DNA from: Candidatus Peribacteria bacterium
GTDB lineage: Bacteria; Patescibacteriota; Gracilibacteria; Peribacterales; Peribacteraceae
Assembly: GCA_023245765.1 (NCBI GenBank)
Contig: JAHFJP010000010.1
Span: 1-39,130 of the forward strand
DNA: 39,130 bases
Direction of reading: 5' to 3'
Below the pieces are notes generated by a model. That model was not told the origin of the DNA and ran no database searches. It saw only the letters and a program-made list of their open reading frames with translations. Both the position numbers and the translations under genes were made by a program. Positions 1-39,130 of the stretch are shown here, in pieces; the first letter of the stretch is position 1; each line of letters opens with the position of its first letter.

Positions 1-33
1 GCGGAGGGGCAATTGGCGCGCCAGGCGTTTTGC

Positions 34-105
34 GCCACTTTGTCGCCGGACAAAGTGGCAATGCGCGGGAGCGCACGAGCAAAGAGGCCGATGCGCTGCA
101 GCGCA
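34..105. repeat. cluster of three strong hairpins
   Basis: Three inverted repeats follow each other closely: an 11-bp perfect stem GCCACTTTGTC/GACAAAGTGGC with a GCCG loop (34-59), TGCGC-GGGA-GCGCA (62-75), and the palindrome TGCGCTGCAGCGCA (92-105). None is followed by a T-run, so they are not typical intrinsic terminators. No convincing ORF covers them. They may be part of a structured RNA or a REP-like cluster; the window edge cuts off the context. Confidence 0.6.
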
Positions 106-255
106 CTCAGGTATGCCCAATTAGCCGTCGGGCAGAAACGCTTGTCCCTGGAGATCCAGGTGGGTGACCGCAACCCCGCACCGCGATGCGGGATGATTAA
201 GCCTCCCAATATGACAATCAGAGAAGAAACGTTTAAGCCGCAAAACGTGCCATCG
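60..255 (-). ncRNA. possible 6S-like structured RNA
   Basis: Read on the minus strand this stretch has a GAGGCTTAAT element, then a hairpin CCCGCA/TGCGGG (175-192), then TGCGGTCACCCACCTGG with a CCTGG-AGAT-CCAGG hairpin, then AAGCGTTT, which can pair with an upstream AAACGTTT across the whole element. The order 'GCCTTAA, short spacer, TGCGG.CACC, small hairpin' resembles my recollection of the 3' half of 6S RNA. I could not fold it or search for it, and the boundaries are rough. It lies downstream of the yfiH-like gene on the same strand. No ORF here looks real. Alternative: an unrelated structured intergenic repeat. Confidence 0.28.
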
Positions 256-388
256 AGCTGATGCGAGAGTACTAAGATGTTTTCGATGAGTCCAAACTTC
301 CGGCTGTTCATTAGTCTTCAAAATCATCCTCATCGCTGCCCTATTTTTCAGCCCCCGGAGCGAACGTGCGGAGATATGCGAATCTCCC

Positions 389-1069
389 TCAAATGCTTTT
401 CAGGGCACAGACGAGCATGTTACTGTGACCTGTTTTGACCATGTCACGGTCTCCGCCGCGGTAGGTCCAGTATGTCTTTGGATTGCACCGGGTACAGTCA
501 CGATGCATCTCGATATTTCCGGCGTCGACACCGGCATCGGTGAATTGCCGCTCTGCCCAGCCGCGCAGATCCACGAGTTTTCCCGCAACGAATGACGGTG
601 GAATATTCGCGATCTCTTCAAGTGGATTACTGAACTCGCTGCACTGCATGCAGAGCGACGGTCCTCCTGCCACCAGACATTCCTCTGGGCCGATCCCAAA
701 CTCCTCTTTCAGCGTTTTGAAATAAGACGGGATTGTTCCTTCGCGCAGGCACCGCCACCCCACATGCATCGCGCCGAGGACGTGATGATCTGGCGCGTAG
801 ACGACAAAGTTCTGGCAGTCAGCCCACCGGATACAGAGCGCCAAGTCCGCAGCATCCGTGATCATGCCGTCGGCTTCTTCCTTTCGGTTTGTCACATCCC
901 GGACAACGATCACGCGGTTGCCGTGGGCCTGATTGAGCCCCGCTGCTTTTGTTGCTTCGATCTTCCGTGCGGCTTCTTGATCGGAGACGATGTCATCTTC
1001 CCTTGTGAAAAGAGCGACGCGAAGAGACTTCCCAAACAGATCGAGATTGGCGAATGGATTCAAAATCAT
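389..1069 (-). CDS. YfiH/PgeF family (Cu-oxidase_4, DUF152) protein
   Basis: This 226-residue protein belongs to the YfiH/LACC1 family, whose members act as purine nucleoside phosphorylase/adenosine deaminase and, in some bacteria, as a peptidoglycan-editing factor (PgeF); the old name is polyphenol oxidase. Visible family marks are QAHGN near residue 48, ADGMITD near 66, the Cys of WADCQ, the His of MHVGWR, and a C-terminal CTRCNPKTYWTYRGGDRD block. These contain the Cys/His/His expected for the active-site zinc. Length is close to the usual 240-250. The start overlaps the stop of the upstream nnrD-like gene as ATGA, so translation is probably coupled. The substrate in this organism is not predictable from sequence. 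Confidence 0.85.
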   Translation of the reverse strand: MILNPFANLDLFGKSLRVALFTREDDIVSDQEAARKIEATKAAGLNQAHGNRVIVVRDVTNRKEEADGMITDAADLALCIRWADCQNFVVYAPDHHVLGAMHVGWRCLREGTIPSYFKTLKEEFGIGPEECLVAGGPSLCMQCSEFSNPLEEIANIPPSFVAGKLVDLRGWAERQFTDAGVDAGNIEMHRDCTRCNPKTYWTYRGGDRDMVKTGHSNMLVCALKSI

Positions 1070-1854
1070 TGCAAGAGAGATCGGAGAACGTGGGGAATGT
1101 TCTCAATAACCCTCCTCGTCCCGTACGCATTGTCAAAGTCATGGAAGAGCATCGTCCCCGCGCGCTTGATCACGGTACTCGCCGTCACGCATGCCTCGCC
1201 GGGCGGGGTTCCCTGTGCGATGAGTCCGCAGATGAGTCCTGCCAGCGCGTCGCCCGTGCCGCCCACCGTGAGACCGGCATTCCCTCCGGAGGTTTTGCGG
1301 ATTTTTCCGTCGATCCCCGCAGTCAGATCAATCTTTGCTTTGACGTGAATGACGACACCAGATTTTTTTGCGGCAGTCCCGATGTTCTTCGGGCTGATGC
1401 CCATTCGCTCCAGCTCGCCGAGATGTGGCGTCACCACCGCTGTTTTTCCTTTGGCGGCGTCCAGCGTCCACTCTTGCAAGGCAGATGCATCCAGCACGAG
1501 AGGACATGGCGCAGATTCTATTAATTCCCGGATCAACCCAAGACCGTTGGATGTTCTCTGTAATCCCGGTCCGATCACCGCGCAGTCGACGGTCGCGAGC
1601 ATTTCGATCAGAGGACCGAGATCGTTCTTCTGCAATTCATCTCCATGGAACGGATGTACCTGGAAATTCAATGACTGCATACGCGCGACGATTTCGTGAA
1701 TCTTCGGCAGCGCAAGGTAGATCAAATCCACTCCGGATGATTCTGCCGCAAGTGCGGAGAAGATCGGCGCGCCGTGCTGGTGGAGCGAGCCGCCGATGAT
1801 CGCGACCTTGCCATTGTCGCCTTTGTGGGAGTCAGATGCTCTTTGCACGGCCAT
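1066..1854 (-). CDS. nnrD: ADP-dependent (S)-NAD(P)HX dehydratase
   Basis: NnrD repairs hydrated nicotinamide cofactors, dehydrating S-NAD(P)HX back to NAD(P)H with ADP (ribokinase-like fold). Seen in order: SHKGDNGKVAIIGGS at the N-terminus, IGPGLQ, LVLDASAL, TPHLGELERM, and the nucleotide-site block GNAGLTVGGTGDALAG. The NnrE epimerase half that many bacteria fuse in front is absent, so this is the stand-alone kinase-fold form. The ATG at 1854 (262 residues) overlaps the upstream glycosyltransferase by 23 nt and has GGTGG about 7 nt upstream. A GTG at 1896 would add 14 residues but overlap by 65 nt, so I prefer the ATG. The end overlaps the yfiH-like gene by 4 nt. Confidence 0.85.
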   Translation of the reverse strand: MAVQRASDSHKGDNGKVAIIGGSLHQHGAPIFSALAAESSGVDLIYLALPKIHEIVARMQSLNFQVHPFHGDELQKNDLGPLIEMLATVDCAVIGPGLQRTSNGLGLIRELIESAPCPLVLDASALQEWTLDAAKGKTAVVTPHLGELERMGISPKNIGTAAKKSGVVIHVKAKIDLTAGIDGKIRKTSGGNAGLTVGGTGDALAGLICGLIAQGTPPGEACVTASTVIKRAGTMLFHDFDNAYGTRRVIENIPHVLRSLLQ

Positions 1855-2938
1855 ATCGTACCACCGCGCTTTCCACGGCAGCGGAAATCTTTTCACGGAA
1901 CATCAGAGATGAAAATTGCTCGGCATGTCTGCGGATGGATGCCGGATCAAACGACGACGCTGAAAATCTGTGCAGCGCATCTTTCAGTGACGATACGGTT
2001 TGCTCTCCAAAGAAGATCCCGGTCTTTCCATCAATGACCGTATCAAGAATGCCTCCTTTCCGGTACGCAATCACCGGTGTCCCCGCCGCCTGTGCTTCCA
2101 CGGGCACGAGTCCGGCGTCTTCATGCGTTGGGAAGAGGACGGCTTTTGCGTTTGCATAGAGTGCCGGCAGCTCTTCATCCGACACGCGTCCCCGGAAGGT
2201 GACGGTAGGCCCCGCCATCGCTCTGAGCCGCCGTTCCTCCTGGCCTTTTCCGATGATGACCAGTGGCAGGCGTAACGAATTTGCGCACTCGATCAGCAGA
2301 TCGAAGCGCTTGTATGGGACGAGTCGCCCCACCGCCAAAAATTCTTTCCGCTGTGCAGAGGGAATCAGGGGGGTTGCAAAAAATCTGTCCTGCACCGGCG
2401 GAGGAATCACGATCGAGTCGCGGCCGTAAATGCGCTCAATACGCCCGGCGGTTTCGCTGGAATTCGCAATGAAGAGGTCGACGCGCTTCGCGGTGGAGAG
2501 ATCCCACCGTCGCAGCCGCATGAGTTCGCGCTTCACGCGCCGGTAGAGCATGCGCGGAACATGAAAATCCTCCAGATACTGGCGCTCCATCTCCCACGCG
2601 TAGCGCATCGGTGTGTGGCAGTAACAGATGTGGACGGCGCTGCTCGGCGGGATAATTCCTTTGCCCACCGCATGCGACGAACTCACGATCACGTCGTAGC
2701 CGCGGAGATCAATTTCTTCCATCGCGCGCGGCATCAGTGGTAACAAGAGCTGATGGCGTCCCAGAAATTTGTAGAGGAATTGCAGTCGCGATGTCCGGAC
2801 GTCTGCGTTCGGGAGAATGTCCGGGCGCGCTACCGTCGTGAAGACCGGCGACTCCGGCCACAGGGCATGCAGTTCACCGAGCGCGCGCTCCGCACCCCCC
2901 GCGGTCGTCAGCCAGTCGGCGATTAATGCTAGTCGCAT
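1832..2938 (-). CDS. family GT4 glycosyltransferase
   Basis: A 368-residue GT-B glycosyltransferase, probably transferring a sugar (mannose-type in close families) to a cell-surface glycan or lipid carrier in the cytoplasm. The N-terminal half has MRLALIADWLTTAGGAER, the glycine-rich acceptor-domain start. The C-terminal half has FLAVGRLVPYKRFDLLI, VTFRGRVSDEELPALYANA and the donor-binding HEDAGLVPVEAQAAGTPVIAY with the E-x7-E motif. The ORF stays open 62 codons further upstream, but homology begins at this ATG, and a TATACT box ends 8 nt before it, predicting a leaderless mRNA. First gene of a three-gene minus-strand operon with nnrD and the yfiH-like gene. Confidence 0.88.
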   Translation of the reverse strand: MRLALIADWLTTAGGAERALGELHALWPESPVFTTVARPDILPNADVRTSRLQFLYKFLGRHQLLLPLMPRAMEEIDLRGYDVIVSSSHAVGKGIIPPSSAVHICYCHTPMRYAWEMERQYLEDFHVPRMLYRRVKRELMRLRRWDLSTAKRVDLFIANSSETAGRIERIYGRDSIVIPPPVQDRFFATPLIPSAQRKEFLAVGRLVPYKRFDLLIECANSLRLPLVIIGKGQEERRLRAMAGPTVTFRGRVSDEELPALYANAKAVLFPTHEDAGLVPVEAQAAGTPVIAYRKGGILDTVIDGKTGIFFGEQTVSSLKDALHRFSASSFDPASIRRHAEQFSSLMFREKISAAVESAVVRYGRAKSI

Positions 2939-2946
2939 AGGGGGAC

Positions 2947-2952
2947 AGTATA
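2947..2952 (-). promoter_or_regulatory. -10 box of the glycosyltransferase operon
   Basis: TATACT on the minus strand, 8 nt before the ATG at 2938. No good -35 hexamer is seen. There is no Shine-Dalgarno sequence in the gap. Confidence 0.5.
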
Positions 2953-2975
2953 CGTGGAGAATCATTTCGGTGATG

Positions 2976-3000
2976 TAGGGGCGCGGCATGCCGCGCCCTA
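2976..3000. repeat. REP-like palindrome between divergent genes
   Basis: GGGCGCGGCATGCCGCGCCC (2979-2998) is a perfect 20-bp palindrome, extended by TA.../...TA ends with one extra G. It lies between two divergent genes, so it is not a terminator. GC-rich palindromes of this look are common as dispersed REP-like elements. Confidence 0.7.
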
Positions 3001-3010
3001 ACGCGTTACA

Positions 3011-3967
3011 ATGCCCCCCGTGCTGAAGCGACCTACCCGTCCCCTTCCCCGACAGTTCAACCGCCCGGTCACCGCGGGGACGCGTCAGTTCGTGGAGCGC
3101 CGGCACAAGCGCATACGCGAACACAAGCGGGAGCGGTCACGCCGCTGGATCCGTCGCCTGCGTGCGCTGGTGCTCGAACGCCTCGCGGCGTCACGACGCT
3201 TCGTGAAATTCGCGGTTATCGGAATCATTGTTCTCTTCGTGTGCATTTTCCTCTTCTCTCCCATCATGCAGGTGCGCGATATCCGCGTGGTTCGCACCGA
3301 AGGGCGTGTCGATCTCCGCACGGTCCTCGAAGCACTCTCCCCTCTCTACGGACGCCATCTTCTGTTCCTCTCCACGCGTGATGTCACTGCCCGTGTGCGT
3401 GAAGTCGTACCCGATGCGGTGAATGTGTCCGTCAGCAAGCAGTACTTCTCCCAGATATCGGTCACCATCACGCTGGCGCCGCTCGTCGCACGCGTGCGCA
3501 TTGCGCCGTCCACCGACGCCGTTGCCGCGGCAGGCAGCGGATCGGTTGTCGGCGGGTCCGGTGCTGTTCGGGGAACTTCTCAGGAGGAATACCTTACGGA
3601 GAACGGTCTGCTCGTCGGGGCTACCCGTCCGCCTGATGCCACGCCACTCCCCACCATCCGCATTGTTGATTGGAGTGTGCGTCCAGTTCCCGGGACCGTC
3701 ATCCTCCCCCCGGAATTCTACGATCGTATGCGTCGGACAGAGAACGCGCTGACGCTCGAATTCGGACAACAGATCCGGCTTCGCACCGTGTACCTGCATG
3801 CACGGGAATTCCATCTCGATACCCCGACCGTGAGTTACTGGTTCGATATCCGTTCCCCACTCGAAGCGCAATTGCAGCGGCTGCGAACCTTTTTGAAGAC
3901 GGTGAAATTAACCGATGTAAAAAGCTACATCGATCTGAGGCTTGCCGGGAGAGTCGTCTACAAATAA
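3011..3967 (+). CDS. ftsQ: FtsQ/DivIB-type cell division protein
   Basis: FtsQ/DivIB bridges the divisome at the septum. The 318-residue protein has a very basic cytoplasmic N-terminus (Arg/Lys-rich to about residue 65), one membrane segment (about 66-86, FAVIGIIVLFVCIFLF), then a POTRA-like domain starting MQVRDIRVVRTEGRVD, and a C-terminal domain ending YIDLRLAGRVVYK, which closely matches the usual FtsQ end. The middle has a Gly/Ser-rich loop around 173-185. The usual mur/fts neighbours are missing; the next genes are wall hydrolases. Start choice is open: ATG at 3011 has no ribosome site, while TACAAT (3007-3012) ends 7 nt before an in-frame GTG at 3020, which would be leaderless. Confidence 0.8.
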   Translation: MPPVLKRPTRPLPRQFNRPVTAGTRQFVERRHKRIREHKRERSRRWIRRLRALVLERLAASRRFVKFAVIGIIVLFVCIFLFSPIMQVRDIRVVRTEGRVDLRTVLEALSPLYGRHLLFLSTRDVTARVREVVPDAVNVSVSKQYFSQISVTITLAPLVARVRIAPSTDAVAAAGSGSVVGGSGAVRGTSQEEYLTENGLLVGATRPPDATPLPTIRIVDWSVRPVPGTVILPPEFYDRMRRTENALTLEFGQQIRLRTVYLHAREFHLDTPTVSYWFDIRSPLEAQLQRLRTFLKTVKLTDVKSYIDLRLAGRVVYK

Positions 3968-4007
3968 GCGAAATCTCCGGGTCTCGACAATGGCAAACTT
4001 TCTGGTT

Positions 4008-4033
4008 TTGATACCATCATTCACTGCTATCAT
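4008..4033 (+). promoter_or_regulatory. promoter of the D,D-carboxypeptidase gene
   Basis: TTGATA (4008-4013) and TATCAT (4028-4033), with a short 14-nt spacer; the -10 box ends 7 nt before the ATG at 4041. It supports that ATG, which begins the signal peptide, over upstream in-frame starts. Confidence 0.45.
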
Positions 4034-4040
4034 CTCCGCA

Positions 4041-4919
4041 ATGCAAAGTCTTCCACTGGTCCTGTCTGTTTTCCTGATGGGCCTCCTTCCGCTGCCGTCG
4101 TTGCCGCCACAGTCGGCTCCCACGCTGGCAGCTTTACCGCTGGCATCTCCCCCCCTCCCCGCAACCCAGGAATTTCCGGGCAAGCGCCTCGCCACCGCGG
4201 TATCCGCGTCGGGTGTCGTGATCCTGGATCTGCAGAGCGGCCAGGAACTGTTCGCGCGCCGCGGTGATACCCGCCGCTCGGTCGGGAGCCTCACCAAGAT
4301 GATGACTGCCATTCTCATCGCCGAGAATCACAGCATGGACGAAGTCGTGACGATCCCGAACGGCATCGACAAGACCGACGGCAGCTCGATGCATCTTCCC
4401 GCGGGATCCCACTTCACCGTGGGTGATCTTCTCTCCGCACTCCTCATTCCATCCGCCAACGATGCCGCCGAAACCCTCGCGCGCTTCCACAGCGGCTCGC
4501 GCGACGCCTTTGTCGCCGCCATGAACGAGCGCACAAAAATGCTCGGCCTCCGCAACACTTCGTTTGCCAACCCCAGCGGTCTCGACGATACATCACAGTG
4601 GTCCACGCCGCGCGATATGGCATGGCTCGCGTCGTATGCCCTACGGAATGCCGAAATCCGCTCGCGGATGTCCACCGCAAGCGCCGTGATGTACAGCCGC
4701 GAAGGAGAGAAGTTCCTCCTGGAGAATACAAACGCCATGCTTCGGAAAGGAAGTTCGGTGATCGCGGGGAAAACCGGTACGACCGTTGCGGCGAAGCAAT
4801 GCCTGTTCTCCCTCGTCACCGAAAACGGCAGAGAGTACATCGTTGTCCTTCTCGGATCCCGCGAGCGGTATACCGACATGCGCGCCGTTCTCCGCGTTCT
4901 CAGCACGCTCTTCGCCTGA
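4041..4919 (+). CDS. D-alanyl-D-alanine carboxypeptidase (S11, PBP5-like)
   Basis: A 292-residue serine peptidase that trims the terminal D-Ala from peptidoglycan stem peptides outside the membrane. The N-terminus MQSLPLVLSVFLMGLLPLPS is a signal peptide or membrane anchor, followed by a Pro/Ala/Leu-rich linker. All three penicillin-binding motifs are present: SLTK (S83, K86), SAN (S138-N140) and KTG (244-246). The C-terminal PBP5 beta domain and amphipathic anchor are missing, so it is a minimal S11 enzyme. Longer in-frame starts exist (3942, 3990), but signal-peptide placement and the promoter favour 4041. The M23 gene follows after 6 nt, suggesting a shared transcript for wall remodelling. 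Confidence 0.9.
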   Translation: MQSLPLVLSVFLMGLLPLPSLPPQSAPTLAALPLASPPLPATQEFPGKRLATAVSASGVVILDLQSGQELFARRGDTRRSVGSLTKMMTAILIAENHSMDEVVTIPNGIDKTDGSSMHLPAGSHFTVGDLLSALLIPSANDAAETLARFHSGSRDAFVAAMNERTKMLGLRNTSFANPSGLDDTSQWSTPRDMAWLASYALRNAEIRSRMSTASAVMYSREGEKFLLENTNAMLRKGSSVIAGKTGTTVAAKQCLFSLVTENGREYIVVLLGSRERYTDMRAVLRVLSTLFA

Positions 4920-4925
4920 ACCCCC

Positions 4926-5966
4926 GTGCGTACGCCTCTTATTCACTGGCTGTCACTTCGTGTGCGCTTCCTGCTGCTCGTGCTTCTCGCGCTGAGCACG
5001 CTGCTGCCGCCGTATGTTCCCACGGCCGCGAGCGCGGCGGATGATCTCGAACTGCCCGCCCAGCAATTTTTGTTCGTCGAAGAAGGTTTCCTTATGAAGA
5101 CCTCCTCGCTCGGAGAGCAAGGATCGCGTCTCGCGTTCAGCGAAGGTCTCATGCACCCGGTCAAGGAAGGCGAGTCCATCGAGAAGATCGCCGCGCGGTA
5201 CGGCATCAAGGCGCAAACGATCCGATGGGCCAACGGTCTCTCACCAAATTCCGGGATCAAGGTCGGCCAGGAACTGTTGATTCTTCCGGTTGATGGCATC
5301 CTGCACACTGTCCGTCGCGGGCAAACGCTCGGTCGCATCGCGCAACTCTACGATGTTTCGATCGATGACATCACGCGTCAAAATCGCATCAAGGGGGGCT
5401 TCATCGTCGCCGGTGAACAGCTGATCATTCCCGGTGGCAAGCCGGTCACGGGTGCATCTGCCATTGCCGCAGCCGATCAGGCACTGCGCTTCGCCGATGC
5501 GATGCCCAGCAAAGATATTCGTCTTCAGCTCAATCTCCCGGCCGGCGACGATCGTCCCAGCCAAGGGCCCGCTGCGGGTGTGATCCTCTCACAGACGCTC
5601 CTCCAGATGCCGTGCAAGGATTGTTTCTACACGCAGAAGTATCATCCCGGTCACTACGCAGTCGATATCCAAACGCGCGGTGGCGGTCCGATCTACGCCG
5701 CCGAAAATGGCACCGTGATCCGTGCCGAAACCGGCTGGAACGGCGGGTATGGAAACGTGATCGAGATCGATCACGGCAACGGACTCGTCACGCTCTACGG
5801 GCATAACAAGCTTCTGCACGTGAGCGAAGGCGACGTGGTGCAGCGCGGCCAATTGATCGCCGAAATGGGCAACACCGGTCTCGTCCACGGCCCCACCGGC
5901 ATTCACGTTCACTTCGAAGTCCGTGTGAATGGAGTCAAAAAGAACCCGATTCTGTATCTGGAGTAG
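4926..5966 (+). CDS. secreted LysM-M23 metallopeptidase
   Basis: A 346-residue murein hydrolase or division activator. It has a signal peptide (about 1-38, ending AASAA), two LysM modules (about 76-120 with EGESIEKIAARYGI, and 126-170 with RGQTLGRIAQLYDV), and a C-terminal lysostaphin-like M23 domain (about 235-346). Zinc ligands are visible as HYAVD near 244-248 and HVHFE near 327-331, so the enzyme should be active rather than an EnvC/NlpD-type degenerate copy. A CKDC pair just before the catalytic domain could form a disulfide. Start is GTG, 6 nt after the carboxypeptidase stop, with no Shine-Dalgarno. The LysM modules should hold it to glycan strands. Confidence 0.92.
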   Translation: MRTPLIHWLSLRVRFLLLVLLALSTLLPPYVPTAASAADDLELPAQQFLFVEEGFLMKTSSLGEQGSRLAFSEGLMHPVKEGESIEKIAARYGIKAQTIRWANGLSPNSGIKVGQELLILPVDGILHTVRRGQTLGRIAQLYDVSIDDITRQNRIKGGFIVAGEQLIIPGGKPVTGASAIAAADQALRFADAMPSKDIRLQLNLPAGDDRPSQGPAAGVILSQTLLQMPCKDCFYTQKYHPGHYAVDIQTRGGGPIYAAENGTVIRAETGWNGGYGNVIEIDHGNGLVTLYGHNKLLHVSEGDVVQRGQLIAEMGNTGLVHGPTGIHVHFEVRVNGVKKNPILYLE

Positions 5967-5970
5967 GTAT

Positions 5971-5999
5971 TTGCTAAATATACATAATTATTGTATAAT
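5971..5999 (+). promoter_or_regulatory. promoter of the 46-residue ORF
   Basis: TTGCTA (5971-5976), 17-nt spacer, TATAAT (5994-5999). The surrounding AT-rich patch contrasts with the GC-rich flanks. Predicted start near 6006 gives a leader of about 17 nt. Confidence 0.7.
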
Positions 6000-6022
6000 A
6001 TTAACAGAACATTCACAGAGCC

Positions 6023-6163
6023 ATGAACATCTTCACCACACCCACACGGCATACTCTTGCAGCGCTCATTCGTGACCCCCAGGTGCGTGCAGGCATGTAT
6101 CTGTGGCTCGTCATTGCCGGTATCTGCGTCCTTGCGGCCAATGCGGGAGCAACAGCCTGGTAA
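6023..6163 (+). CDS. 46-residue putative small membrane protein
   Basis: This short frame begins MNIFTTPTRHTLAALIRDPQ and ends GICVLAANAGATAW, with one hydrophobic segment (about residues 25-42, MYLWLVIAGICVLAANAG). It is supported by a near-consensus promoter just upstream (TTGCTA-N17-TATAAT) and by GC-rich codon use like the neighbours. A weak CAGAG stands 2-6 nt before the ATG. No family is recognised. It lies between the M23 gene and tRNA-Asp. It could instead be the 5' part of an untranslated RNA driven by the same promoter. Confidence 0.5.
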   Translation: MNIFTTPTRHTLAALIRDPQVRAGMYLWLVIAGICVLAANAGATAW

Positions 6164-6280
6164 CGACAAGAGTCATTGTCAGAGCATGGTCACGGTGGTA
6201 CTGTTCCGCGGCTCCTCACAAAATGACCGGAGGAGGGAAAGGTGACAGTTCTTTTTTGCATCGCGCAGTTCACACATCGC

Positions 6281-6356
6281 GGATCCGTAGCTCAATGGTT
6301 AGAGCGCTTCCCTGTCACGGAAGAGGTTGCGGGTTCGAGCCCCGTCGGGTCCGCCA
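6281..6356 (+). tRNA. tRNA-Asp (GTC)
   Basis: A complete cloverleaf: acceptor GGATCCG/CGGGTCC, D arm GCTC/GAGC, anticodon arm CTTCC-CTGTCAC-GGAAG with anticodon GTC, T arm GCGGG-TTCGAGC-CCCGT, discriminator G and an encoded CCA (6354-6356). The last 13 bases of the gene recur as a direct copy at 6441-6453. Confidence 0.95.
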
Positions 6357-6453
6357 GAATAAATCAACGACATCAACATCACGCGAATTCAAAAACTCCC
6401 TCCGAGACCCGGCGTAGTTCGCCGCAGCGAACGAAGCGGGGTCGGGTCCGCCA
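6357..6453 (+). repeat. spacer ending in a copy of the tRNA-Asp 3' end
   Basis: GTCGGGTCCGCCA, the last 13 bases of tRNA-Asp including CCA (6344-6356), is repeated exactly at 6441-6453, directly against the stop codon of the next, convergent gene. Between them lie hairpins such as GTTCGC-CGCA-GCGAAC and GACCC/GGGTC. This could be an integration scar (att-like repeat), a tRNA remnant or part of a terminator. Confidence 0.5.
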
Positions 6454-7050
6454 TTAATACAGCATTATTTTTCGTATTTTTTGTTGTAGGTCTAAGGCGA
6501 TCCCAAAAATACCATCGGGATGAAAGTGGGTTTCAATCTTTGAAAAACCAAGACTTTGTAGATGCTCAATTAACTTTTCCCGACGCACAATCATGCGAGC
6601 ATCTCCTTCATCTACCATCCCCGTCGCGGTCACAGAAATAGTCTCGGGCTTCGGATACGATTTCTTAGCGTCAGTCATCATTTCGTCAAACATGTCCGAT
6701 TCCCAAGCAAAAAAATGTCCTGCATATCCTAATGTGCATTGAGGATCGTTCAATGAAATCCCAAGACAGGGTCCGCAACCGCCTACCTGCAGAACCGCCG
6801 GTGATTCTGCCTTTGCCCAGGCTGGCAATTCGTCTGCATCCGGTTGGACTATTCTTGCGCGCCGATCTTTTCCCAGAAGGATAGCGCTCTCGTATTGTTT
6901 TGCATTAAAGGATTTTTTCGTCATAGTTTTCACCACATCAATTTTCCAATTGATTCCCCAAGAGACTTCTTCCAGAACATTTTGAAAGCACTCTTCGCGA
7001 GAAAGTCCGCTTTCCTCACGCCAGAGAAAGGAAAAAATTTCCGTTTTCAT
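6454..7050 (-). CDS. CheD-like cysteine hydrolase/deamidase-fold protein
   Basis: A 198-residue protein with a C-terminal CheD-like region: GGCGPCLGISLND followed by LGYAGHF puts Cys95 and His112 17 residues apart, the spacing I recall for the catalytic Cys27/His44 of Thermotoga CheD. The catalytic Thr position (Cys minus 6) is Val here. The end, HFHPDGIFGIALDLQQ, resembles the CheD end. CheD deamidates receptor glutamines, but no chemotaxis gene is nearby, so another target is likely if it is active. The N-terminal 80 residues are not recognised. The gene is visibly more AT-rich than its neighbours and abuts a repeat of the tRNA-Asp end, which suggests acquisition by transfer. It has its own promoter. 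Confidence 0.5.
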   Translation of the reverse strand: MKTEIFSFLWREESGLSREECFQNVLEEVSWGINWKIDVVKTMTKKSFNAKQYESAILLGKDRRARIVQPDADELPAWAKAESPAVLQVGGCGPCLGISLNDPQCTLGYAGHFFAWESDMFDEMMTDAKKSYPKPETISVTATGMVDEGDARMIVRREKLIEHLQSLGFSKIETHFHPDGIFGIALDLQQKIRKIMLY

Positions 7051-7059
7051 ATTAAATAC

Positions 7060-7085
7060 ATTATACTAATTTTGTATTATGTCAA
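7060..7085 (-). promoter_or_regulatory. promoter of the CheD-like gene
   Basis: On the minus strand TTGACA (7080-7085) and TATAAT (7060-7065) are both exact consensus, with a short 14-nt spacer. The -10 box ends 9 nt before the ATG, leaving a leader of 0-3 nt and no Shine-Dalgarno. Confidence 0.65.
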
Positions 7086-7145
7086 ATACGCGGAACCCCA
7101 CGAACCAACTTCATTCTCGCAGATATTCATATCATGTTCGCGACA

Positions 7146-7478
7146 TCACAAACTCAATAGCAGCAGCGACACGAATGAAAAGAGAATGCCGACAGCCTTT
7201 ATCGTGCTCACCTGTTCATGGAACACAACAATGCCCATCGTCACCGTTGCGATGGTTGCCAGGAGCAGCCATGCGGTTCCCATGATCGCCAGGTGATTGT
7301 TATGCAGCAGCGCCGGCAGCCAGAAGAGCGTTCCAAGCGCGTAGGTCCCGATCACGGCAAGCGTCATCGGCACACTCGGCGCGTATCCCCACTGCTTGGA
7401 AAGGTATTCTCCACCGGCAAAGAAGCACGCGGATAACAGGAGCCATGCGACGGCGGGAACCATGAGAAGGATTTTCAT
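7146..7478 (-). CDS. SMR/EamA-like four-helix membrane transporter
   Basis: A 110-residue, very hydrophobic protein with four predicted membrane helices (about 4-22, 37-58, 63-83, 89-109), the size and layout of the small multidrug resistance family. A Glu at residue 24 in FFAGGEYLSKQWG takes the place of the membrane-embedded Glu of EmrE. SMR proteins work as antiparallel dimers and exchange protons for cationic drugs, guanidinium or polyamines. The sequence is too diverged to name a substrate; a half-size EamA/DMT protein is the alternative. TATATT ends exactly 6 nt before the ATG, predicting a leaderless transcript, although the upstream gene on the same strand ends only 21 nt away. Confidence 0.7.
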   Translation of the reverse strand: MKILLMVPAVAWLLLSACFFAGGEYLSKQWGYAPSVPMTLAVIGTYALGTLFWLPALLHNNHLAIMGTAWLLLATIATVTMGIVVFHEQVSTIKAVGILFSFVSLLLLSL

Positions 7479-7484
7479 GGCACA

Positions 7485-7490
7485 AATATA
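7485..7490 (-). promoter_or_regulatory. -10 box of the SMR-like gene
   Basis: TATATT on the minus strand, ending 6 nt before the ATG at 7478. It sits in the 21-nt gap behind the coiled-coil gene. No -35 box is evident. Confidence 0.4.
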
Positions 7491-7499
7491 CAGCAGAAA

Positions 7500-8381
7500 C
7501 TACGAAAAATAATTCACGAACCGGTACAGCGCTCTTCCAACAGATTCCCCCAAATGCACCTCGCACTGCTGCTGCATCTGCTGGACAGATTCTTTGTACT
7601 GTTTGAACAACCCGCCAATCCCCTCTTCGACTTCGTCGGATTCCTGCAGCATGAATTCCAATTGTTCGCGATAAGTTATCGTCAGGTGATTTGTTCGGCG
7701 CTCGATTGCCCGGTCGATCCGCTGGAGCTCCACATGTTTTTGATCATGCAGGTAATCCATATCCCATTCCCGGGTGACTTCCAATTCGTGGATGGTCGAT
7801 TTTCCGCTTTCCACGAGTCTTCTGTACCTCTGCAATTCCTCAATTTCCCATTGGACGATCAATTGGTCCGATGCATACGGATGCTTCTCCCGGATGATCG
7901 ATGCCGAGAGCTTCGGAGTACGTGTAAAAATCCGGGCGGCCTGTTGTAAGAATGATTCCTCAAGTTTGACCTTCATGCGCTTGCAGAGTTCAAGGTCCTC
8001 GAAAAAATTTTCCATGAGAGTCTGCTCATTGCTGAGTATGGAAGCGATTCTGGCCTCCGGATCAACCACCGCTCCCCCACTCTCCGGTGCCATACTGAGT
8101 GCGATCAGCAGTTCATCATTCGTTGTCCGCGGATCTGATTCCGTCTGCCGCAATTTGTGGAAGAGACGTCGTTTGAGAGAGGCGAGAATATGTTCTATTT
8201 CCTTCAGATGCATTTGGCAGTGAACGGAATCCCGATCGTTCATATTCGGCCGCCCCCAAATCCGTTCCTGCTCCGCGCGGAGTGCCATGCGCTCGCGGTC
8301 TCTGGTGTCCACTTCTTCCCATATTTCCCATCGTTCGTTTGGTACGTCCGGCTTCAAAGGATGTTGTTCCAGCACGCTCAT
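7500..8381 (-). CDS. uncharacterised charged coiled-coil protein
   Basis: A 293-residue soluble protein with no recognised domain, signal peptide or membrane segment. It is rich in Glu, Arg, Gln and Leu, with long helical stretches likely to form coiled coils (about 48-85, 120-150 and 190-285, e.g. EELQRYRRLVESGKSTIHEL). A possible Shine-Dalgarno GGAAG lies 5 nt before the ATG, one of few in this window. It is transcribed divergently from the HTH gene, and the two share a 172-nt spacer with several palindromes, so co-regulation is possible. Codon use matches the neighbours. Function unknown. Confidence 0.75.
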   Translation of the reverse strand: MSVLEQHPLKPDVPNERWEIWEEVDTRDRERMALRAEQERIWGRPNMNDRDSVHCQMHLKEIEHILASLKRRLFHKLRQTESDPRTTNDELLIALSMAPESGGAVVDPEARIASILSNEQTLMENFFEDLELCKRMKVKLEESFLQQAARIFTRTPKLSASIIREKHPYASDQLIVQWEIEELQRYRRLVESGKSTIHELEVTREWDMDYLHDQKHVELQRIDRAIERRTNHLTITYREQLEFMLQESDEVEEGIGGLFKQYKESVQQMQQQCEVHLGESVGRALYRFVNYFS

Positions 8382-8450
8382 AGGATCTTCCGGATTCTCG
8401 TGCCGTCAATTTCCAGAGGACACCGGACCATAGAATTGTCTTGCTGCAGA

Positions 8451-8462
8451 GTGAATATTCAC
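8451..8462. promoter_or_regulatory. palindrome GTGAATATTCAC, possible operator
   Basis: A perfect 12-bp AT-centred palindrome in the spacer between the divergent coiled-coil and HTH genes. Its place is suitable for a dimeric regulator, possibly the adjacent HTH protein; that link is inference. Confidence 0.35.
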
Positions 8463-8514
8463 CTTCAGACTCCCCTCCTCCTTCACGGAGGCCTCCATGG
8501 AGGCTACGCTGGAG

Positions 8515-8548
8515 GCCGTGAACCACTCGCTTCGCTCGGGTTCACGGC
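8515..8548 (+). repeat. strong hairpin just before the HTH gene start
   Basis: A perfect 10-bp stem GCCGTGAACC/GGTTCACGGC encloses a 14-nt loop, 5 nt before the ATG at 8554. No T-run follows. In RNA it would stand directly at the start codon and could limit initiation. Confidence 0.6.
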
Positions 8549-8553
8549 AAGCC

Positions 8554-9150
8554 ATGGATACCCTCTTAACCATTGCACAGGCCGCGGAAAAGATCGGACG
8601 CTCTCACAGCACCATCCGCCGTCTCATCAAGACGATAGCGGACTCCTCCACTCATCCCGACCGCTCCGGGATCGAACCGAGCCCGAAGGCTGTGGAGGCG
8701 TTCAAGAAGAAGGGGGAGAACTTCACTTGGATGATTCGCGAGGACGTCTTACGGAAGCATTTGCAATCAGCCCCAAAAATAGAACAAAAATCAGCTACTG
8801 AATCTTCGGATCATACAAAAGAAGATGTCTTCCTGATTTTGCGCAAAGAACTCGAAATCAAGAATCGTCAGATCGAAAAGCAGTGGGATGTGATCAATTC
8901 TCTGAATGAGAGATTGCGTGAAGGCAACATTCTCATGGGATCACTCCAGCAGAGACTCGCACTTCCCACCGGTGAGTCCCCTTCTCCGATCGTTGTTGAG
9001 ACACCCTCCATGGAGGCCTCCAAAGAACTCCAAAGAGCCTCCAAAAAAAAGGTGATGGAGGCAAAAGAAGCCGTCGCCTCCAAAAAGGCCTCCACGAAGG
9101 TGGTCATGAAGGCCTCCAAGAAGGGGATGTTGAGCTGGCTCTTTCGCTAA
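8554..9150 (+). CDS. HTH (MerR/excisionase-like) DNA-binding protein with basic tail
   Basis: A 198-residue protein. Residues 1-27 (MDTLLTIAQAAEKIGRSHST) form a MerR/excisionase-type winged HTH start. A Glu/Lys-rich coiled coil (about 85-120, LRKELEIKNRQIEKQ) follows, then LNERLREGNILMGSLQQRLALP, and a Lys/Ala-rich C-terminus (KKASTKVVMKASKKG) ending LSWLFR. This arrangement recalls small plasmid- or phage-type DNA-binding proteins, but the role is unknown. An earlier in-frame ATG at 8497 has GGAGG 5 nt upstream and would add 19 residues; I prefer 8554 because the HTH begins there. The 3' part is full of GCCTCC/GGAGGC repeats. The stop overlaps the convergent gatA stop by 3 bases, with no terminator between them. 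Confidence 0.7.
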   Translation: MDTLLTIAQAAEKIGRSHSTIRRLIKTIADSSTHPDRSGIEPSPKAVEAFKKKGENFTWMIREDVLRKHLQSAPKIEQKSATESSDHTKEDVFLILRKELEIKNRQIEKQWDVINSLNERLREGNILMGSLQQRLALPTGESPSPIVVETPSMEASKELQRASKKKVMEAKEAVASKKASTKVVMKASKKGMLSWLFR

Positions 9151-10601
9151 AGGGGCGGCAGCTTCGTATGCCAGTCTGTTTCCTGTTCATATGCGTATGC
9201 CGCCCGGAGCAGAAGAGCTTCCTGCCACTGCGCAGTCATCAATTGCAGTCCAATAGGCAGATTATTTTTTGAGAATCCGCACGGTATGGACATCGCGGGA
9301 ATTCCAGCCATCACGGCACCATCCATGAACGCGTCTTCCAGATACATCGCGACGGGATCATCGGCATGCGCTCCCACCGTAAATGCGGGAGTAGGGGATA
9401 CAGGGGTCAAAATAACGTCAACGTTCTTGAATGCCTCATCAAAATCGCGTCCGATGAGTGTGCGAACCTTTTGCGCCTGTCGATAATAGGCATCGTAATA
9501 GCCGGCCGAGAGTGCGTAGGTGCCGATCATGATCCGCCGTTTTACTTCGGATCCAAACCCCGTGCTCCGTACCTGCTCGTAGTAATCGAGAAGGCTTTTA
9601 GGGTTTTTTACCGTATGGCCATAACGAACGCCGTCGTAACGGGCCATGTTACTGCTCACTTCGGAGGGGCAAATAACGTAGTACGTCGCGAGAGCGTATT
9701 TCGTATGCGGCAGAGAGATATCCACGAGTGTTGCCCCCTGTCGCTCAAACTCCTTAATGGCGGCCTTCACGGAGGCCTCCACGGAGGGGTCCAGCCCGTC
9801 AATGAAGTACTCTTTGGGGATGCCGACACGCAGGCCTTTCATTCCTTTTCGGAGGTCTGCACGATAGTCAGGTACGGGTACATCGCTGGTGGTGGCATCG
9901 AGCGGATCTTTCCCCGCAATTGATTGTAGAACAATCGCCGTATCCTCCACGGTCTTACAGATGGGTCCGATGGTATCCAGGGAACTGGCCATACTCATGA
10001 CCCCGTAGCGGCTTGTACGGCCATAGGTTGTGCGCAGCCCCGTGGTGCCGCAAAAGCCTGCCGGCTGGCGTATGGAGCCTCCCGTATCCGTGCCCAATGC
10101 GAAGAGACCTTCGCTCGCAGCAACCCCAGCTGCTGAGCCTCCGGAGGATCCTCCAGCGACTCTTGTGGTATCCCAAGGATTGCGCGTCGGACCGTAGCAG
10201 GAGGTCTCCGTGGAGGCCCCCATGGTGAATTCATCGGTATTGGTCTTTCCCACACTGATTGCTCCAGCCTCCTTTAATCGTTTCCGTGTGGTGCTGTCGA
10301 ACGGTGGAATGTAGGTTTTTTCTCGCAAGATGTTGCTGCATGCGGTTGTGGGAACACCTGCCTCACAGTAGACGTCTTTGGTGAGGTAGGGGATTCCCGT
10401 TAGCGGACTGGGAAACTTGCCGACCGAGTCTATTTTTTTCGCTTCCTCAAGGGCTTTTTCGAAATTGCGGCATACAATTGCATTCAGCGTGCCATCCACG
10501 GCCTCAATCCGGTCGATACACGCCTGGATGAGTTCGGTGGAGCTGACTTCTCGTTTGGTCAGCTTGTCATGGGCCTGTGTAATCGTGAGGGTCGATAACA
10601 T
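9147..10601 (-). CDS. gatA: Asp-tRNA(Asn)/Glu-tRNA(Gln) amidotransferase subunit A
   Basis: GatA is the amidase subunit of GatCAB; it frees ammonia from glutamine, and GatB uses it to amidate mischarged Glu-tRNA(Gln) or Asp-tRNA(Asn). The 484-residue length is typical. The amidase-signature triad is visible: Lys75 in LTKDVY, Ser152/153 in VAGGSSGGSAAGVA, and Ser176 in GTDTGGSIRQPA. The start overlaps the gatC stop as TAATG, so the two are coupled. gatB is not in the window. A tRNA-Asp gene lies nearby, but with the ordinary GTC anticodon. The 3' end overlaps the convergent HTH gene by 3 bases. Confidence 0.97.
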   Translation of the reverse strand: MLSTLTITQAHDKLTKREVSSTELIQACIDRIEAVDGTLNAIVCRNFEKALEEAKKIDSVGKFPSPLTGIPYLTKDVYCEAGVPTTACSNILREKTYIPPFDSTTRKRLKEAGAISVGKTNTDEFTMGASTETSCYGPTRNPWDTTRVAGGSSGGSAAGVAASEGLFALGTDTGGSIRQPAGFCGTTGLRTTYGRTSRYGVMSMASSLDTIGPICKTVEDTAIVLQSIAGKDPLDATTSDVPVPDYRADLRKGMKGLRVGIPKEYFIDGLDPSVEASVKAAIKEFERQGATLVDISLPHTKYALATYYVICPSEVSSNMARYDGVRYGHTVKNPKSLLDYYEQVRSTGFGSEVKRRIMIGTYALSAGYYDAYYRQAQKVRTLIGRDFDEAFKNVDVILTPVSPTPAFTVGAHADDPVAMYLEDAFMDGAVMAGIPAMSIPCGFSKNNLPIGLQLMTAQWQEALLLRAAYAYEQETDWHTKLPPL

Positions 10602-10897
10602 TATCCGTGGGCGGATGGAGAGACGATCTGGTGATCGGCAAGGGGTAGGGGACTACAGCCTAAAAGTGCATCGGGTGACGTACTGCTCTGACGGATCTCA
10701 TCATCGCGGAAGACGTTGCTCTGGCCCGTCGCCTGGGCAGTCGGTTCAACGCCGGTCGTGTCGACTTCTTTGAGCATGTCGATGTACTGCAAAATGGACG
10801 TCAGTTCTTTGGGGAACTTTTCGAGCTCACTCTCCGTGAGCTCCAAACGTGCCAATTTTGCGATATGCTTCACCTGGTCTTTCGTCAGTTGCGTCAT
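10601..10897 (-). CDS. gatC: Asp/Glu-tRNA amidotransferase subunit C
   Basis: A 98-residue GatC, the small subunit that wraps around and stabilises GatA-GatB. Family features: VKHIAKLARLELTESELEKFPKEL at residues 9-32, LQYIDMLKEVDTTGVEPT near 36-53, and VFRDDEIRQS. TAGAAT ends exactly 6 nt before the ATG, predicting a leaderless mRNA. That -10 box overlaps the -10 of the divergent rnpA gene. First gene of a gatC-gatA pair with a one-base TAATG overlap. Confidence 0.95.
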   Translation of the reverse strand: MTQLTKDQVKHIAKLARLELTESELEKFPKELTSILQYIDMLKEVDTTGVEPTAQATGQSNVFRDDEIRQSSTSPDALLGCSPLPLADHQIVSPSAHG

Positions 10898-10902
10898 GTT
10901 CG

Positions 10903-10909
10903 TATTCTA
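10903..10909. promoter_or_regulatory. overlapping divergent -10 boxes, gatC and rnpA
   Basis: TATTCTA holds TATTCT on the plus strand (10903-10908), 6 nt before the rnpA ATG, and TAGAAT on the minus strand (10904-10909), 6 nt before the gatC ATG. The two start codons are only 17 bp apart. Both transcripts would begin at the A of ATG, and polymerase could serve one direction at a time. Confidence 0.6.
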
Positions 10910-10914
10910 CACAT

Positions 10915-11403
10915 ATGCGTCTTCTTCGTCTCCGGGGCCGAAAAGTGTGTGACCGCGTTCTTCGCAATGGAAACGCGTGGAAAGGCCGCCATATGATCAT
11001 TCGGTGGCTGCCCGGCCATCCACGCCATCCGGCCGCCAAACACGGCTCTGAGGCCATTTATGTTGGAACCTTGGCCTCTACAAAATTGGATAAGTCTGCC
11101 GTACGGCGGAATAGAATGCGGAGAAGGTGTAGAGAGGCATTGAGAACAGTCATTCTTCAAAAAATGCGGAAATTAAAGAAATTGTCCGAAGACGCGGGTC
11201 TCGTGGGCCCCGCGGCTGAGGACACCGCTGAAGGGAAGGGTGGGTCCGTGGGAGGGACACCGCTAGGTGGCCCTCCCACGATTACGCAGTTGTTGATCGC
11301 CCCGCGTTCCTCTAGCCTAGACGCTCCCTTCGCTGCTCTAGAGCAGGATATCGAGAACTTCCTCTCCTCCCGACCCCATGCCAGAAGCCCAGAAGCGCGG
11401 TAA
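10915..11403 (+). CDS. rnpA: ribonuclease P protein component
   Basis: RnpA helps RNase P RNA bind and cut the 5' leader of pre-tRNAs. The signature RNR block, KSAVRRNRMRRRCREALR, is at residues 60-77. At 162 residues it is longer than the usual 110-130. The excess is a Gly/Pro-rich stretch (about 94-122) encoded largely by a palindromic repeat at 11231-11280, which has a second copy downstream of the S-layer gene. The ATG at 10915 is supported by TATTCT 6 nt upstream; the frame is open further up, but that lies inside gatC. The end overlaps yidC by 26 nt. rpmH, the usual upstream neighbour, is absent. Confidence 0.9.
   Translation: MRLLRLRGRKVCDRVLRNGNAWKGRHMIIRWLPGHPRHPAAKHGSEAIYVGTLASTKLDKSAVRRNRMRRRCREALRTVILQKMRKLKKLSEDAGLVGPAAEDTAEGKGGSVGGTPLGGPPTITQLLIAPRSSSLDAPFAALEQDIENFLSSRPHARSPEAR
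11231..11280. repeat. palindromic repeat inside rnpA (copy 1)
   Basis: A hairpin with a perfect 10-bp stem CGTGGGAGGG/CCCTCCCACG (11247-11256, 11271-11280) and an inner CACC/GGTG pairing, preceded by AAGGGAAGGGTGGGTC. Its reverse complement matches 21789-21836 over about 50 nt with three or four differences. It is read in frame as part of rnpA. Confidence 0.8.
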
Positions 11404-12817
11404 TGTCTTCCAATTCCTGCTGCTGTTCATCGCACTGTATATCGGAATGCAGATCCTCTTCGGCGCGTTTTTCCCGCAGCAGAATGAAGCGCAAAAAAAT
11501 ACTCCGGGACCGCGTTTAACGCCGATGCAAATAACATCGACCAAAGGAACAGCGAGAGCTTATCCTAGAACTAAAATCACTTTGGGTAATCATCCGTTGA
11601 TTCAGATTGAAAATGTTCCAGCGACAAGTGAGTCCCATGGAATCGGTGGGTGGATCCAAAGCAAATTTTGTGGAATTCAACTGCTCTTTACGGGAAACCC
11701 AAAACCTCAGGATTGCGCCGCGTTGGCTGCGACATACACCGGGCAACCGTTGGTTCTGAAAGACCGCTGTCCAAAGCCACCGTTAGACATATTCACCGTA
11801 GAAAATCCTAACGAATCTTTAGAGCGAGTGACCCCAATAACGTCGATAGACAATGCCATTCCCTGTGAAGCAGCTGAAACGATTGCACCGGGACAGACTG
11901 CAACCATTTCTCTGGCTCCATGGAAGTATTCTTTGTTCGAAAAAGTGGGAACATACGAAGTTCGTGTTCCGGATACTCTCGGAATCGCCAAAACCGAATC
12001 CGGTCTCGTTGTTCCTCTCACGTTGACCCGCTTTGAGATCGTTGAACCCGGAGTCTTCACTAAGGCATTTCGCACCTTCATCTCCGCGCCGTTCCTGAAC
12101 TTTCTCATCTTCATCGCGTCGTGGACGCCCGGTCACAACCTCGGTATCGCCATCATTCTGCTGACGCTTACCGTCAAAATTCTGCTCTTCTTCCCCACCC
12201 AACACGCGCTGGAGGGACAGAAGAAAATGCAGATGCTGCAGCCAAAACTTGAGGCTCTCAAGACCAAGTACCATGGCGATGCCAAGAAGATCCAGGAGGA
12301 GACGATGAAGCTGTGGGCCGAACATAAAATCAATCCGTTCCAGAGCTGTCTGCCGATGGTCATCCAGTTCCCCGTGCTCATCGGACTCTTCTACATCATT
12401 CGTGACGGCAGCAATCTCGCGCTCTCCCATCATTTGATCTATGGCGTGTATCAAAATCTTCCCTGGCACTTCGGCACAAACTTCCTCGGTCTCGATCTTC
12501 TCAAGCCCAATGTCACCGTGATGCCGCTGCTCCTTGTTGCCATGCAATTCCTGCAGATGAAGCTGACGTTCAGCATCCAGAAGAGCAAAAAAAAGCAGCA
12601 GGATGTCATTGATGTCGCTGCAAACGGCAAAGCAAAAGAAAAACAACCGGCATCGCCCCAGGACATGCAGCAGAACATGATGCTCTATGGTTTGCCGCTC
12701 ATGATCGGCTTCTTCGCGCTCCGTTTCCCTTCCGCCGTCGCGGTCTACTGGGGCATCTCAACGCTCTTCGGTATCGGACAGCAGATGATCGTGAACCGGG
12801 AGCATCTGAGGGTCTGA
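11378..12817 (+). CDS. yidC: membrane protein insertase YidC
   Basis: YidC/Oxa1 inserts and folds membrane proteins with or without SecYEG. The 479-residue protein has an N-terminal helix (about 9-30), an extracytoplasmic region of about 200 residues, shorter than in Proteobacteria and with six Cys, then the conserved core with helices near 237-270, 321-345, 373-395 and 435-465. Family marks include KILLFFPTQHALEGQKKMQMLQPKL and NPFQSCLPMVIQFPVLIGLF. Two Lys-rich cytoplasmic stretches follow the core helices. It starts inside the 3' end of rnpA (26-nt overlap); yidD is missing between them. No Shine-Dalgarno is seen, so translation probably depends on rnpA. Confidence 0.95.
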   Translation: MPEAQKRGNVFQFLLLFIALYIGMQILFGAFFPQQNEAQKNTPGPRLTPMQITSTKGTARAYPRTKITLGNHPLIQIENVPATSESHGIGGWIQSKFCGIQLLFTGNPKPQDCAALAATYTGQPLVLKDRCPKPPLDIFTVENPNESLERVTPITSIDNAIPCEAAETIAPGQTATISLAPWKYSLFEKVGTYEVRVPDTLGIAKTESGLVVPLTLTRFEIVEPGVFTKAFRTFISAPFLNFLIFIASWTPGHNLGIAIILLTLTVKILLFFPTQHALEGQKKMQMLQPKLEALKTKYHGDAKKIQEETMKLWAEHKINPFQSCLPMVIQFPVLIGLFYIIRDGSNLALSHHLIYGVYQNLPWHFGTNFLGLDLLKPNVTVMPLLLVAMQFLQMKLTFSIQKSKKKQQDVIDVAANGKAKEKQPASPQDMQQNMMLYGLPLMIGFFALRFPSAVAVYWGISTLFGIGQQMIVNREHLRV

Positions 12818-12819
12818 CG

Positions 12820-12893
12820 AAACCGAGGCAAACGAGGCAAACAAGGAAAACGAGGATCCTCGTTTTCTTCGATTCCATCGTTTGCTTCGTTTA
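12820..12893. terminator. long loop-less hairpin, bidirectional terminator
   Basis: An imperfect inverted repeat of about 36 bp per arm, centred on GGATCC with almost no loop. The central 22 bp (12846-12867) are perfect. The left arm is made of 9-nt units (AAACGAGGC, AAACAAGGA, AAACGAGGA). It separates the convergent yidC and aldolase genes and should stop both. Confidence 0.75.
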
Positions 12894-12894
12894 C

Positions 12895-13962
12895 TTAGGC
12901 CACAGTGACTTCCTTGCAAAGGTAGACGTCTTGAATCGCATTCAGAATCTGCACCCCCTCATCCATTGGCTTCTGGAAGGCCTTCCGGCCCGAGATGAGT
13001 CCCGCACCCCCCGCGCGCTTGTTGATGACGGCGGTCATCACGGCCTGCTGCAGATCGTTCTCGCCGGATGCCCCTCCGGAGTTGATGAGTCCGATGCGGC
13101 CCATGTAGCAGTTGGCCACTTGGTAGCGACACAGATCGATGGGGTGATCACTCGAGAGTTTTTCGTACATGCGCTTGTCGAGTTTTCCGTACGAACTGTT
13201 CCCCGTATTCAGTGCCGTGAAGCCACCGTTCACCTCCGGTAATTTCTGTTTGATGATGTCTGCCTCGAGCGTCACGCCCAGGTGGTTCGCCTGTCCCGTG
13301 AGGTCGGCTGCGAGGTGGTAATCGACGCCGTCTTTCTTGAAACCGGAGTTGCGCAGGTAACACCAGAGGACCGTAAAGAGCCCTAGCTGATGGGCTTTTG
13401 CGAATGCCTGCCCTACCTCCACGATCTGCCGTCCGGACTCCGCGGAGCCGAAGTAAATCGTCGCGCCGACGCCTGCCGCACCCATGTTTGCCGCCTGTTC
13501 GACGGTTGAAAACATCACTTGATCGAACTTGTTGGGGTACGTCATCAACTCGTTATGGTTCAACTTCACGATGAAGGGAATTTTGCCGGCATATTTCTTG
13601 GAAACAATGCCGAGTGCACCGACGGTCGATGCCACAGCATTGCATCCGCCATTGATCGCGAGCTGGACGAGATTTTCCGGGTCAAAATAATCAGGGTTCT
13701 TCGCGAATGAGGCACCCGCCGAGTGCTCAATGCCCTGGTCGACGGGGAGAATTGAGAGGTAACCAGTGTCCTTCAGTCGACCATGTCCGTAGAGAGACTT
13801 CAAATTTCCGATAACCTCTTTTGATCTATCCGAAGCCGAAAACACTTCTTCCACTTTTTTCATACTCGGAATATGCAGCTTCTCTTTCGGGATTGTTTTG
13901 CATGCGTGATCGAGCAGAGAAGCTTTATCACTGAGGAGAGAGCGGATGTCGGAGAAGTTCAT
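12895..13962 (-). CDS. fbaB: class I fructose-bisphosphate aldolase (DhnA/FbaB type)
   Basis: The archaeal-type class I aldolase, a TIM barrel using a Schiff-base Lys, interconverts fructose-1,6-bisphosphate with glyceraldehyde-3-phosphate and dihydroxyacetone phosphate. The 355-residue protein shows [47 protein letters not shown] (likely Schiff-base Lys region) and INSGGASG, where phosphate binds. The frame is open far upstream, but family similarity begins at [16 protein letters not shown] with TTGCCG upstream supports a short leader of about 15 nt with no Shine-Dalgarno. It diverges from the methyltransferase gene. Confidence 0.93.
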
Positions 13963-13984
13963 CGAAAAGCGGGAAAGTGCCGAG

Positions 13985-14011
13985 AGTGTAACACGTCGTC
14001 TGCCGCGGCAA
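13985..14011 (-). promoter_or_regulatory. aldolase promoter
   Basis: Minus strand TTGCCG (14006-14011), 15-nt spacer, TACACT (13985-13990); the ATG at 13962 is 22 nt further on. It lies back to back with the methyltransferase promoter at 14015. Confidence 0.45.
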
Positions 14012-14014
14012 TTT

Positions 14015-14043
14015 TTGACTAATTCATTATAAATTGTTATAAT
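14015..14043 (+). promoter_or_regulatory. methyltransferase promoter, leaderless type
   Basis: TTGACT (14015-14020), 17-nt spacer, TATAAT (14038-14043), then 6 nt and ATG. This is the clearest sigma-70-like promoter here and places transcription start on the start codon. Confidence 0.8.
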
Positions 14044-14049
14044 ATTCAT

Positions 14050-14745
14050 ATGCCTGAACGAGCGAAGCGACAGCGGCTGATTGATGACATTCAGGCAGAG
14101 TGTGATCGCCGGTATCCGCAGGCAACGGGAACGATGGACATCATGATGCGGGCAAACCAATATCGCCGCTTGTATGCGGTGACCGCCGGTTTTTCAAAAC
14201 TCAAGGGAATGAAAGTTCTCGACGTCGGCTGCGGAGCGAAGGGGGAGTGGGGTGACGAGTACCATCGCCGTTCGCTTTATTCTGAGCCATGGTTCGCGCG
14301 CTTTGCCGCGCTCGCAGGAGCAGATGTTATTGGCATTGATAAGCGCAAAAGTGAGGATGAAGTCTACAAACATGACGCATCCGAAATCACCATTGAGCAA
14401 ACTCTCCAGAAGTATCCCAGCGATACGTTTGATATTGTGAACACGTCTGCATTCCTTGTTCCTGTTCACAAACAGAAAGAGCATTCCATGAACATTGAAG
14501 TCACGCCGCTCGAAATGCTGAACAAATATTCCGATGCAGACCTTGCCCAGCTCGATGACAATCTCTGTAACGAAGCGCTGCGCGTCTTAAAGGAGGGCGG
14601 CTACTTTCTCTATAACGAAACGATTTTTCAGAAACATCAGGGGCAATTCCGCAATATTCCTCGCGAAACGTTGTTCCTCGAATTGGGTATTGATTTGATC
14701 ACTCCGCATCGCTCGGACAGAGATGCCGCTTCGTTTGAAATTTGA
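14050..14745 (+). CDS. class I SAM-dependent methyltransferase
   Basis: A 231-residue Rossmann-fold methyltransferase. Motif I is [14 protein letters not shown] at about 54-67, the acidic ribose-binding residue is in VIGIDKRKS near 95-103, FDIVNTS forms motif IV, and [15 protein letters not shown] the post-motif strand. The substrate is unknown; no partner gene points to one. The start is fixed by the TTGACT-N17-TATAAT promoter ending 6 nt before the ATG. The 5' flank is AT-rich while the gene itself is like its neighbours. Confidence 0.85.
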
Positions 14746-14765
14746 CGTAATATAAAAATATTCTA

Positions 14766-14795
14766 TTGTTATTAAATAGCTACATTTGCTAGAAT
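14766..14795 (+). promoter_or_regulatory. promoter of the 61-residue ORF
   Basis: TTGTTA (14766-14771), 18-nt spacer, TAGAAT (14790-14795) in an AT-rich patch. The transcript would have a leader of about 65 nt that includes a small AGAGG/CCTCT hairpin. Confidence 0.5.
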
Positions 14796-14867
14796 GTCGT
14801 TGTCCTCAAGGATTTTTGGCATGCGTATGTCAAAAGAGGATGTTCCTCTACTGGATGGAGGTCCCTT

Positions 14868-15053
14868 ATGCGAGAACGGCATCGTTCTCCCGGCCCCACG
14901 CCGGCGTTCCGGCGGTTGCTTCAGATGATGAAGTTGCTGCAGAACCGTGGTCTCCCGGAGGTTAAAATCGATGAGTTTCTCCGAGAGAAGATCCGAATTG
15001 ACCTGGCTCACGAGGAGCACAAGCGTCGATTCCCCGAGTTCAGCTCATCATGA
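14868..15053 (+). CDS. 61-residue hypothetical basic protein
   Basis: A small Arg/Lys-rich protein (begins MRERHRSPGPTPAFRRLLQ, ends RFPEFSSS), probably helical, with no recognised domain. A clear Shine-Dalgarno, GGAGG, lies 7 nt before the ATG, unusual in this window, and a promoter is visible at 14766-14795. The stop codon lies inside a 9-bp hairpin (15034-15059), and a terminator follows, so this is an independent unit. An overlapping 35-codon frame starts at 14821 in another phase and is less likely. Confidence 0.5.
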   Translation: MRERHRSPGPTPAFRRLLQMMKLLQNRGLPEVKIDEFLREKIRIDLAHEEHKRRFPEFSSS

Positions 15054-15116
15054 ACTCGGACCCCCCGGCATGGAAGCCATGCTTAGCATGGAAGCCCTCT
15101 GCCGGGCTTTTTGCTG
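15034..15116 (+). terminator. two hairpins with T-run after the 61-residue ORF
   Basis: First, CCGAGTTCA/TGAACTCGG (15034-15059). Then a composite stem closed by CCCGGCA/TGCCGGG, with an inner CCATGC-TTA-GCATGG, followed by CTTTTT near 15108. CATGGAAGCC is directly repeated inside it. The cysS -10 box begins right after. Confidence 0.7.
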
Positions 15117-15129
15117 TATCCTCTTTGCG

Positions 15130-16584
15130 ATGCCCCTCTCCCTGTACAACACGTTTTCTAAAAAGGAAACTGAACTTCACACGATCGAGCCGAAAACGGT
15201 TCGAATGTACACATGTGGGCCGACTGTCTATGGCAGACCGCATATTGGCAATTATTCGAGTTTTTTGATGGCTGATCTTCTGCGGCGGTGGCTCGAAGTG
15301 AGTGGCTACACCGTGAAGCACGTGAAGAACATCACCGATGTTGGGCATCTCCTCCATGACGCTGATCACGGCGACGACAAGATTCAGACGCAGGCGGAGA
15401 AGGAAAAAATTCATCCGCTCGATATCGCCAAGCGGTACACCGATCAGTATCTGGACGATGAGAAGGCATTGAACATGCTGGAACCGATGGCGCGGCCGCG
15501 CGCGAGTGCATTCATTAAAGAGCAGTTGAAGATCATCAAGACACTCCTCAAGAAGGGGAATGCCTACGAGACCGATGACGGCATCTACTTTGCAGTCGAG
15601 ACTTTTCCGCAGTACGGAGCCCTTTCTGGCAATACGCTCCAAAACCTCAATGCCGGTGCGCGCGTGGAGGTCGATGAGCGAAAAAAGCATCCCGCCGATT
15701 TCGCGCTCTGGAAAAAATGCATCGGCGACAATGGCCGCCACGTTCTGCGCTGGTCATACGCGACGGGTGAGGTCAGTCATTCCTCCGGAGAAGACGCATC
15801 ATCGGGATTCCCCGGATGGCATATCGAATGTTCAGCAATGAGTCAGTCGCTCCTCGGCGATCAGATCGATCTGCACACGGGGGGCGAGGACAACATCTTC
15901 CCCCACCACGAGTGCGAAATCGCGCAAAGTGAGGCGGCGACGGGCAAGCAGTTCGTTCGTCTCTGGCTCCATAAGAGGAGGATCGACCTCGGCGACGCCA
16001 AGATGTCAAAGAGTCTTGGCAATATCCTCACGATTCCGGACATCATCGAAAAGGGATATTCACCATTGGATCTGCGCTATTACCTGCTCTCGGTGCACTA
16101 CAGAACGAATCTGAAGTTTGCCTGGAAGGGGATGGATGATGCGCGGAAGGCGAGGACGAAGATTGTGGAGTGGATGGCCCAGTGCGCGTCTTCGACGCGC
16201 AGTGATGCCGAGGAAGCAAACGATGCCAAGGACTTCATTGAACAGTTTGCTGATGCAATGAATGCAGATCTCAATACGCCGCAAGCACTAGCGGCAATCT
16301 TTGAGTGCATGGCATGGTCGCGCAATCAGAAGTCTTGGTCTGCGAACAATCTTCAATCACTTTTCTCCTTTATAGAGCAAGTGAAGAAGACGTTTGGATG
16401 TTTTGATTCCGGTCCCGGCCCCACATCCGTTCCCGAAGATGTACAAAGACTTGTTGATGAAAGAGATGTCGCGAGAAAGAAGAAAGACTTCGCAGAATCC
16501 GACCGACTTCGCGACGCTATAAAGGAGAGAGGCTTCGAGGTGAAAGATACTTCGCAGGGGCAAAGCATCCGTAGGAGTCTCTGA
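15130..16584 (+). CDS. cysS: cysteinyl-tRNA synthetase
   Basis: Class Ia synthetase that charges tRNA-Cys. The 484-residue protein has the zinc Cys and HIGH block CGPTVYGRPHIGN near residues 30-42, WHIECSAMS and HHECE (zinc ligands) in the middle, KMSKS as AKMSKSLGN, then the DALR anticodon-binding region. The full HIGH/KMSKS set excludes a MshC homologue. The ORF is open upstream to 14947, but that part crosses the preceding terminator; the family start MPLSLYNTFSKKE fits 15130, and TATCCT ends 7 nt before it. No Shine-Dalgarno. Confidence 0.97.
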   Translation: MPLSLYNTFSKKETELHTIEPKTVRMYTCGPTVYGRPHIGNYSSFLMADLLRRWLEVSGYTVKHVKNITDVGHLLHDADHGDDKIQTQAEKEKIHPLDIAKRYTDQYLDDEKALNMLEPMARPRASAFIKEQLKIIKTLLKKGNAYETDDGIYFAVETFPQYGALSGNTLQNLNAGARVEVDERKKHPADFALWKKCIGDNGRHVLRWSYATGEVSHSSGEDASSGFPGWHIECSAMSQSLLGDQIDLHTGGEDNIFPHHECEIAQSEAATGKQFVRLWLHKRRIDLGDAKMSKSLGNILTIPDIIEKGYSPLDLRYYLLSVHYRTNLKFAWKGMDDARKARTKIVEWMAQCASSTRSDAEEANDAKDFIEQFADAMNADLNTPQALAAIFECMAWSRNQKSWSANNLQSLFSFIEQVKKTFGCFDSGPGPTSVPEDVQRLVDERDVARKKKDFAESDRLRDAIKERGFEVKDTSQGQSIRRSL

Positions 16585-17428
16585 GCAGTTCTCTGGAACA
16601 TATGTGAAGTGCTCTCGTCGTCACATCTCCCTCCTTATATAGGCGGGATGGTGAAGTTGGGCATACTCTTTGGAAAGGGGGCTGTATGCGGTTTGCAAAG
16701 GATGCTTTTCCAAGCCACTTGGGTCAGGGGCTGAAACCACCTCAATCAGGTACCGAAACACTGTTTTTGCAACTACATTTCTCCTATCAAAAAAGAACCT
16801 TCCATATGACTTTTTGGCCATGAATTCTCGAGCGGAATCGTGAATACGATTGCCATTACTGCCACCAATGCCCAGTTCCTCCTTATAGCCACCGTAACAG
16901 AACCCCCTCTGGAGCGTTATCTGCACTGCCAACCCCTTTGGGTCGGAGGCTTGATTGCTACCGATTTCCTTCGGTAGGATCCCGCTGATCCGCCCCAGAC
17001 AAGCTTGGGGGCGTGGTCGACGCATACGTGCTCTTTGAAAATCCGGCTCCTGCCTTTCTCGCCACTCATTCCTCGCGAACGCTCGGAATGACACGGCGAA
17101 GGATGACAGATCATTCACATCTCCCGCGGGTCGAAGACCCGCACTGAGTTTTGCTCAGAGAGATCGTGTCGTTATGTATCCAGTTGTAGCAAGACCCTCC
17201 TTTGCGGGGGCTTTCTGCTGTTCACGCGGCTCCGCCCACAAGGCTACGCCGCCGCTCACACGAAAATGAACAACGTATCGGGTTTGTTTCATCTCTTTAT
17301 ATTTAAGGAGGAGGGCGCCACTTCTCTTTCGGCGCTCGTTCCCAACACAATCAGGTGCGTTCACAGCTGGATTCCACCAACACAAAGAGAGCACATCCTT
17401 TTTATTTCTCTCTTTTCTTATTTCTTTT
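16585..17428. other. 844-nt hairpin-rich spacer before the S-layer gene
   Basis: No convincing gene. The second half holds at least five hairpins: CTACCGA/TCGGTAG (about 16959-16978), CGCCCCA/TGGGGGCG (about 16992-17014), CATTCC/GGAATG (17067-17090), GCGGGTC-GAAG-ACCCGC (about 17129-17146) and CTGAG/CTCAG. The 17065-17096 unit read on the minus strand (TCATTCCGAGCG...GAGGAATG) resembles a dispersed repeat seen in many bacterial genomes. Close to the S-layer gene, an AGGAGGAGG lies at about 17306 with no start codon near it, and the last 35 nt before ATG are nearly all T and C. A long, regulated 5' leader for the S-layer mRNA is possible. Confidence 0.5.
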
Positions 17429-20400
17429 ATGGACATTTCTCGCTTTAAGAAAGTCCTCGCAGGTCTCTCGGCCAGCGCAATCGTGCTTACTCAGGTGAGC
17501 AGCGCGTTTGCCGCTTATTCCGATGTGGCCTCCGGGGTCTGGTTCGAGGAAGCCGTCACCGCATTCACGGACGACGGAATTCTCGACGCTAGCCAACCGC
17601 GCTTCCGCGGCGGCGACAACGCCAACCGCGCGGAGTTCGTGAAGCTCCTCGTCATGCTGAACGGTGGTCTCCTCTCCACACCGCCGGCAGTTGCCAGCTT
17701 CGATGACGTCAAGTCATCGGCTTGGTACTACGCATACATGGAGGAAGCAGGCAAGGAACAGTGGGTCCGCGGCGACGGCAACTGCTACGGCAGCCACCCG
17801 TGTTACGCACGCCCAGGCGCGAACATCAACCGCGCTGAGGCAGCCGCTCTCATCGTCCGCGCCTTCGGCCTCGAGGCCAGCGGAGCAGCTCCGCAATTCG
17901 TCGATAACGTCTCTGGCCAGTGGTACACCGAGTCTATCCAGACTGCGGCTGATCACTGTGTCCTGCAGGGCGACGATTCCACCGGCCGTGTTCGTCCCAG
18001 TGACAACATGAACCGCGCGGAAATGGTCGTCATGCTCTACCGCGTCGATCAGGGTCTGACCTATGGTGTGGATTGTGGCAAGGGCGGTTCAACCGCTTCT
18101 GCCGGTATCTCCAGCGCCAAGGCAACCGGCTCGTCGGTCGTCGAAGTCGAATTTACCGTCAAAATGGACAAGATCTCCGCGGAGACCGCCAGTCACTACG
18201 CTGTGACCGGCGCAACCCCGGCAGTGTCCGTTGCTTCAGCGAAGCTCGTTGCGGATGACACGGTTGAGCTCACGCTCTCCGGCAACCTCAACGGTGGCAG
18301 CGAATACACGGTGACCGCAACCGACGTGAAAGCGTCGGACGGCATGGTGTTTTCGGACTCCGAGACCTTTAACGGATACACGGCTCTTCCGACGAGCAAC
18401 AGCACCCTCCAGGTTGCTCTCTCGTCCAAGAACCCCGTCGGCGACACTCTCCCGCAGGGCGCAGTCGGTGTGACCATGGTTTCCATGGACATCACGGCTT
18501 CCTGTGATGACAAGGCCGCCATCACCGATCTCACCATTCTCCATGAGGGCTTTGGTGATGAGAACGACATCGATGGCGTCTACGCCACGGTCAACGGCGC
18601 TCGCGTCAGCCGCAAGCGCACCATCGACAGCAAGGATCAGACCGCAACCGTCCACCTCAGCACTCCTCTGGAGATCGCTGCATGTAAGACGGTGACGGTC
18701 GACGTTGCCGCCGATTTCAACTCCACGGCCACGACGGCTGCGGAGCACAACCTTGCGATCGAGCTTCCGTCGGACGTGACGTCCAACGCCAAGCAGGTCA
18801 CCGGGAACTTCCCGCTCAGAGGCAGCACCTTTAAGGTTGCCGCCGTCCGCAGCGGACGCGTCAGCATCGATTACCGCACTGTCTCTCCGGATGAAGTCGA
18901 AGTAGGAGACAAGGCTATGGTGGTCGGTAAGTTCCAGATTTCCACGGATTCCACCGAAGATCAGACCATCTACTCGATGACCATCGAGAACAATGGAACG
19001 ATCCACGATGGCGATCTTGTTAATCTCAAGATCCGCCGCAGCGATGGCACGATTCTCACCAACACCGTTGAGACGTCTGTAGGTGACTTCGTGACATTCG
19101 TCTTCGACCCGCCCTTCACGATTCTCGAGGGTGACAAGATGACGATGGATATCATCAGTGATATCGCTGGTGGTGCCGGTGACACGATCAAAATGCACTT
19201 CGAAGAGACCTCGGACATCTTCGCCGTCGGTTCCCTGTACGGGTACGGCGTGAACGGTCAGCTCTACGGCTCGCGCATTGCGCTCGCTACGGAGACAACG
19301 ACCCTCCCGGCAACTGTTACTGTGGACGCCGGTGAGTTTACCGTCGAAATCGATGGTCCGACACAGCAGAGCTACACCCGCGATCAGAACGAAGCGGTGC
19401 TCGCGAACGTCATCTTCACCACAGGTGGTGAGAAGGTGAACATCCGCAAGCTCTTCGTGCTTATCCAGGGCAACACGAGCTCCGGTGCAACGCTCACGAA
19501 CTCCAGCGGCACTGCGTACGACAACATCAATGAGGTTCTCGAGAACGTCCAGCTCCGCAACAAGGCCACGGGCCGCAGCATCGACGGTGTCCGCATCACG
19601 GATACCGGCGCATCTGGTCAGACCTCTGGCGTTGGTACGTTCCAGATCTACCGTTTCGATGACTTTACGGTCAACGGAAAGGAGACCTACGAAGTTCGTG
19701 TCGACTTCATCGACAACGGTTCGGGTAACAACCCGAAGGGTGGCAACACCTACCGTGTCCACATCTGTGGAGAGCCGACCGAGATTTCGACCGGCAACAA
19801 CGCTGTCGGATGTGCCTTCGGTGGCCACGTGTCTTCCACGATCACGAGCTACCAGATGCAGGTCGAAGGTCTCTCGACGGGTGACAAAGTCCACGACGTC
19901 CGCCCACGCGGTACGATCACGGGTAACGCGCAGCGCATTGCTGACGCCAGCCTGACGATCGCCGTGCGCGCGACTGGTGGATCTGACACCGCAGTCAAGA
20001 ACAGCAAGAACATCAATATGATGCGGTTCGAAGTCCGGGCTGGTGAAGCCAAGGATCTCTTGCTCACCAAACTCATCTTCAATTCCGCCACCGGCTCGAA
20101 CGCACTCCAGAGCGGACAGAACTACACACTCTGGGTCGATACGGACGGCGATGGCAAAGTCGACACCGTTCTGCAGAAGGGCGTGACCTCGCAAACGAGC
20201 AAGATCACGTTCTCCCAGCTCACGGGCGGAGGCTTCGTCATTCCGAAAGAGAAGACGGTTGTGTTCGAATTGCACGTCGACATTGCCGCCTCTCTGGCCA
20301 GTGATGAAATTCAGCTCCAGTTCTCCACCGCCGACACCTTTGTTGAGGCGGAGACCGTGGATCGCGGAAGCAGTCTTTCCGGCATCAAGCTGAACAACGC

Positions 20401-21712
20401 TTCGTGCTCCGGAAGCTGTGATATCACCGTTACGACGGTGACGACGCAAAACTGGCTCCTCGTCAGTCAGGGTGACCTCTACGTCACACAGGACACGACG
20501 CCGGTTCGCAACCGCCAGCTCCTCGGCGGATCGCTTGCCGACACGATTGCCCGCTACAACTTCCACTCTGAGAACGAAGACATCGACGTGACGGACATCC
20601 AGCTGAACTCGTCCGGATCGAACGCCTCGGCGGTCGACCGCTTCGAGCTCTACAAGGAAGGTGCCACCACGCCGTTCGGTTCCGCCACCGTTGGTGGTTG
20701 TGGTTCCGACCGCACGCGCTCCGTCAACTTGCCCGGAGGTGCCAACAGTAATGGAGTCATTACGAAGGCCTTCTGTCTCAAGATGCAGAGCCGCCAGCTC
20801 GTCATTCCGAAGGGCTCTGATGTCAAAGTTCTCGTCAAGCCCCGTCTGAAGACGGACGTCGACGGCGCCACCTCTGGTACAGGTGTGCAGATCTACATCG
20901 TCGGCGACTCCGCTGCAGACAACTCCACCGGTTCCGGTGCGATCCGCGCCCGTGGTGACCAGTCCAGCAACACTCTTGCACGCAACGATCAGGACACCGT
21001 CAACGAAGGCGAGGTCTTCATCGGCGTCAAGACGGCCAGCGAGAACTCCGGCACAAACCGGAACATCGTTGCCGGTGTGAACACTGTCGTGCTCAGCAAG
21101 ATCCAGACGATCGCGAACGCCAACCCCGATGCAAACGGCACCAACGTGCCGACCGGAGTGGCCGACATCGGTCAGTTCAAGGTCTCTGCTGCACCGAACA
21201 GCAACTCGAAGAACGGTCTGAACAAGGTCGTCCTCTCGGGTGTGGTGTTCAACATCAACGCGACCAACGTCGCGCTTGATATCACCACGTTCAAGTTCTA
21301 CAACAAGTCGAACTCCACCGTGACGCGCTCATGCACTGCCAGAGACACCTCGGGCAATGCCATTGCAGTCTCTGCATCCGGTTCGTTCGTCGTCTTGTGT
21401 ACGACTCTGAACAACACCGCCATCACGTCGGTGAACTCGACGATTGACCAGGGTACGGACCAGACGTTCGTGCTCCAGGCCACCGTCACGAACCCGAAGA
21501 TCAGCAGCACCTCGACTTCCACGCTGCAGGTCCAGCTCATCAACTTCGACTCGTCCACGCTCGCTACCTTCGGTGCCGGCGGAACCAACACCCACTTCGT
21601 ATGGGTGGACTCCGACAGCAGCTCGATTGGTACCGGTTCTACAACCTCCTCCATCTTCAAGTGGGTTGAGTATCCGGACACGACGGTCAAGTCCACGAGC
21701 TACCAGGGTTAA
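17429..21712 (+). CDS. S-layer protein with three SLH domains
   Basis: A 1427-residue secreted surface protein, probably the main S-layer subunit. It has a signal peptide (about 1-29, ending SSAFA), then three SLH domains (about 30-85, 88-150, 155-215; note NRAEFVKLL, NRAEAAALIV, NRAEMVVML) that bind pyruvylated wall polymer. An Ig-like SbsA-type domain (about 222-320) and long Thr/Ser/Gly/Asp-rich beta-sandwich repeats follow, including a DTDGDGKVD calcium-type loop near 904. Strong codon bias, no close relatives in the window, an isolated unit, a T/C-rich leader without Shine-Dalgarno and a strong terminator all suggest high expression. Pyruvyltransferase genes are not nearby. Confidence 0.93.
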   Translation: MDISRFKKVLAGLSASAIVLTQVSSAFAAYSDVASGVWFEEAVTAFTDDGILDASQPRFRGGDNANRAEFVKLLVMLNGGLLSTPPAVASFDDVKSSAWYYAYMEEAGKEQWVRGDGNCYGSHPCYARPGANINRAEAAALIVRAFGLEASGAAPQFVDNVSGQWYTESIQTAADHCVLQGDDSTGRVRPSDNMNRAEMVVMLYRVDQGLTYGVDCGKGGSTASAGISSAKATGSSVVEVEFTVKMDKISAETASHYAVTGATPAVSVASAKLVADDTVELTLSGNLNGGSEYTVTATDVKASDGMVFSDSETFNGYTALPTSNSTLQVALSSKNPVGDTLPQGAVGVTMVSMDITASCDDKAAITDLTILHEGFGDENDIDGVYATVNGARVSRKRTIDSKDQTATVHLSTPLEIAACKTVTVDVAADFNSTATTAAEHNLAIELPSDVTSNAKQVTGNFPLRGSTFKVAAVRSGRVSIDYRTVSPDEVEVGDKAMVVGKFQISTDSTEDQTIYSMTIENNGTIHDGDLVNLKIRRSDGTILTNTVETSVGDFVTFVFDPPFTILEGDKMTMDIISDIAGGAGDTIKMHFEETSDIFAVGSLYGYGVNGQLYGSRIALATETTTLPATVTVDAGEFTVEIDGPTQQSYTRDQNEAVLANVIFTTGGEKVNIRKLFVLIQGNTSSGATLTNSSGTAYDNINEVLENVQLRNKATGRSIDGVRITDTGASGQTSGVGTFQIYRFDDFTVNGKETYEVRVDFIDNGSGNNPKGGNTYRVHICGEPTEISTGNNAVGCAFGGHVSSTITSYQMQVEGLSTGDKVHDVRPRGTITGNAQRIADASLTIAVRATGGSDTAVKNSKNINMMRFEVRAGEAKDLLLTKLIFNSATGSNALQSGQNYTLWVDTDGDGKVDTVLQKGVTSQTSKITFSQLTGGGFVIPKEKTVVFELHVDIAASLASDEIQLQFSTADTFVEAETVDRGSSLSGIKLNNASCSGSCDITVTTVTTQNWLLVSQGDLYVTQDTTPVRNRQLLGGSLADTIARYNFHSENEDIDVTDIQLNSSGSNASAVDRFELYKEGATTPFGSATVGGCGSDRTRSVNLPGGANSNGVITKAFCLKMQSRQLVIPKGSDVKVLVKPRLKTDVDGATSGTGVQIYIVGDSAADNSTGSGAIRARGDQSSNTLARNDQDTVNEGEVFIGVKTASENSGTNRNIVAGVNTVVLSKIQTIANANPDANGTNVPTGVADIGQFKVSAAPNSNSKNGLNKVVLSGVVFNINATNVALDITTFKFYNKSNSTVTRSCTARDTSGNAIAVSASGSFVVLCTTLNNTAITSVNSTIDQGTDQTFVLQATVTNPKISSTSTSTLQVQLINFDSSTLATFGAGGTNTHFVWVDSDSSSIGTGSTTSSIFKWVEYPDTTVKSTSYQG

Positions 21713-21748
21713 TTCCAACCTGATGGGATAGAGTTCCCAGTCAGTACA

Positions 21749-21780
21749 AAAAGGCCTCCCCGAAAGGGGAGGCTTTTTTG
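21749..21780 (+). terminator. intrinsic terminator of the S-layer gene
   Basis: Stem GCCTCCCC/GGGGAGGC (21754-21761, 21766-21773), GAAA tetraloop, six T's after and five A's before. Confidence 0.95.
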
Positions 21781-21788
21781 TTGTTGTG

Positions 21789-21869
21789 CGTGGAAGGGCC
21801 ACCTACGGTGTCCCTCCCACGGGCCCACCCTTCCCTTAGAGGAGCGGCTCCAGGCGGGCAAAGCCCGCC
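21789..21869. repeat. palindromic repeat (copy 2) plus adjacent hairpin
   Basis: 21789-21836 is the reverse-complement copy of the palindromic repeat inside rnpA: CGTGGAAGGG...CCCTCCCACG with the GGGTGGG-type flank as CCCACCCTTCCCTT. A second hairpin, GGCGGGC-AAA-GCCCGCC (21853-21869), follows. The rest of 21870-21930 holds nothing recognisable. Confidence 0.75.
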
Positions 21870-21930
21870 TTCGCCGAATTTATGTAAGCGCGCCCGAGGC
21901 GCGGCGTATCATGTTTTGTTGGATGTTTTG

Positions 21931-22977
21931 TTATCCCAATATTCTTCTTTTCAACGTTAATAGGGCTTTCGTGAGCGGCCGCAAAATGATCTCCTGCTCC
22001 GGCGGATGCGTCAGAACGTTTCCGCCGAACTTCGCCTTGAATTCACTGACGCTTGCCCAGGGGTGATCCGGCGTGCCTTCAGGAGCAATTCCAAACAGGT
22101 CATAGGAAGTGCACCCGTGGTCCCGGCAGTACCGGATCGCTTCCCACTGGAGGAGATATGGCGCCATGAGCTCACGGTGGGCTTTGGAAGATCCTCCATA
22201 GTAGTAGATCCCCGTAGAGCCCCAGATCACCCCCAAGAGGCCGGCGACAGGCCTCTGAGGCTCACCAGACTTTGCAGAATCCTTAAGGCCCTCAGCGGGC
22301 CTTTTTTCGTTATTTTCGGGAGGTTGAAAAGCGAGAAGGAGAAAACTCTGCGGAAGCTGCTCCAGAAACCGCAGGTACGTCCGGGCTCCGGAGGGACGGA
22401 AGCCGTCCCGGTCCGCCGTCTCCTTCATCAGTGCCGAGAAAGCGTCAATGTCCGGCGATGCTTCTACTCTGACGCCATGCTTCTCCGCCAACCTAATGTT
22501 GTAGCGGCCCTTGGGTTTCATCTGCGCCAACAGAGCGTCATCATTCAGCGTGAGATCGATCACACGGGTTGCTTCGGGGTAGACGTGGCGGCCGGACGCA
22601 GTGAAAAGTGAAAAGTGAAAAGTGAAAAATTGGTCGGTTGATGGGGAGAGGTACAGAGAGAGGCAGCGTTCCTTTTTAGCATCTTGCATAATCTGTTCCA
22701 GTAACTTTTCACTTTTCACTTTTAACTTTTCACTCATGAGCGGCCCCCGCGGTATCTCCCACGTACTGAGTCCAAAGCTCGTCCGGTCGATCACCACCAG
22801 GGCCGAGGCGGCAATCTGGTCATTCTCCATCGCCGCATAGATCCTCACATCTCGTCCCAGCGCTTCCTGGAAGCGTTTCCATTCCAGCGATTGCCACAGA
22901 GAGCCCTCCGGATGGGATTTCACCCACGCGTTGTAGACACCCAGCTCGGCGGGCGATGTAAGGAGGCGGACTTCCAT
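21931..22977 (-). CDS. FemX/FemAB-family aminoacyltransferase
   Basis: A 348-residue GNAT-fold protein of the FemABX family, which adds amino acids from aminoacyl-tRNA to lipid II to build peptidoglycan cross-bridges. Visible: [17 protein letters not shown] near the start, [20 protein letters not shown] in the middle, and [32 protein letters not shown] with [28 protein letters not shown] at the end. Two stretches look inserted: one near 84-127 carries AGTGAAAA-type inverted repeats, the other near 223-245 is hydrophilic and contains a plus-strand terminator hairpin. Both keep the frame. The start ATG has TATACT 6 nt upstream, part of a palindrome shared with sodA. Confidence 0.85.
22240..22307 (+). 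terminator. plus-strand terminator hairpin inside the femX-like gene
   Basis: AGGCCC-TCAGC-GGGCCT followed by six T's (22286-22307) forms an intrinsic terminator on the strand opposite to the gene. An AGAGGCC/GGCCTCT hairpin lies just before it (about 22238-22258). It could stop read-through from the S-layer gene or antisense RNA. Confidence 0.5.
22601..22734. repeat. inverted arms of AGTGAAAA tandem repeats inside the femX-like gene
   Basis: Four tandem 8-nt AGTGAAAA-type units (22601-22629) are mirrored by an inverted array of TTTTCACT units (22704-22734) about 75 nt away. Together they could form a roughly 28-bp stem. Both arms are translated in frame. Confidence 0.8.
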
Positions 22978-22983
22978 GTGTCC

Positions 22984-22991
22984 AGTATACT
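22984..22991. promoter_or_regulatory. palindromic -10 shared by the femX-like gene and sodA
   Basis: AGTATACT is a perfect palindrome and gives TATACT on both strands. It ends 6 nt before the sodA ATG (22998) on the plus strand and 6 nt before the femX-like ATG (22977) on the minus strand. The two start codons are 20 bp apart. No -35 boxes are evident. Confidence 0.6.
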
Positions 22992-22997
22992 GTCACT

Positions 22998-23606
22998 ATG
23001 CCCTACACCCTCCCCACTCTCCCGTACGCATACGATGCGCTGGAACCGCACATTGATGCCAAGACGATGGAAATCCATCACTCGAAGCATCATCAGGCCT
23101 ACATTGATAAGGTGAACAAAGCCCTCGAGGGCACCGAGTGGGCGGAGAAGGGGATTGAAGAGGTTCTCCAGAACCTGGAGAAGCTACCGGCGGACAAAAA
23201 GAAGCCGGTGCAGAACAACGGCGGCGGACACTACAACCACAGCCTCTTCTGGACCGTCATGGCTCCAAAAGCCGGAGGGAAACCATCAGGAGATTTGTTG
23301 AAAGCCATTGAGAGCTCCTTTGGGAACTTTGAAGACTTTCAGAAGAAGTTTGAGGAGACGGCCCTCAATCAATTCGGCTCCGGTTGGGCGTGGCTGTATG
23401 TGGATAATAAAAAGCTTTTCCTCAAAGGGTATCCCAACCAAGACTCCCCAATAATGGAGGGAAAGACGCCTATCCTTGGCGTCGATGTCTGGGAACATGC
23501 CTACTATCTCAAATACCAGAACAAGCGCCCCGACTACCTGAAGGCCTTCTGGAACGTCGTGAACTGGGATGAGGTGAGCAGGCGGTGCAAGGAAGCGTGC
23601 AGCTGA
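22998..23606 (+). CDS. sodA: superoxide dismutase (Mn/Fe family)
   Basis: Converts superoxide to oxygen and hydrogen peroxide in the cytoplasm. The 202-residue protein has all metal ligands: His27 in [11 protein letters not shown], the His of [11 protein letters not shown], and Asp and His of [19 protein letters not shown]. The Gly before the second His and Gln in NQDSP point to manganese rather than iron, but the two forms are hard to tell apart by sequence. There is no signal peptide. ATG is placed by family start [17 protein letters not shown] and by TATACT 6 nt upstream. It suggests the cell meets oxygen despite a reduced genome. Confidence 0.96.
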
Positions 23607-23609
23607 AGG

Positions 23610-23637
23610 TTGCAAAAACACGAACAGAGGAGATAAT
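23610..23637 (+). promoter_or_regulatory. promoter of the first paralogue
   Basis: TTGCAA (23610-23615), 16-nt spacer, GATAAT (23632-23637), 9 nt before the ATG at 23647. It starts 4 nt after the sodA stop, so sodA and this gene need not share a transcript. Confidence 0.5.
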
Positions 23638-23646
23638 GCTTCTCCT

Positions 23647-24267
23647 ATGGGTATTGTTGAAGCGGGATCGCTTGATCTTAATACAATCCATTTACGCATT
23701 GGCGGAATAAAAACCAACAATGTCGTTCCCTTTGAAAAGGGGAATAAATTCATTATCGCGGAGCACTTTGTAGATCCAGATGGCAATCCTGTTGATGATG
23801 AACAATTTGATGTTTCTTCGATGTGTTATTCACTTTTTTCCGCACCGGAAGATGAAAATGATGGCCTACACGCTGCAGTTGTTGGTTGGCACGATATCGA
23901 AGGGGCGTTTGGCAGGTTCGTTGCAGGAGGTTTATTGAAAGGAAAATCAGAAAGTAAAATAGGAACGTTGGATATGAGTGATTACTCAAATCAATTTGGT
24001 GTTGAACCTCTCGTCGTGCGACAACGTTTTGCCGCCCTTCTCATTCCCCGAGCAAAGGAAATTCTGAAATCGAAAGAGATCATTGCGAGTACCGCAGTAA
24101 ATTTTTCCTGTTTGAGTTTGTATTGGCTCCGTTTTCGTCAGGTCTTGGATCAGTTGCATCAGCACTGTGCCGACACTCCAGACAAGGTAGATCAGGTGCT
24201 CAGGCAATATCGTGAAAGAGAAGAATCAGAGTTCATAGATTCTTTTGATTACTCTCGGATTGCTTGA
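23647..24267 (+). CDS. uncharacterised protein, paralogue 1
   Basis: A 206-residue protein of unknown family, followed by a diverged second copy. Shared pieces: GSLDL, LR(I/V)GG, KGNKFI(I/V), EHFVD..GNPVD, FDV(S/T)(S/T)MCYS, a Gly-Gly-Leu-Leu core, and near the C-terminus LYWLRFRQ(V/I)LD then YRERE. The N-terminal 60 residues are best conserved and look like a beta-rich domain; the C-terminal half looks helical. No signal peptide or membrane segment. The gene is AT-richer than its neighbours. GATAAT ends 9 nt before the ATG, and no Shine-Dalgarno is present. Confidence 0.7.
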   Translation: MGIVEAGSLDLNTIHLRIGGIKTNNVVPFEKGNKFIIAEHFVDPDGNPVDDEQFDVSSMCYSLFSAPEDENDGLHAAVVGWHDIEGAFGRFVAGGLLKGKSESKIGTLDMSDYSNQFGVEPLVVRQRFAALLIPRAKEILKSKEIIASTAVNFSCLSLYWLRFRQVLDQLHQHCADTPDKVDQVLRQYREREESEFIDSFDYSRIA

Positions 24268-24298
24268 ATCTGCTTGAACAAAACAGCGAAATGGACAG

Positions 24299-24325
24299 TT
24301 GACGGAATTATAGTACTGGTATGAT
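24299..24325 (+). promoter_or_regulatory. promoter of the second paralogue
   Basis: TTGACG (24299-24304), 15-nt spacer, TATGAT (24320-24325), 6 nt before the ATG at 24332. Confidence 0.5.
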
Positions 24326-24331
24326 TTGTGT

Positions 24332-24930
24332 ATGGACATCATTGAACCTGGATCGCTGGATCTTGATCAGGCGACGCTGCGTGTCGGCGGCGTGATGCTC
24401 AGTGACGACCGGGAAATTCTCGTAAAAGGAAATAAATTCATCGTCGTTGAGCATTTTGTCGATCATGAGGGAAATCCCGTTGATGAGAAGAGATTCGATG
24501 TGACGACGATGTGCTACTCGATTTTGTGGCGCCTGAGCGCGAGGATACGGGGAGACATGCAAGAGTTCTCCGCCATCATCAGGTTGTTGGCAAGACCGGA
24601 AGAATCGTTGGTGGTGGGCTGCTTACCTTGCAGGAGAATTCCATTGGATTGCGAGGCTCTTCGGGAGACTTCAATGCGGAGCCCCCACTCCAGCGTCAGC
24701 AATTCGGCCAGCTGCTTCTGCCGCAGTTGCAATCAATCTTGAAGAACGATGCGTTAACGATGGATGCCTACACCACGTTCTGGAGCACCAATCTTTATTG
24801 GCTGCGATTCCGGCAGATTCTTGATGCGATGGATCGTGATGAGCAACAGAGGGTGCGCCTTCCTGACAGGTTGGATTGGTATCGAGAAAGAGAGAGGGAT
24901 TATGAAAAACAAATGAATACCCCCAGCTGA
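24332..24930 (+). pseudogene. paralogue 2 of the uncharacterised family, frameshifted
   Basis: The first part (24332-24525) encodes MDIIEPGSLDLDQ...FDVTTMCYSI, matching paralogue 1. The match then continues in the -1 frame (FVAPEREDTGRH...LYWLRFRQILDAMDR...YRERERD), ending at 24930. The break falls in a four-T run at 24522-24525; one missing T would restore the frame. Both halves remain similar to paralogue 1, so the change is recent or is a sequencing error. It keeps a leaderless-type promoter. No standard slippery heptamer is present, so programmed frameshifting is unlikely. Confidence 0.7.
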
Positions 24931-25229
24931 TCATATCGTTCCGCCCGTCGTTCTTCCCCTGTCCGGTCTGGCATCGCAGTGACCGCATGCGAGTGCGCCT
25001 CCCCGGAGAGCACGCTGACGGCGAGAGTAGATGTGGAAAACTTTCAGCAGTGTAATCATGAAAAATTTTCCGCTGCGCGCAACCGACTTTTTGGACAACA
25101 CTTTTGCGTCGCTTCGCGTGTTCGCGCGAACAAAAATGCCACGCAGAGCTCGCTGTGGCACGCACACGAACTTGGAGAATTTTTTGTGCGGACATTCGTC
25201 GACCGTCAGAGGCGGAAGAAGAGAAAAAA
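24931..25229. other. 299-nt spacer upstream of the polyamine operon
   Basis: No convincing gene. Short hairpins TTCGCG/CGCGAA (about 25116-25133) and GCCACGCAGAG.../GTGGC (about 25138-25160) are present, as is one TGTGGAAAA word. No known riboswitch was recognised. The operon promoter begins at 25234. Confidence 0.4.
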
Positions 25230-25233
25230 ATGT

Positions 25234-25261
25234 TTGACAAGGGGGACTACGCGAATATATT
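25234..25261 (+). promoter_or_regulatory. promoter of the polyamine operon
   Basis: Exact TTGACA (25234-25239), 16-nt spacer, TATATT (25256-25261). The predicted start near 25268 leaves a leader of about 25 nt before the ATG at 25293. Confidence 0.7.
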
Positions 25262-25292
25262 TGGGCATATTATTTTTTCCCAATCAGAAGAC

Positions 25293-25865
25293 ATGGTTCT
25301 CTCCTCATCGAAGACGCTCGCCCCGCGTACCACCGCCAAGCGCGTCTTCCGTGCCAAGATCGAACTGCAGGATCGTCCTGCGTCATTCAAACCGCCGACT
25401 GAGGCGGAGTACAAGAGCAGCAATGCCTGGGGTCTGGCCACAGCGGTCGACATCCATGGCTGCAATGCCAAGACCATCCGGGACGCGGATGCCATCAAGC
25501 GCTTCACCAAGGAGCTCTGCAAGAGACTGGGTGTAAAAATGTTCGGCGAGACCGTCGTCGTCGATTTCGGCGCCGATCCCAAAGTGAGTGGCTTCTCGCT
25601 CGTCCAGTTGATCGAGACCTCCCTCGTTTCCGGCCACTTCGGCAACGGAGACACGAACTACGTCTATCTCGACGTGTTCAGCTGCAAGTACTACGACCCG
25701 CAAAAGATCATTGATTACGCACTCGAATTCTTCGAGGGCACCACGCACAACGCCCACTGCATGCTCCGCGGCTGTGAGAACTTCCCGCAGGAGTACCGTG
25801 AGGATTTCGCCAACCGCAATATCGTTCTGCAGGAGCTCTGTCCTCGCGTCCCCGCACGGGCCTAA
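25293..25865 (+). CDS. SpeD-fold pyruvoyl decarboxylase, probably altered specificity
   Basis: A 190-residue member of the AdoMet decarboxylase (SpeD) family, which self-cleaves at a Ser to form a pyruvoyl cofactor. Family blocks: AVDIHGCNAKTIRD near 51-64, then VSGFSLVQLIETS with Ser110, His115 in SGHF, and Cys131 in YLDVFSCKYYDP; these match the cleavage Ser, processing His and catalytic Cys, with one inserted residue. The usual ESH is replaced by ETS-Leu, so the first His after the Ser is missing. Some SpeD relatives are known to decarboxylate ornithine or arginine instead of AdoMet. The neighbour needs putrescine and no spermidine synthase is present, so ornithine decarboxylation is plausible (inference). 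Start 25293 lies downstream of the promoter; ATG 25230 would lie before it. Confidence 0.75.
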   Translation: MVLSSSKTLAPRTTAKRVFRAKIELQDRPASFKPPTEAEYKSSNAWGLATAVDIHGCNAKTIRDADAIKRFTKELCKRLGVKMFGETVVVDFGADPKVSGFSLVQLIETSLVSGHFGNGDTNYVYLDVFSCKYYDPQKIIDYALEFFEGTTHNAHCMLRGCENFPQEYREDFANRNIVLQELCPRVPARA

Positions 25866-25868
25866 GAA

Positions 25869-27374
25869 GTGGAGACGATTGAATCGTTATCGGCAAGGAT
25901 GCGGACCTCCTTCGGGGGACGCATCCTTTTGCTTGGCTACGGCGGCGTCTCCCAATGCACGTTGCCGCTTCTCCTGCGGCACATCGACATGCCCCGTGAC
26001 CGCATTACGGTCATGGATCTGATCGATTACGGCTCCTCGCCCATCCTGGCGCCATTTCTCAAAGAGGGCGTCAAGTTCGTGCAGGAGCACATTGTGCGCG
26101 ACAAGTATAAGGAGCAGCTCAAGAAGTACGTCGGCCCCGGCGACATCCTCATCGATCTGGCCTGGAACATGGCCTGCACCGACCTGCTCCAGTGGTGCCA
26201 TGACAACGACGTCATGTACATCAACACCTCCGTGGAGCTCTGGGATCCCTACGAGGACTTCGAGCACAAGCTCACGACGGACCGCACCCTCTACGTCCGC
26301 CACATGGCCATCCGCAAGATGATCAAAGAATGGGGGGGCAAGCCCAGTGCCACGGCAGTCCTGGAGCACGGTGCCAACCCCGGTCTCGTCTCGCACTTTA
26401 CCAAGCGCGCGCTCATCGATATCGCCAAGAAGATCATCGCGGAGAAGCCCAAGGATCCCCGCTGCGCGTCGCTCAAGTCCCTGATGGCCGAAGGGGCTTA
26501 CAACAAGCTCTCGCACCAGCTGGGGGTCAAAGTGATCCATATCAGCGAGATCGATACGCAGATTTCCAACAAGCCGCACGGCCCGGAGGAGTTCCTCAAC
26601 ACGTGGAGTGTCGAAGGTTTCTTCGAAGAGGGGACTGCCCCTGCCGAAATGGGCTGGGGAACGCACGAGCGCATTCTGCCTCCGGGCGCGCGTATGCACG
26701 TCTCCGGTCCGCGCAACCAGATCTGCATGGCGCAATACGGAATCAACACCTTCGTCCGGTCGCGCGTGCCCAGCCAGGACATCGTCGGCATGGTGGTCCG
26801 CCATGGCGAATCGTTCACCATCTCCGATTACCTTACCGTCAACGGCGAGGACGGCACGCCGGTGTACCGCCCCACAGTCCATTATGCCTACTGGCCATGC
26901 GCGGCCGCCATCGCGTCGCTCCACGCGCTGCGCGCACGCAGCTACAAGATGCAGGAGAAGTACCGCATCATGGAGGATGACATCCTCCCCGGCGGCAGAG
27001 ACGAACTTGGGGTTCTCCTGATGGGTCATGACTTCAAATCCTGGTGGGCCGGCACCATCCTCACGATCGACGAAACGCGCCGCCTTGTCCCGCACCAGAA
27101 CGCGACGACGCTGCAGGTGGCGGCATCTGTTCTCGGTGCCCTTTTCTGGATGATCAAAAACCCGCGCGCGGGCGTCAAAATCCCTGACCAGCTTCCCCAT
27201 GAGGAAATCATGCAGATCGCCGATCCGTACCTTGGCGAGATTGTCAGCAAGCCCATCGACTGGATGCCGCAGTACCGCGACGTTGCCTCCGCCAAGATCA
27301 ACCATAACTTCTCGCCTGCGGATGACGATCCGTGGCAGTTTCACCATTTCCTTCTCCAATCCCCCTCACTATGA
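25869..27374 (+). CDS. hss: homospermidine synthase
   Basis: Bacterial homospermidine synthase makes sym-homospermidine from two putrescines with NAD+ as a recycled redox cofactor and releases ammonia. The 501-residue protein has a Rossmann start RILLLGYGGVSQCTLPLLL, LAWNMACTDLLQWCHDNDVMYINT, then the family blocks EHGANPGLVSHF (near 166-177) and FLNTWSVEGFFEEGTAP with GWGTHE, which contain the Trp and Glu/Asn residues of the known active site. Length fits (about 475-490). Carboxyspermidine dehydrogenase is a related but shorter family. GTG start is 3 nt after the speD-like stop; an ATG ten codons on is an alternative. The end overlaps the next gene as ATGA. Confidence 0.88.
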   Translation: METIESLSARMRTSFGGRILLLGYGGVSQCTLPLLLRHIDMPRDRITVMDLIDYGSSPILAPFLKEGVKFVQEHIVRDKYKEQLKKYVGPGDILIDLAWNMACTDLLQWCHDNDVMYINTSVELWDPYEDFEHKLTTDRTLYVRHMAIRKMIKEWGGKPSATAVLEHGANPGLVSHFTKRALIDIAKKIIAEKPKDPRCASLKSLMAEGAYNKLSHQLGVKVIHISEIDTQISNKPHGPEEFLNTWSVEGFFEEGTAPAEMGWGTHERILPPGARMHVSGPRNQICMAQYGINTFVRSRVPSQDIVGMVVRHGESFTISDYLTVNGEDGTPVYRPTVHYAYWPCAAAIASLHALRARSYKMQEKYRIMEDDILPGGRDELGVLLMGHDFKSWWAGTILTIDETRRLVPHQNATTLQVAASVLGALFWMIKNPRAGVKIPDQLPHEEIMQIADPYLGEIVSKPIDWMPQYRDVASAKINHNFSPADDDPWQFHHFLLQSPSL

Positions 27375-28225
27375 ACCCTGCTCTCACCGTACTCCGTCGC
27401 GATATCGCCCTTTCTTCCGCTCGGAAGCAAAAGGTCGATCACCCGCATCTCCTGATGTGCGCTCCGGAATTCTTCGGGATCGAATACGAAATCAACGTGT
27501 GGATGGATGTGAACAATCCCTGCGACAAGGAGCTCGCTCATACGCAATGGATCCGCCTCAAACGCACACTCGAGAAATTGGGCGCACACATTCACCTCAT
27601 CGAGCCGGCACGGGAGCCTGACCTTGTCTTCACCGCCAATGCAGGCCTCGTGTACGACAACATCTTCATCCCGTCACGGTTCCGGTTTCCCGAGCGTCAG
27701 GGGGAAGAGAAGTACAACAAGAAGTGGTTCGCCGACGCCGGTTTCGAGATCAAAGAAGTTCCGGAAGGCGTTTTCTTTGAAGGTGCCGGAGATGCGCTGT
27801 TCGCGGGCGACACGCTCTTTGCCGGCTACGGATTCCGTACCCAAGTCGAGGCGTACGACCACATCCATCGCATTCTTGGCTGCAAGGTTGTTCCTCTGCA
27901 GCTCAAGGATCCGCGCTTCTATCACTTTGATACCTGCTTCTGCCCGCTCAACGATCATCAGGCAATTTACTTTCCAGGAGCGTTTACGGATGAAAGCGTC
28001 GAACTGATCAACAAGCACCTCGAAGCGTTCGCGGTTCCGGAAGCGGATGCCGCTCTCTACGCCTGCAATGCCGTGGTGATCGGCAATACCGTCGTGCATC
28101 AGGCCGGCTGCGCGGAAACGCAAGAGATCCTCCATCGTGCCGGATTCGAATCCCGTCCGGTCGATATGGGCGAATTCCGCAAATCCGGAGGATCGTCCAA
28201 ATGCCTCACGATCAAGCTCAATTAG
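27371..28225 (+). CDS. arginine dihydrolase/DDAH-family amidinohydrolase
   Basis: A 284-residue guanidino-group modifying enzyme (alpha/beta propeller). Visible catalytic positions: PDLVFTANAGLVYDN with Asn90, FEGAGDALF with Glu137 and Asp141, HFDTCFCPL with His185 and Asp187, and Cys278 in SGGSSKCLTIKLN near the end. The FTANAG form resembles arginine dihydrolases (ArgZ/AgrE N-domain, arginine to ornithine, CO2 and ammonia), whereas DDAH and arginine deiminase usually have acidic residues there. As the last gene in an operon with a decarboxylase and homospermidine synthase, supplying ornithine is a sensible job (inference). Dimethylarginase or deiminase activity remains possible. It overlaps hss by 4 nt. 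Confidence 0.75.
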   Translation: MNPALTVLRRDIALSSARKQKVDHPHLLMCAPEFFGIEYEINVWMDVNNPCDKELAHTQWIRLKRTLEKLGAHIHLIEPAREPDLVFTANAGLVYDNIFIPSRFRFPERQGEEKYNKKWFADAGFEIKEVPEGVFFEGAGDALFAGDTLFAGYGFRTQVEAYDHIHRILGCKVVPLQLKDPRFYHFDTCFCPLNDHQAIYFPGAFTDESVELINKHLEAFAVPEADAALYACNAVVIGNTVVHQAGCAETQEILHRAGFESRPVDMGEFRKSGGSSKCLTIKLN

Positions 28226-28485
28226 GTCGGTCTGAATATGTGATCACTGTCAGAGGAAATTCATGAAGAGTCCTTGTCAGAGCCAAATGTTATGAACATT
28301 GACTTAAATATTTAAATGAATTTTAAGATACTATTTTTTTATCGAATATCGAGGGGGAAGAGCGCTGGAAACCGCATGTGTAAGAGATATTTATCCTCGG
28401 TGTCAGAGTGTAATCCGATTGACACTGTTTTGCCAAAACAGGCAAAGTGTCCTCCTTTTTGTTCACCTCTCTTCCCCTCTGCACT
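28226..28485 (+). promoter_or_regulatory. leader region of the giant adhesin gene
   Basis: AT-rich start with TTGACT (28299-28304) and TAAGAT (28324-28329), a 19-nt spacer, as the best promoter guess; the palindrome TTAAATATTTAA lies between them. Further on are TTGACA (28419-28424) and the inverted repeat CTGTTTT-GCC-AAAACAG (28425-28441). GACACT/AGTGTC also flank this repeat, so alternative hairpins are possible. The last 35 nt before the ATG are pyrimidine-rich, as at the S-layer gene. Confidence 0.4.
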
Positions 28486-31400
28486 ATGGCGCGCCGCTCC
28501 ATTTTCTCTCTCTCCATCTGCGCCGTATTTGCACTGCATATCATTGCTCCGGCTCTTCCACTTCTTCCGACGTTTGCCATTGAGACTGCGAATGCCGCTG
28601 ATCCGCAGTGCAGCGATACAGTCGATAACGACCACGATGGCCAAGTCGACTTTTATGATTCAGATTGTTACAAAGACGGCGTCTATGATCGGACCAGGAG
28701 CGAGTCGGCGCCAGTGCAACAGCAAGGTGTGAAGCCGGCTTCGACGGTGTTCATGATGACCATCAACGGGAGTCACAATAATGCCAAGATTTATCCGGGC
28801 CAGCCCGTCACCGTGTCGTGGTCTGCGCCGTCGGGATACACGTATTGCAATACGGGAGTGTCTCCCGCTCAACCCAATGGCTGGGGAAGCTACGTCTACA
28901 AAAATCCCAGTGGCTCAGAAGTATGGTGGCCCACAGTCGCCGCCATGCGTTTCCAGCTGCAGTGTGCGATTGATCAAAATCATGGAATGGAAATAGAGGA
29001 TGGAGTCGCATCGGACTGGATCTACCAATGCTCCGACGGCATTGATAATGACAACGACGGCGTCATCGACATGAATGACGTCAGTTGCAGCTCGACGACT
29101 GACAATGATGAAACGAACCCCAAGGCTGCCTGTCAGGACGGTGCCGATAACGATAACGACGGTCTCATCGACTTTCCGCAGGATCCGGGTTGTTCGAGCA
29201 AGCAGGACAACGACGAGTTCAATGCTCCGGCTTCCGTGACGGACGCCTCCATCGCTCTGGACATTGATCCGCAGATCAATCGCGGCGACAATTTGCCGGA
29301 AAAAATCACTGTGAGGAATGTTGGGACAACCAATATCCCCGGTGGAGTCGTGAAGCAAACGATCCCTTCCGGCTTTACCTACAACCCGGCGCTTTCGAAT
29401 GTCTCCTGCACCGTTGCCGGTACGCTTCTCTCTTGCCCCGTGGGAGCGCTCGCACCCAATCAATCTCAACAACTCATCGTCTATTTGACCGTTTCGCCAT
29501 CGCTGGCATGCAATTCCACTGTGAACACGCTCGTCTCCTTCGAGCCGACGGTGACCGATAGCAATCCCGGCAACAACACCGCAGGCGATTCGTTCTTGGT
29601 CACTTGTTCCGCTCCGCCTCCGGCTGCGCAATGCGCCGACGGGATAGACAACGACAACGACGGTTTCGTTGACATGAACGACTTCAGCTGTAGCTCAGCA
29701 TCCGACAACGACGAAACCAATCCCAAGGCGCAGTGCCAGGATGGTGCGGATAACGATGGCGATGGTGTGGTCGACTCTCAGGATCCCGGTTGCGTGAACT
29801 CACAGGATAATGACGAGTCCAACGCCGCTCCCACTCCCCAATGCCGCAATGAAGTGCAGCAGGGAGTGCTGGTCAATAACTGCAACTCACCTGCTGGCAA
29901 TGGTCTCTGTACGAACGCGTTCTACAAGGACATCACGTTCAGCCAGACATACAGCGCTCCGCCAAACGTTCTCGTGACCATCAATCATATCACCGAAAGT
30001 CCATCGTGCGCGGGTGGTGCGACCGACAAAGCGCTCTGCTATCCGAGCAATATCACCACGACGGGCTTCCGTCTCAATTGCGGCGGTTCGCCGGTCAATG
30101 ACGCTTGCGGAACAGGAACGAACGGTTACTTCACCATGGCGACGGCCAACTGGACTGCGGTCGAATCCGGAGCCGCGTGCAAGGCGCAGAGCGGACACGG
30201 CATCGTCCCGCAGAATTGCTCGGATAATCAGGGTGGTCTGTGCGCATCGGGGACCTTCAGCACGCCGATCACCTTCTCGACGCCGTATGCCTCCGCGCCG
30301 AATGTTCTCGTTGCGGCGGAAAATGTCTCAAACCAGGCCGGTTGCGTGGGAGGTGCAACCGATCAAATCGAATGTTTCCCGTCCGGCATCACCACCACGG
30401 GCTTCACTCTCAACTGCAGCGGATCGCCGTACCAATCGTGCGGGACATCTGAGGGATTTAAATCCCTCGCGACCGCCGGATGGCTTGCAACGGAGACGAC
30501 GAATCAATGTCGCATCCAAAGCCAGCATCTACTGATGACGAATGAATGTCCGAGTGGCGTCATCAATCAGACGTGCGCCGGCGGCTTCCGCAAGACCGTT
30601 ACCTTCCCGCAGGCGTTTGGTGCTGCGCCCAAAGTGATCGTCAGTACGGAACTCACCACCGATTCCTCCGGCGTATCTGCGTGTGCTCAGGGAGCGTCGG
30701 ATGCGTACAAGTGTGAAGCACAGAACATCACCGCGACAGGATTCACCGCCGTCTGCTGGGGATCGCCCGAAGGCGCCGAGTGTGGAGCGGCACAGGAGGG
30801 ATACACCACGAGCGCGAAGTTCGGATACATGGCGATTGATGGCAGCTGCGCGCAGGGCAACCCGCCACCCACAGCGCAATGTTCCGACGGAGCCGATAAC
30901 GACGGTGATGGCTTTATCGACAGCAACGACTTCAGCTGCAGCTCGACCTCCGATAACGACGAAACCAATCCCAAGGCCCAGTGCCAGGACGGCATCGACA
31001 ACGACAACGATGGTAAGGTCGATTCCCAGGATCCCGGATGTGCTAATACGCAGGACAATGACGAGACCAATGCCGTGACCGGATCCGCGGATCTCTCCCT
31101 CACGCTGAACATTGATCCGCAGATCAACAAAGGCGACAACCTGCCCGTCAAATTCACTGTCCAGAACGTCGGAACATTCACCGTTCCCAATGCAGTGGTG
31201 ACCATGACCGTTCCCTCTGGAATGACCTTCAACGCCGGTCTCTCCAATCCCGCCTGTTCGGTGGCCGGATCGACGCTCACCTGCAACGTGCCGACGTTGA
31301 CGAGCGGTCAATCAGTCACCTTCCTGACCTACTTCGGCACGGCCTCGCAGGCATGCAGCGCGACGATTCCGTTCCAGGGCACGGTCACGACGTCTTCCAC

Positions 31401-34305
31401 GACCGACAGCAATCCCGGCAACAACACATCATCTGCATCGGTGCTCGTTACCTGCAGCAATCCGCCTCCTGCCCAGTGTTCCGATGGCATCGATAACGAC
31501 AACGACGGCTTCGTCGACATGAACGACTTCAGCTGCAGCTCACCGTCCGACAACGACGAAACGAATCCCAAGGCGCAGTGCCAGGACGGCATCGACAACG
31601 ACAACGATGGTAAGGTCGATTCCCAGGATCCCGGCTGCGTGAATTCACAGGACAATGATGAGTCCAATTCGGTTGCCACTCCCCAATGTTCCGATGGCAT
31701 CGATAACGACAATGATGGCTTCGTCGACATGAACGACTTCAGTTGCAGTTCGAGCTCCGACAACGACGAGACCAATCCCAAGGCGCAATGCCAGGACGGC
31801 ATCGATAACGACAACGACGGTAAGGTCGATTCCCAGGATCCCGGCTGCGTGAACAGCCAGGACAACGATGAGACCAATGCCGTTTCGTGTCGTCCCATAT
31901 ATTCGGGTGTAACAACCGTGGGATTCTATAACGGTCATCCTCATTCTGAGTTCACGCATGTCAATTTCCCGGCGAATTGCGCAAACCCGTCGGTGGTCAC
32001 GCAGACAATGGTCGATAGCGTTCTCTGTGGTAACGGTGGAGGCCCCATCACCTGCCCCAACGATCCGCAGACAACTTCCATTGATCTTCGTTCATACGCC
32101 GCCAATATCAGCACCACAGGTTTTGATGTCTTTCTCTCCGCCATGGATGGCGTCTGGGTGGGCGCAACGAGTCCGGCGTACCCCATTTCGTGGCAGGCTA
32201 CCTGTGAAGGCGATCCCATGGTCCCCGCGTGCTCCGACGGAAAAATGTTCAGCGGGATCGGATCCACCAGTTTCTACAACGGCTATTCGAATTCGCAGTT
32301 GGGCCCGATCAGCATTCCCTCGAGCTGCGTGAATCCTTCACTCGTCTCACAGAGCTACATCACGAGCACGCTCTGCGGCGACGGCTCAGGTCCGACGACC
32401 TGTCCGAACGATCCGGCAACAACTTCCCAGGCCATCATGTCCCGTGTCAGCACGACCTCCGTGTTCGTGTCGGGCAATAACGGCGTGTGGGTCGGTGCGG
32501 TCAGTCCGCAATTCCCCGTGGCGTTCCAGGCGATGTGCCAAAATGACATTGGCAGCACCGAGAAAGTCTACGGCGGCATTGCGAACGTGGGATGGTACAA
32601 CGGTCAGGCGCAATCAACGCTCGCACATGTCACGATGCCTCCGAATTGTGCCAGTCCCACCATCACGACACAGAGCAAGTACGATTCGATTCTCTGCGGC
32701 AACGGTGGTGGCCCCATCACTTGTCCGAATGATCCGAGCACAACCTCGGCTGACTTGCAGTCGTACGCGGTCAATATCAGCAGCACGGGCTTCGACGTCT
32801 TCCTGAGCGCCATGAACGGCGTATGGGTTGGCGCAACAAGTCCGGCGTATCCCATCGCTTATCACATCACCTGCAGGTCGTCGGGTACACCGCCGCCCCA
32901 GTGCAGCGATGGCATCGATAACGACAACGATGGCTTCGTCGACAGCAACGACTTCAGCTGCAGTTCGAGCTCCGACAACGACGAAACCAATCCCAAGGCG
33001 CAATGCCAGGACGGCATCGACAACGATAACGACGGGAAGGCCGATGCGGTGGATCCGGGTTGCGTAAACACGCAAGACAACGATGAGACGAATCCTGTCG
33101 GAACGGCAGATCTCGCCGCTCTCATCAGTTTGCCTCCGCAGATCAACCGCGGTGACAACCTGCCCGAGACGCTCAAGGCGCAGAACGTCGGTTCCACGAC
33201 GGTGCCTTCGGCGACCATCACGCAAACCATCCCCTCGGGCTTCGTCTTCAACGCCGGACTCTCCAGTTCGCTCTGTTCCGTGGCAGGCGTAACGGTGAGC
33301 TGCGCGGTAGGCACACTCACTGCAGGACAGACTGCGTCATTCCTCGTCTACCTCCAGGTGCCGGGCAACTACGCCTGTGGCACGAATCTCTCACTGCAGG
33401 ATACCGTCACGACCACGACTGCGACCGACGGTAACAGCGCCAATAACACTGCGGGCGCCACGACACTCGTCACCTGCGCGGGGGGATCGTCGTCTTCCTC
33501 CTCATCATCCACTCCCGCTGATCTGCTCGCAACGCTCAGCATTCCCGAACAGCTTGAGCCCCAGAGCGATCGCGATCTGCCCCAGACGTTCGGCATCAGT
33601 AACGTCGGCTCCGTGACGGTCCCATCGTCGACCATCACTCAGGTCATCCCGAGTGGCTTTACATTCAACGCTGGTCTCTCCAATCCGGCCTGCACCGCCA
33701 CCCCGACACTCGTCACCTGCAATGTTCCGGCGCTGGTCCCAGGGCAATCACTGTCGTTTGTCGTCTACCTCGATATGCCGACCAATCTGGCGTGTAACTC
33801 CACGCTGACCATGCAGATCACGGCCAATGCCATCGGCGTGACCGATGGTAACCTGGGTAACAACACCGCGTCTGATTCCGCATTGATCACGTGCCCGTCC
33901 TCATCGTCTTCGAGTTCGAGTTCTTCCACCGGCACGCTCGACCTCTCCGCGGGCATCAGTTTTGATCCCCAGGTCAGCCGCAGCGCCGTCTTCCCGGAAA
34001 AGCTAACGGCCAGCAACACCGGTTCCGTGAACGCGTCCGGCGTGATCACGCAGAACATTCCCGCTGGTTTCGTCTTCGACGGCGTTCTCTCGAACTCTGC
34101 CTGCTCAATTGCGGGAACGACCATCACCTGCACCGTCCCGACACTCACGCCCGGTCAGACCGTTACGTATCTGGTCTACCTCCAGGCACCGGCGAGCTAT
34201 GCATGCGGCGCGCCATTCTCCTCTTCCGATACCGTTACTGCCTCGGGTGACACCAATGTTGGGAACAACACCGCATCGGCTTCGACGCTGGTGACCTGCC
34301 CGTAG
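28486..34305 (+). CDS. giant secreted calcium-repeat/DUF11 adhesin-like protein
   Basis: A 1939-residue surface or secreted protein with a signal peptide (about 1-39, ending ETANAA). Six double modules of about 65 residues (start near 181, 382, 798, 997, 1067, 1472) have the pattern CSDGIDNDNDG...DNDETNPKAQCQDG...DPGC...QDNDE, Asp-rich like thrombospondin type 3 calcium loops, with regular Cys. Five DUF11-like beta domains (near 253, 865, 1540, 1676, 1818) start with DPQIN(R/K)GDNLPE or similar. Three H-type-lectin-like repeats (451-785) and three repeats starting GFYNG or similar (1135-1463) fill the middle. Two poly-Ser linkers precede the last two DUF11 domains. No LPXTG, SLH or C-terminal anchor is seen. 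ATG 28486 begins the signal peptide; the frame opens 13 codons earlier. Confidence 0.9.
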   Translation: MARRSIFSLSICAVFALHIIAPALPLLPTFAIETANAADPQCSDTVDNDHDGQVDFYDSDCYKDGVYDRTRSESAPVQQQGVKPASTVFMMTINGSHNNAKIYPGQPVTVSWSAPSGYTYCNTGVSPAQPNGWGSYVYKNPSGSEVWWPTVAAMRFQLQCAIDQNHGMEIEDGVASDWIYQCSDGIDNDNDGVIDMNDVSCSSTTDNDETNPKAACQDGADNDNDGLIDFPQDPGCSSKQDNDEFNAPASVTDASIALDIDPQINRGDNLPEKITVRNVGTTNIPGGVVKQTIPSGFTYNPALSNVSCTVAGTLLSCPVGALAPNQSQQLIVYLTVSPSLACNSTVNTLVSFEPTVTDSNPGNNTAGDSFLVTCSAPPPAAQCADGIDNDNDGFVDMNDFSCSSASDNDETNPKAQCQDGADNDGDGVVDSQDPGCVNSQDNDESNAAPTPQCRNEVQQGVLVNNCNSPAGNGLCTNAFYKDITFSQTYSAPPNVLVTINHITESPSCAGGATDKALCYPSNITTTGFRLNCGGSPVNDACGTGTNGYFTMATANWTAVESGAACKAQSGHGIVPQNCSDNQGGLCASGTFSTPITFSTPYASAPNVLVAAENVSNQAGCVGGATDQIECFPSGITTTGFTLNCSGSPYQSCGTSEGFKSLATAGWLATETTNQCRIQSQHLLMTNECPSGVINQTCAGGFRKTVTFPQAFGAAPKVIVSTELTTDSSGVSACAQGASDAYKCEAQNITATGFTAVCWGSPEGAECGAAQEGYTTSAKFGYMAIDGSCAQGNPPPTAQCSDGADNDGDGFIDSNDFSCSSTSDNDETNPKAQCQDGIDNDNDGKVDSQDPGCANTQDNDETNAVTGSADLSLTLNIDPQINKGDNLPVKFTVQNVGTFTVPNAVVTMTVPSGMTFNAGLSNPACSVAGSTLTCNVPTLTSGQSVTFLTYFGTASQACSATIPFQGTVTTSSTTDSNPGNNTSSASVLVTCSNPPPAQCSDGIDNDNDGFVDMNDFSCSSPSDNDETNPKAQCQDGIDNDNDGKVDSQDPGCVNSQDNDESNSVATPQCSDGIDNDNDGFVDMNDFSCSSSSDNDETNPKAQCQDGIDNDNDGKVDSQDPGCVNSQDNDETNAVSCRPIYSGVTTVGFYNGHPHSEFTHVNFPANCANPSVVTQTMVDSVLCGNGGGPITCPNDPQTTSIDLRSYAANISTTGFDVFLSAMDGVWVGATSPAYPISWQATCEGDPMVPACSDGKMFSGIGSTSFYNGYSNSQLGPISIPSSCVNPSLVSQSYITSTLCGDGSGPTTCPNDPATTSQAIMSRVSTTSVFVSGNNGVWVGAVSPQFPVAFQAMCQNDIGSTEKVYGGIANVGWYNGQAQSTLAHVTMPPNCASPTITTQSKYDSILCGNGGGPITCPNDPSTTSADLQSYAVNISSTGFDVFLSAMNGVWVGATSPAYPIAYHITCRSSGTPPPQCSDGIDNDNDGFVDSNDFSCSSSSDNDETNPKAQCQDGIDNDNDGKADAVDPGCVNTQDNDETNPVGTADLAALISLPPQINRGDNLPETLKAQNVGSTTVPSATITQTIPSGFVFNAGLSSSLCSVAGVTVSCAVGTLTAGQTASFLVYLQVPGNYACGTNLSLQDTVTTTTATDGNSANNTAGATTLVTCAGGSSSSSSSSTPADLLATLSIPEQLEPQSDRDLPQTFGISNVGSVTVPSSTITQVIPSGFTFNAGLSNPACTATPTLVTCNVPALVPGQSLSFVVYLDMPTNLACNSTLTMQITANAIGVTDGNLGNNTASDSALITCPSSSSSSSSSSTGTLDLSAGISFDPQVSRSAVFPEKLTASNTGSVNASGVITQNIPAGFVFDGVLSNSACSIAGTTITCTVPTLTPGQTVTYLVYLQAPASYACGAPFSSSDTVTASGDTNVGNNTASASTLVTCP
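31477..31896 (+). repeat. two nearly identical 210-bp tandem units in the adhesin
   Basis: The unit beginning TGTTCCGATGGCATCG at 31477 recurs at 31687, exactly 210 bp (70 codons) later, with only scattered, mostly silent differences. Four more diverged copies exist elsewhere in the gene. It indicates recent in-frame duplication. Confidence 0.85.
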
Positions 34306-34320
34306 TACAAAGATTCCGAA

Positions 34321-34396
34321 GAAACCGAAGAAACCGAGGGAACCGAGGAAGCCAGGGATCCTCGGTTTCTTTGGAATCCTCGGTTTCGTCGGTTTC
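34321..34396 (+). terminator. long loop-less hairpin after the adhesin gene
   Basis: An imperfect palindrome with arms of about 38-41 nt centred on GGATCC (34356-34361). The left arm is built of 9-nt units (GAAGAAACC, GAAGAAACC, GAGGGAACC, GAGGAAGCC). No T-run follows. It has the same architecture as the element at 12820. Confidence 0.65.
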
Positions 34397-34422
34397 TGCA
34401 CGGATATTCCCATAACCTCCTA

Positions 34423-34450
34423 TTGACCTGGTTCTTCAAATCCTTACACT
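34423..34450 (+). promoter_or_regulatory. rpoB promoter
   Basis: TTGACC (34423-34428), 16-nt spacer, TACACT (34445-34450). Predicted start near 34457 gives a 5' leader of about 140 nt. The leader holds a 25-codon frame (from 34535, preceded by AAGG) that overlaps the rpoB start in another phase. Confidence 0.65.
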
Positions 34451-34596
34451 GTGCCCATCCCCGCAGTGGCTTCGATTGTGTTGTGAGTGCTGCGAACCCG
34501 TCTTCGCTTCGGTCGTGCCTGTTCCGGCAAGGTCATGGTCTATGAGATTGATCTTGTGAACGCTACGCCGAGGCTTCGCCTCTTCCCACTCTTTCT

Positions 34597-37500
34597 ATGG
34601 CCAAGAAAATGAAGAAATCCGCTGCGAAGAAAAGCAAACCGGTGAAGAAGAAAATGATGAAGACAAAGAAGGTCGCGGCGAAAAAGCCAATCAAGAAATC
34701 TGTGCCGAAGAAGATGGCGGTCAAGATCGCGAAGAAAATTCTCCCGCAGAAAGCCGCCCCCGCCGCCCGGCCAGGATCCAAGTTTCAGTTGAAGAAAGGA
34801 GGAGGAAAGCAGGCACCACAACAGGAAGATATTCTGCGGCCGCTGAAAAAACTGGTGGTTCCAAAAAAGCCCTACCAGATGCACGTTGATCAGGAAGTGG
34901 TTCCTCACGTGCATCCCCACGTGATTCCACCCTCCGGCCGTGTGCCGTCGGTGTTCGCCAATTTGCCGGAGGCGCTGCATCCCAAAAAAGTGCAGATGGG
35001 CCGCGTGACGCTCGTGGAAGACGAAGACAACTCGCATGTGCCGTCACTGATCGAAATGCAGATCCTCAGCTACAAGTGGTTCCTCACCGAAGGTATCAAG
35101 GAGCTCCTGGAGGAAATCAGCCCGATTACCGACTTCTCGGGCAAAAAGCTTGAACTCCGCATTTTGGGGCACACATTCGATCCTCCCAAGTATGACCCCG
35201 AAACCTGCAAGCGTCGTAACCTCAGTTACGAAGCGGCGATGAAGGGCTACGTGCAGCTGATCAACCGCGAGACCGGTGAAATCAAAGAGCAGGACGTCTT
35301 CCTCGGATCGATTCCGCTCATGACCGATTCCGGCACATTCGTCGTGGACGGCATCGAGCGCGTGGTTGTCCACCAGCTCGTTCGCTCACCCGGAGTCTTC
35401 TTCAGCAAGATGCCTGATCATCCGCGCTATCATGCGGCCAAGATCATCCCCAAGCGCGGCGTGTGGCTCGAAATCGAAACCGACCGCCGCGGGATCATCA
35501 GCTGCAAGATCGACCGCAAGCGCAAAATCCCGATCACCCAGTTACTCCGCGTCTTCGGTTACGCCGGTGACGGACAGATTCTCGATCTCTTCAAAGACAT
35601 CACGAATCCCGATCACGATTACATCCTGACGACGCTCGAAAAAGATCCGATCCGCACGGTCGAAGAGGCGTACCAGAGTGTCTACCGCAAGATCCGTCCC
35701 GGCGATCTGGCCACGCCAGAGAATGCCAAGCAGCTGATCGATTCGCTCTTCTTCGATTTCAAAAAGTACGACATGGGCTCGATCGCCCGCTACAAGCTCA
35801 ATCGCCGCTTCAACCTCAAGACGCCGAGCGACGAGCAGCACCGCGTCTTCCAGGTCAGTGACTTCCTCGAGATCCTCCGTGAACTCGTCAAACTCAATAA
35901 CGGCGTCGGCGTCGCAGACGACATCGATCACCTCAGCAACCGCCGCGTCCGCTCCGTCGGTGAACTCGTGCAGAACAAGTACCGTGTCGGTTTGGTCCGC
36001 ACCGAGCGCATCGTCAAAGACCGTATGACGGTGATGGACATCGAAACCGTCACACCGACCCAGCTCATCAACTGTCGGCCGATCACCGCCGCGATGCGCG
36101 AGTTCTTCGCGTCGTCCCAGCTCTCCCAGTTCATGGATCAGACGAACCCGCTCGCCGAGCTTGCGCACAAGCGCCGTCTCTCCGCGATGGGTCCGGGAGG
36201 ACTCAGTCGCGAGCGCGCGAGCTTTGACGTCCGCGACGTGCACACCAGCCACTACGGTCGCATCTGCCCCATTGCGACTCCCGAAGGTCCGAACATCGGT
36301 CTTGTCGTCCATTTGGCCGGATTCGCGAGGGTCAACGAGTACGGATTCCTCGAAACGCCATACAAGGAGGTCAAACACGACATCGCACTCGATCCCGACA
36401 AGCTTATGGGTCGTATCATCGATGTGGTGGTGAAAGAAAGCCGCAAGGTGATCGCGAAAGAAGGCGATATCATTGATAAGAAAGAAGACGCCAAGAAGAT
36501 CGTCTCGATTCTCAAGAAAGAGGGAAAAAAGGATATCCCCGTCCGCGCGTATATCACCAACAAAGTCGTCTACGTGGACGCCGAACAGGAGCGTCACCTC
36601 ACGATTGCACAGGCCGAAACGCACGTGAGTGAGCACGACGAATTCATGACCACCCGCGTGTCCTCCCGCAAGGCAGGAGAGCCGCTGCTCGCGCACGTTC
36701 GCGATATCACACACGTCGACGTCAGCCCGCGTCAGATTCTCTCCATCTCTACCTCGCTCATCCCGTTCCTTGAGCACGACGACAACACCCGCGCGTCCAT
36801 GGGCACAAACATGCAACGCCAAGCTGTTCCCTTGATCAAGCCCCACGCACCACTCGTCGGCACCGGCATTGAAGGTCTCGCCGCGCGCGCGTCCGGTCAT
36901 GCGCTCCTTGCCGAAGAAGACGGCGAAGTCACGGCGGTCGATTCGCGCGAGGTTTCGGTCGTCTACGGCACGGGTAAGAAGAAAACCTACAAGCTCCACA
37001 CGTTCGTGCGCAGCAACCAGGGTACCTGTTTCCACATGCGCCCCAAGGTCGAGCGCGGGCAAAAAGTCCGCCGCGGTGAGCCGCTAGCAGATGGAGCGTC
37101 CGTCGAAGACGGAGAGTTGGCGCTCGGGCAAAACCTCCTCGTCGCGTACATGTCGTGGGAGGGCTACAACTTCGAAGACGCGGTGATCATCAGCGACCGT
37201 GTTGTCGAGGAAGGCTGGTTTGATTCCGTTCACATCGAGTCCTACGTCACCGATGTGCGCGATACCAAACTTGGACCCGAAATTGTCACGCGCGATATCC
37301 CCAACGTCGGCGAGGCAAAACTGAAAGACCTCGGCACCGATGGCGTCGTTCGTATCGGTGCAACCGTGCACGAAGGCGACATCCTCGTCGGCAAGATCAC
37401 GCCGAAAGGGGAGACGGAGCTCACTCCAGAGGAACGGCTGCTGCAAGCCATTTTCGGCGACAAGGCGAAGGACGTGAAAGATTCCTCCCTGCGCCTCCCC

Positions 37501-38583
37501 GGCGGTGCCGGCGGCAAAGTGGTCGATGTGCACATCTTCGACCGCGCAGAAGGCGATGAACTTCCCACGGGCGTCATCAAGCAGATCAAAGTGTTTGTCG
37601 CGCAGACCCGCAAGATCCAGGTCGGTGACAAAATGGCCGGCCGCCACGGGAACAAAGGCGTCGTCTCCCGCGTCGTTCCGCGCGAGGACATGCCGTTCCT
37701 CGCCGACGGCACGCACGTCGACATCATCCTCAACCCGCTCGGCGTCACGTCCCGCATGAACATCGGACAGATTCTCGAAACGCACCTTGGCTGGGCCTGC
37801 AAAGAATTGGGCATCAAGATCGCTACGCCCGCGCTCAACGGTATTTCGACCGATCAGATCCAGGCGTTCCTTAAAGAAGCCAAACTGCCGGCAACGGGGA
37901 AAATGCAGCTCTTCGATGGCCGCACGGGCCAGCCGTTCCAGTACGAGACGACGGTCGGTCAGGTGTACATGCTCAAACTGCTGCACCTTGTCGAAGACAA
38001 GATCCATGCCCGTTCCGTCGGTCCGTACTCGCTTGTCACCCAGCAGCCGCTCGGAGGCAAAGCTCAGCACGGAGGACAGCGCTTTGGAGAAATGGAAGTG
38101 TGGGCGCTGGAAGCCTACGGTGCGGCGTACACGCTGCAGGAAATGCTGACGATCAAATCCGATGACGTCATCGGGCGCAGCAAGGCGTATGAATCCATCG
38201 TCAAAGGCGAGCCGATCCGCCGCCCGTCGATCCCCGAGTCCTTCAACGTCTTGGTGAAAGAACTCCAGGCGCTCGGTCTCAAAGTCGAACTGCTGAAGTT
38301 CAAAGACGATGTCGCTCCCGAGGAGCGCGTGAAGATCGACGAGACCGTCATCGAAGCCGTCGAACTCGGATCGCGCATCGAAACCGAAGAAATCGCGGCC
38401 GAGGCCGTTCCCGAGGGTGATAAGATTTCCGAACTGGAAGATGTCGTCGCCGAAGCCGAAGGCGAACCGGCCGAAGAGGTGATCGCCGGTATCGAGGAAG
38501 GCGCGGAAGTTCAAGCGTCCGGCAAAGGTGCGAAGCAGGAAATGGCGGACGCAGCGAGTGAAGAAGCCGCTGAAGCGGCTTAG
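34597..38583 (+). CDS. rpoB: RNA polymerase beta subunit with basic N- and acidic C-tails
   Basis: RpoB forms one jaw and part of the active centre of RNA polymerase. The 1328-residue protein has all core blocks: VPSLIEMQILSYKWFL, VHQLVRSPGVFF, the rifampicin region SQLSQFMDQTNPLAEL...HKRRLSAMGPGG (about 507-540), ATPEGPNIGL, GYNFEDAVIIS, GRHGNKGVVS and GGQRFGEMEVWALEAYGA. Unusually, it begins with about 110 extra residues, first Lys/Ala-rich and histone-H1-like (KKMKKSAAKKSKPVKKK), then a His patch (PHVHPHV), and it ends with about 85 acidic residues (Glu/Ala-rich). The tails are in frame, with no internal stop and matching codon use. rplJ/rplL do not precede it and rpoC does not directly follow. 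Confidence 0.97.
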   Translation: MAKKMKKSAAKKSKPVKKKMMKTKKVAAKKPIKKSVPKKMAVKIAKKILPQKAAPAARPGSKFQLKKGGGKQAPQQEDILRPLKKLVVPKKPYQMHVDQEVVPHVHPHVIPPSGRVPSVFANLPEALHPKKVQMGRVTLVEDEDNSHVPSLIEMQILSYKWFLTEGIKELLEEISPITDFSGKKLELRILGHTFDPPKYDPETCKRRNLSYEAAMKGYVQLINRETGEIKEQDVFLGSIPLMTDSGTFVVDGIERVVVHQLVRSPGVFFSKMPDHPRYHAAKIIPKRGVWLEIETDRRGIISCKIDRKRKIPITQLLRVFGYAGDGQILDLFKDITNPDHDYILTTLEKDPIRTVEEAYQSVYRKIRPGDLATPENAKQLIDSLFFDFKKYDMGSIARYKLNRRFNLKTPSDEQHRVFQVSDFLEILRELVKLNNGVGVADDIDHLSNRRVRSVGELVQNKYRVGLVRTERIVKDRMTVMDIETVTPTQLINCRPITAAMREFFASSQLSQFMDQTNPLAELAHKRRLSAMGPGGLSRERASFDVRDVHTSHYGRICPIATPEGPNIGLVVHLAGFARVNEYGFLETPYKEVKHDIALDPDKLMGRIIDVVVKESRKVIAKEGDIIDKKEDAKKIVSILKKEGKKDIPVRAYITNKVVYVDAEQERHLTIAQAETHVSEHDEFMTTRVSSRKAGEPLLAHVRDITHVDVSPRQILSISTSLIPFLEHDDNTRASMGTNMQRQAVPLIKPHAPLVGTGIEGLAARASGHALLAEEDGEVTAVDSREVSVVYGTGKKKTYKLHTFVRSNQGTCFHMRPKVERGQKVRRGEPLADGASVEDGELALGQNLLVAYMSWEGYNFEDAVIISDRVVEEGWFDSVHIESYVTDVRDTKLGPEIVTRDIPNVGEAKLKDLGTDGVVRIGATVHEGDILVGKITPKGETELTPEERLLQAIFGDKAKDVKDSSLRLPGGAGGKVVDVHIFDRAEGDELPTGVIKQIKVFVAQTRKIQVGDKMAGRHGNKGVVSRVVPREDMPFLADGTHVDIILNPLGVTSRMNIGQILETHLGWACKELGIKIATPALNGISTDQIQAFLKEAKLPATGKMQLFDGRTGQPFQYETTVGQVYMLKLLHLVEDKIHARSVGPYSLVTQQPLGGKAQHGGQRFGEMEVWALEAYGAAYTLQEMLTIKSDDVIGRSKAYESIVKGEPIRRPSIPESFNVLVKELQALGLKVELLKFKDDVAPEERVKIDETVIEAVELGSRIETEEIAAEAVPEGDKISELEDVVAEAEGEPAEEVIAGIEEGAEVQASGKGAKQEMADAASEEAAEAA

Positions 38584-38602
38584 GGCAAACGAGGACTACA
38601 AG

Positions 38603-38649
38603 GGTAAAGAGGGTAAAGAGGACGCATTCTCCTCCTTACCCTCTTTGCC
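38603..38649 (+). terminator. hairpin after rpoB
   Basis: A 20-bp stem (38603-38622 with 38630-38649, two mismatches that can wobble) and a 7-nt loop. The left arm is the 9-nt repeat AGGGTAAAG twice. A further T/C-rich copy and CCCCTTTTTC follow. It suggests that rpoB transcription ends here. Confidence 0.65.
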
Positions 38650-38880
38650 GTTTCTCGCCCTCTTTACCCCTTTTTCACGTTTGTTCCACACCCCCGTGGA
38701 ACATCCAATCATGGCTTCCCCAAGAGCAAAACTCACAACTCACAAAAGTGATCTTTTCCGGGCCATCTCCCCAGGTTCTTTGCCTGTTCGTACGCTGACC
38801 GACCGTTCTTTCTCCTCGCAGGCAGGACGCCTGTCGCGGGCACGTATGCCCGCGTTGTATCTCATTACCCCCTTTTATTT
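38650..38880 (+). other. spacer with hairpins before ssb
   Basis: Two hairpins, GTTCCAC-ACCCCC-GTGGAAC (about 38682-38704) and CGCGGGCA-CGTA-TGCCCGCG (about 38837-38856), with no clear promoter. A 57-codon frame from 38711 overlaps the ssb start as ATGA, but its composition does not look coding. Confidence 0.4.
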
Positions 38881-39130
38881 ATGAAAAGCGTGAACAGAGT
38901 CATGCTGCTCGGGAACGTCACCAACGTCCCCGAAACCCGTATGGCAGGCGACCAGACCGTCTGCACGTTCGGTCTTGCAACCAACCGGTTCTGGAAGGAT
39001 AAGCAGGGCCAGCCTCAGGAGGCTGCCGAATTCCATAACCTCGTCACCTGGCGGGGGCTCGCCGACTTCGCCGGCAAGTTCGTCAAGAAGGGCAAGCCGC
39101 TCTACGTTGAGGGCCACCTCAAGACGGGCA
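38881..39130 (+). CDS. ssb: single-stranded DNA-binding protein (5' part)
   Basis: The first 83 residues of an SSB, cut by the window end. The OB-fold start is clear: MKSVNRVMLLGNVTNVPETR, then VCTFGLATNRFWKD, FHNLVTWRGLADFAGKFVKKGKPLYVEGHLKTG. SSB coats single-stranded DNA in replication and repair, usually as a tetramer. The C-terminal acidic tip is outside the window. Start follows a T-rich stretch with no Shine-Dalgarno. ssb stands where rpoC would be expected after rpoB. Confidence 0.95.
   Translation, partial: MKSVNRVMLLGNVTNVPETRMAGDQTVCTFGLATNRFWKDKQGQPQEAAEFHNLVTWRGLADFAGKFVKKGKPLYVEGHLKTG

Follow-up and report, generated by a model that had tools for sequence, protein, structure and literature searches.

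In Candidatus Peribacteria, a SpeD homolog (OGJ64158) encoded beside homospermidine synthase (HSS) has been assayed and decarboxylates ornithine (Li et al., 2023, PMC10407285). A Km of 0.27 mM for ornithine is reported for the Peribacteria SpeD of a speD-hss cluster, with arginine and lysine inactive, so that, for this lineage, the literature already covers the steps from ornithine through putrescine to homospermidine. Where a genome encodes a SpeD of this type, PLP-dependent arginine and ornithine decarboxylases are said to be missing, and how such genes fit into existing pathways is asked and left open there (PMC10407285). Here, we describe a three-gene operon, from a small Ca. Peribacteria bacterium for which DNA sequence is the sole record, that very probably turns arginine into homospermidine with NAD+ as the sole outside cofactor, and that occupies a chromosomal slot filled by a different set of genes in sister species. 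We infer the activities of these proteins and the flux through them, and we hold the combined reading, a three-step operon together with a replacement scenario, with high confidence. What is new is the positional evidence from the slot swap; the SpeDC and HSS steps were known before.

The operon lies within a window of 39,130 nucleotides, the whole stretch of DNA that was analysed (contig JAHFJP010000010.1, assembly GCA_023245765.1; Table 1). The speDC stop codon and the hss start are separated by 3 nt, hss and the argZ-like gene overlap by ATGA, and the open reading frame coordinates (25293–28225) agree with the tight linkage first described, as do domain and structure matches with the motif-based family identities given then. 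The single near-consensus promoter of that preliminary description is likewise borne out, its hexamers and spacing being kept 5′ of speDC in three relatives (L159, L161 and L162) with diverged flanking DNA. An alternative speDC start at ATG 25230, preceded by a good Shine-Dalgarno sequence, was rejected because it would place the promoter within the gene and because the start codons of the relatives' speDC align with ATG 25293. Chance open reading frames are ruled out by the length and intactness of the frames, the conserved catalytic residues and, for speDC and hss, a dN far below dS.

Table 1. Features of the operon and of the slot that it occupies.
Feature	Coordinates	Strand	Remarks
Fe/Mn superoxide dismutase (sod), left edge of swapped slot	22998..23606	+	PF02777/PF00081
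Promoter, sigma-70-type, TTGACA-16-TATATT	25234..25261	+	11/12 consensus positions matched
speDC, AdoMetDC-fold pyruvoyl enzyme, predicted L-ornithine decarboxylase, 190 aa	25293..25865	+	ATG start
hss, bacterial homospermidine synthase, 501 aa	25869..27374	+	GTG start
argZ-like, predicted L-arginine dihydrolase, 284 aa	27371..28225	+	ATG start
rpoB, right edge of swapped slot	34597..38580	+	Rpb2 domains

The first protein, SpeDC, matches PF02675 at 71.5 bits in a profile search and scores 35.7 bits with the TIGR03330 equivalog of AdoMet decarboxylase (AdoMetDC), below its cut-off of 75.65. The processing and catalytic residues (Ser63, His68 and Cys83 in T. maritima numbering) are present as Ser110 (pyruvoyl), His115 and Cys131, with spacings of 5 and 16; the second is 15 in relatives, the window protein having one extra residue. 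All four diagnostic residues of SpeDC are found (Gln105, Thr109, Phe116 and the Tyr of VYLD, in QLIETS…HF…VYLD), the columns being assigned by the order given in the text of PMC10407285, and a phage AdoMetDC adjoining speE is without them. The HxWP proline, conserved after the catalytic His in AdoMetDC, is absent from SpeDC. Because PDB sequence searches with the single sequence or a profile gave no match, the fold was taken from an AlphaFold model, which has the AdoMetDC class 1b fold (T. maritima AdoMetDC 1tmi/1tlu, TM 0.86–0.87 on target, rmsd 1.8–1.9). Fold and Pfam family would suit genuine AdoMet decarboxylation, or decarboxylation of arginine, and an operon product other than homospermidine, but we give this reading hardly any credence: decarboxylated AdoMet would have no user in a genome where no spermidine synthase was detected, nor would agmatine where neither agmatinase nor agmatine deiminase was detected, the score and the diagnostic residues point away from AdoMetDC, and the assayed Peribacteria homolog is ornithine-only. 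Window SpeDC is thus named here a predicted pyruvoyl ornithine decarboxylase (ODC), in line with the earlier suggestion that a SpeD relative decarboxylates ornithine.

The second protein combines PF03435 and PF16653 (profile search) and matches PDB homospermidine synthases at E 2e-95. Aligned to 6s65, it is identical to B. viridis HSS at all eight of the residues N162, E210, W229, E237, H296, E298, Y323 and D361, for which catalytic or substrate roles have been proposed (PMC4725965). By sequence, it is a homospermidine synthase, predicted to use putrescine and NAD+.

The third protein is ArgZ-like. It matches ArgZ/AgrE in the PDB at E 6e-64, has 44% identity to Sll1336 ArgZ, the arginine dihydrolase domain of cyanobacterial ArgZ/AgrE, and conserves as N90 and C278 the ArgZ residues Asn71 and Cys264, which are mutated in structures 6juz and 6jv1. 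In view of the deposited mutants, we take Asn71 to serve in the second hydrolysis. Asn occupies this position in 78 of 78 homologs in a set dominated by ornithine cyclodeaminase neighbours, and Asp stands there instead in the DDAH-like proteins of G016 and Bacillus and in half of the remaining homologs from Patescibacteria. In Planctomycetota, Nitrospirota and Armatimonadota, stand-alone homologs adjoin a TIGR00300 ornithine cyclodeaminase gene, and a mycobacterial homolog ('ddaH') overlaps rocD, the ornithine transaminase gene; the neighbour is an ornithine consumer in each of these cases. Around planctomycetal argZ (80 loci, flanks up to 8 kb), no SpeD or HSS gene was found. In a tree of ArgZ-like proteins, the window protein groups with g36 at moderate support (84/51); branches elsewhere are long, and the tree was not used for rooting.

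A counterpoint to the pathway comes from the family models. With the NCBIfam arginine dihydrolase model NF052232, the protein scores 262 bits against a cut-off of 450, so that we call it ArgZ-like and not a member of that model, and it scores nearly as high with the Mtb-type 'dimethylargininase' equivalog (258.6 bits, cut-off 300); the other two DDAH equivalogs give 76.6 (cut-off 340) and 39 (cut-off 450), also below threshold. Given this near-equal score, a DDAH Pfam match and the superfamily fold common to DDAH and arginine deiminase (ADI), gene 3 might be a dimethylargininase or an arginine deiminase, yielding citrulline with methylamines or ammonia and no ornithine, and its linkage to polyamine genes would reflect chance or arginine catabolism. 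We consider this unlikely, as ArgZ is the best sequence and structure match by a wide margin (AlphaFold model Z 39.3 and rmsd 1.4 to ArgZ, Z 31.4 to DDAH, Z 27.4 to ADI), Asn stands where DDAH-like homologs have Asp, the homologs adjoin ornithine consumers, including the mycobacterial 'ddaH', and the gene is coupled to hss by ATGA. Sequence, modelled fold, catalytic residues and gene partners together point to an ArgZ-type arginine dihydrolase, and they favour the earlier proposal that the third enzyme makes ornithine from arginine. They also offer a functional context for the large protein group now named 'dimethylargininase' that has ornithine-using neighbours.

Alternative routes were sought in the whole genome (G000), whose assembly is 95% complete, so that genome-wide absences are provisional. 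Extending the earlier remark that no competing enzyme is encoded nearby, the genome yielded no spermidine synthase (the sole PF01564 match, at 20.6 bits, is KsgA), no PLP ornithine or arginine decarboxylase, no arginase or agmatinase, no agmatine deiminase, no SpeY and no TIGR00300 ornithine cyclodeaminase gene; PF02784, PF00491, PF01276, PF04371 and PF01916 gave no match. Within the window, no remnants of a PLP decarboxylase, an agmatinase or a DHS fragment were found. In all three genus-mates (G023, G024 and G025), the slot between sod (76–90% identical in the three) and rpoB (93% and 86% identical in G023 and G025) holds a PLP decarboxylase, which is probably an arginine decarboxylase, with DHS/SpeY, AguB and AguA, and none of the three has speDC, hss or argZ. 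The genus-mates' slot would thus encode a route from arginine through agmatine and putrescine to homospermidine, and the swap supports a complete arginine-to-homospermidine function for the operon. Together with the missing alternative genes, the slot contents make it look as though one such route had given way to a second, the operon's, with NAD+ as its sole requirement.

The preliminary description had suggested checking for co-occurrence of the three genes in related genomes, and this holds in part. The speDC-hss pair is present in four other genomes of the order, each without argZ, whereas the complete set of three came up in a single genome, and the order's other argZ-like genes (G064 and G068) lie outside any operon with speDC-hss. 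G012 has both gene sets, and G014/G015 combine speDC-hss with a PLP decarboxylase and agmatinase. No SpeD remnant was seen near hss in G031, and phages and plasmids gave only distant SpeD or DDAH-like matches to the operon. The four relatives in which speDC-hss stands without argZ mean that SpeDC can draw its ornithine from elsewhere. SpeDC and HSS might then work as published with the ArgZ-like enzyme mainly feeding ammonia or ornithine elsewhere, ornithine or putrescine being imported and little flux passing through three steps. Scavenging is common in reduced genomes. This alternative nevertheless has a fairly low probability in our judgement, because gene 3 is translationally coupled to hss under a common promoter and because the sole genome of the set with argZ in this arrangement (G000) has lost all the other arginine-to-putrescine genes detected.

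In the three-step reading that we prefer, the ArgZ-like enzyme would strip arginine of its guanidino group, released as two NH3 and one CO2, to leave ornithine; SpeDC, self-cleaved at Ser110 to form its pyruvoyl cofactor, would convert ornithine to putrescine; and HSS with NAD+ would join two putrescine molecules into homospermidine. Such a route would proceed without PLP, AdoMet or agmatine, from the position between sod and rpoB where sister species keep their PLP decarboxylase, DHS/SpeY, AguB and AguA. The earlier idea of one operon leading from arginine to homospermidine is supported by families, residues and slot contents, with the joined pathway as our interpretation. If correct, it extends the known biological routes between arginine and homospermidine by one and shows a possible ornithine source for the pyruvoyl ODCs of reduced bacteria. 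Such a replacement at one locus between congeners, in which starting compound and end product seem to stay the same, suggests that selection acts on homospermidine as such and not on one enzyme set, and possibly also favours the sparing of PLP and AdoMet. We further think it reasonably likely that ArgZ, where it stands alone, serves as an ornithine-supplying module that evolution has coupled to varied users (cyclodeaminase, transaminase, pyruvoyl ODC), and that an NAD+-only route displaced the PLP/agmatine/SpeY route at the same locus with input and product conserved.

Compared with known systems, the operon is closest to the SpeDC-HSS clusters of Ca. Peribacteria and Ca. Kaiserbacteria, which likewise place a pyruvoyl ODC of the AdoMetDC fold beside HSS with no spermidine synthase nearby; the text of that paper names no arginine-to-ornithine enzyme or 'arginine dihydrolase' in these clusters and no slot swap (Li et al., 2023, PMC10407285). 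Cyanobacterial ArgZ/AgrE has a similar dihydrolase domain, with the same fold and the Asn71 and Cys264 pair, whereas the dihydrolase here is free-standing and its ornithine would pass to a decarboxylase instead of a cyclodeaminase. The split ArgZ and ornithine cyclodeaminase pairs of Planctomycetota, Nitrospirota and Armatimonadota are also free-standing, downstream of a gene of the same pathway and often with a 4-nt overlap, but their partner belongs to a proline route and the partners here are polyamine genes. The giant-virus set of arginase, PLP ODC and HSS performs the same three conversions, with ornithine and putrescine as intermediates between arginine and homospermidine, but its first two enzymes, a metal arginase and a PLP decarboxylase, are unrelated to those here (PMC9992855). 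Finally, the SpeY route of the genus-mates shares the slot and the probable start and end compounds, yet it runs via agmatine, requires PLP and has no genes in common with the operon described here.

The operon was found as the preliminary description had it, in coordinates, gene families and promoter alike: three tightly linked genes follow a near-consensus promoter, with 3 nt between speDC and hss and an ATGA overlap joining hss to the argZ-like gene. In an alignment with the DNA upstream of three related speDC genes, the hexamers and spacing of the promoter were kept while the flanking DNA was not, and the speDC start codon was common to all four. Within 25293-28225, the argZ-like gene has lower GC (55.9%, GC3 67.6%) than speDC and hss (58.8-60.1%, GC3 78-81%), a difference that could stem from a separate origin.

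Coordinates of the operon and of the edges of the sod-rpoB slot
Feature	Position	Strand	Remarks
sod	22998-23606		left edge of slot
promoter TTGACA-16-TATATT	25234-25261		upstream of speDC; score 11/12
gene 1, speDC	25293-25865	+	190 aa, ATG start at 25293
gene 2, hss	25869-27374	+	501 aa, GTG start
gene 3, argZ-like	27371-28225	+	284 aa
rpoB	34597-38580		right edge of slot

The gene 1 protein matches AdoMet_dc (PF02675, 71.5 bits) and falls far under the cut-off of the AdoMet decarboxylase equivalog (35.7 vs 75.65). The best match of its AlphaFold model (mean pLDDT 78, with low values over the N-terminal 29 and C-terminal 10 residues) is T. maritima AdoMetDC, and its Ser110, His115 and Cys131 are the counterparts of that enzyme's processing/catalytic residues Ser63, His68 and Cys83. 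Where a genome has no spermidine synthase, its SpeD homologs often prove to decarboxylate ornithine (SpeDC) or arginine (SpeDA) (Li et al., 2023, PMC10407285). Ca. Peribacteria OGJ64158, a 197-aa protein encoded in a speD-hss cluster, has been assayed with ornithine (Km 0.27 mM, kcat 0.17 s-1) and decarboxylated neither arginine nor lysine; Gln, Thr, Phe and Tyr are diagnostic for SpeDC, and a proline marks true AdoMetDC (PMC10407285). The window protein reads QLIETS-LVSGHF-...-VYLDVFSC and lacks this proline, and a phage AdoMetDC adjoining speE has the reverse pattern. Judged by these residues and by the assay of its close homolog OGJ64158, gene 1 very probably encodes a SpeDC; for that homolog, the condition set in the preliminary description, that the SpeD relative decarboxylates ornithine, had already been settled in print. 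The gene 2 protein matches solved bacterial homospermidine synthases (HSS; E 2e-95) and is identical at 8/8 residues named for binding and catalysis (Krossa et al., 2016, PMC4725965), with differences at some entrance-pore residues (V93, D94, V115, Y123). A 77% identical hss occurs in genome G031 (locus L039, 4063-5553), with no speD relative nearby and no deoxyhypusine synthase (DHS) in the genome.

The solved proteins nearest to gene 3 are the cyanobacterial arginine dihydrolases ArgZ (Sll1336; 43.8% identity over 260 aligned ArgZ residues) and AgrE (Alr4995). The dihydrolase half of AgrE converts arginine to ornithine; the complete protein, carrying the reaction through to proline, gives off one CO2 and three NH4+ (PMC8262935). 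ArgZ Asn71 and Cys264, altered in structures 6juz (N71S) and 6jv1 (C264S), are present as N90 and C278, and structural comparison of the AlphaFold model (mean pLDDT 90) gives Z 39.3 (rmsd 1.4) for ArgZ, 31.4 for P. aeruginosa dimethylargininase (DDAH) and 27.4 for arginine deiminase. The family name alone is not decisive, since the protein scores 262 against the NCBIfam dihydrolase cut-off of 450 and obtains a similar score from the Mtb-type dimethylargininase model. A scan of ~85,000 species genomes gave 80 ArgZ-like loci, mostly in Planctomycetota; about half have a partner gene directly upstream, often with a 4-nt overlap, which in sampled members (Planctomycetota, Nitrospirota, Armatimonadota) is the TIGR00300 nickel-pincer ornithine cyclodeaminase, so that these pairs amount to AgrE divided over two genes. 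Asn occupies the 71 position in 78/78 of the mostly planctomycetal set and in the M. ulcerans 'ddaH' (locus L171, 3941-6057), which overlaps rocD (ornithine transaminase) and whose 'dimethylargininase' annotation group may in fact consist of arginine dihydrolases. With such neighbours the ArgZ-like family sits beside ornithine users, the user in the window operon being SpeDC. Fold, residues and partners thus favour the earlier reading of gene 3 as an ornithine-making arginine dihydrolase/DDAH-like enzyme, with the missed cut-off against it. Asp is found at this position in 6/11 other Patescibacteria homologs and in the DDAH-like proteins of G016 and Bacillus. At two loci of other Patescibacteria (L149, 1836-5650; L150, 7229-10685), the gene for an Asp-type ArgZ-like protein adjoins an amidohydrolase-like gene and one for a fusion of argininosuccinate synthase with an MGS-like domain, and possibly serves a different arginine/citrulline reaction.

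Co-occurrence of the three genes in related genomes, raised in the preliminary description, held for speDC-hss, which recurs in G012, G014, G015 and G007; the exact triple was seen once, in the window genome. Across the order, speD relatives occur in 14/74 genomes, hss in 20/74 and argZ-like genes at high similarity in 3/74 (the window genome; G064 and G068 at 55%, G068 being of the same GTDB family). A sample of 380 genomes from across the phylum yielded 13 with an argZ-like gene, the window genome included; in the stretches inspected, none of the other 12 has this gene next to speDC or hss. A two-domain SpeD-SpeDC-like fusion is encoded 2.6 kb away from the G064 gene. This 321-aa fusion (G064, L033 6598-7563; G068, L034 5621-6586) has kept QLIETS in its C-terminal domain and no longer has the pyruvoyl serine in the N-terminal one; an argZ-like gene and a gene for an NNMT/PNMT-type methyltransferase are close by.

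The strongest new evidence is the position of the operon between sod and rpoB. In every other genome of the genus (G023, G024, G025), sod is 76-90% identical to that of the window, as is rpoB at 93% and 86% where within the fetched stretch; there, a LysA/ODC-fold PLP decarboxylase, a SpeY-type DHS homolog, AguB and AguA replace the operon beside sod, and speDC, hss and argZ are all absent. G012, of another genus, holds both speDC-hss and PLP-DHS-AguB-AguA in the slot; G014 and G015 combine speDC-hss with a PLP decarboxylase and agmatinase, and G007 with a PLP decarboxylase, DHS and AguB. Among the genomes whose slots were compared, argZ is present there in the window genome alone. This genome (1.45 Mb, 71 contigs) is also the one member of the set that lacks PF02784, PF00491, PF04371 and PF01916 together, and PF01276 and TIGR00300 were not found in it, absences limited by its completeness of 95.3%; the slot contents are certain, because the slot is contiguous. 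As the simplest reading, we infer both an ancestor with the two gene sets in the slot and the direction of change: the genus-mates would have retained the agmatine/SpeY set and the window species speDC-hss, its lost arginine branch being replaced by argZ. Two related adjacent ORFs of no assigned family, the first without a Pfam match, lie between sod and the operon (23647-24930), with a 33% similar ORF at the same place in G024. Directly downstream of the operon, within the swapped slot, a 1952-aa secreted-type repeat protein (28447-34305) carries many DGIDNDNDGFVD calcium-type motifs.

The proposed arginine-to-homospermidine route is supported as far as sequence can show: the ArgZ-like enzyme would convert arginine to ornithine without a cofactor, SpeDC ornithine to putrescine with its self-made pyruvoyl group, and HSS two putrescines to homospermidine with NAD+, a three-step route without PLP, AdoMet or agmatine. 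Canonical ADC/ODC are said to be missing from genomes with anomalous SpeD (PMC10407285), whereas in G012, G014, G015 and G007 (L160, L161, L162, L159) speDC-hss is accompanied by a PLP decarboxylase of the ODC/ADC fold, as well as by agmatinase or AguA/AguB, a misfit unless the PLP enzyme, which scores 277 vs 298 for TIGR01048, is diaminopimelate decarboxylase. The SpeDC and HSS steps are already published for the Peribacteria lineage, through the homolog (PMC10407285); new here are the third gene within the operon and the apparent one-locus replacement of one route by another between sister species. Li et al. (PMC10407285) already noted NAD+ as the sole need of SpeDC and HSS, and the argZ-like gene would extend this NAD+-only route back to arginine.
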